From positions 3,479-41,290 of the forward strand of contig CAJOEM010000014.1 in the NCBI GenBank assembly GCA_905233725.1: 37,812 nucleotides of DNA. Reading direction: 5' to 3'. Shown piece by piece: positions 1 through 37,812 of the stretch. The translations under genes and the position numbers were made by a program. Under the pieces are notes generated by a model. It was not told where the DNA came from and did not search any database. It worked only from the letters and a program-made list of their open reading frames with translations. Position 1 is the stretch's first letter. Each line of letters begins with the position of its first letter. The stretch is from an uncultured Synergistales bacterium. Lineage in GTDB: Bacteria; Synergistota; Synergistia; Synergistales; Aminobacteriaceae.

Positions 1-3000
1 GTAAATCTGCGTTCGAGAAATCCCAGGTCAAGCTTCGTCCGTTGAAAACATCTTCGAGATCGTAGCCCTCAGCAGCCGTGAAATAATTCCTGACGTTTTC
101 GTCACTATTATCATCGCGGAAAATTACCGGACAATATGCCCAAGATTCATCGAGCAAGCTGAATGTCACAGCTTCGTTTGATTCAACGAGTGTGCGCCCG
201 TCGAAGTTGTCGTAATAATACGCCCCAGAACCTGCTCCAACTGTGAAAGCATCGTCGATTCGTTCAGTGAAACTTGCGTCGGATTTGTCACGAATTGCAA
301 CTGTTATGTCGCGTGATTTTTTCCGGCTGAGCTGAGCGTGCAGTTTGTTGAAGAATTCGCCTTGAGATTTTCGCTGAGCTTTCGTGAGTTTGCGTGAGGA
401 TTTCTTGGCTGAATCTCTTGCAACTGAAGTGTCGTTCTCGTAATAATCTTCGTTGTAGTCCTTGACCAACAGGAAATTCGCGCCTAAGTTGTATTCTGAC
501 TCGTTGTAAGTTGCTTTGCCGTTTTTGAAGTACGAGTCAATCAGTGAATATGATTTCAAATACACGCTCGACGGAGGAATGACTGAGATTGTAACTTCGC
601 GAGAGCTGCTGCCGTAATTGTTCGAGGCTGTGACTGTGAACGTATATTTGCCGGGTTCCGTGGGTCTGCCGTTGATTGCGCCGTATTCGTTGATTGATAA
701 CCCGGGCGGAACATTGCCGGACAAGCTCCAAGTCGTCGTGACAAAATCCGGAAGCCATTCGTAATTCACGTTCCACCAGTAATCCTCGCCGAGATGCGCG
801 TTGCCGAAATACTGGTCTTCAAAAATGAACGGTACTGGATTTTGGAAATTCCACTGGTAATCGTCGGAGTAATCGTCGCCGGTGTTACGACAGAAATACA
901 CACGAACTACTCTGATTCTGTCGGCTTTGATTGGTTGATTGATGTAGACAGTTTTCTCAGCTATTTCGTTCGCGCTAAAGTGCAAATTATCAGTTGGCCA
1001 GTAATCGTTATTTTCGTCATCGTTGTCCCAAGTCCAATCGAAATAAATGTCAACGTATGATTCGTTCCCAAGCTTTACGGGTGTGTTCGGGTTGGATTTG
1101 TTCACGAATCTGAGCTTGAAACCCGTAACGTAATCGCCGTCTTTAATGTACTCGACGTAGGGAATCGGTTTCTTGAGTTCTGCGTCAAACGTGAGAGTAT
1201 TCTTGAACTGTTTTGAGCCGTCTTGCAAATTCGAATCCGAGAAATTCCAAGAGATTTTTCGTGACGAGAAATCCTTGAATGAATCTCGCACAAACGCAAT
1301 GAACTGGAAATAGTAATCACTGTAGAAAGTTGCCGGATTGTAAAAGCTGCCGAAATCCGCGAGTTCGAAAGTTTTCTGCTCATTTTTGCTGACGGTGTAA
1401 GTTTCGTTATCGTCGTGATAGCTGTAGGTTTTTGAAGTTTTCGGAATCGTCAAAGTTCCAGCACGTCTGAGCCATTGAGCCTTGTCTTTTGCCGGAGCGG
1501 ATTTTGTTTTCGTGACTTGCGTTTGGCTTTGAGACTTGGATTTTTTCCGCGAGTTTAGCTTCCTGAGAAAATCGATTCGCTGCTTGAAACTGAGCCTCTG
1601 CAACGGAGAAATTTTCGTTGATGTTGATGTTGAAGAAGCCTTGTCGAGTTTTGATGCGTTGTCGTTTTCGGAGTAATCTTTGAACAGCGAAATATTCAGA
1701 TCACCAACCCAAATATTCGCTAAATCGGATTTGCCATTGATTAACAATCCGTGAGTGTTGGACAGAATCGCCGGAGAAACTCCAGTCGGCTCTGGAACTG
1801 TGAGAGTAAATTCGCGTGTGTCGCTGTCGAGTGAATTTGTGATTGTTACTGTGAATGTGAAAGTTCCGAGTTCTTGAGCTTCACCGAAAATGCGTCCGTT
1901 GTCAAATACCAAACCTTCGGGCAAATTTCCGTTGAAACTCCATTCCAGATTCGTGCCTTCACATTCGAGCCACATATCGTACCATTCACCGGCGTGAGCG
2001 TCCCATGGCTGGAAATCTTCGTTGAAGTGTGGTTCGACTTCAAAATTACGGTTGGGAATATACCAGTGAGGATTCATATTGTGTCCGGTGTCGGTGTAAT
2101 ATTGGAACATTGCTACTTGGACAGCTTGTAAATCTCTCAAATCTACGGGGTTGTCGAATTGAATCGTGCTTTCGATTGCGTCGTTGTTAAATTCGAAATG
2201 TTTGGAAATAGTATCGTAAGTGTTTTTATCGCGATCATAAACTTCAGTTCTAACTTCGAAGTTGGTTCCGTCGATATTGTCCGGGAAATTCGCGCTGATC
2301 GGTGTGTCAGGATCATCACGTTTAGCGATATGCCAGTCTAATCCGGAAATTTTGCCGTCGCTGTCGAATATTAACGTAACTTTCGGAACGTAATTTTGCT
2401 CGTAAGGGTAAATTTCTCCGAGTGTAGTTTCGCCGCTGAAATTCTCAAGAACGCCGGGAAGTTGCCAAGATATTTTCTTATCCTTGAGTGCTTCGTAAGC
2501 GTCAGACGTAAGCCCTATCCCGTTGGTATCGTCCTCAGCCAGGAAATATCTCGAATACTCATTACTCCAGCCAAGATCGAAATGTTTCTCTGCACCTGCA
2601 GGAACTTCAGGATTATCGCCGTTTGTCATGTAATGATACGCTTGATCGGCTGCTTCGATTGTGAAAGCTCCGGGGATTCTGTAGTAATCGATCCCATCAT
2701 TTGCGCGGTCTCTTGGGATTGAGTTTCGGAATCTGGATTTGTATTTTCTGAGCGGACTTGCGGAATAATCTACGCCACCGTTGTATTCTGATAGGAAAGC
2801 TATCGAGAGACCCGGTGCTTCGTAATTGTCGAGATTGTACACAAGTTCTCCGTCCTCGAAATAAGCTAAATCGTCAAAATTGCAATCTACCCAGAATGTC
2901 AGATTTGCGGATTCGTCGGGGCTGAAATAGCGCACAAGAACGCCCAAGTCCTGAGTAAATTCTTCTCCGGTTTGGCGATCAGTTGCGTAGATTGTGATCG

Positions 3001-3289
3001 TTGCTGTGTCGCCATCGTTGAATCCGTACAATGCGCCCTCAATATGGAGATTCGATTCGTCGCTGAATTCCTCGTTGACGGAAAGCATCGGTGGAAGTGC
3101 GAGCGTGAATTTCTCGAATTTGTAGCGTGATGAATCGAGAAGATTCAGATCCCAAACGTTCCATTGACCGATTATCGCATCGTGAAGCTCTGGATTTACG
3201 AGAGTTGCTTCTGTTGCGAATGCCTGCGAACATATCAGACAGAAAATTGCGGTGAAAATTGCTGCGAAAATTCTGATCTTACTGTTCAT
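1..3289 (-). CDS. Large secreted modular protein with putative Ig (He_PIG) domains; 3' end outside the window
   Basis: An uninterrupted minus-strand frame runs from an ATG at 3289 to the left edge (about 1096 codons, C-terminus missing). AGGAGG lies 7 bases upstream (3297-3302). The first ~25 residues form a signal peptide (MNSKIRIFAAIFTAIFCLIC, then SQAFA). Two He_PIG-type putative Ig domains are visible near residues 444-498 (NLEWSFNGNLPEGL to TREFTLTV) and 849-900 (TTTWSLSGNVPPGL to REVTISV). Each is followed by a Lys/Ser-rich linker and a further beta-rich block. Equivalent blocks recur every ~405-410 residues (ISWQL, ISWNF, LTWDF), so the protein is built of tandem modules. Composition is rich in Asp, Asn, Tyr and Trp, as in exported surface proteins. 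Function is unknown; adhesion or cell-surface structure is an inference from domain type. The absent C-terminus would show whether it carries a Synergist-CTERM or other anchor. Confidence 0.85.
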   Translation of the reverse strand, partial: MNSKIRIFAAIFTAIFCLICSQAFATEATLVNPELHDAIIGQWNVWDLNLLDSSRYKFEKFTLALPPMLSVNEEFSDESNLHIEGALYGFNDGDTATITIYATDRQTGEEFTQDLGVLVRYFSPDESANLTFWVDCNFDDLAYFEDGELVYNLDNYEAPGLSIAFLSEYNGGVDYSASPLRKYKSRFRNSIPRDRANDGIDYYRIPGAFTIEAADQAYHYMTNGDNPEVPAGAEKHFDLGWSNEYSRYFLAEDDTNGIGLTSDAYEALKDKKISWQLPGVLENFSGETTLGEIYPYEQNYVPKVTLIFDSDGKISGLDWHIAKRDDPDTPISANFPDNIDGTNFEVRTEVYDRDKNTYDTISKHFEFNNDAIESTIQFDNPVDLRDLQAVQVAMFQYYTDTGHNMNPHWYIPNRNFEVEPHFNEDFQPWDAHAGEWYDMWLECEGTNLEWSFNGNLPEGLVFDNGRIFGEAQELGTFTFTVTITNSLDSDTREFTLTVPEPTGVSPAILSNTHGLLINGKSDLANIWVGDLNISLFKDYSENDNASKLDKASSTSTSTKISPLQRLSFKQRIDFLRKLNSRKKSKSQSQTQVTKTKSAPAKDKAQWLRRAGTLTIPKTSKTYSYHDDNETYTVSKNEQKTFELADFGSFYNPATFYSDYYFQFIAFVRDSFKDFSSRKISWNFSDSNLQDGSKQFKNTLTFDAELKKPIPYVEYIKDGDYVTGFKLRFVNKSNPNTPVKLGNESYVDIYFDWTWDNDDENNDYWPTDNLHFSANEIAEKTVYINQPIKADRIRVVRVYFCRNTGDDYSDDYQWNFQNPVPFIFEDQYFGNAHLGEDYWWNVNYEWLPDFVTTTWSLSGNVPPGLSINEYGAINGRPTEPGKYTFTVTASNNYGSSSREVTISVIPPSSVYLKSYSLIDSYFKNGKATYNESEYNLGANFLLVKDYNEDYYENDTSVARDSAKKSSRKLTKAQRKSQGEFFNKLHAQLSRKKSRDITVAIRDKSDASFTERIDDAFTVGAGSGAYYYDNFDGRTLVESNEAVTFSLLDESWAYCPVIFRDDNSDENVRNYFTAAEGYDLEDVFNGRSLTWDFSNADL

Positions 3290-3404
3290 GTAAAAGCCTC
3301 CTTTTGAAATGAAAATATTTGCGTGAAGTTGCGTGGATTTTCAAAAATTATATCAAACCAAAAATAATTTTGCGTTGCGAAAATACCCTGAAATTTTCTA
3401 CGTT

Positions 3405-3480
3405 ACGTTATAATAGGTTTAACAAAATGTTTTCGTAGTTTGCGTCAAACAAATCTGTAAATCTTATAATCTGAGGGGAG
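3405..3480 (+). promoter_or_regulatory. Candidate promoter region of the rnf operon
   Basis: Two perfect TATAAT hexamers occur in the 205-base gap between the divergent genes, at 3409-3414 and 3465-3470. Neither has a good TTGACA-like element 16-18 bases upstream, so the start point cannot be decided by reading. A GAGGGGAG stretch at 3473-3480 resembles a Shine-Dalgarno but sits about 14 bases from the rnfC ATG, which is long. The rest of the gap shows nothing else recognisable. Confidence 0.35.
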
Positions 3481-3494
3481 TGTAAGAATTAATA

Positions 3495-4895
3495 ATGAAC
3501 CTTCCAACGTTTTTAGGTGGAGTACATCCGCCAGAAGGAAAGGCTCTGACGGAGAATAAGCCAATCGAAAATCTTTTCCCAAATGAGCCGGAAGAATTTA
3601 TTTACCCGCTTTCTCAACATCTCGGTGCGCCGTGTGCTGCGATCGTGAAGAAAGGCGATCGTGTTCTAGTCGGTCAGAAAATCGCTGACTCAGAAGCGTT
3701 TGTCTCAGCTCCGATTTTCTCGGGAGTTTCGGGAGTTGTGAAAGAAATTGCGCCACGAATGACGATCCCCGGAAGTCTTGACCCGTGCATTGTGATCGAG
3801 AATGATGGCAAGTACGAGAAAGCTCCGTCGTTATTCGAAGAACTGGGACGAAATCCAAGCCCCGATCAGTACGTGAAATTTGTCAGAGCTGCAGGCATTG
3901 TCGGAATGGGTGGAGCAACTTTCCCAACACATGTGAAGTTATCGCCGCCGAAAGATCGCGCTATCAAGTGGATAATTATCAACGGTGCTGAGTGTGAGCC
4001 GTTCCTGAATTGTGATAATCGCCTCATGATCGAAGAACCCGACGAAATTCTAAAGGGTCTGGAATACGTTCTGCAAATTTTCCCGCAAGCTCAGGGTGTA
4101 ATCGCGCTCGAGAATAACAAGCCTGAAGCTATCAAGATATTAACCGAACGAAACGCAAATTCCAGAATCAAGATCATGCCGCACAAAGTCAAATATCCGC
4201 AAGGTGCTGAGAAAATGCTGATTTGGTCTGTGACTGGTCAGGAGATTCCGCAAGTTCCAGCTTTACCTGCAGATGTTGGCTGCATAATTTTCAACACGCG
4301 AACGATTTGGCAGATTTATCAGGCGATTGCTCATGGCTCACCAGTGACTGAGCGAATAATTACTGTTAGTGGCGACGCTGTGAATAATCCGAAGAATTTG
4401 CGCGTACCGTTGGGAATTTCGGTGAAAGATTTGATCGTCGAGTGCGATGGATTTATCGAAGACCCCGTGAAAGTTATTGCTGGCGGCCCGATGATGGGAC
4501 TTGCGATGCGTTCGCTTGATGTTCCGGTTGTGAAAGGAACGTCCGGAATTTTGGCGCTGAGTAAGAAGCTTGCATATTTATCAGAAGAAAGTGCGTGCAT
4601 TCGTTGCGGAAAATGTATCGAAGCATGCCCGATTCACTTGGAGCCTACGAAGCTGGATCATCTTGTGAGATTGCGTGATTATGAATCTTTCGAGGCTCAC
4701 GGCGGAATGAACTGTATCGAGTGCGGCAGTTGTGCGTATTCGTGTCCAGCGTCGCGGCATTTGACACAGAGTTACAAGGCAGGAAAGGCTGCGATTAATG
4801 CGAAGAGGCAACAAGCTGCTAAGGCTGCGAAAGAAGCTGCTGCAAAACTTGAGGCTGAGAAAAAAGTTGAGCAAAAAGTTGAGGTGAAAAATTAA
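3495..4895 (+). CDS. rnfC: Rnf complex subunit RnfC (ferredoxin:NAD+ oxidoreductase, NADH-site subunit)
   Basis: RnfC is the peripheral cytoplasmic subunit that carries the FMN/NAD(H) site and two [4Fe-4S] clusters of the Rnf ion pump. The 466-residue protein has the family opening (FLGGVHPPEGKALT), a Gly-rich nucleotide-binding stretch (AGIVGMGGATFPTHVKL) and two ferredoxin motifs: C368-C371-C374-C378 (CIRCGKCIEACP) and C407-C410-C413-C417 (CIECGSCAYSCP). The last ~35 residues are an Ala/Lys/Glu tail, probably helical and not part of the conserved core. It is the first gene of rnfCDGEAB, the order seen in clostridia and acetogens, with rnfD starting 2 bases after its stop. Confidence 0.97.
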   Translation: MNLPTFLGGVHPPEGKALTENKPIENLFPNEPEEFIYPLSQHLGAPCAAIVKKGDRVLVGQKIADSEAFVSAPIFSGVSGVVKEIAPRMTIPGSLDPCIVIENDGKYEKAPSLFEELGRNPSPDQYVKFVRAAGIVGMGGATFPTHVKLSPPKDRAIKWIIINGAECEPFLNCDNRLMIEEPDEILKGLEYVLQIFPQAQGVIALENNKPEAIKILTERNANSRIKIMPHKVKYPQGAEKMLIWSVTGQEIPQVPALPADVGCIIFNTRTIWQIYQAIAHGSPVTERIITVSGDAVNNPKNLRVPLGISVKDLIVECDGFIEDPVKVIAGGPMMGLAMRSLDVPVVKGTSGILALSKKLAYLSEESACIRCGKCIEACPIHLEPTKLDHLVRLRDYESFEAHGGMNCIECGSCAYSCPASRHLTQSYKAGKAAINAKRQQAAKAAKEAAAKLEAEKKVEQKVEVKN

Positions 4896-4897
4896 TC

Positions 4898-5851
4898 ATG
4901 ACGAAATTAACTGTTTCGACATCTCCGCACATTCACTCGGATTTTACGACGCGCAAGATTATGTCAATGGTGATAGCTGCTCTTGCACCGGCTGGAATCG
5001 TTGGGATATATTTTCTGGGGATTCGTGCGTTACTTGTGATAATTGCGTGTATAGCTGCGAGTGTTTTGAGCGAATATCTCTGGCAGAAAATCATGAAGCA
5101 AAAATCTACGGTTGGGGATTTATCGGCTGTATTGACGGGCTTGTTGATTGCGTATAATTTGCCCCCGACGATCCCGTTACACATGGCGATTTGTGGCTGT
5201 GTTTTTGCGATTATCGTCGTGAAACAATTTTACGGCGGAATTGGCTGTAATATCGTAAATCCTGCGTTAGCTGCACGAGCGATGATGCTGATCTCGTGGC
5301 CCGTAGCTATGACGACCTGGACGCTGAACGGAATTTCTGGAGCGACACCGTTATCCGGAATGAAAGCTGGAATGATTTCTGACATGCCGTCATGTTGGAA
5401 TTTGCTCGTGGGCAATATGGGCGGCTGTATCGGCGAAACTTGCGGAGTGTTGCTAATTCTCGGAGGCGCGTATTTAGTCTGGGAAAATGTTATCTCGTGG
5501 CGCATTCCTGTTGTGTATATTTTTACGGCTGCGATTCTGTCTGGGATTTTCAATCATGGCGGCGATGCTCATTTCATGTACGAAATTTTCACGGGCGGAT
5601 TATTGCTCGGAGCGATTTACATGGCAACGGATTACACAACTTCACCGATGACTGCGAAAGGACAGTATATTTACGCGTTCGGCTGCGGATTGTTGACGGC
5701 GTTGATCAGAACATGGGGAGGCTATCCTGAGGGAGTGTCGTTCTCGATTTTGATCATGAATGTTGCAGTGCCGCTGATTGATAAATACACAGAGCCGAGA
5801 ATTTTGGGCGCACCGAAGAGCAATTTCTTCAAGAGAATGGGGGCGAAGTAA
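4898..5851 (+). CDS. rnfD: Rnf complex subunit RnfD (membrane, covalent FMN)
   Basis: RnfD is a polytopic inner-membrane subunit homologous to NqrB that carries covalently bound FMN and contributes to ion translocation. The 317-residue sequence is strongly hydrophobic with about eight to ten membrane segments. The flavinylation motif SGATPLS is present, with Thr150 the expected attachment residue. Other family hallmarks are YNLPPTIPLHMA and GGIGCNIVNPALAARAMM. It lies 2 bases after rnfC and its stop abuts the rnfG start, so translation is probably coupled. Confidence 0.97.
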   Translation: MTKLTVSTSPHIHSDFTTRKIMSMVIAALAPAGIVGIYFLGIRALLVIIACIAASVLSEYLWQKIMKQKSTVGDLSAVLTGLLIAYNLPPTIPLHMAICGCVFAIIVVKQFYGGIGCNIVNPALAARAMMLISWPVAMTTWTLNGISGATPLSGMKAGMISDMPSCWNLLVGNMGGCIGETCGVLLILGGAYLVWENVISWRIPVVYIFTAAILSGIFNHGGDAHFMYEIFTGGLLLGAIYMATDYTTSPMTAKGQYIYAFGCGLLTALIRTWGGYPEGVSFSILIMNVAVPLIDKYTEPRILGAPKSNFFKRMGAK

Positions 5852-6592
5852 ATGTCGAAGAATAACAAGAAGCGTAAATCTCAAGCGAAAACAGCTCCGG
5901 TTCAGGCGCAGAATCCAAAACCCGAGGTCAAGCAGGAAGTCAAGCAAGTTGTAAGCAAACGCGAAGTCAAGAAACCCGAAGTCAAAGAAGCGAAACAGGT
6001 TGCGAAAGTCAAGGCGCAAAATTCAGAATTTCAGGCTGAGTTCAAGAAAAAGGCTTTGCGATTAGGTGGGACTTTGTTTGCTGTGACGGCTGTGACGGGA
6101 TTTATTCTCGGGATCGTTCACTGGGTAACGGATATTGCAATTAAAGAAGCTGAACGCGCTGCACGTAATGTCGCGTTTCAAAACGTAATGCCAGCTGCGA
6201 AAAATTTCGAGGACGTTGAAGTTGTCGCAGATGATTTTGTCGCTGGAGTTCAGAAAGCTACGGATGAAGCCGGGATCGTTGGCTATTGTCTGACGGTAAA
6301 TTCGAAGGGTTACGGCGGAAACGTGAATTTCATCGTCGGGATCACGAAAGACGGAACTATCAAAGCGATAAATATCATGAATCACTCAGAAACTCCAGGA
6401 CTTGGCGCGAGATCTACAGAGCCGGAATTTTACGAGCAGTTCAACGACAAGAAAGCCCCGTTGAAAGTTGTGAAAGGTTCGTCGAATGGAGACAGTGAAA
6501 TTTCCGCAATTTCCGGAGCAACGATAACGTCGAATGCTGTGACGAATGGTGTTAATGCAGCGTTTGAGTATTGGCAGAAGAATTTGAAGTAA
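5852..6592 (+). CDS. rnfG: Rnf complex subunit RnfG (covalent FMN) with a Lys-rich N-terminal extension
   Basis: RnfG is a single-span membrane protein with an extracytoplasmic FMN-binding domain homologous to NqrC. One membrane segment is at about residues 73-97. The FMN domain follows, with SGATITS at 221-227; Thr224 should carry the flavin. Conserved surroundings are GITKDGTIKAINIMNHSETPG and LGARSTEPEF. The unusual part is a charged, low-complexity N-terminus of about 70 residues (repeated EVKQ/EVKK-like units rich in Lys, Gln and Val), which should stay in the cytoplasm. It begins directly at the rnfD stop. ATG 5852 is used because the frame is continuous and no better ribosome site exists inside. 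Confidence 0.95.
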   Translation: MSKNNKKRKSQAKTAPVQAQNPKPEVKQEVKQVVSKREVKKPEVKEAKQVAKVKAQNSEFQAEFKKKALRLGGTLFAVTAVTGFILGIVHWVTDIAIKEAERAARNVAFQNVMPAAKNFEDVEVVADDFVAGVQKATDEAGIVGYCLTVNSKGYGGNVNFIVGITKDGTIKAINIMNHSETPGLGARSTEPEFYEQFNDKKAPLKVVKGSSNGDSEISAISGATITSNAVTNGVNAAFEYWQKNLK

Positions 6593-6635
6593 TTTGTGCA
6601 AATTTTTGCGAATTTGTTAAGGAGGCTGATTAGAA

Positions 6636-7343
6636 TTGGCTAGTAATTTGAAGGTCTTGACGAACGGAATATTATCTGAGAATCCGACGTTTGTTCAGTG
6701 CATTGGATTATGTCCGACGCTTGCGGTCACGACGAGTGTGGAGAATGGCTTCGGAATGGGACTTGCCGCGACGTTTGTATTGATTGCGTCAAATGCTGTT
6801 ATATCGCTTTTGAGAAAAATTGTTCCTGATGAAGTTCGTATCCCGATTTTCATCGTAGTAATTGCAGGCTTCGTCACGATGATTGAATTCTTGATGAAGG
6901 CGTTTGCTCCGGACTTGAATAAATCGCTGGGAATTTTCATACCGTTGATAGTTGTTAATTGCATAATTCTTGCCAGAGCTGAGGCGTTTGCTTCGAAGAA
7001 TGGCGTTATTGCGTCGATATTTGACGGCATCGGAATGGGAATTGGCTTTACGTGTGCGTTAGTATTCCTGGGATCGATTCGCGAAATTTTCGGCAGTGGC
7101 ACTTGGCTTGGAAATCCTGTTGCGAGTTTTGAGCCTGCTATGTTAATCGTGTTAGCTCCGGGCGGCTTCATCGTGCTTGGCTGCTGCATGGGAGCGTTTC
7201 GTGCGATTCAGGCAAAGTTAGCGAGTTTTCACGGTGTTGCGAAACCTGCTGCTGCTTCAACGGGCTGTGGCTGCTGTGCGATGGCGAAGTTCTGCAGGAA
7301 ATCCGAGTCCGAAAAATCCGAATGTGAAGGCGAGGCGAGATAA
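6636..7343 (+). CDS. rnfE: Rnf complex subunit RnfE, TTG start, Cys-rich C-terminal tail
   Basis: RnfE is a membrane subunit homologous to NqrD. With RnfA it forms the core that holds a membrane [2Fe-2S] cluster. The start is TTG at 6636, behind AAGGAGG about 11 bases upstream. Conserved features are NGILSENPTFVQCIGLCP, with cysteines 22 and 26, and IPLIVVNC with Cys109; about six membrane segments are predicted. The tail after residue ~205 is atypical: it contains a C-x-C-C-x5-C cluster (residues 211-220) plus Cys230 in a charged segment. Its stop is 2 bases before rnfA. Confidence 0.96.
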   Translation: MASNLKVLTNGILSENPTFVQCIGLCPTLAVTTSVENGFGMGLAATFVLIASNAVISLLRKIVPDEVRIPIFIVVIAGFVTMIEFLMKAFAPDLNKSLGIFIPLIVVNCIILARAEAFASKNGVIASIFDGIGMGIGFTCALVFLGSIREIFGSGTWLGNPVASFEPAMLIVLAPGGFIVLGCCMGAFRAIQAKLASFHGVAKPAAASTGCGCCAMAKFCRKSESEKSECEGEAR

Positions 7344-7345
7344 TC

Positions 7346-7927
7346 ATGACCGAATTATTCCTGTTATTCTTGAGTTCGATATTTGTGCATAATATTTTGC
7401 TTTCGAGATTCCTGGGCTGCTGTCCGTTCATGGGAGTCAGCTCTAAATTGAAGACTGCTCAAGGAATGGGAGCTGCTGTAGTTTTCGTAATTGTGTTAGC
7501 GTCGTGCATGACATGGCTAACGTATAATTTTTTGCTGGTGCCGTTGCATCTGGAATATTTATACACGATGTCGTTTATTCTTGTCATAGCTGCGTTGGTG
7601 CAATTTGTCGAACTCGCGCTGAAAAAGCTGAATCCTGTGCTTTACAAATCGCTGGGAATTTTCCTGCCGTTGATTACGACTAACTGTGCAGTATTGGGAG
7701 TTGCGGTTCTGAACATGAACGAGAATTACGGGCTTGTTGCTGCGTTGGTGAATGCGTTTGGCTCGTCGTTGGGATTTTTGCTGGCGATCTCGCTTATGGC
7801 TGGAATACGCGAACGTATTGAATCAAACGAAGGGATTCCGGAATGCTTGAAGGGATTACCGATGGCGTTGATTACAGCTGGCTTGATGTCGATTGCATTC
7901 ATGGGTTTCAACGGGATTATTAAGTAA
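7346..7927 (+). CDS. rnfA: Rnf complex subunit RnfA
   Basis: RnfA is a six-span membrane protein homologous to NqrE and RnfE. The paired RnfA/RnfE half-sites hold the intramembrane iron-sulfur cluster. The 193-residue length is normal for the family. Signatures are NILLSRFLGCCPFMGVS (Cys25-Cys26) and LPLITTNCAVLGVAV (Cys114). It sits between rnfE (2-base gap) and rnfB (16-base gap containing the rnfB ribosome site). Confidence 0.97.
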   Translation: MTELFLLFLSSIFVHNILLSRFLGCCPFMGVSSKLKTAQGMGAAVVFVIVLASCMTWLTYNFLLVPLHLEYLYTMSFILVIAALVQFVELALKKLNPVLYKSLGIFLPLITTNCAVLGVAVLNMNENYGLVAALVNAFGSSLGFLLAISLMAGIRERIESNEGIPECLKGLPMALITAGLMSIAFMGFNGIIK

Positions 7928-7943
7928 GTAGGAGGTGTCGTGA

Positions 7944-8783
7944 ATGAATATTATGGACGTAATGATAAATCCTCTGATTTTGATGGGCGTTATGGGCGGA
8001 GTGTTCGGAGTTTTGCTGGCGATTGCGTCGATAGTTTTCCGAGTTCAGCAGGACGAAAGAATAGGTCTAATCCGAGCAGCTTTACCAGGAGCGAATTGTG
8101 GTGGCTGCGGCTTCCCGGGTTGCGATGGTTACGCGTCAGGAGTTGTTAATGACGGCGTGGCTGTGAATAAATGCTCGGTTGGCGGTGAAGTTGTCGCGAA
8201 AAAAATTGCTGCAATTATGGGCGTTGATGCCGGTGAATCTGTCCCGATGAGAGCGTTCCTGAAATGCAAAGGCACACACGAAGCTTCCCCGAGAAATCTG
8301 ATTTATGACGGAATTAACGATTGCCGTTCTGCTGCGATGATTCCTGGAGGCTCACCAAATGCGTGTCCGTTTGGCTGCATTGGTCTTGGAACTTGTGTGA
8401 GCGTTTGCAAATTCGGCGCGTTGTCTATGGGCTCGGACGGCTTGCCAAAAGTTGACGTTGATAAGTGCGTTGCGTGTGGAGCGTGTGTTGCGAATTGTCC
8501 GAAGGGAATTTTCACACTCGTACCGAAAGCTGCTGACGTAATCGTTGCGTGTAACTCTCATTGGAAGGGACCGTTAGTGCGAAAAGTTTGTTCAGCTGGC
8601 TGCATTGGCTGCGGAATTTGCGCGAAAATTTGTCCGGTTCAGGCTATTGAGATTCAGAATGATTTGGCTGTAATCGATCAGGGCAAGTGCATCAAGTGCG
8701 GAAAGTGCGCTGCGAAATGTCCGGCGAAATGTATCAAGACCGGCGAATCTGGACAAGCTCCGGAACTCGAACAAACAGCGTAA
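7944..8783 (+). CDS. rnfB: Rnf complex subunit RnfB (ferredoxin-oxidising iron-sulfur subunit)
   Basis: RnfB receives electrons from reduced ferredoxin and passes them through a chain of [4Fe-4S] clusters. The 279-residue protein has an N-terminal membrane anchor (about residues 10-33) and then the Fes-type motif CGGCGFPGCDGYA with C52, C55, C60 and C77. Further Cys motifs follow: CPFGCIGLGTCVSVC, CVACGACVANCP, CIGCGICAKICP and CIKCGKCAAKCPAKC. This matches the cluster-rich RnfB of anaerobes. AGGAGGTG precedes the ATG. It is the last gene of the operon and is followed by a terminator hairpin. Confidence 0.97.
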   Translation: MNIMDVMINPLILMGVMGGVFGVLLAIASIVFRVQQDERIGLIRAALPGANCGGCGFPGCDGYASGVVNDGVAVNKCSVGGEVVAKKIAAIMGVDAGESVPMRAFLKCKGTHEASPRNLIYDGINDCRSAAMIPGGSPNACPFGCIGLGTCVSVCKFGALSMGSDGLPKVDVDKCVACGACVANCPKGIFTLVPKAADVIVACNSHWKGPLVRKVCSAGCIGCGICAKICPVQAIEIQNDLAVIDQGKCIKCGKCAAKCPAKCIKTGESGQAPELEQTA

Positions 8784-8799
8784 AATTCAGAACCAAAAA

Positions 8800-8845
8800 G
8801 CTCCCTTGATATTCGTTTCTGCGTTACTGAGGGAGCATATTTTTC
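8800..8845 (+). terminator. Rho-independent terminator after rnfB
   Basis: The arms GCTCCCT (8800-8806) and AGGGAGC (8830-8836) are perfectly complementary around a 23-base loop, followed by ATATTTTT. It ends only about 10 bases before the ATG of the next gene, which leaves very little room for that gene's own promoter. Confidence 0.8.
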
Positions 8846-8854
8846 ACTCTTAAA

Positions 8855-9703
8855 ATGAACCAGGCTAGCAAAAATTTTTTCAAGACGCAACTGAAAGACT
8901 ACGTTTCTACGATACCAGACAGGATAACTTCAGGTGGAGAATGGGATATAAGAGGATTCGTTGACATTCACAAAAATATTTACTCCATGCCATCGGACAC
9001 AAAAGTTATTTCGAAAGTTCTTGAGCTTCATTTGTTTCCGCTTCTCAGGGATTTTGCCGAAAAAATTGGTTATGATATTGAAGTTGCTTCATACCAAAAT
9101 TGGTACCCGGATTTTACGCTGACTTCAAGACATAATTCTGCTGTTAAGTTTGCACTTGACTTAAAAACTACGTACAGAGACGAAAAGCACGAGGAATTTT
9201 GCAACGGATTCACATTGGGTTCTCACGGTGAATATTTCACGAATAGGACTAGTGCGAAAAATATTCAGTATCCTTACGGGGATTACAGCGGACATTTTTG
9301 CCTAGGTGTCATATATTCGCGTGCCTTAGCAGACGGGTTTACGGAAAAATTCGCAGTATATAACTTCAAGGAACTCGAACAGATCCCAGCTGTCATAAAA
9401 GAATTTACGTTTTTCGCTGAGGAAAAATGGAAGATAGCCAGCGACAAGAGTGGTAGTGGAAACACCGCAAATATAGGCAGCATAAAATATATTGACGATC
9501 TCATTTCTGGTAACGGAGTATTCTCCAAAGCCGGAGAAAGTTTGTTCGATGATTATTGGATTAACTTCGGGAAAATTTTGATCCAGACTGAGAATGGGGG
9601 CTACAAAAAAATATCAAATCTTTCTGAATATCTGAATTACAGAGGTTTAGATAAGTCTCTGAACACTCCTGAAAAATCCAGAAAGTCTAGTGCGAGAGTA
9701 TGA
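8855..9703 (+). CDS. EcoRV-like type II restriction endonuclease, predicted specificity GATATC
   Basis: The protein (282 residues) aligns by eye with R.EcoRV along most of its length. Shared blocks are PSDTKVISKVLEL (EcoRV GSDTKVLSTIFEL), NWYPDFTL, LDLKTTY, FTLG, AKNIQYPYGDY, EKWKIASDKSGSGNTANIGS and DYWINF. The PD-(D/E)xK catalytic residues are Asp86, Asp102 and Lys104 (EcoRV D74, D90, K92), and Glu57 matches E45. The recognition loop GSGNT at 200-204 is identical to the EcoRV loop that reads the GAT half-site, which is why GATATC is predicted. The N-terminus is about 10 residues longer than EcoRV and the C-terminus diverges. No Shine-Dalgarno is visible before the ATG, so the start is uncertain. 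The gene is markedly AT-richer than its neighbours (about 35% versus 45% G+C in sampled lines), consistent with horizontal transfer. It overlaps the methylase gene by 4 bases (ATGA). Confidence 0.93.
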   Translation: MNQASKNFFKTQLKDYVSTIPDRITSGGEWDIRGFVDIHKNIYSMPSDTKVISKVLELHLFPLLRDFAEKIGYDIEVASYQNWYPDFTLTSRHNSAVKFALDLKTTYRDEKHEEFCNGFTLGSHGEYFTNRTSAKNIQYPYGDYSGHFCLGVIYSRALADGFTEKFAVYNFKELEQIPAVIKEFTFFAEEKWKIASDKSGSGNTANIGSIKYIDDLISGNGVFSKAGESLFDDYWINFGKILIQTENGGYKKISNLSEYLNYRGLDKSLNTPEKSRKSSARV

Positions 9704-10611
9704 ACGAAAAAATCTTTGTTCCACCGCTGAAAATTCAGGGCATAAAAACCAAGATAGTTCCGCTCATCAAGAAGTATATTGCCATTAACGACGAAACGTT
9801 ATGGATTGAGCCTTTCATGGGATCAGGTGTAGTTGGTTTTAACGTGAAGCCGCGCAGAGCAATTTTTGCTGACATAAATCCGTTTATAATCGATTTCTAT
9901 AGCAAAATTCAATCAAAGGAAATAAATTCCAGAATAATTTTTCACTTCTTAAACGAACACGGTAAAATTCTCGCTGAAAAAGGTGAAGAATATTATTACT
10001 CAGTTCGTGAACGCTTCAATCTTGAGCATAATCCACTTGATTTTTTATTTCTGAATCGTTCCTGCTTTAACGGCATGGTTCGATTTAACAAAAGTTACGA
10101 GTTCAACGTGCCTTATGGACATAAACCTGAGAGATTTTCGAAAGCCTATGTAACCAAGATTATCAATCAAGTTAAGTATGTTGAGCAGTGTCTTTCAGAA
10201 TGCGAATGGACTTTTGTGAAGCTGCCTTTTGAAATTACTATCAAAAAATTTTCGACAAGTAACAGTTTCATATACTGCGATCCTCCGTATATTGGCAGAC
10301 ACGTCGATTATTACGATTCTTGGGATAAAAAATCTGAAATTGCGCTTCGTGACATACTTCTGGAGTCTGGCTCAAGATTTATGCTCTCAACTTGGGAACA
10401 TAGTAAATATCGCGAGAATGAATGTGTAAGTTCAATTTGGGGATTTTGCAACAAGATTACGACAGAACATTTTTATTTCGTAGGAGGGAAAGAAGATAAT
10501 AGAAATCCAATTACTGAAGCACTGCTCATAAATTACGAGCCACATTTAGGAACGAATGATGTCATATATTTGACACTTAAAAACGAAAATAGGCAACTTA
10601 GATTGTTTTAA
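9700..10611 (+). CDS. EcoRV-type DNA adenine methyltransferase (D12 class, partner of the endonuclease)
   Basis: This 303-residue N6-adenine methyltransferase should modify the endonuclease's target site and so protect the host. Motif I for S-adenosylmethionine is WIEPFMGSGVVGFN (residues 35-48) and the catalytic motif IV is DPPY (194-197), the Dam/D12 arrangement. Blocks close to M.EcoRV are FVPPLKIQGIKTK, PLDFLFLNRSCFNGM, YCDPPYIGRHVDYY and STWEHSKYRENE. Its ATG overlaps the endonuclease stop, so it is probably translationally coupled and made from the same transcript. Sampled base composition is about 30-35% G+C, like the endonuclease and unlike the flanking genes. Confidence 0.95.
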   Translation: MNEKIFVPPLKIQGIKTKIVPLIKKYIAINDETLWIEPFMGSGVVGFNVKPRRAIFADINPFIIDFYSKIQSKEINSRIIFHFLNEHGKILAEKGEEYYYSVRERFNLEHNPLDFLFLNRSCFNGMVRFNKSYEFNVPYGHKPERFSKAYVTKIINQVKYVEQCLSECEWTFVKLPFEITIKKFSTSNSFIYCDPPYIGRHVDYYDSWDKKSEIALRDILLESGSRFMLSTWEHSKYRENECVSSIWGFCNKITTEHFYFVGGKEDNRNPITEALLINYEPHLGTNDVIYLTLKNENRQLRLF

Positions 10612-10623
10612 TTGTTTTAACAG

Positions 10624-10653
10624 TTGCATTTATTGGAAAGTTTACGATAAAAT
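10624..10653 (+). promoter_or_regulatory. Candidate promoter of the fumarate reductase gene
   Basis: TTGCAT (10624-10629) and TAAAAT (10648-10653) are separated by 18 bases in the 81-base gap after the methylase. AGGAGG follows 7 bases before the ATG at 10693. No hairpin separates the methylase from this gene, so read-through is also possible. Confidence 0.4.
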
Positions 10654-10692
10654 CTTTGCATATCATTTTCACATTTCTTAGGAGGGATAATT

Positions 10693-12567
10693 ATGAAACA
10701 GAAAATATTTTTTGCGGTCGCTGCGTTAATAATTGCGGCAATAATCATCGGCACTCCCAAAGAGAATATCGTCACGGGTACTGGAACTGGTGACGGATTC
10801 GGCGGTGCTGGTGCAATAACTGTTACGGTGAATCTCAAAGACGGCGTTATCTCGAAAGTTACGGCAACTGGTGATAAAGAAACTGAGGGAATCGGCTCGA
10901 AAGCTATTGAGTCAATGCCTGCTGAGATGGTTCGCACGAATAGCATTAACGTTGACGGTGTGAGCGGCGCGACGTTCAGCTCGAACGGAATTTTGCAAGC
11001 TGCTGAGGCTGCGCTGGTTGCTGCTGGAGTAAGTCCGGAGAAATACAAGAAAGCTCCGGTCGTCGAGGAAGTCGTTGCGGATCTCGAACTTGATACGGAC
11101 GTTGCGATAATCGGCGGCGGTGGTGCTGGAATGGTTGCTGCGATTGTTGCGGCGGATTCTGGCAAGAAAGTTGTCTTGGTCGAGAAACAAGCTATGCTCG
11201 GTGGAAATTCGGTTCGTGCAACAGGCGGAATGAACGCTACACACACGCCTGAACAGGACAAGAATAATTTCGCAGAGAACGCCGGTGTCGAAAAAACTCT
11301 CAAGACTGCTGCGGAAAAATGGCAACATGACGAGTACATAACAAATCTTGCGCGCAAAGTTCAGGAGCAATATGACGCTTGGAAGGCGAATCAATCCGGA
11401 TATTTTGACTCTGTTGAGTTAATGCAGCTTGACACGTTAATCGGCGGTCACGGCAAGAATAATCCAGAACTCGTTAGAACTTTCACGGAAAATGCTGCGG
11501 ACGCGATCAAATGGCTCAAGACTATTAATATCGACCTGCAATCAGTCGGGGCATTCGGCGGCGCGTCGGTAAACCGCATTCACAGACCGTTGGACGAGAA
11601 TAAAAAAGTTGTCTCGGTTGGCGCGTACATGATCCCAAGACTTGAGGCTGCGTGCAAAGCTCGTGAGAAAAATATCGTGATCTTGACGGAGACTGCTGCA
11701 AAATCGCTCTTGATGGACAAATCCGGAGCTGCTGTCGGTGTCGAGGCTGTCGGAAAATCTGGCAACAAAATCACGATTAAGTCCAAGTCCGTAATAATTG
11801 CCTCTGGAGGCTTCGGCGCTAATCTCAAACTCGTAGCGATTTATAAGCCGGAACTCGAAGGCTTCATGACGACAAATGCACCCGGAATTAACGGCGAGGG
11901 AATTTTCATGGCTCAGGAACTCGGCGCTGCTGTTGTTGACATGAAAGAGATACAGATTCACCCGACTGTTCAAGCTGACACGGCTGCATTAATAACAGAA
12001 GGTCTGCGCGGTGACGGAGCTATTCTCGTAAATTCTGAGGGCAAGAGATTCACGGACGAAGTTTCAACACGTGATGCTGTCTCGGCTGCGGAGATTGCTC
12101 AACCCGGATCGTTCTCATGGCTCGTGATTGATCAGGCAATGGCTGATGCGTCAGGCGTAATCAAAGGATATATTTCCAAAGGCTACACGAAGCAGGGAAA
12201 TTCTTACGAGGAACTTGCGAAAGAAATTTCTGTTCCGGCAGACGTGTTCGCTCAAACGATGAAGACTTGGAATGAATACGTTGCGAATAAAAGCGATCCT
12301 GAATTTAATCGCACGAGCTTCAAGAATCCGCTGGACAAATCACCGTTCTATGCGATCAAAGTTACGGCAGGAATTCATCACACGATGGGCGGCTTGAGAA
12401 TCGATTCACACGCTCACGTTCTGAATGGTAACGGCGAAATTATCCCGGGACTTTTCGCGGCTGGTGAAGTTACAGGAGGAGTTCACGGCGGCAACAGGCT
12501 CGGCGGCAATGCAGTTGCAGATTTCGTGATATTCGGGCGAATCGCTGGTCAAGAAGCGGCAAAATAA
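10693..12567 (+). CDS. Secreted or membrane-anchored FMN-binding fumarate reductase flavoprotein (flavocytochrome c family)
   Basis: The 624-residue protein starts with a hydrophobic export/anchor segment (residues 5-20). An FMN-binding domain follows, with covalent-FMN motif SGATFSS (Thr94), and then an FAD domain with GGGGAG at 141-146. The fumarate reductase active-site residues known from Shewanella Fcc3 are all present: His423 (H365, in QIHPT), Glu436 and Arg439 (E378/R381, in TEGLRGDGA), Arg460 (R402, in VSTRD), His563 (H504, in HHTMGG) and Arg602 (R544, in GGNRLGGN). Urocanate reductases have Tyr at the first His, so fumarate or a similar enoate is the better prediction. There is no haem domain (no CxxCH), so electrons probably enter through the FMN domain. 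The natural donor is unknown; the upstream Rnf operon is suggestive only. Confidence 0.9.
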   Translation: MKQKIFFAVAALIIAAIIIGTPKENIVTGTGTGDGFGGAGAITVTVNLKDGVISKVTATGDKETEGIGSKAIESMPAEMVRTNSINVDGVSGATFSSNGILQAAEAALVAAGVSPEKYKKAPVVEEVVADLELDTDVAIIGGGGAGMVAAIVAADSGKKVVLVEKQAMLGGNSVRATGGMNATHTPEQDKNNFAENAGVEKTLKTAAEKWQHDEYITNLARKVQEQYDAWKANQSGYFDSVELMQLDTLIGGHGKNNPELVRTFTENAADAIKWLKTINIDLQSVGAFGGASVNRIHRPLDENKKVVSVGAYMIPRLEAACKAREKNIVILTETAAKSLLMDKSGAAVGVEAVGKSGNKITIKSKSVIIASGGFGANLKLVAIYKPELEGFMTTNAPGINGEGIFMAQELGAAVVDMKEIQIHPTVQADTAALITEGLRGDGAILVNSEGKRFTDEVSTRDAVSAAEIAQPGSFSWLVIDQAMADASGVIKGYISKGYTKQGNSYEELAKEISVPADVFAQTMKTWNEYVANKSDPEFNRTSFKNPLDKSPFYAIKVTAGIHHTMGGLRIDSHAHVLNGNGEIIPGLFAAGEVTGGVHGGNRLGGNAVADFVIFGRIAGQEAAK

Positions 12568-12600
12568 TTCTTGCGAGAGAAATTTTGCGAAATAATATTT

Positions 12601-12636
12601 TCCCCTACTCGTGAATTTTCGGGCAGGGGATTTTTT
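12601..12636 (+). terminator. Terminator after the fumarate reductase gene
   Basis: TCCCCT (12601-12606) pairs with AGGGGA (12625-12630), followed by six T. The last T abuts the stop codon of the convergent ACT gene, so the hairpin may also help end that transcript, although the T-run on the minus strand is poor. Confidence 0.7.
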
Positions 12637-13082
12637 CATGCGTTTCTCAGAGCGTCGAGAGCTTTCTGAGAATCTGTCGCGCTGATTATGCAGTTGATTG
12701 ATTCGAAGCTTGAATTTATGATCTCAAGATTTATTCCGGCGTTTGCCAGTGCGTTGAAAGTTTTCGCGAGAATTTTCGCAGCCTCGGACGTGTTAGCGAG
12801 CGCAATATTTATCGCAGCGACTTCCGTTGCAAATGACACACCCTGAGCCCCGACTGATTCCGAAATTTTCCGGCACGAAGACATTAATTCATCGAGTTGA
12901 GATTTGTTCGCCAGGAATGCCAAATCAGAACGTCCGCCGCGCATTGTGTTCTGAGTGATCATGAGAATCTCGATTGAATGCTCGGATAAGCCGTTGAAAA
13001 TCTCAGCCGCAATTCCCGGAACGTTCGGAACTCCCAAGAATACAACGTGTACGCAATCCTGATTGAATTTGATATTTTGCAT
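12636..13082 (-). CDS. Free-standing double ACT-domain protein, like an aspartate kinase regulatory region
   Basis: This 148-residue cytoplasmic protein resembles the C-terminal regulatory half of aspartate kinase without the kinase domain. The first ACT (about residues 10-65) has VFLGVPNVPGIAAEIFNGLS and EILMITQNTMRGGRSDLAF, where LysC typically has GVPDKPGIAA and D-M-I-x-Q-N. The second (about 80-146) contains AKTFNALANAGINLEIIN and IISATDSQKALDALRNA. Such domains bind amino acids, commonly lysine or threonine, but the ligand here cannot be read. GGAG lies about 10 bases before the ATG. It diverges from the GGDEF-like gene across a 101-base gap with a strong dyad. It could be a regulatory partner of a separate kinase or a small-molecule sensor; both are inferences. 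Confidence 0.75.
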   Translation of the reverse strand: MQNIKFNQDCVHVVFLGVPNVPGIAAEIFNGLSEHSIEILMITQNTMRGGRSDLAFLANKSQLDELMSSCRKISESVGAQGVSFATEVAAINIALANTSEAAKILAKTFNALANAGINLEIINSSFESINCIISATDSQKALDALRNA

Positions 13083-13098
13083 GATAATACGCTCCAGT

Positions 13099-13146
13099 CT
13101 TAAAATCTTAAAAATTGTGATATATTAGATTATATCAAGATTTAAG
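13099..13146. promoter_or_regulatory. Long imperfect inverted repeat between divergent genes (candidate operator)
   Basis: CTTAAAATCTT (13099-13109) mirrors AAGATTTAAG (13137-13146), and nested inside TGATATA (13118-13124) mirrors TATATCA (13131-13137). The nested arrangement is centred near 13125-13128. It occupies most of the 101-base gap where both promoters must lie, so it could be a shared operator or an AT-rich cruciform. Confidence 0.45.
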
Positions 13147-13183
13147 AATTGTTAAGAATTGAGAAAGGAATTTTATCACTAAT

Positions 13184-14458
13184 ATGAATACTGCAAGTGC
13201 GATTATGCGAGCATTTGATGAATTTGGATTATCATTCCAGAACACGTCGTACGCATTTTTTGCTATAGAAGCTTATCTGGTCTGCCTGGCGATTCTGATG
13301 ATATTACTCAGCAAGCAGCAAGCTATGTCAGGAAAAAGTGAGACTCAGGTCATTTACGTACGTTCGCTGTTCGTGCAGATATTATACGTCGTGAGCGCAT
13401 TTTTGAGAGTTCTCGTTGATATTGAGATAATCCAGAAAACTCATACGTCACAGTACTTGATCGCAGCTGTAAAATTCGGCTCATACTCGTGCTTCTGCTG
13501 GCTGTTATTTGTTCACGCAACTTACAGTCAGGATTCGGACTTCATGGAACGTTTTAACTTAAGAATAATTTCCATGCTGCCGCTCCTGGTGAACGTGCTA
13601 TTGTTAATATCAAACCCGTTGACAAATGCTTTTGCTTATTTCGAAGGCAACGAACTCATTGGTGGCTCAGCGTATTCGTTTATGGTCTCAATGAATACGT
13701 CATATCCGGCTGCTGCGATGATTTTTCTGGTCATGCGTCAACTTAACGCCGGCGAGTTCGAAAACAGAAAGATCTCGCTCATGTCACTGTATCCGGCTCT
13801 GTTCCTGATAATTGCTCCGTTGCAGACAGCGAACTGGAAAATTCCTACGCTGTGTTACGCAATGACGATCACGGACATATTTATTTATATCAGTTATGCG
13901 GACAGTCTCGTTTCGGTAGATCCACTCACGAAAATCGCGAATCGAAACGGACTGACAAGATATTTATCCGAACGCTTGCGTCTTGGAATCGAACAACCAG
14001 GCGAACTCGAAAAACTTTCACAGCTGCATTTATTAGCAGTTGACATCGAGAATTTAGGGACGATTAACAGCAATTACGGGCGCAATGAAGGCGATCATGC
14101 TCTGATTGTAGTAGCCAATGCCCTGCAGAAATTCCGCGATCAGGAACACAAATGTTATATATCAAGATATTACGGCGACGAATTCATGATCGCAGCGTAC
14201 ATAAAAGATCAGGACGAACTCGAATTATTTATCGAACACGTGAAAAATTACGTGAATAACATGGTCGTTACGTCAAATCTTAAATACAAAATACGCGTTA
14301 CAATCGGCTGTGCGAAATTCGAGACGTTCAGCAAGACAGAGACGCTATCAGGCTTAATCGAAGAATCAGAACGTTCACTCAACGAGAACAAAGAGCAAAA
14401 GAAATTCCAGAGCGTTTGGCAATCAGAGAGTGCAGAAATTTCCGAAGAAGTTGCGTGA
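13184..14458 (+). CDS. Membrane protein with degenerate GGDEF domain
   Basis: The 424-residue protein has an N-terminal membrane region (about residues 22-240, six to seven hydrophobic segments) and a C-terminal GGDEF-type domain opened by DPLTKIANRNGL (246-257). Active diguanylate cyclases have GGDEF or GGEEF; here the loop is YGDEF (330-334, context RYYGDEF), and the inhibitory-site RxxD is replaced by QEHK. The first metal-site region reads VDIENLGTINSNYGRNEGDHAL, with the usual FK lost. Synthesis of c-di-GMP is therefore doubtful. It may bind GTP or c-di-GMP, or act through protein contacts. The membrane half would sense an extracellular or membrane signal. The ATG follows AAAGGAA. Confidence 0.85.
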   Translation: MNTASAIMRAFDEFGLSFQNTSYAFFAIEAYLVCLAILMILLSKQQAMSGKSETQVIYVRSLFVQILYVVSAFLRVLVDIEIIQKTHTSQYLIAAVKFGSYSCFCWLLFVHATYSQDSDFMERFNLRIISMLPLLVNVLLLISNPLTNAFAYFEGNELIGGSAYSFMVSMNTSYPAAAMIFLVMRQLNAGEFENRKISLMSLYPALFLIIAPLQTANWKIPTLCYAMTITDIFIYISYADSLVSVDPLTKIANRNGLTRYLSERLRLGIEQPGELEKLSQLHLLAVDIENLGTINSNYGRNEGDHALIVVANALQKFRDQEHKCYISRYYGDEFMIAAYIKDQDELELFIEHVKNYVNNMVVTSNLKYKIRVTIGCAKFETFSKTETLSGLIEESERSLNENKEQKKFQSVWQSESAEISEEVA

Positions 14459-14498
14459 TTTGCTAGGCATCCCTCACGCGAAAATTTTGTAAACGCGA

Positions 14499-14543
14499 AA
14501 AACGTCTCTTGAAGCCCGAATTTCGAGTTCCAAAAGACGTTTT
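14499..14543. terminator. Bidirectional terminator between convergent genes
   Basis: AAAACGTCT (14499-14507) pairs with AGACGTTTT (14535-14543). On the minus strand the stem runs into TTTTTCGCGTTT. It lies between the plus-strand GGDEF-like gene and the minus-strand flavodoxin gene. Confidence 0.65.
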
Positions 14544-14572
14544 CACAAATTGCAAGTTGCAGCTATAACGGA

Positions 14573-15217
14573 TTATTTCGCTCTCTCGACTAGACGCTTG
14601 CCAAGATCATATGCCTTATCGAGTTCAATCGGGAATTGTTCGTCGCGTCGTTTGGCTTTGTGATCAGGATCAAACATCTTAGCCTCGTATCGTGAATAAT
14701 CGCTGAATTGATACGTGTCGTAAACATTCAGGACTTCGCAATTACCCAGCAATCTCTCCAAAGCTGTCGCATTCGCCCCGAGTAAAACCGGATAGTTAAA
14801 TTTCTCCGCAATATCTTCAGGCGCATTCATCGTGAAAATCAACGCAGACTGAATTTTCCTGTCAAGATTCGTGTTACCGGAATAGTCCATCAACGGGAAG
14901 CCGAATCTCTCGAGAAACGCACGCATATACGCCGTCGGATAGCTAAAATAAACCGGACTGCCAATCACAAGCACGTCAGAATTTCTCGCCTTCTCAAGAA
15001 TCGGTGTCAATGGGTCTTTGAACGCGCATAGACCATCTTGTTTTCGAGCCTTGAGTTTACACGCAAAACAACTCACGCAGCCTTTGAACGCAATATCATA
15101 TAAATTCACGAGTTCACACTCAGCTCCGGAATCTTTCGCGCCCTGCATCGCACGTTCCAGCAATTTCTGAGTGTTCCAGTTTTTTCTCGGTGAGCAATTT
15201 ACGAACAACGCTTTCAC
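14573..15217 (-). CDS. Flavodoxin-fold NAD(P)H-dependent oxidoreductase, iron-sulfur flavoprotein-like
   Basis: The 214-residue protein belongs to the NADPH-dependent FMN reductase / multimeric flavodoxin superfamily. It has the phosphate-binding opening VNCSPRKNWNTQKLL and the conserved SDVLVIGSPVYFSYPTAYMRAFLERF. Four cysteines in C47-x2-C50-x2-C53-x10-C64 resemble the compact cluster motif of Methanosarcina Isf, with a longer last spacing, so a [4Fe-4S] cluster beside FMN is possible. The start is GTG at 15217, preceded by GAGGGGG. It lies 33 bases after the flavin reductase gene on the same strand and is probably co-transcribed; the pair may move electrons between NAD(P)H and flavin or small acceptors. 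Confidence 0.85.
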   Translation of the reverse strand: MKALFVNCSPRKNWNTQKLLERAMQGAKDSGAECELVNLYDIAFKGCVSCFACKLKARKQDGLCAFKDPLTPILEKARNSDVLVIGSPVYFSYPTAYMRAFLERFGFPLMDYSGNTNLDRKIQSALIFTMNAPEDIAEKFNYPVLLGANATALERLLGNCEVLNVYDTYQFSDYSRYEAKMFDPDHKAKRRDEQFPIELDKAYDLGKRLVERAK

Positions 15218-15250
15218 AAAATTTTCCCCCTCAAATTTAGCTACTTATCG

Positions 15251-15823
15251 CTATTTTTTCATGAACGGCGCACCAATTCGCCACGCATCTCCAACTTTTT
15301 CGCCGACGTTGTAATACGCGTTTCTGAACTGGTCGAACATAACCGGATTGATTTTCTTCACGTCAACTTTGCCGCTCTCATCCAGGAATTTCTCGTCAAC
15401 AGTCACGTTCACAATCGTCCCGACAACGCGCTGTTCCCCGAAACAATCATGAATTTCTGCCAACTCACACTCAAGCGTAACCGGAAATTCCTCGATTACA
15501 GGCGCATCAACTCGTCCGGATTTCACAGCATGAAGTCCCGTTCTCTCGAATTTGTCGCTCATAACGTTGCCGCTAGCTGTTCCGAGAAAATCCGCTTCAG
15601 CCAGGTGTGCCTCGTCAGCCAGACTTACTGTGAAAGCTTTTTTAGCCCGAATATTTTTCAACGTCTTGCGTTCGGCTGCGAGATTCAAAGCGATCTTGTC
15701 CATTCCACAAATTCCGCCCCAAGCTACATTCATGACATCAACTTTGCCATCCTCACCGTATGTCGCGACCATCAATACCGGCATTGGAAAAACTCCGGGC
15801 AAACTTCCCAAATCTTTACGCAT
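15251..15823 (-). CDS. Flavin reductase-like FMN-binding split-barrel protein (flavoredoxin type)
   Basis: The 190-residue protein matches the flavin reductase / flavoredoxin split-barrel family: FPMPVLMVATYGEDGKVDVMNVAWGG near the N-terminus, then NIRAKKAFTVSLAD and DKFERTGL. Such proteins bind FMN and accept electrons from NAD(P)H enzymes or ferredoxin-like partners. The ATG at 15823 has AGGAAG upstream. It is the first gene of a two-gene unit with the flavodoxin-like protein. A TATAAT on the minus strand (15885-15890) could be its -10 element. Confidence 0.9.
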   Translation of the reverse strand: MRKDLGSLPGVFPMPVLMVATYGEDGKVDVMNVAWGGICGMDKIALNLAAERKTLKNIRAKKAFTVSLADEAHLAEADFLGTASGNVMSDKFERTGLHAVKSGRVDAPVIEEFPVTLECELAEIHDCFGEQRVVGTIVNVTVDEKFLDESGKVDVKKINPVMFDQFRNAYYNVGEKVGDAWRIGAPFMKK

Positions 15824-15845
15824 TCAAAAAAACTTCCTTTCTAAA

Positions 15846-15875
15846 TTTCATGATTCATGCTTTCATGATTCATGC
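15846..15875. repeat. Perfect tandem duplication of a 15-base unit
   Basis: The unit TTTCATGATTCATGC occurs twice in a row (15846-15860 and 15861-15875), in the leader of the flavin reductase gene. It lies between the start codon and the likely -10 at 15885-15890, so the duplication lengthens the 5' untranslated region by 15 bases. Confidence 0.9.
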
Positions 15876-15923
15876 TCTGATTCGATTATATAATTTTGCG
15901 TAACGTGAGAATTACGTATTTAT

Positions 15924-18900
15924 TCAGCTGAGTTTCACGCAGCCAGCACCCTCGAGAATACTTTCGCCGTCATTCTTCGGGATAACCTGAATTTGTGTCG
16001 CGATTCGTTCTTTCAGAGCCTGAACGTGCGAGATTATGCCGATCATGCGACCCTGACTCTGGAGATTTCCCAGCGCATCGAGTGCCGTGTTGAGTGAGTC
16101 CTCGTCAAGAGAGCCAAAACCTTCGTCCAAAAACAGAGAATCAACGCGCGTGTGACTTCCCGAAATTTGCGACAATCCAAGAGCCAACGCCAAACTCACG
16201 ATAAAGCTTTCGCCACCGGATAAATTTTTCGTCGGGCGAATTTCACCGGCTTGTTCACGATCGATTACGCTGAGTGACAAGTTCTCGTCATTGGGCGTAA
16301 TTTTCAGCGTGTAGCGATTCTTCATTTTTGTCAACTGTTCATTTGCGTGACTGACAACGATTGCGAGAGTCTGTTTCTGTGCGAAGACCCGGAATTTGTC
16401 GCCGTCCGCTGAGCCGATTAGATCATTCAACGTCTGCCACTTCTCAGAAATTTCACGCTGCGATTCAAGTTTGCTGTTCAAATCCTGCAATTTCGCGCCC
16501 TGTTCTCTCAAGTGAGCGATTTCTGATTCGAATTTGCCGATTTCACGCTGTATCGAGTCAAGTTCGGATTTCACGCTGAATAATTCGTGTTCGACATCAT
16601 CGTTGCCTTTGTTCGTTACGGATTGTGAGACCAGTTCGGCGAATTTCTTTCGTGCGTTTGCGAGTTGTCCGTCGATATTATTCATGCGTGCGTTCAGGTC
16701 ATTCAGCTTGGATTGCAAATCATTCAGGATATTATCATCAAGCCTCGAATCCAGAAATTCCTGTTCGTCCGCGAAACCCTTGGCTGTCAAATCATCGGCG
16801 AAATCTCTCTCACGTGAGTCAATCTCAGATTTGCGTGAATCCGTTCGTTCTCTCAAACCTGAGACGGAAATTTTCACCGTCTGCAATTCCTCGCGCGTCG
16901 AGTTGTAAATCTCCCGGGCATAATCGAGTTTCTCAGACGCTGCGTCAAATCTGGAATTAATCTGCGCATCTTCGGCATCGGGATCGTTATCCAAATTCCC
17001 GTACAAATCCGTTCGTTGCGTCAATAATTCTTCGTATTCGGACTTGAGTTTTGCGCAGTTATCGCGTTCTTCGTCGAGCAGGTCTTTTTTCGTGTTGATC
17101 TCGGATTCAAGACTTGCGATTTTGCTGCTGTACTCTTTGAGCTTGTTCTCCAGATGTTTCGCACCGTAGCTTTTCTGCCTGAGCTGCATTTTCAGATCCG
17201 CTGTGCCTCGGAATTTGTCGAGTCCAAGAATTTTTGCTTTTTCGAGCAATTCGCGTTTGACCTGAGCAAGAATTTCTCCCTGAGAATCGCGTTCAATCAT
17301 GCACTGGTCGTAATTCTGAGTTTCTGCGCTGCGTTTGTTGGAAGCTGCTGTGATTTTCCCGTGAGCATCGGTGAATGATTTTCTGTCGGCGACTTCGTTT
17401 GCGATTAGATTCTTGAGTTTGTCCTCAGTTTTTGCGATTTGAGCCTCGAGTTCTGAAATATTATTTTCACCGGCGACATTCTCGTGTGAAATTCCTGGAT
17501 GTTCTGTTGAGCCGCAGATTGGACAAGGCATGCCGGCGTGTAATTTTGCGCGTTCCTCGTCGAAGATTTTCTCACGGCGCTGTTCCTGTAAATCGTCGAG
17601 TTCGTCGCGTGTTTCGCTGATTGCCCTGAAAGTATTCTCGAGTTTGAGTTTGCAGTTGTTGTAGATTTGCAGTGCGATGTCATAATCTCTGCTGCTGTCG
17701 TCGAGTTTCAGTCTGGCTTCGGCGAGTAATTTTTCGCGGCGTTTGCATTCGACGGTGCAGTCCTCGAATCGCTTGATACACGCTTCAAATTCTGAGATAA
17801 ACGTTTCGTGTGAGACTTTGAGTTTCTGAGTAGCGCGTTGAAATTCTGCCTGAGCTTTCGAGTTTGATTCCTGAATCACGCTGAGTTCCTGTGAAGCTTT
17901 TTCGGATTCGCTGGCTAGAGATTTGATTCGTGCTTCGGATTTTTCGAGGGCGTTTTTTCGGGACTCGAGTTTGAAATTCAGGGCGCGGACTTGGTTCAAA
18001 ATTGGCATTCGTTCGTTGCGAGTCTGTTTTGAAGCGTCGTATTCGTCCTGAGCTTTTTTGAGTTCGTGTGAAGCTTCCTCGGATTTTTGTTCGAGTTCGG
18101 GTAAATTTTGTTCTTGAAGCTGCAAATCTGCGAGTTCTTTTTCCTGAGCGTTTCGCAATAATTCCAGCTGAGAATATTTGCCGATTATGTCACGAGCTTT
18201 GTTACCCTTTTCGAGGCGTGATTTCTCGTTTGCAAAATCCTGGACTTCCGTTGAAATTTTCTCGCGGTCGAGCTTCAGAGCGTTCATTTCGTTGTTCGCG
18301 TCATTGACTTTTTCGAGCCATTCTTTCGCGCGTGTGAGATTCATTTGCGAATATTCGAGATTGCGCTGTTTTTCTTTCAGGTTCGAGATTGCGTTCTGTA
18401 AATCCTGCTCTGACTGGGAATTTTCGGATTTTTCGAGTTCGTCGATTTGAGACTTTATTTGCTGCAAACTTTCCCGTTCAGATTTTGCGCGTTCGTAGAC
18501 TTTCTGAGAGATCCTGCTGTAAATGTCAGTTCCGGTGATTAATTCAAGAATTGCGGCGCGGTCTTTCTTGTCAGCCTTCAGGAATGCGTCGAAATTTCCC
18601 TGTGCCAAGAGAATCGTTCGGGTGAATCTTGCGAAATCCATTCCTGTTAATTCTTCGACTTTCTTGGAAGTTTCGGATAATTTGCTGGATAGAATTTCGC
18701 CTGTGATTTCGTTTGACAGTTCGTGTTTCGCTGGCTGCAATTTTCCGTCGGGGCGTTTGTTCTGACCCCAGAAGCTTGTGAAAGTTCCGGACTCAGTTTT
18801 GAACGTGACTTGTGCGTAACAATCGGATTTTTTTCGCGACATGATCTCGTTCGAACTTGGGCTGATTTTCCCGAGTCTTGGAGTTTGTCCGTAGAGTGCT

Positions 18901-19055
18901 AAGCAGACTGCGTCGAATATCGTGCTTTTCCCAGAACCGGTCGGTCCAGTGATTGCGAAGATTCCGTCGTTTAAATAGCGCGAATTATTGAGATCGATTT
19001 GCCATTCGCCCGAGAGTGAGTTGAGATTTTTGAACTTAATCGCAAGAATTTTCAT
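15924..19055 (-). CDS. sbcC: Nuclease SbcCD ATPase subunit SbcC
   Basis: SbcC is the SMC/Rad50-like ATPase of the SbcCD complex, which opens hairpins and trims DNA ends with SbcD. The 1043-residue protein has Walker A GPTGSGKST (37-45) and long heptad coiled coils. At its middle is a zinc hook CPIC (Cys511, Cys514). The ABC signature LSGGES is near residue 942 and the Walker B is DSLFLDEGFGSLDEDSL, followed by an H-loop ISHV. GGAGG precedes the ATG. It is 24 bases downstream of sbcD, the normal operon order. Confidence 0.97.
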   Translation of the reverse strand: MKILAIKFKNLNSLSGEWQIDLNNSRYLNDGIFAITGPTGSGKSTIFDAVCLALYGQTPRLGKISPSSNEIMSRKKSDCYAQVTFKTESGTFTSFWGQNKRPDGKLQPAKHELSNEITGEILSSKLSETSKKVEELTGMDFARFTRTILLAQGNFDAFLKADKKDRAAILELITGTDIYSRISQKVYERAKSERESLQQIKSQIDELEKSENSQSEQDLQNAISNLKEKQRNLEYSQMNLTRAKEWLEKVNDANNEMNALKLDREKISTEVQDFANEKSRLEKGNKARDIIGKYSQLELLRNAQEKELADLQLQEQNLPELEQKSEEASHELKKAQDEYDASKQTRNERMPILNQVRALNFKLESRKNALEKSEARIKSLASESEKASQELSVIQESNSKAQAEFQRATQKLKVSHETFISEFEACIKRFEDCTVECKRREKLLAEARLKLDDSSRDYDIALQIYNNCKLKLENTFRAISETRDELDDLQEQRREKIFDEERAKLHAGMPCPICGSTEHPGISHENVAGENNISELEAQIAKTEDKLKNLIANEVADRKSFTDAHGKITAASNKRSAETQNYDQCMIERDSQGEILAQVKRELLEKAKILGLDKFRGTADLKMQLRQKSYGAKHLENKLKEYSSKIASLESEINTKKDLLDEERDNCAKLKSEYEELLTQRTDLYGNLDNDPDAEDAQINSRFDAASEKLDYAREIYNSTREELQTVKISVSGLRERTDSRKSEIDSRERDFADDLTAKGFADEQEFLDSRLDDNILNDLQSKLNDLNARMNNIDGQLANARKKFAELVSQSVTNKGNDDVEHELFSVKSELDSIQREIGKFESEIAHLREQGAKLQDLNSKLESQREISEKWQTLNDLIGSADGDKFRVFAQKQTLAIVVSHANEQLTKMKNRYTLKITPNDENLSLSVIDREQAGEIRPTKNLSGGESFIVSLALALGLSQISGSHTRVDSLFLDEGFGSLDEDSLNTALDALGNLQSQGRMIGIISHVQALKERIATQIQVIPKNDGESILEGAGCVKLS

Positions 19056-19079
19056 GTGAGTAATCCTCCAAATTATGCG

Positions 19080-20354
19080 TTATGCGTGCTGAATTTCGTC
19101 GAGAATTTCCCGATACATGCTCATGAATGCGTCTTGTTGCTCGTCCGGAATTTTGTTCGCCTTGAGTTTGAGCTTGAAGATTTCCTCGGGGAGAATTTCG
19201 TCGAGAGTTTTGCCGTTCTGAATTATCACATCGTCGGGGTCAGCGGAGTTTAATTTCTCGCGAGTTTCGTTGTAGATTGTGAGAGCTTCGAGTTCGGGAA
19301 AGAATTTGAGTTTTTTCTCGATGCGTTCGCGTATATCCAGCAATTCCTGACCTGTGTATGTAATTTCGAGCCACGCAGCCTCGCCGGATTTTACATATTC
19401 GCTGATTCTGGAATCGATCATTTGCCAATCGCCTTTGATTCGCGCAAGTTTCCGGAATGTTGGGATTTGCACGTCCTGAATTTTTGGTTTGCAATTCTCG
19501 TCAAATTCGACAATTTCGACGTATTTCTTGTGAGAGGCTTCTGAGAACGTCATCGGAATCGGTGAGCCTGAGTAACGCACTCTTTGGGAGCCGCTTTTCG
19601 AATGCAAGTGACCCAGTGCGACATAATCGACGAGTTTTGCCGGGAATATTCCGGATTTGAGAGAAATCTTGATAATCGTTCCCAGATATAATTCGCGATG
19701 TTCTTCGCCCTCAGCTTTTGCTTCTTCGATGAATAAATGCCCAGTTGCGACGACAGGAATTTTTGAATCGCCACGAATTTCAGCCGAACGTTCGAAAACT
19801 TTTTGATAATGCGCATGAATCCCGTTTATGAGATCCTGCTGACGTGAATCGAGATTGTTTTCTGAATTTGCTGTTCTGACGTCACGATCGCGTAAAAACG
19901 GCACAGCACACACGATTAATTCAGGATTGCCGTTTGAATCTTCGAGCGTAATGATTTCATCATCGATATTATCCGTGATTTGTCCGATTACGTGAATGTC
20001 GAGCAATTCCAGAGTTTTCGCCGGAGCTTCGAGGAAATTCGCTGAGTCATGATTCCCTGCGATTATGATCACGTGACGACACGATGATTTTGCGACACGT
20101 GCCAGAAAAGAATAATAAATTTCGCGCGCCTGATTTGACGGTGTTGTGTTGTCGAATATGTCACCGGAAATTATCAGCGCGTTGATATTTTCGCGTTCGA
20201 GTTCGAGTTCCAGCCACGAGAAGAATTTCTGCATTTCATCGTAGCGATCGCGTTCATGCAATTTGCGTCCGATATGCCAATCGGAAGTGTGAAGAATTTT
20301 AATTTTAAGCACCACCTGATCAAAAAATTTTCTTGAAATCTTTGTGTTAATCAT
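19080..20354 (-). CDS. sbcD: Nuclease SbcCD exonuclease subunit SbcD
   Basis: SbcD is the Mre11-like Mn-dependent phosphodiesterase of SbcCD. Metal-binding motifs are in order: HTSDWHIGR, ISGDIFD, GNHDS and GHLH (YVALGHLHSKS). The 424-residue frame begins with about 15 residues (MINTKISRKFFDQVV) that most SbcD proteins lack. The conserved core begins LKIKILHTSDWH, so GTG codons at residues 14-15 (about 20310-20315) are alternative starts. Neither position has a convincing Shine-Dalgarno. It is the promoter-proximal gene of sbcDC. Confidence 0.95.
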   Translation of the reverse strand: MINTKISRKFFDQVVLKIKILHTSDWHIGRKLHERDRYDEMQKFFSWLELELERENINALIISGDIFDNTTPSNQAREIYYSFLARVAKSSCRHVIIIAGNHDSANFLEAPAKTLELLDIHVIGQITDNIDDEIITLEDSNGNPELIVCAVPFLRDRDVRTANSENNLDSRQQDLINGIHAHYQKVFERSAEIRGDSKIPVVATGHLFIEEAKAEGEEHRELYLGTIIKISLKSGIFPAKLVDYVALGHLHSKSGSQRVRYSGSPIPMTFSEASHKKYVEIVEFDENCKPKIQDVQIPTFRKLARIKGDWQMIDSRISEYVKSGEAAWLEITYTGQELLDIRERIEKKLKFFPELEALTIYNETREKLNSADPDDVIIQNGKTLDEILPEEIFKLKLKANKIPDEQQDAFMSMYREILDEIQHA

Positions 20355-20398
20355 ACAGCAAAATTCCAGTTAATGCCTACGAAAAATTTCGAAGCCGC

Positions 20399-20404
20399 TA
20401 TAAT
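20399..20404 (+). promoter_or_regulatory. Possible -10 element of the TauE/SafE gene
   Basis: A perfect TATAAT is present 43 bases upstream of the TTG start. I see no clear -35 at 16-18 bases. It lies in the 92-base gap between the divergent sbcD and the permease gene. Confidence 0.35.
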
Positions 20405-20446
20405 ATTTGCGAAAATAATTGCGAATTTCAAAAGGAGAAAAATATT

Positions 20447-21220
20447 TTGGGCTATGAATTAGAATTTTGGCAGTATTTAGTCGTGTGTCCGCTGATATTT
20501 TTGGCTGGAATTATTGACGCGATTGGCGGTGGCGGCGGACTTGTTACGTTGCCGTCGTACATGCTTGTGGGATTGCCGGTGCATTTTGCGATTGGCACGA
20601 ATAAGCTGAGTTCTGTTATGGGTACTGCAATGGTTACTGGGAAATATTTTCGTGACGGCTATATTCCGGTGAAAATTGCTGCGTGTTCGGTGATTTTCGC
20701 TATGATTGGCTCGTCACTTGGAGCGCGGACTGCGTTATTGATAAGCGATCGGATTTTCAAGATTATCATGTTAATCGTTTTGCCATTGACTGCGATTTAC
20801 GTTTTCAAGAGTCAGAATTTCATGCGCGATAGGAATTTTGAGGCGGCAATTTCGAGACGAACGTTTGTGATTTCGATTCTGGTTGCGTTTTTCCTGGGAT
20901 TTTACGATGGATTTTACGGACCCGGTGCAGGAACTTTCATGTTGTTATTGCTGGCTGGAATTGCTGGATTGAGTTTACAGCACGCGAACGGTGTAGCGAA
21001 AGTGATAAATCTTGCTACGAACTTGGCTGCTGTTACAGTATTTTTGCTGAATAATCGCGTAATAATTCCGTTGGGATTGACTGCTGGAATTTTCAGCATT
21101 GCCGGCAATTACATCGGTGCGAAATTTTTCGAGAAGGGTGGCGCGAAAGTTGTGCGTCCTGTTATACTAATCGTGCTCGTTATATTTTTCGTGCGAGTAT
21201 TATATGACGTAATTTTTTAA
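20447..21220 (+). CDS. TauE/SafE (TSUP) family membrane permease, TTG start
   Basis: The 257-residue, about eight-span membrane protein shows the two related halves typical of TSUP permeases: AGIIDAIGGGGGLVTLPSYM near the N-terminus and FYDGFYGPGAGTFMLL in the second half. Family members are proposed exporters of sulfite or organosulfonates, but substrate cannot be read from sequence. The start is TTG at 20447, with AAGGAG about 10 bases upstream. The nuclease gene follows after 16 bases and may be co-transcribed. Confidence 0.92.
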   Translation: MGYELEFWQYLVVCPLIFLAGIIDAIGGGGGLVTLPSYMLVGLPVHFAIGTNKLSSVMGTAMVTGKYFRDGYIPVKIAACSVIFAMIGSSLGARTALLISDRIFKIIMLIVLPLTAIYVFKSQNFMRDRNFEAAISRRTFVISILVAFFLGFYDGFYGPGAGTFMLLLLAGIAGLSLQHANGVAKVINLATNLAAVTVFLLNNRVIIPLGLTAGIFSIAGNYIGAKFFEKGGAKVVRPVILIVLVIFFVRVLYDVIF

Positions 21221-21236
21221 GAAGGGATTTGATCTC

Positions 21237-21869
21237 ATGAAAAAGATTTTTTTAGCGTTGGTAGTTATTGCGATTTTTTCGACTTGTGCGTTTGCCACAC
21301 CCGGCAGACTTGACAAGGACGGCGGACACAAAGACAAAGTCACTGGAATTTACCATTATCACAGAGGCCCGAACGCTGTGCAGCCATATGATTTTCGAAT
21401 GAACTCAGTTTATAAAGCAAGAGTGATTCGCGTTGTTGATGGCGACACGGCGATTTTCACGTTGATGCTCGATGACGGGAAAATTTACAAGGACGAACGC
21501 ACACGCTTCACCGGAGTAAACACGCCCGAAACAGTTCACCCAAACAAGCCCGTCGAATATTACGGCAAAGAAGCGAGTAATTTCACGAAATCGCAATTAA
21601 AGCCCGACATGATCGTATGGCTGCAAACTGATGTTGGCGCGAGAGACCGTTACGGCAGATTGTTAGCTTACGTTTGGACGAGTGAGCCAAGTGAAGAAGA
21701 TTTGAATGACGAGGACGCTATTCGCGAAAAAATGTTCAACGCGCGATTGTTGCTCGACGGTTACGCACAGACTTCATCAGTCCAGCCGAACACGCGATAT
21801 TCTGAAGTATTTGCGAAATTCCAGCGTGAAGCTCGTGAGAATAACAAAGGTCTCTGGGCAGGAAATTAA
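21237..21869 (+). CDS. Secreted thermonuclease (staphylococcal nuclease fold) with N-terminal YHYH motif
   Basis: A signal peptide (MKKIFLALVVIAIFSTCAFA) precedes a short YHYH segment (GGHKDKVTGIYHYHRG) and a staphylococcal nuclease domain. Catalytic landmarks are VVDGDTA (Ca-binding Asp), RFTGVNTPE (Arg and Glu) and RDRYGRLLAYVW (second Arg). The 210-residue protein should be exported and hydrolyse DNA or RNA outside the cytoplasm, perhaps for nutrient scavenging. AAGAAGGG lies upstream of the ATG. A hairpin follows the stop. Confidence 0.93.
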   Translation: MKKIFLALVVIAIFSTCAFATPGRLDKDGGHKDKVTGIYHYHRGPNAVQPYDFRMNSVYKARVIRVVDGDTAIFTLMLDDGKIYKDERTRFTGVNTPETVHPNKPVEYYGKEASNFTKSQLKPDMIVWLQTDVGARDRYGRLLAYVWTSEPSEEDLNDEDAIREKMFNARLLLDGYAQTSSVQPNTRYSEVFAKFQREARENNKGLWAGN

Positions 21870-21897
21870 TCGTCACAAAATCTCGCATATGAATCAT

Positions 21898-21940
21898 AAA
21901 TGCACTCTTGGGAGAAAATCTCGGGGGTGCATTTGTGTTT
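21898..21940 (+). terminator. Hairpin terminator after the nuclease gene
   Basis: AAATGCAC (21898-21905) pairs with GTGCATTT (21927-21934), with an inner GAGA/TCTC pairing. The downstream T-run is weak (GTGTTT). The inner sequence resembles the hairpin at 23547-23583. Confidence 0.65.
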
Positions 21941-21961
21941 ACGGAATTGCGGTTGATTTTC

Positions 21962-21989
21962 TTGAAAAAAAAAAAATGCGTTATATAAT
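21962..21989 (+). promoter_or_regulatory. Promoter of the Synergist-CTERM protein with a 12-A homopolymer in the spacer
   Basis: TTGAAA (21962-21967) and a perfect TATAAT (21984-21989) are 16 bases apart. A run of 12 adenines (21965-21976) ends the -35 hexamer and fills much of the spacer, so replication slippage would change promoter spacing. Confidence 0.7.
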
Positions 21990-22028
21990 GTTTAATATGA
22001 AAAATTTATAATTTCAGGAGGTCTTGTC

Positions 22029-23516
22029 ATGAAAAAAATTCTGTTTTTGCTCATGATTTCAGCGTTATTAGTTTCGGTGTCGGGCGTTAGTGCCGGGGCC
22101 GATGAAGTTGGCGATCTGTTCGATTATTACACGCAAAGATTAACATCTGGAGAAGTTACACTGACAATCTCAAAGCAGCCAGATTCGACAGGTTTCTTCG
22201 AGGAAGCTTATGTTAAGGGAAAAGGTGTAGTTTTTCGTGCTGATGGCGTTGATTGCCGTGCTGATTCATTGTCCGCTAACGTGAGCGGTCTCCAGCTTAA
22301 TCCTCCGTCCGAGTGGAAACGGTATGGAGAATATCGCGTTAAATTTAACAGTTTTAAGTCCGCCGCGCTAACAGTAACTGTCTTGGAGAGCGACATAAAT
22401 AATGCGCTCAAAGGTCGAGAACTCAAGTTCCGCGCAGATGGCAAGCGTTTTATACTCAGTGACATAGTAGTGAAGATTACGACGAGCGGAATCAAAATCA
22501 CAGGCAACATCAAAGAAGACAGTTCTTACGGCTATGACTTTAATTCATATGTTGCTGCGTGGGTGTTGGGAGCTGCTGCTGATAATTACCCGGTCGAAAT
22601 TAACAGCAACGTACGAATCGATAATAATGGCACGGAATTATGGCTCGATAATCCCCAGGTTGAACGAGGCAACTTTTCACAACTCGACGATTACATTCAG
22701 AAGAACATAACCCAGCGAAACAAGCCACTCTTGGATTTGAACAAATTCGATCTTTCGAAAACTCCGATCACAATGAAAAGCGTGGAATTACAAAACGGAA
22801 GCTTAATTATTTCGGCAGGGGGCACACCTCAGGCTATCACGGGCGGAACCACGTACACATATCCGAAATCGGGTTCGACAACTCCAACGCCGACAGATCC
22901 GACAGAGCCGATTGAGGCAATAAATCTAAACGTAGTAGACGACACTATCAGAACGTTTTTCGCAAATGATCCAGAAGTTTACGCGGACGTGGTCTCACAA
23001 CTCGGAACTCTCGCCACAGATTACCCGTTCAAACCAGAATCAATGACTGCGCGAATGTCCGGTCAAACTGCTCTAACGAACGAACAGCTTCAAGACGCTC
23101 TGGGCAGCGACGCAACTTGGGACAATGCGTACCGAATTGACACTCAAAGCGTATCCGAAGCAGGAACGTATATTCTCGGCTCAGTGAAATTGCCATACGA
23201 AGCCAGAACGAACATGTCGCTCTACATGCTCACGGAAGAATCATCTGGTTCTGGTAATTTCAAAATCGCGGCAAATTCCGAAAATTTATCTGACGCAGCA
23301 TTCTTCATGAACGAGGACGGAGAAATAATTGATGAAATCCCCGAAGACGGTTACGTTATTGCGGTCGCACCGATGAAAGCAAACGTTTCGTACACGCCGG
23401 TGATTATTACAACAGAGGAAGCCCATCACAGAAAAAATTCGAGCAGTGATTGTAACGCAGGCTTCGGAGCAATCGCACTCGTGATCTTAGCATTAGCGTT
23501 CTCAAAGAAATTTTAA
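22029..23516 (+). CDS. Exported Synergist-CTERM protein with an LmeA/DUF2993-like N-terminal domain
   Basis: The 495-residue protein has a signal peptide (about residues 1-24, ending near VSAGA). Residues ~30-270 resemble DUF2993/LmeA lipid-binding proteins: a TVLESDINNALKG block, then IVVKITTSGIKITGNI, and a VELQNGSLIISAG strand. A Thr/Pro linker (TTPTPTDPTEP) follows. The C-terminal half (~300-465) is a beta-rich region I cannot name. The end is SSSDCNAGFGAIALVILALA then FSKKF: Cys-containing motif, hydrophobic helix and basic tail, the Synergist-CTERM signal. The protein is therefore probably processed and anchored at the cell surface by a dedicated sorting enzyme. AGGAGG precedes the ATG. 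Both flanks carry similar hairpins, so it is transcribed alone. The DUF2993 assignment is moderate; the sorting signal is strong. Confidence 0.85.
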   Translation: MKKILFLLMISALLVSVSGVSAGADEVGDLFDYYTQRLTSGEVTLTISKQPDSTGFFEEAYVKGKGVVFRADGVDCRADSLSANVSGLQLNPPSEWKRYGEYRVKFNSFKSAALTVTVLESDINNALKGRELKFRADGKRFILSDIVVKITTSGIKITGNIKEDSSYGYDFNSYVAAWVLGAAADNYPVEINSNVRIDNNGTELWLDNPQVERGNFSQLDDYIQKNITQRNKPLLDLNKFDLSKTPITMKSVELQNGSLIISAGGTPQAITGGTTYTYPKSGSTTPTPTDPTEPIEAINLNVVDDTIRTFFANDPEVYADVVSQLGTLATDYPFKPESMTARMSGQTALTNEQLQDALGSDATWDNAYRIDTQSVSEAGTYILGSVKLPYEARTNMSLYMLTEESSGSGNFKIAANSENLSDAAFFMNEDGEIIDEIPEDGYVIAVAPMKANVSYTPVIITTEEAHHRKNSSSDCNAGFGAIALVILALAFSKKF

Positions 23517-23546
23517 GATAAGAAACGTTAATTAATCCCAGAATAT

Positions 23547-23586
23547 AAATACACCCTCGGGAGCGAATCTCGAAGGTGTATTTTTT
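23547..23586 (+). terminator. Terminator after the Synergist-CTERM gene
   Basis: AAATACACC (23547-23555) pairs with GGTGTATTT (23575-23583), and the T-run extends to 23586. It lies between convergent genes and, with ATTTATATT on the other strand, might also slow minus-strand transcripts leaving glgC. Confidence 0.85.
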
Positions 23587-23625
23587 GCTGCGTAATAATA
23601 TTGCTAGCGAATTTAATCGAATTTA

Positions 23626-24954
23626 TTAGCCCAGTGAGTCCCAGCTCGCAACTTCTTCAGCGTCGTCGTTGCCTGATTGATAAAGAACTGGCGGAACTCC
23701 CAGAACTACAAGACCGGATTTCGGATCGACGTAATATTTCTTCGCGTCCTCTTCCGGATCTTCGCCGATGACCGTGCCATCAGGAATTATATTATGTCCG
23801 TCAATGATCGTTTTCTTGATTCTGCAATTTCTGCCGACGACTACATCGTGACCAAGAACGCTTTCCTCGACAACGCTTCCTGCCTGAACCAAGCAATTTC
23901 TCGACAAAACTGAATTTGAAACCGAAGCTCCGAAAATTCTGCTGCCTTCTGAAAGCATTACTCTGTTGATTTTGCAGTCATAGCCGCTATCGGGGTAGCA
24001 ATACGAAGGGGGATCACCGAACGATACGGTTCTGATCGGCCACATCGGATTATAGAAAGACATTTCGGATTCATGCCCGATTAATTCCATGTGTGCCTGC
24101 CAGTAAGCGTTCAACGTTCCTACGTCGCGCCAATACGGTTTGTCAGTTCGCCACTGATGAACGAGTTCTGCTTCAGCTGTCGGATGCGGCAAAACGTTCG
24201 TCGAGAAATCATACGCGCAAACTTTCGCACCGCCCTTGACTAACTTCGGGATAATGTCCTTGCCGAAATCGTGGCTGGTGTCTGCGGCAGCGTCTTCTTC
24301 GAGTGAGTCCTCGAGTATTCTGCGCTCGAAAACGTAATTGCCCATTGAGACATATGAATACCCTGGTTTATCTGGAATTTCCGGCGGATTCTTTGGCTTT
24401 TCCATGAATTCCAAAATTCTGCCTGAAGCGTCGGTCTTGATGCAGCCAAATTGCGTCGCGTCTTCAACAGGAACAACGTTTGCTGCGATCGTAACGTCTG
24501 CGTGCTGTGCAACGTGCCAAGCTAACATTTGGTCAACGTCCATTTTGTAAATGTGATCAGCTGCGAAAATGCAAACTCGATCAGCTTTGTAACGCGTGAT
24601 AAAATGCTTAGCCTGAAAAACTGCGTCTGCTGTTCCCTGGAACCAGTGTTCTCCACTCCACATCTGCGCGGGAACTGTCGTAACGAAGAAATCTCTGCCT
24701 CTCATTGCACCGCCGCCAAATTGCCAGCCTCGTTCAATATGTTCGATCAATGACTGACTCTTGAACTGGACAAGAACGTATACAGCATAAATTCCACTGT
24801 TCACGAGATTCGAAAGTGCAAAGTCGATAATACGATACTTCGCTGCGAAATAAACTGCAGGTTTTGCACGGTAGCGCGTCAACGGCATTAATCGTTCACC
24901 CTTGCCTCCAGCGAGAACTATTCCTAAAACTCTTCCGTGTTTGCCTGTGTACAT
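23626..24954 (-). CDS. glgC: Glucose-1-phosphate adenylyltransferase
   Basis: GlgC makes ADP-glucose from glucose-1-phosphate and ATP, the committed step of glycogen synthesis. Motifs are GIVLAGGKGERL (residues 11-22), KPAVYFAAKYRIIDFALSN, GTADAVFQ, AADHIYKMD, FGCIKTD, FMEKPKNPP and YWRDVGTLNAYW, with a left-handed beta-helix at the C-terminus. I place the start at ATG 24954 (442 residues), because AGAAGGGGG lies about 10 bases upstream. A longer frame to 25005 would put that ribosome site inside the gene. It is the last gene of glgP-glgA-glgC. Confidence 0.96.
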   Translation of the reverse strand: MYTGKHGRVLGIVLAGGKGERLMPLTRYRAKPAVYFAAKYRIIDFALSNLVNSGIYAVYVLVQFKSQSLIEHIERGWQFGGGAMRGRDFFVTTVPAQMWSGEHWFQGTADAVFQAKHFITRYKADRVCIFAADHIYKMDVDQMLAWHVAQHADVTIAANVVPVEDATQFGCIKTDASGRILEFMEKPKNPPEIPDKPGYSYVSMGNYVFERRILEDSLEEDAAADTSHDFGKDIIPKLVKGGAKVCAYDFSTNVLPHPTAEAELVHQWRTDKPYWRDVGTLNAYWQAHMELIGHESEMSFYNPMWPIRTVSFGDPPSYCYPDSGYDCKINRVMLSEGSRIFGASVSNSVLSRNCLVQAGSVVEESVLGHDVVVGRNCRIKKTIIDGHNIIPDGTVIGEDPEEDAKKYYVDPKSGLVVLGVPPVLYQSGNDDAEEVASWDSLG

Positions 24955-25048
24955 TTGAATTAAAGCCCCCTTCTGAAAATTTGTGTTTATAAAAATGTTT
25001 CCCACGAGTCTATATTAACTCGCAAGAAACAATTTTCCAAAATTAGAT

Positions 25049-26512
25049 TTACTGCAACATTTCCTCGTACATTTGCTTATAAAGCTCAGCAGATTTGTCC
25101 CACGTGAAGTCTTCACTCATTCCTTCGACCATAATTTCACGCCACTGATCCGGATTCGTCTTGTAACGCTCAACCGCACGTCGCAACGCCCAGAGCATTC
25201 CTTCAGTGTCACAGGTCTGGAATGTGAAGCCGTTTTTCCTGCCATTCGGGTCATCAACGTCAAATACCGTGTCACGCAAACCACCGACTTCTCGAACAAC
25301 TGGCACAGTCCCGTAGCGCATCGAAATCATCTGAGACAATCCGCACGGCTCGAAAACTGACGGCATCAGGAACATGTCGCCGCCTGCGTATAATAAATGC
25401 GACAACGGCTCGTCATAACCCCTGAAGAATTTCACGCTGTTAGGATATTTTGCAACTGCTGCGTTCAAGCCATTCTCGATCCAATCCTGACCGCTGCCGA
25501 GAATCATGATCTTCGCGCCCATCTTAACTATCTCGTCAATTCCGTTCATGACCATGTCGAAACCCTTTTGTTCAGCCAAGCGACTCACACACACGATAAT
25601 CGGATCCTGCGTTTCCTGGTCAAAACCCGCTTTTTGTAATAACGCTTTTCTGCACGTGACTTTGCCTTTGAAATCCTTCGAAGTGAATCTTGCAGGTAAT
25701 TGCTTGTCTTTCTCTGAGTTCCAGAATTTCGTGTCGAGTCCGTTTAATATTCCGCGTAATTTTCCGCGCTGTTGTGACAAAATTCCGGATAATTCGCGCG
25801 TTGACTCGTAAGTCTGGATCTCATTCGCATACGTCGGTGAAACTGTCGTGACGGCTGTTGCTGAGACTATGCCGCCTTTTAGCAAATTCACCTGTCCGTA
25901 AAATTCCATCGTTGACTGGCTGAAGCTCCATGGCTCAAGACCTGACGCCTCAAGGAACGGTGACGGCTCGAAAATTCCCTGATACGCGACGTTGTGAAGG
26001 GTCATAACGCTGCGTCCTCCGACTTGTCGGTAGTGTCTGTGCCAAGCCAATGCACACGGCAAAAATGCTGAAGTCCAGTCGTGGCAGTGATAAATATCCG
26101 GTTCCCAATCAATCGCGTTTTTAAGTTCCAGAGCCTGCATACAAAACACCGCAAACGGTGACGCTGTCCAGAAATTCAACTGATGCGGGTACATGTCGCC
26201 GGAATAATCTTCCGCGTCGAGAAAATACGTCGTTACACCCTTAACATCAGCTTTGATAACATTTGCTGAATGTATGCGCCAATCATACGCAGCGTAAACG
26301 TTGGATTTTGCCATCGAAGTCTTAACGCCAGAAGCAGCCACTCGCTCAAGAACTCCCGGCCACGCAGGTGTCACAACCCGAACGTCAACATCCGCCTGCA
26401 ACAGAGCTTTCGGCAGCGAACCCGCAACATCTCCAAGCCCGCCGACTTTCGAAAATGGGGCAAGCTCCGTCGTCACAAAGAGCACTTTAATTGCACTACC
26501 GCTTTTAGTCAT
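25049..26512 (-). CDS. glgA: Glycogen synthase (ADP-glucose, GT5)
   Basis: GlgA extends alpha-1,4-glucan from ADP-glucose. The 487-residue length is normal. The N-terminal ADP-glucose site KVGGLGDV (22-29), YHCHDW, TLHNVAYQGIF, the C-terminal VSRLAEQKGFD, and the MPSVFEPCGLSQMISMRYGT block with its catalytic Glu are all present. AAGGAAC precedes the ATG. It lies 63 bases after glgP and 94 before glgC on the same strand. Confidence 0.97.
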   Translation of the reverse strand: MTKSGSAIKVLFVTTELAPFSKVGGLGDVAGSLPKALLQADVDVRVVTPAWPGVLERVAASGVKTSMAKSNVYAAYDWRIHSANVIKADVKGVTTYFLDAEDYSGDMYPHQLNFWTASPFAVFCMQALELKNAIDWEPDIYHCHDWTSAFLPCALAWHRHYRQVGGRSVMTLHNVAYQGIFEPSPFLEASGLEPWSFSQSTMEFYGQVNLLKGGIVSATAVTTVSPTYANEIQTYESTRELSGILSQQRGKLRGILNGLDTKFWNSEKDKQLPARFTSKDFKGKVTCRKALLQKAGFDQETQDPIIVCVSRLAEQKGFDMVMNGIDEIVKMGAKIMILGSGQDWIENGLNAAVAKYPNSVKFFRGYDEPLSHLLYAGGDMFLMPSVFEPCGLSQMISMRYGTVPVVREVGGLRDTVFDVDDPNGRKNGFTFQTCDTEGMLWALRRAVERYKTNPDQWREIMVEGMSEDFTWDKSAELYKQMYEEMLQ

Positions 26513-26575
26513 ATTGAAAAACTGTTCCTTTCAAAAAATCAAAAAATTGTCTCGCAAAAATTTTCTGCTTATATT

Positions 26576-28321
26576 TTACATGCCTCTGAAATCTATTGAA
26601 TACGCTTTTGCTGCATATTCTCGTACGACTCTGTGCGTGTTGAAGAAGCTCGCGTCAAGAGCAATCGTGTGGCGCATCATGTCAACCCACTTGTCATGAT
26701 CTTCGTAATACGTTGGGATAACTTTCTTTTCAAGTTTCTCGTAAAGATCATCAGCGTCGAGTTTTTCGTCATAATTCGCGTTTGCTTCGGTTTCAGTTGC
26801 GTCAGGACCGATTGACCAGCCGGTTACGTCCTCAATCCAGCCTTCAATCCACCAGCCGTCCAGAACTGAGAAATTCATGATCCCGTTCATCGCGCACTTC
26901 ATGCCACTGGTGCCACTTGCCTCACGCGGGCGAATCGGCGTGTTCAACCAGACATCAACACCCTGAGTTAATAACGACGCAATTTCCATATTGTAATTAT
27001 CAATGAAGACGATCTTGACGGAATCTCCGAGTTCTTTCGAAGCACGGCGGATTTTCTGCAACAACGCTTTGCCACCGTCATCACTCGGGTGAGCTTTTCC
27101 TGAGAATATGAACTGAACTTTGCCGCCACCAGCGATTTTCTTGAGTCTTGAAATATCGCTCAGCAACAAGTCCGCACGCTTATACGTTGCCGCACGTCTG
27201 GCAAATCCCAGGGTCAAAACGTTCGGGTCAAGCTGCACACCGTTCGTCTCAAGAACACGCGCAAGTAATCGCAATTTCGAAGCCTGATGCGCTGTCCAGA
27301 GTTCTTCTTTCGGAATTGTGAGTGCTTGAACAAGTCTGCCAGGATCCAATTCCCAGCCTGGAATATGCTTGTTATAGAGTTTGCGCATTCCTGAACTGAT
27401 CCATGTTGTCGGGTGAATGCCGTTAGTGATCCAGTCTACAGTTTCCATTTTGAACATCGCGTTACTGACTTCAGCGTGTTTTTTAGCGACTCCGTTGATA
27501 TATCGGCTGTAACGCAAGCCCAGTTCCGTCATTGAAACTCCGGGCATATTCGGCATCATTCGCGTAATCGTTGCGAGTGCGTCTGGCGGGAAAACCTGGT
27601 TGATTAATCCGAAGTCGAAGTAATCATGTCCTGCGGGAACCGGCGTGTGCGTTGTGAATACGACCTGCGATCTGATTTTGTCCGGATCGTAATAGCCAAG
27701 TTCGCGCATTAATTCGAGCGTTAAGAATCCTGCGTGACCTTCGTTCAAATGGAACGTCTCGATATTCATGTAGCCAAGATCACGAAGCATTCTCAAGCCG
27801 CCAACTCCGAGAATAAATTCCTGACATAATCTATAGCGATTGTCTCCGCCGTACAAATACCAGCATAATTTTCGATCGTCCGGATGATTCGGCTCGATGT
27901 CCGTGTCCAGGAAATAAACGGGTAACGGGTAGCCAGTTGCGCCGATTAACTCGTAAACCCAAACTGCAACTTGAATATCTCGTCCCTGAATCGTAATGTT
28001 CACGCGATTCGGTAAAAGCGTTAATTCTTTCGCAGGATCCCAAACAACCGGTTTTTGCTGCTGCCAATCGTCCTGATTAAATTCCTGAACGAAATATCCC
28101 TTCTTGTAAAGCAACGTAACTCCGGCCATCGGAACTCCGAGATCTGCGGCACTCTTGAGAATATCGCCCGCAAGCACGCCAAGCCCCCCGGAGTAAGTCG
28201 GGATCGATTCTTTGAGACCAACTTCCATTGAGAAATACGCAACTGGTCGGAATGCTGGGTCATTTTCCATCAGCGATCTCAACGAGTTGCCCAGGTCGCT
28301 GCGGTGTAGTCTTTGTATCAT
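26576..28321 (-). CDS. glgP: Alpha-glucan (glycogen/maltodextrin) phosphorylase, short GT35 form
   Basis: This PLP enzyme releases glucose-1-phosphate from alpha-1,4-glucan. Recognisable blocks are VAYFSMEVGLKESIPTYSGG, LGVLAGDILKSAADLG, FHLNEGHAGF, VFTTHTPVPAGHD, FARRAATYKRADLLL, and the PLP site ASGTSGMKCAMNG, with Lys475 the predicted Schiff-base residue. At 581 residues it is much shorter than the ~800-residue phosphorylases, because it lacks the N-terminal DUF3417-type extension found in the Thermotoga-like subfamily. AAAGGAG lies about 11 bases before the ATG. First gene of glgPAC. Confidence 0.95.
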   Translation of the reverse strand: MIQRLHRSDLGNSLRSLMENDPAFRPVAYFSMEVGLKESIPTYSGGLGVLAGDILKSAADLGVPMAGVTLLYKKGYFVQEFNQDDWQQQKPVVWDPAKELTLLPNRVNITIQGRDIQVAVWVYELIGATGYPLPVYFLDTDIEPNHPDDRKLCWYLYGGDNRYRLCQEFILGVGGLRMLRDLGYMNIETFHLNEGHAGFLTLELMRELGYYDPDKIRSQVVFTTHTPVPAGHDYFDFGLINQVFPPDALATITRMMPNMPGVSMTELGLRYSRYINGVAKKHAEVSNAMFKMETVDWITNGIHPTTWISSGMRKLYNKHIPGWELDPGRLVQALTIPKEELWTAHQASKLRLLARVLETNGVQLDPNVLTLGFARRAATYKRADLLLSDISRLKKIAGGGKVQFIFSGKAHPSDDGGKALLQKIRRASKELGDSVKIVFIDNYNMEIASLLTQGVDVWLNTPIRPREASGTSGMKCAMNGIMNFSVLDGWWIEGWIEDVTGWSIGPDATETEANANYDEKLDADDLYEKLEKKVIPTYYEDHDKWVDMMRHTIALDASFFNTHRVVREYAAKAYSIDFRGM

Positions 28322-28350
28322 GTGTTAGAAAACTCCTTTCCGGTTTTCGA

Positions 28351-28382
28351 GGCAGACGGGCGATCATAATCTCCGACCTGCC
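28351..28382 (-). promoter_or_regulatory. Hairpin in the glgP 5' leader
   Basis: GGCAG (28351-28355) pairs with CTGCC (28378-28382), with an additional CGG/CCG pairing inside. It lies 30 bases upstream of the glgP start and just before its ribosome site. It could affect translation or mRNA stability; no known riboswitch is recognised. Confidence 0.35.
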
Positions 28383-28500
28383 AAATTCCTAAGTGTTTAG
28401 TTTCAGCAATGTAAAGCAATATAAATTCGTAGAGTCATTATCTCACAAATCGCCTAAAAAGAAAATTTTGCTGCCAGAATTTCGTTCCCTTTTTTCGAAA

Positions 28501-28550
28501 ACACAATCTACTGGACACAATCTACTGAGTAAAAACGTGGTAAAAACGTG
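28501..28550. repeat. Two adjacent short tandem duplications in the glgP-nhaC gap
   Basis: ACACAATCTACTG occurs at 28501-28513 and 28515-28527 (14-base period), and directly after it GTAAAAACGTG occurs at 28529-28539 and 28540-28550 (11-base period). The 328-base gap 28322-28649 otherwise holds the glgP leader hairpin and the nhaC terminator; I see no gene in it. Confidence 0.85.
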
Positions 28551-28566
28551 CGGGATTTTTTGTTTG

Positions 28567-28599
28567 GAAAAAGCAGCTCTCATTTATGCGAAAGCTGCT
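28567..28599 (-). terminator. Terminator after nhaC
   Basis: Read on the minus strand, AGCAGCT (revcomp of 28593-28599) and AGCTGCT (revcomp of 28572-28578) form a 7-base-pair stem followed directly by TTTTTCC. It lies about 50 bases beyond the nhaC stop. Confidence 0.7.
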
Positions 28600-28649
28600 C
28601 CATTGTCCATTCATATTTATTTAAATATTAACGTATTGCGGAAATTATA

Positions 28650-30263
28650 TCACGCTGGCAGAATTTCCTCGCTGACGTTCACGTTTACATTCACATCAAC
28701 AACATTAACGTCAACACGCGAATCCGCAGTCTCATTTTTCCAGATTATCGCGATCCCCAGCCAAGTCATCGCAAACGCAACTAACGGGTTCAGCCAGTTC
28801 ATGAAACAATACGGCAAGTAATCAAGTGTCGCAACTCCCAAAACTGAGCTGACATAAACTCCGCAAGTGTTCCACGGAACCAAAACCGAAGTCATCGTGC
28901 CACTGTCCTCGAGTGAACGACTCAACATTACCGGCGCAAGCTTCTTGCCATTCTTCCAGACTTTGCTCTCGAAAGCTTTCCTGAACATTCTGCCAGGGAC
29001 AATTATCGACAAATATTGTTCGCTCAGAAATACATTCGCCAAAAACGCCGATGCCAGAACTGAGCCGATTAATCCAGCGACGGATTTCACATGATGCATC
29101 AACGCCTCAAGAATCACATCAAGAAATTCGCAGACTTCCATTATTCCGCCGAGTGACAACGCAACTACGATCAGACACACAGTCTCCAACATCGAAGTCA
29201 TGCCACCTCGCGTGAAAAGATTCGTCAACAATTCGCCAATCTTAGCGAAAACGTCCGGAGCAACTGATAACGCCGGAGAACCTGCTGTAAATGCACCCGA
29301 AAATTCACCGGCAATTTGTGAGATCGATTCCAAATTCGCAACCTTCGCAAATTCTCCCAGATGTTCAGGCACGTAACCAGAAAATAAAACGATCATAGCC
29401 TCATGCGTTGTGCTTCCCCTCACAAGCGTAAGAACTATACTCGCAAAAATTCCCGCAACTATTCCCGGAATCGCTGGGATTTTCAAACTCGCCATCAACA
29501 GGATCACAAGTGGCGGTATGAATGCCCAAAGCGAAATGTTAAACTCTGCCTTCATCATGCTCTGGATTAACGCGATTCTTCCACCGTCGGAACCCTGCGC
29601 AGAATCTCCCATCATGAACGCAATCAACGCCGTTAATAATAACGTAGGAATTGTTGTAGACATCATAGCGCGAACGTGATCGAACAACTCGCTGCCCGAA
29701 ACTGCCGGAGCTAAATTCGTCGTGTCAGATAACGGTGAAATTTTGTCGCCGAAATACGCGCCGGAAATTATGAAGCCAGCCGTGATTGGCAATGGCAAAC
29801 CTAAACCTGCACTGATCCCGATTAACGCAACTCCAACCGTTGAACTCGTTGTCCAGCAACAACCCGTCGCAAGCGCAACTACTACACTGATTAATAACGC
29901 TGCCAGATAAAAAAATCTCGGACTCATGACTTCAAGACCGTAATAGATCATCGTAGCCACAACTCCGCTCTGAATCCAAGAACCAACGAGACAGCCGACC
30001 AGGATCAAAATTATGATCGCCTGAATCGAGACTTCGATAGCACTTGAGATTCCCTTTTCCATAGCACGCCAATCACGCTTGAGATAAAAAATCCCAACGA
30101 GTGCTGCGAAAACTGTCGCGAATAATAACGGAACTTGAGCCGGTAGACCAAGACCGAAATGTGAACCCGATTCGAGTTCTACATCGACGACACCAAACGT
30201 TACGATTAACGCGCTGATTAATAACACGATTGTCGAGAGCAATAAAGACGGACGACGCTGCAT
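28650..30263 (-). CDS. nhaC: Na+/H+ antiporter NhaC
   Basis: NhaC-family antiporters exchange Na+ for H+ across the membrane. The protein has about 11-12 membrane segments and the family blocks GCCWTTSSTVGVALIGIS, GFIISGAYFGDKISPLSDTT and EDSGTMTSVLVPWNTCGVYV. I choose ATG 30263 (537 residues), since GGGGGGAA lies 5-6 bases upstream; an in-frame GTG at 30278 would include that site. The cytoplasmic C-terminus ends in an odd VDVNVVDVNVNVNV repeat encoded by a degenerate 6-base tandem. An exchanger here makes sense beside a Na+- or H+-pumping Rnf, though the two loci are 20 kb apart. Confidence 0.94.
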   Translation of the reverse strand: MQRRPSLLLSTIVLLISALIVTFGVVDVELESGSHFGLGLPAQVPLLFATVFAALVGIFYLKRDWRAMEKGISSAIEVSIQAIIILILVGCLVGSWIQSGVVATMIYYGLEVMSPRFFYLAALLISVVVALATGCCWTTSSTVGVALIGISAGLGLPLPITAGFIISGAYFGDKISPLSDTTNLAPAVSGSELFDHVRAMMSTTIPTLLLTALIAFMMGDSAQGSDGGRIALIQSMMKAEFNISLWAFIPPLVILLMASLKIPAIPGIVAGIFASIVLTLVRGSTTHEAMIVLFSGYVPEHLGEFAKVANLESISQIAGEFSGAFTAGSPALSVAPDVFAKIGELLTNLFTRGGMTSMLETVCLIVVALSLGGIMEVCEFLDVILEALMHHVKSVAGLIGSVLASAFLANVFLSEQYLSIIVPGRMFRKAFESKVWKNGKKLAPVMLSRSLEDSGTMTSVLVPWNTCGVYVSSVLGVATLDYLPYCFMNWLNPLVAFAMTWLGIAIIWKNETADSRVDVNVVDVNVNVNVSEEILPA

Positions 30264-30314
30264 ATTAATTCCCCCCACACCAACTAGATTAAGTTAAGAT
30301 TTAAGTAAGACTTT

Positions 30315-30359
30315 TGACACTGAACTAACATTTTTCTCCGACTATATCCGGGCAGTGTC
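30315..30359 (-). promoter_or_regulatory. Stem-loop in the nhaC upstream region
   Basis: GACACTG (30315-30321) and CAGTGTC (30353-30359) are perfect inverted repeats about 52 bases upstream of the nhaC start. A smaller CCG/CGG pairing may form inside. Cation-responsive leaders are known upstream of antiporter genes, but I do not recognise a specific riboswitch consensus. Confidence 0.3.
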
Positions 30360-30457
30360 CGCCAGTGCGGGAAGGAATTTTGCCTATTGGTCTTAACCGG
30401 TTTACTTCGGAATGATTGTGTTGATAAATTTCAACGCGCAAATTGTAAAACATTTTC

Positions 30458-30500
30458 GAGATTTTGCAATATAATTTTCACGAGAATTTTGCAATTTAAT
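30458..30500 (+). promoter_or_regulatory. Duplicated element over the likely hisC promoter
   Basis: GAGATTTTGCAATATAAT (30458-30475) and GAGAATTTTGCAATTTAAT (30482-30500) are near-identical direct repeats 24 bases apart. The first contains a perfect TATAAT (30470-30475). AGGAAGG follows before the hisC ATG. They could be a duplicated -10 or two binding sites for a regulator. Confidence 0.4.
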
Positions 30501-30516
30501 AACAGGAAGGAATTTT

Positions 30517-31584
30517 ATGAGCAGATTTTTGAGCAGCAGATTTGCAGCGATGATCCCATATAACACGTCCGGCGACAAAAGTCCCAGCGATGATTTAATA
30601 CGCCTGAACACGAACGAAAATCCGTTTGCACCATCACCGAAAGCAATCGAATACGCACACTCAGCTTCACACGGTCTGAATTTTTATTGCGAGCCGGAAT
30701 GCGAATTATTAACGCGCAAACTCTCGGAATTTCTCAACGTGCAATCAAGCGAGATAATTTTTGGCAACGGTTCGGACGAGATTCTAAATTTCATATTCAC
30801 AGGCTTCTGTGAGAACGGCGCAATTTTCCCGGACATTACGTACTCGTTCTACGCAATCCTGGCTGAATTTCACGCTGTAAAGTTTGAGACAATCCCATTG
30901 GACGAGAATTTTCGCATAATCCCGGAAAAATATTTCGCCCTCCACGGACGCACGATAATTTTCCCAAACCCAAACGCTCCGACTGGTCTGAGATTATCAA
31001 CAAGCCAGATCGAGACAATAATTTCGCACAATCCCGATAGCTTGATAATAATCGACGAAGCATACGCAGATTTTTCCGGCGAAACTTGCGTTGAGTTAAT
31101 TCACAAGTACGACAATCTCGCAGTAATCCGCACGTTTTCAAAATCAAGATCGCTTGCTGGTGCCAGATTGGGATTCTGTGTTGCGTGTGAAAATTTGATT
31201 CAGGATCTCAGGACGATCAAGAACTCCATTGCCCCGTATAATATAAATGCTATGACTCAAGCTGCTGGGATCGGCGCACTTGAAGACGAAGATTACACTC
31301 GCGAAAATATTCGGGAAATTTTACGGACGAGGGAATTTGTCAGGGAAGAGCTTGTGAAATTGGGATTCGAAGTTCTGGATTCCAGCACGAATTTCCTGTT
31401 CACAAGACACACGAGAATTTCCGGGCAAAAAATCTACGAGGAATTATTACGCCACAAAATCCTGATTCGACACTTTAACCAACCAGCGCGAATTTCGGAT
31501 TTCAACCGCATCACAATCGGCACACGCGAACAAATGCAGCTCATGCTCGAAGCTTTACGCGAAATAATCGGGGGTAATTATTAA
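30517..31584 (+). CDS. hisC: Histidinol-phosphate aminotransferase
   Basis: HisC is a PLP aminotransferase that converts imidazole-acetol phosphate to histidinol phosphate in histidine biosynthesis. The 355-residue protein shows LIRLNTNENPFAPSPKA, FGNGSDEIL, FPNPNAPTGLRL, IIDEAYADF and the PLP site TFSKSRSLAGARLGF, with Lys209 the Schiff-base residue. AGGAAGG precedes the ATG. hisB starts 2 bases after the stop. Related aromatic aminotransferases look similar, but the hisB neighbour settles the call. Confidence 0.95.
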   Translation: MSRFLSSRFAAMIPYNTSGDKSPSDDLIRLNTNENPFAPSPKAIEYAHSASHGLNFYCEPECELLTRKLSEFLNVQSSEIIFGNGSDEILNFIFTGFCENGAIFPDITYSFYAILAEFHAVKFETIPLDENFRIIPEKYFALHGRTIIFPNPNAPTGLRLSTSQIETIISHNPDSLIIIDEAYADFSGETCVELIHKYDNLAVIRTFSKSRSLAGARLGFCVACENLIQDLRTIKNSIAPYNINAMTQAAGIGALEDEDYTRENIREILRTREFVREELVKLGFEVLDSSTNFLFTRHTRISGQKIYEELLRHKILIRHFNQPARISDFNRITIGTREQMQLMLEALREIIGGNY

Positions 31585-31586
31585 GA

Positions 31587-32174
31587 ATGCGCAATCATGA
31601 ATTTTCACGCGACACGAACGAAACCAAGATCAAGATTTTTCTCGAACTCGACGGAACTGGGCAACACGAGATAAAAACTGGCTGCGGATTTCTTGATCAC
31701 ATGTTGACACTATTCGCTGTACACGGGAGATTTGATTTGCGAATTTCCTGCGTGGGCGATTACGACGTAGATTTTCATCACACTGTCGAAGATGTCGGCA
31801 TTTGTCTGGGACAGGCGTTCTTGAAAGCTTTGGGCGATAAACGGGGAATCAGGCGTTACGGATCTTGCGTTTTACCTATGGACGAAGCAATGATTTTGAG
31901 TGCGATAGATTTTTCGGGGAGAGCGTTTCTGAACTGGGACGTAAAGATTCTCACGCAGAAAGTCGGGGACTTTGACACGGAACTTGCTCAGGAATTTTGG
32001 CTGGGATTTGTGCGTAATTCTCTGAGTACGCTGCATTTCAAGAAATTCGCCGGTGAAAATTCCCATCACATAATCGAATGCGCGTTCAAGTCAGCAGCAC
32101 GCAGCATCAGGCAGGCAGTCGAAATTGACGAGAAATTCGCAGGTGAAATCCCGTCAAGTAAAGGAGTGATTTAG
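31587..32174 (+). CDS. hisB: Imidazoleglycerol-phosphate dehydratase
   Basis: HisB dehydrates imidazole glycerol phosphate in histidine biosynthesis. The 195-residue monofunctional protein has the two metal-binding repeats, HHTVED (His64, His65, Glu68) and HHIIEC (His160, His161, Glu164), plus TGCGFLDHML and the N-terminal R-x-T-x-E-T-like segment. It sits 2 bases after hisC. The other his genes are not in this window. The 3' end contains AAAGGAG, which serves as ribosome site for the next gene. Confidence 0.97.
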   Translation: MRNHEFSRDTNETKIKIFLELDGTGQHEIKTGCGFLDHMLTLFAVHGRFDLRISCVGDYDVDFHHTVEDVGICLGQAFLKALGDKRGIRRYGSCVLPMDEAMILSAIDFSGRAFLNWDVKILTQKVGDFDTELAQEFWLGFVRNSLSTLHFKKFAGENSHHIIECAFKSAARSIRQAVEIDEKFAGEIPSSKGVI

Positions 32175-32176
32175 AC

Positions 32177-32494
32177 ATGTACGAAGACGTTGTGAACGGA
32201 ATTTTGAGCGTTATCCCGGATAAAGTCGAGAGAATTATTCTGTACGGATCAGTTGCACGTGGCGACGACACACCGGAAAGCGACATTGACATCGCGTTAA
32301 TAACTCGTGAAAGTCTGAATCGTGACGAGTTTGCTCGAATAAGCAATTCGAATATGGAACTTGGCTGGAAGTATGAGAAATATATTTCTGTGGCAAATAT
32401 TCTCGAAAAACGTTTTTCGGCTTGGCAAAATACATCACCATTTTACAAAAACATAGCGAAAGAGGGAATCGTGTTATGGAAAAAAGCAGGTTAG
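32177..32494 (+). CDS. MNT-type minimal nucleotidyltransferase (candidate antitoxin)
   Basis: The 105-residue protein has the minimal nucleotidyltransferase signature GSVARGDDTPESDID, with Gly24-Ser25 and metal-binding Asp36 and Asp38. In MntA/HepT pairs such an enzyme adds AMP to the HEPN partner and silences it. Here it overlaps the HEPN gene by 19 bases, the usual paired layout. AAAGGAGTGA at the end of hisB is its ribosome site, so it is co-transcribed with hisCB unless an internal promoter exists. Confidence 0.88.
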   Translation: MYEDVVNGILSVIPDKVERIILYGSVARGDDTPESDIDIALITRESLNRDEFARISNSNMELGWKYEKYISVANILEKRFSAWQNTSPFYKNIAKEGIVLWKKAG

Positions 32495-32886
32495 ACTACT
32501 CGAAATACAGAATTGAAAAGGCAGAGAAAGAATTACGTATTGCAAAATCTTTGTTCAATGACGAAGAATTTGAGGCTTCAACAAATCGTTCTTACTACGC
32601 AATATTTCACGCGTTAAGATCTGTAACTGTTCTTGATGGCTTCGAATCGCGAAAACATTCCGGAATAATTTCTTACTTCAACTTGCATTACATTAAGACT
32701 GAAATTTTTCAGAGAGACATGTACTTGATGATTGATTCTGCGTTCACAGTGCGCAACAAAACCGATTATGAAGATTTTTATGTTATCTCACCCGAGGAAA
32801 CTCAGCGTCAAATTCACGATGCTGAAAAAATTCTAGGAATGATAAAGTCGTACCTGAAAATTCGCTGGGAAGAAGATCAGAATTAA
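32476..32886 (+). CDS. HEPN domain protein (candidate RNase toxin, partner of the MNT gene)
   Basis: A 136-residue helical protein starting at ATG 32476, behind AGAGGG; a longer frame from 32422 lies inside the MNT gene and lacks a ribosome site. The HEPN motif is NRSYYAIFHALR, with Arg38 and His45 forming the R-x6-H pair proposed as the RNase centre in this superfamily. Further family features are KHSGIISYFNLHY and the acidic DYEDFY. The pairing with an MNT gene suggests a toxin-antitoxin or defence role, but some HEPN/MNT pairs may do other RNA chemistry. It ends directly at the start of the Sel1/ankyrin gene. Confidence 0.87.
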   Translation: MEKSRLDYSKYRIEKAEKELRIAKSLFNDEEFEASTNRSYYAIFHALRSVTVLDGFESRKHSGIISYFNLHYIKTEIFQRDMYLMIDSAFTVRNKTDYEDFYVISPEETQRQIHDAEKILGMIKSYLKIRWEEDQN

Positions 32887-34575
32887 ATGTCCGAGAATAT
32901 AAATTACAAGCAGCTAATCCCGAAACTCATGAACGATGCGCGGCGCGGTGATGCAAAAGCTCAGTATCATCTGGGAGTTCTTTATCAGGACGGCAAAGTC
33001 GTTCCCAAAGATTACATTCAGGCGGCGAAATATTACACTCAAGCGGCTGCCAAAGGTCACGCAAAAGCTCAGTTGTATCTGGGACTGCTCTATCAGAACG
33101 GCAAAGGCTTCCCGAAAAATTACAAACAAGCTGCGTTCCTGTACTCTCAAGCGGCGGCTCAGGGCAACGAGAAAGCTATGTACTATCTCGGAATGCTCCA
33201 TTATTACGGCAAGGGCACTGACAAAAATCTCAACGAGGCGTTCAAATGGCTGACGGAATCTGCTTCACGCGGCTACCCGGAGGCTCAGAAAGTCATCGAC
33301 GAAATTCTCGCCGCAACTCGTGACGAAATCGCTCAGGAAATTTCTCAGGAACCAAAGCAAAAAACAGATTCTCAAGTTCAAGAGCCAAAACCAGAAATTA
33401 CAGCCAAGCATCACGAAGCAAATGACGCATTCAGAAAAGCTCTCGCCGAACAAGACGATGGCAATAATAACGCCTCTCAGAATGACGTTCCAAAAGCAAA
33501 ACCTGAGTCCAAGAAAAGCCGCGTCTACAAAATTTTCGCCCTGATAACTTTCGCTCTAACTGCAACTGCAATATTCATGTATTTCAGAAATTCACGCGCA
33601 ATAAACGTCCCAGAAAATAACGTGCTATCTCTGGGTGAACCAGTCGAAATTCCAGTCACTCAGCAAAACTCAACTCCGCCAACTCGCTTCGATCCGGATT
33701 CAGAAATCTTTGACGTGTACGGTCTCGCTGCAAACGGAAATCTAACCCAGCTTCAGAGCGCGGCGGCTAATGGCGCAAACTTCAACAAAGTCAACGATGA
33801 TGGCGAAACTCCACTTCATACGGCTGCTTCTCACAACAAACACACCGACACCGTGAAATTCTTGATAGACCAGGGACTCGATGTCAACGCTGAGCGCATC
33901 AAAGGCACTGGCGAAACTCCGCTCGCATTCGCAGTGATTCATAATAATGTCGAAGCTGTACGGGTTTTACTTTTGTGCGGTGCAAACGTGAATCTCAACA
34001 TCCCGGGAAAATCTCTGCTGTCAATCGCCGTCAAAAACGATTCTCCTGAGGTCGTGAATTTATTACTCGACGCAAAAGTCAGCCCAAATATTCGCGACGA
34101 AAATAACAAATTACCGATAGATTACGCAAACGAATTACCGCCAAATTCCCTGCTGAAAAATTCTCCCGTGTTCGACAGATTGCAATCCTCAAGCTCAAGC
34201 CCAGATGAGCCAACAGAAACTCCCGTCTCAAAGCAACCCGAAAAACAATCCGAGAGCGACAAAAACAAAATCGTTCAACGCGCCGTCCGTGAAAATCGCA
34301 TCCCGGATTACATATTCAAGCGCGGGAAATTCTCGTTCAATCCGTACGCCGAAAAATTAAGTGTAACCGGCTCAGGCGTAAGATTCAGATCCGAACCTAA
34401 CACAAAATCCAAAATCAAAACCGGTCTCAACAAAGGACAAATCCTGGAATATTACGGCGAATGGATCAGTCCTGCCGGAGAACGCTGGGTACTGGGTCTG
34501 GCGAAAAATTCGGATTCTGATTTCGGCTGGATTTACGGGCAATACACACAACTAATCAGCCCTAACTCAAATTAA
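32887..34575 (+). CDS. Sel1-repeat / transmembrane / ankyrin / SH3-like multidomain protein
   Basis: A 562-residue protein with an unusual domain chain. Residues ~20-140 hold about three and a half Sel1 (TPR-like) repeats (AQYHLGVLYQDGK, AQLYLGLLYQNGKG, AMYYLGMLHYYGKG). A charged linker follows, then one membrane helix at ~215-233. Ankyrin repeats occupy ~277-405 (DGETPLHTAA, TGETPLAFAV), and after a Ser/Pro/Lys linker an SH3-like domain lies at ~490-558 (VTGSGVRFRSEPNTKSKI to FGWIYGQY). With Lys/Arg before the helix, the Sel1 part is probably cytoplasmic and the ankyrin/SH3 part outside, perhaps near peptidoglycan; this topology is inferred. Its ATG abuts the HEPN stop. No enzymatic domain is visible; a scaffold or adaptor is likely. 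Confidence 0.88.
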   Translation: MSENINYKQLIPKLMNDARRGDAKAQYHLGVLYQDGKVVPKDYIQAAKYYTQAAAKGHAKAQLYLGLLYQNGKGFPKNYKQAAFLYSQAAAQGNEKAMYYLGMLHYYGKGTDKNLNEAFKWLTESASRGYPEAQKVIDEILAATRDEIAQEISQEPKQKTDSQVQEPKPEITAKHHEANDAFRKALAEQDDGNNNASQNDVPKAKPESKKSRVYKIFALITFALTATAIFMYFRNSRAINVPENNVLSLGEPVEIPVTQQNSTPPTRFDPDSEIFDVYGLAANGNLTQLQSAAANGANFNKVNDDGETPLHTAASHNKHTDTVKFLIDQGLDVNAERIKGTGETPLAFAVIHNNVEAVRVLLLCGANVNLNIPGKSLLSIAVKNDSPEVVNLLLDAKVSPNIRDENNKLPIDYANELPPNSLLKNSPVFDRLQSSSSSPDEPTETPVSKQPEKQSESDKNKIVQRAVRENRIPDYIFKRGKFSFNPYAEKLSVTGSGVRFRSEPNTKSKIKTGLNKGQILEYYGEWISPAGERWVLGLAKNSDSDFGWIYGQYTQLISPNSN

Positions 34576-34580
34576 CACGC

Positions 34581-34639
34581 AAAAAAATCCCCCATGATTT
34601 ACAGATTTATATCTCGCGATTCACGGGGGAAATTTTTTT
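34581..34639. terminator. Bidirectional terminator between convergent genes
   Basis: TCCCCCATGA (34588-34597) pairs with TCACGGGGGA (34621-34630) with one mismatch. It is flanked by seven A on the left and seven T on the right, so it can act on both strands, for the Sel1/ankyrin gene and for hpf. Confidence 0.88.
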
Positions 34640-35171
34640 AACGTTCCGGTTCGATTAATCCGTAAGAATTATTCTTGCGCTTGTACACAACGTTCACTTC
34701 GCCAGTGTCGGCATTCTGGAACATGAAGAACGAGTGTTCGATCAATTCCATTTGCATGATCGCCTCAACAGGATCCATCGGGTGAAGCTGAACTTTCTTG
34801 TTCTTGTCAATCACTGGAGCGTCGCTTGCTGGTTGATCCGAAGCTTCCTCAAGGCTGAATGAAATTTCGTCCGCCCCAAGTTGCGCCCTGTCCTTCAAGT
34901 ACGAATTGTAACGTTTGATTCTGCGTTCAAGATTCTTGAGTGACTGATCGAACGCTTTTCTCGGTTCGGGAGCATCCTCTTCCGCTCGCAAAATTACTCC
35001 GTTGGCATTAGCTGTCGTCTCGACGTTGAAGCTGCCCTTGTGATGTGTCACGACGATTTGGCAATTCAGAATTTTCTTGAAGAATTTTTCCATCTTGGAG
35101 ATTTTCTTCTCCATGTATTCCCTGAGTCGGTCGTCAATTTCAGCACCACGCTGCACAAATCTGATTTCCAT
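34638..35171 (-). CDS. hpf: Ribosome hibernation promoting factor, long form (HPF/RaiA)
   Basis: Long HPF binds the 30S decoding site and pairs ribosomes into 100S dimers in slow growth. The 177 residues comprise the S30AE domain (about 1-100: MEIRFVQRGAEIDDRLREY, VTHHKGSFNVE, DQSLKNLERRIKRY) and the C-terminal dimerisation domain (about 120-177: KVQLHPMDPVEAIMQMELIE, HSFFMFQNADTGEVNVVYKR). AAGGAGG precedes the ATG. The region upstream contains a divergent structured RNA. Confidence 0.97.
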   Translation of the reverse strand: MEIRFVQRGAEIDDRLREYMEKKISKMEKFFKKILNCQIVVTHHKGSFNVETTANANGVILRAEEDAPEPRKAFDQSLKNLERRIKRYNSYLKDRAQLGADEISFSLEEASDQPASDAPVIDKNKKVQLHPMDPVEAIMQMELIEHSFFMFQNADTGEVNVVYKRKNNSYGLIEPER

Positions 35172-35211
35172 TCTGAAAATAAACCTCCTTTGGTTATCTA
35201 ATTGCGGATTA

Positions 35212-35217
35212 ATTATA
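35212..35217 (-). promoter_or_regulatory. Likely -10 element of hpf
   Basis: On the minus strand this is a perfect TATAAT, 41 bases upstream of the hpf ATG. No clear -35 is seen at 16-18 bases. Confidence 0.5.
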
Positions 35218-35273
35218 GCAGCAGAAATTCATCCGTGCCTGTGAAAACTCTGCAAATTTTTCGCGTGAAAATT

Positions 35274-35302
35274 TTCGGAGTGATTTTGTTTGCGTGTATA
35301 AT
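35274..35302 (+). promoter_or_regulatory. Candidate promoter of the structured RNA
   Basis: A perfect TATAAT (35297-35302) preceded by TG has TTCGGA (35274-35279) 17 bases upstream. It would start transcripts near 35309, directed away from hpf. Confidence 0.55.
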
Positions 35303-35308
35303 TCTCGC

Positions 35309-35700
35309 ATCAACGGCGTATCCTTCAAATCGTTGTTCTAAAGACTTCGTTTCTTCTGCTTGAGTTAGCGAAAATCATCTCGCGGGAGGGTGCGTCGAGG
35401 AAAACGAACAGCGTAATTTTGAGGTGATAATCTGATAGGAGGTGCTTTGAAGTGTATAACGCTGCGGTTCAATTAGGACTGATTTCACGTTTGCGGGGTG
35501 TCTGCTCTAAGGGAAGCGGAAATTCCTGCGGCGACGTTCTCTGTCAAGGGCGATTGAGCCTGACGATGGGGATTTCGGCCGCACGTTATTCAGAGGGAAG
35601 GATAACGGGTAAGAATGAAATTTAGTTCGTGTTTTGAGCACGGACGCGCGTTTGTTGTTTTCACACGGAAGCACTCTTTCGTTGTGGGTTTTGATAATTT
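35309..35700 (+). ncRNA. Probable independent structured RNA, about 390 nt, divergent from hpf/raiA
   Basis: No convincing protein gene explains this stretch. Several helices can be drawn: ATCATCTC (35374-35381) with GAGGTGAT (35421-35428, one G-U); ATAACG (35456-35461) with CGTTAT (35584-35589); TGCGGC (35527-35532) with GCCGCA (35578-35583), which stacks directly on the previous helix; a GTCA/TGAC hairpin near 35542-35563 closed by GGC/GCC; and AGG-AA/TTCCT near 35511-35527. A promoter-like element lies just upstream and a terminator-like hairpin at the end. Local G+C is higher than in the flanking gaps. It does not match the conserved sequences of tmRNA, RNase P RNA, SRP RNA or 6S RNA as I know them. 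The raiA RNA motif of Bacillota and Actinomycetota is found beside raiA genes, so it is the first family to test. A 57-codon reading frame inside (35452-35625) is the main alternative. Confidence 0.6.
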
Positions 35701-35705
35701 ATTTT
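35662..35705 (+). terminator. Terminator-like hairpin at the end of the structured RNA
   Basis: CACACGGAAG (35662-35671) pairs with CTTTCGTTGTG (35676-35686), with one G-U pair and one bulged T, around a CACT loop. GGGTTTTGATAATTTATTTT follows. The T-tract is interrupted, so efficiency is uncertain. It separates the RNA from the downstream secreted-protein gene. Confidence 0.5.
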
Positions 35706-37638
35706 GAATATTCTTTTGTGTAAGGAATTATTTAAGGAGGAAAATCTCGCGGTAGTTCTTACGGCGTCATTTGCGTTTGCCGATACCTATTATCGCTGGA
35801 GGGGCGGCGACAGTGGCAAATGGGAAGACAAAGCTAACTGGCAGATGGCCAATGAGAGTTCTCTTACAGATGCCATTTGGGGGTCAGCTACAGAATATCC
35901 CGGCGCTAGCAGCAAGGATATAACTGAAGACAGTGAATTTGATCCTGTTGTTGCACTCTTCCAGTCGAATGCTAATGTCACGTTCAGTGCCAAATCAGTT
36001 GACATTCCCGTAGCTATCAGCGTTGACAACAAAACTTACCCGAATCAGTCTGGCATTAGTGTTAAGCTGAATTTGGGCAGTAGCAGCACGCTTACGGTTA
36101 CCGGAATCACAGTTAATGCCGGCTCAGCATTGGGTTCAGTCGCGTCTTTGACGATTGAGGGTGGTACTTTGTCTTCTGACGTAACAGAAGATGGTGTACA
36201 ATCTACACCGGTTGATCTGTCAGGTGGCGATCTTTCTTCACTCACTCTTAACACAAAGCTTGATAAGTTCGTGTTTGCACCTGGTGGGAATGATGATGCA
36301 TCATATACAGTGGGCGCAAATGGAGAACTCATTCTTGGGGCGAGAACCGGCAAGTTGGGTACTGGTAGCAATATCGTTGTCTATGACGGCGTAGTCAAAA
36401 TCAACAGCGTGAATCAGCTCTATGCTGCCAGCAAGGATGAAGAGATTAGTGTTACGTACACCGTTGGAGAAAACGGAACTCTTGCTATCAACTCTACGAT
36501 GACATTTGAGCCTAAGAGCACTGATCTTGATGCGGCAACTATTACAATCAGCGGCGCTCTCGATGTCAATGGAACGTTCACAATCGGTGGCGACAAGGGA
36601 GTTTTGAAAGCAGCGGCAGAAGAACCTTTATCTCTGGCAGTCACTGGCGGTACACTCGTGGTTAATACAGCAGAAGCAATCAGTTCTGATGTTAAATCTG
36701 TGGATCTCGCTGTCGAAAAGGGTGCAACGGTTGAGTTCAAGAAAGAAGTCAATGTTGCAGCTCTCGAGGGCGAAGGCACAGTGAAGTTTGCCACGGTCAA
36801 TTTCACTACTTCTGATACTGATGAGGATTATTCTTACACCGATTTCGAAGGCTCGATCACAGCAACCACAGCTACATTCGCAGACGGTGCAACGTATCCT
36901 TTCGGCGGCAACTCGAAAGTCAAAATCGCTGCAATCGATGTCAAGTATCCAAAAACACTCGGAGTGAGCGGCGATCTTGGTGACATAGCGGTCAACCTTG
37001 TTGCTGTTTCATCGGACGGCAGTTATAAGGGCGTTGGTTCTCTCGATGTTAAGGCTGATGCAGCTATCAAAACGTTGAAAGTCGATGGAGTGTATTCTAC
37101 TAATGCTGATCCTGCGAAAATCGTGTTTACTCTACCAGAAAACGCTGCAGATGAAGATGAAGGTCCGACGTTGACGGTTGAAAGTGTTACGTTCTTCAAC
37201 AACTACGCGACACTCAGCAAAGACCATGGATTGGCTAGTGCGACTGGTACGACCTTGCAAGCACTCAAGGTTGGTGATAGTGAGAGCACCGGCACGCTCG
37301 TGATTAAGGGCGGCAGTAACGGTACTGGAACGAAAGTTGCACTTATTTCCGGAGACGCAATCAATGTTGCTGCTGGCACACTGCGAATTGAGGGTGCTCT
37401 TGCTGACAACAATATCTATGTGAAAAACTCACGTTCAATGGTGGAAATTTCGAAACGGAACTCACCGAGGACAACGTTGACGACGAGTTCGCAGTTACGG
37501 TTGCTGGCAACGTCGAAATCATTGCTCAGACTACGATCAAAGTTGAACACTCACTTGGCAACGTCAAAGGAACAGAGTTTGCTCTTCTTACCAGTAAGAA
37601 GCTCTCCATGGATATGGAAGAGGAAGGTGGCCCTCTGA
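35704..37638 (+). CDS. Large secreted beta-rich passenger-type protein, first frame (apparent frameshift near 37427)
   Basis: The frame encodes 644 residues. An export signal (LAVVLTASFAFA) is followed by YYRWRGGDSGKWEDKANW, the W-x-G-x(n)-W-x(n)-NW opening seen in autotransporter-like passengers, and then Gly/Ser/Thr/Val-rich repeats typical of a beta-helix. The only start codons in frame are TTG at 35704 and 35716. They place a good AAGGAGG (35734-35740) inside the gene and add an atypical acidic n-region, so a normal ATG just after that site may have been lost. From about residue 575 the translation changes to Ser/Arg/Leu-rich sequence unlike the rest and stops at 37638, while the beta-rich pattern continues in another frame. 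Function: surface protein of unknown role. Confidence 0.7.
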   Translation: MNILLCKELFKEENLAVVLTASFAFADTYYRWRGGDSGKWEDKANWQMANESSLTDAIWGSATEYPGASSKDITEDSEFDPVVALFQSNANVTFSAKSVDIPVAISVDNKTYPNQSGISVKLNLGSSSTLTVTGITVNAGSALGSVASLTIEGGTLSSDVTEDGVQSTPVDLSGGDLSSLTLNTKLDKFVFAPGGNDDASYTVGANGELILGARTGKLGTGSNIVVYDGVVKINSVNQLYAASKDEEISVTYTVGENGTLAINSTMTFEPKSTDLDAATITISGALDVNGTFTIGGDKGVLKAAAEEPLSLAVTGGTLVVNTAEAISSDVKSVDLAVEKGATVEFKKEVNVAALEGEGTVKFATVNFTTSDTDEDYSYTDFEGSITATTATFADGATYPFGGNSKVKIAAIDVKYPKTLGVSGDLGDIAVNLVAVSSDGSYKGVGSLDVKADAAIKTLKVDGVYSTNADPAKIVFTLPENAADEDEGPTLTVESVTFFNNYATLSKDHGLASATGTTLQALKVGDSESTGTLVIKGGSNGTGTKVALISGDAINVAAGTLRIEGALADNNIYVKNSRSMVEISKRNSPRTTLTTSSQLRLLATSKSLLRLRSKLNTHLATSKEQSLLFLPVRSSPWIWKRKVAL

Positions 37639-37812
37639 CTTATTATGTCGAGAACGCTGTCGATGGCGAAGAAACTGCAGCTGACTTCAGCATCACCTCG
37701 AACGATACCGAAGTTTACCTCAAAGCTCTGCACGACTTCGTGACGATTGGTCATGGTGACGCATCGTTTGACGTACCTGCCTCTGCTTCAAATTGGGACG
37801 CGATTGCCAAAT
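37422..37812 (+). pseudogene. Continuation of the secreted passenger protein in a second frame; open at the right edge
   Basis: After the A5 tract at 37423-37427 the frame starting at 37422 reads KKLTFNGGNFETE-like beta-rich sequence and stays open to the window end (about 130 codons: TVAGNVEIIAQTTIKVEHSL, EFALLTSKKLSMDME, YVENAVDGEE, FVTIGHGDASFDV). It matches the composition and style of the upstream frame, so both belong to one ancestral gene. Adding one A to the tract would join them. It could be a real frameshift, a phase-variable tract, or a sequencing or assembly error. Confidence 0.7.

Follow-up and report, generated by a model that had tools for sequence, protein, structure and literature searches.

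Viral exoribonuclease-resistant RNAs carry an interleaved pseudoknot near their 5′ boundary. In the cry3A message of Bacillus thuringiensis, which encodes a very highly expressed protein, a Shine–Dalgarno sequence in the 5′ untranslated region (STAB-SD) needs no start codon and blocks RNase J1 (PMC4113751), and the mRNAs of S-layer proteins are unusually stable (PMC8056022). Control of leaders by CsrA has precedents of the flagellin-leader or iraD-leader kind, and the iraD leader of Escherichia coli is long, carries GGA sites and contains a short upstream open reading frame (ORF) that has its own Shine–Dalgarno sequence (PMC5574718). The raiA motif, or ModT RNA (RF03072), is a further pseudoknotted structured RNA. 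Here we analysed a 37,812-nucleotide (nt) stretch of DNA from an uncultured Synergistales bacterium (hereafter, the window). Its region at 35309–35700, beside hpf, is a genuine folded RNA that was previously unlisted, and it is very probably the structured 5′ leader, about 430 nt long, of a surface-protein mRNA.

The original prediction had placed a structured RNA here and, from the neighbouring ribosome hibernation gene, suspected a member of the raiA motif. None of the 4,227 models of Rfam 15 matched at the gathering threshold, and raiA (RF03072) gave no match in 35100–35800 up to E = 10; the best match at E ≤ 10, to RalA (whose cut-off is 170 bits), scored 13.6 bits and was set aside as chance. 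No tRNA or tmRNA was found in the region. With no Rfam family matched, the suggestion that the RNA is new has held up. The gene hpf lies at 34638–35171 on the minus strand, divergent from the leader, so that transcription does run away from it as proposed. A functional tie between the two finds no support in the relatives: hpf is present in 41 of 43 genomes, and those with an hpf match have the leader on another contig or more than 220 kb away (G030). Although the leader and the raiA motif are both pseudoknotted structured RNAs, and the leader adjoins hpf/raiA in this one genome, the leader has no covariance-model match, lies away from hpf in every relative compared and precedes a surface-protein gene, and the surroundings and conserved cores of the two RNAs differ. 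A divergent raiA-motif (ModT) RNA tied to ribosome hibernation has next to no chance of being the right reading.

The conserved unit extends from a promoter block at 35272–35302 (plus strand, like all features of the leader) to a second Shine–Dalgarno sequence at about 35745, slightly past the 35700 boundary drawn originally. The predicted −10 element is present as TATAAT at 35297–35302, and its position is the basis on which we place the transcription start about 7 nt downstream, near 35309. A block consisting of GCGTGTATAAT, exactly 9 nt and GGCGTA is conserved among leaders in both of our alignments (A1 and A7, described below); at the −35 position, the window has TTTTCGG, a weak element, versus TTGC(G/A) in relatives. 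The leader of the window is only mildly unusual in a single-sequence fold (minimum free energy z = −2.0 against shuffles), and the relatives therefore had to decide whether the structure is real.

Homologous elements were found when relatives were searched at the nucleotide level, as the original prediction had proposed. In the DNA search, seven more genomes of the genus yielded parts of the element, in one shared layout. The core pattern (the promoter plus the first conserved block) occurs in 15 of 43 genomes, with one copy in each and none in a reversed control. Named records with this pattern are Synergistaceae or Synergistales metagenome-assembled genomes (MAGs) from ruminants (goat, red deer and reindeer), and one uncultured Fretibacterium MAG also carries it. 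A sequence-only model, R1, added G028, G030, G022 and G003 to this set, as well as L097, a minimal form from G021, and L098 from G055, a genome of another genus; it gave no further match in the rest of the 188 genomes of the phylum, in a search whose fast filters lose weak matches. R2, a structured model built for the 3′ portion of the leader, recovered G055 strongly and added a third genus through G048, whose genome is one contig of 2,728,333 bases. In total, 20 genomes of the genus (the window included) have one leader each, and two other genera of the family are represented. About eight matches to the pattern outside the Synergistaceae were discarded as chance, because roughly 10–20 were expected by a hand estimate and no leader features were visible in them by eye. 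Weak R1 matches (L099–L102) were dropped, as no leader could be seen there; of the weak R2 matches L169, L170 and L171, the first was inspected and dropped for the same reason.

In every homologue with readable flanks, the leader is co-directional with, and directly precedes, a gene for a surface protein with a signal peptide. It is for this reason that we prefer a cis-acting leader to a free-standing RNA, and the RNA gene of about 390 nt originally proposed survives as a structured RNA but makes better sense as the 5′ leader of this gene. The proteins are secreted and mostly giant (670–1,937 amino acids among those seen). Complete genes that were inspected in full end in a C terminus of the GFGALAL...RRRRS type or a close variant, the exception seen being G055, which has another end; the Synergist_CTERM model (TIGR04564) scored above its cut-off in L103 and L107, and the tail was recognizable by eye, below the cut-off, in L105 and L104. 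Because a genome has several Synergist_CTERM genes but one leader, the leader belongs to one locus and is not a general feature of such genes. The locus is usually flanked by a gene for a HIGH-type nucleotidyltransferase and, on the opposite side, by a Fic-domain gene followed by hisH-hisA-hisF-hisIE. In L103, L105, L106 and L107, the same kind of gene lies after the surface-protein gene and before hisH-hisA-hisF-hisIE, and in L104 the gene after the surface-protein gene (8472–9032) encodes a Fic/DOC-domain protein (PF02661). Just upstream of the leader, genes at L103:1802–2683, L106:18939–19757 and L107:853–1671 have, by eye, the look of the Rpn/PD-(D/E)XK-type transposase family.

The leader RNA is, by sequence comparison, better conserved than the protein encoded behind it, because the proteins are barely alignable: the protein of the window and that of L003 have only a short N-terminal motif in common (E = 3 × 10^−4). 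In the window, the surface-protein gene occupies 35746–37812 and is truncated by the end of the contig. Comparison with the leaders of relatives indicates that it lacks a start codon and the initial portion of the signal peptide (junction at about 35745/35746), and a frameshift lies in a run of A near 37420. This damage may reflect a decaying locus or an assembly error; the helices of the leader are intact despite it. Elsewhere in the window, two overlapping small genes at 32177–32886 resemble, by eye, an MNT nucleotidyltransferase and HEPN pair, possibly a toxin–antitoxin system, and 32887–34575 encodes one protein with Sel1 repeats, a likely transmembrane segment, ankyrin repeats and a weak SH3-like domain. 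At the start of the same contig (positions 1–6000) lie a brief stretch of unresolved bases and the gene for a further protein of very large size, which has Ser/Glu-rich repeats.

In two genomes, an orthologous gene occupies this locus behind little or no leader, a remnant hairpin being all that is left in L115 (G040) and nothing in L125 (G029); the leader is therefore not indispensable. These two loci amount to a natural deletion of the element. In G031, the surface-protein gene itself is absent from the locus.

The firmest structural evidence comes from the 5′ domain. In A1, an alignment of 16 sequences built from sequence alone, we scanned without bias for every helix of 5 base pairs (bp) or longer in which each column pair was paired in at least 80% of sequences. 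The three best helices, of 8 bp each, were A (alignment columns 51–58/139–146), B (73–80/153–160) and C (124–131/181–188). Their strands follow the order A1-B1-C1-A2-B2-C2, so that all three cross one another in a pseudoknot order. In these helices, 93.8% of cells are paired, compared with 32–55% for slid versions, and 10 pairs have double changes, a level of covariation that was reached in none of 500 shuffles. Alignment A7, of 20 sequences, adds G048 from another genus and three further leaders; here 14 pairs have double changes (26 such cells), again exceeded by 0 of 500 shuffles. B and C still came first in the unbiased scan of A7, and A dropped out, because L042 is shifted in that alignment and three leaders have a changed helix A.

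In the window, the strands of all three helices are fully complementary. Helix A pairs GGCGUAUCC (35315–35323) with GGGUGCGUC (35388–35396) over 9 bp, with a duplex energy of −12.0 kcal/mol, and helix B pairs CGUUGUUC (35331–35338) with GAACAGCG (35406–35413) over 8 bp; the window row is misaligned at the 3′ strand of helix B, and its pairing was read by hand. Helix C joins (A)AUCAUCUC at 35373–35381 to GAGGUGAU(A) at 35421–35429, with 8 bp formed from 35374–35381, and AUCAUCUC/GAGGUGAU is compensatory against the GCAUCCC/GGGAUGU of relatives. Between the 5′ strands of B and C lies a near-invariant motif, UUUCUUCUGC at 35350–35359 (UCUUCUGCC in relatives), visible as invariant columns in A1 and A7. 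G048 keeps A, B and C through compensation, with GGCGCGGCC/GGCCGCGUC, CGUCGC/GCGACG and CGUCCCC/GGGGGCG, as read by hand. The helices are not universal: L041 is without a partner for A, and C is absent from short forms. The three pairings could form one simultaneous pseudoknot or alternate in time.

Further downstream, hairpins G, H and F also have compensatory changes across leaders. Hairpin H (35584–35607; CGUUAU...AUAACG, with GGGAAGG in its loop) is paired in 96.8% of cells and has a C-G to U-A exchange in another genus. Hairpin F (35625–35645; GUUCGUG...CACGGAC), the terminal hairpin of the original prediction, is present as described: it appears in the fold, is paired in 97.1% of cells with double changes, and its stem is rebuilt in L098. 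Hairpin I (UUCACACGGAAG...CUUUCGUUGUG, 35660–35686) appears in the fold of each leader. GGGAAGG occurs in two hairpin loops.

The two stacked long-range helices that had been named in the original prediction correspond to our helix D (35456–35468, AUAACG-C-UGCGGU, with 35577–35589, GGCCGCA-CGUUAU). Its first part stands as proposed (ATAACG at 35456–35461 with CGTTAT at 35584–35589), but the second is TGCGGT (35463–35468) with (G)GCCGCA (35577–35583); an exact TGCGGC occurs only at 35527–35532 and would not stack. Pairing in helix D is retained in 96.6% of cells, yet it covaries no more than shuffles do; the helices that covary best, A, B and C, are not the two originally named. Short leaders do without helix D entirely, and an E hairpin in these short leaders is plausible by eye, with a count no higher than in shuffles. 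Because CGUUAU (35584–35589) is common to both, D and H are mutually exclusive, this strand alternatively pairing with 35602–35607.

Between the two domains lies an internal Shine–Dalgarno sequence, SD1 (AGGAGGUG, 35437–35444). A Shine–Dalgarno-like sequence, mostly GGAGGUG, was present in all 18 leaders inspected; a usable ATG, GTG or TTG follows at a suitable distance in 12 of them (the status of L042 was read by hand), and SD1 is kept even in the 6 that have no standard start codon. In the window, SD1 precedes an ORF for 57 amino acids with a GTG start (35452–35625). In relatives, the corresponding frame has 39 codons in one case and 45 in five others, and its stop usually falls inside hairpin H; the frame runs past this usual stop in the window and L049. 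A pooled pN/pS of 0.76 across the six relatives indicates little purifying selection, and we regard a coding explanation of the region as weak; the original view that the region has no good protein explanation is thus in the main upheld. The leader ends with SD2 at 35734–35741 (AAGGAGGA here, and AAGGAGGA or AGAGGAGGA in all extracted leaders), followed by a conserved UUG start of the downstream gene. The near-invariant motif between the 5′ strands of B and C, UCUUCUG, is complementary to both SD1 and SD2 and is a possible anti-Shine–Dalgarno sequence. The 7-bp helix that it could form with SD1 is what is left over in the unbiased scans of both A1 and A7; the duplex energies, in a comparison whose L040 row had caught a wrong site, are modest and only moderately exceptional, and the near-invariance of the motif places the pairing beyond the reach of covariation.

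The best overall explanation, to which we give a probability of roughly 0.6, is that the element is a structured cis leader that sets the stability, the translation or both of a strongly expressed surface-protein mRNA; most likely, the interlocked fold controls the amount of surface protein that is made. The leader would act in cis and post-transcriptionally, on a transcript from a strong promoter. We propose, tentatively and at less than even odds, that protection of the mRNA against decay from the 5′ end would come from the compact pseudoknot there together with a 30S subunit parked on SD1, and that a ribosome would in this way also be kept near the gene. If the pseudoknot does not form, UCUUCUG might pair with SD1 or SD2 and so create an off state. 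Overall, the output of an abundant surface protein would be set, and possibly switched.

Both this leader and cry3A have a Shine–Dalgarno sequence in the 5′ untranslated region, which in the present leader, too, may be kept without need of a start codon (although 12 of 18 leaders have a usable one), and RNase J is encoded in both hosts (538.8 bits against a cut-off of 400 in this genome). The two differ in that their sequences are unrelated and the stabilizing role of the present leader is putative, and the cry3A description consulted mentions no pseudoknot. The 5′ interleaved pseudoknot could resist 5′–3′ decay in the manner of the viral exoribonuclease-resistant RNAs, a likeness that is an analogy and involves no relation in sequence. 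SD1 could, counter to a parked ribosome, simply serve the short ORF.

That possibility leads to a rather unlikely account in which the short ORF is translated from SD1 and the movement or stalling of the ribosome selects D or H and thereby the fate of the downstream message. The open frame with its stop inside H, the mutual exclusion of D and H and the partly synonymous variation of LRLR codons fit such leader-peptide control; the pN/pS value, the leaders lacking a standard start, the frame overrunning its usual stop in the window and L049 and the absence of D from short leaders speak against it. Control by CsrA, which would bind GGA in the hairpin loops and at SD1 and SD2 and repress the message or be titrated by it, is unlikely. 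Of 43 genomes, 41 encode a member of the CsrA family (in 40, above the cut-off), GGGAAGG recurs in the two loops, and GGA occurs 171 times versus 111 expected (maximum of 135 in 200 shuffles), but the two Shine–Dalgarno sequences together contain about three GGA in each leader, which make up nearly all of the excess, and the 5′ pseudoknot would need another reason. We therefore rejected CsrA as the main cause of the GGA motifs. The leader resembles that of iraD in its length, its GGA sites and its short upstream ORF preceded by a separate Shine–Dalgarno sequence, but the iraD ORF has a stop that overlaps the gene start, coupling the two, whereas here the ORF ends more than 100 nt upstream in most leaders; and iraD is controlled by CsrA, whereas the sites here are candidate CsrA sites.

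A stand-alone small RNA that ends at hairpin F or I and merely adjoins the surface-protein gene is improbable. It would have its own promoter; F is one terminator-like match in our scan, with T runs after it in some leaders (for example, L046 and L049). Yet the two terminator-like sites in the window are not clearly above shuffles (mean 0.9, s.d. 1.0), and we did not retain an intrinsic terminator; moreover, SD2 comes a short distance later with no second conserved promoter in between, and the element invariably stands co-directionally right before the surface-protein gene even though the locus differs between genomes. A ligand-sensing riboswitch, in which the interleaved 5′ domain would be an aptamer that masks or frees SD1 and SD2, is highly improbable: the compact pseudoknot order, the near-invariant UCUUCUG and the fixed position at the 5′ end would suit an aptamer, but only a surface-protein gene is associated, with no metabolic or transport gene to hint at a ligand, the distribution is narrow, the lengths of the strands between helices vary a lot, and helix C is absent from some leaders.

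We therefore return to the structured cis leader of a surface-protein gene, which is well supported and new to Rfam, and whose mechanism we infer. The raiA-like guess drawn from the gene neighbourhood was wrong, yet the RNA itself is real. Its more far-reaching form, which we hold as a possibility at less than even odds, is a new Synergistaceae RNA family in which a triple-interleaved 5′ pseudoknot, conserved in front of a protein that diverges almost completely, would serve as a switch dedicated to the stability and translation of the mRNA for a variable surface layer, perhaps combining an exonuclease-blocking knot with a site for an idling ribosome. The finding adds to a little-studied phylum a structured leader RNA that is absent from Rfam 15 and has an uncommon helix order, and it provides a handle on the control of a large, fast-changing surface protein in these mostly ruminant-gut bacteria.
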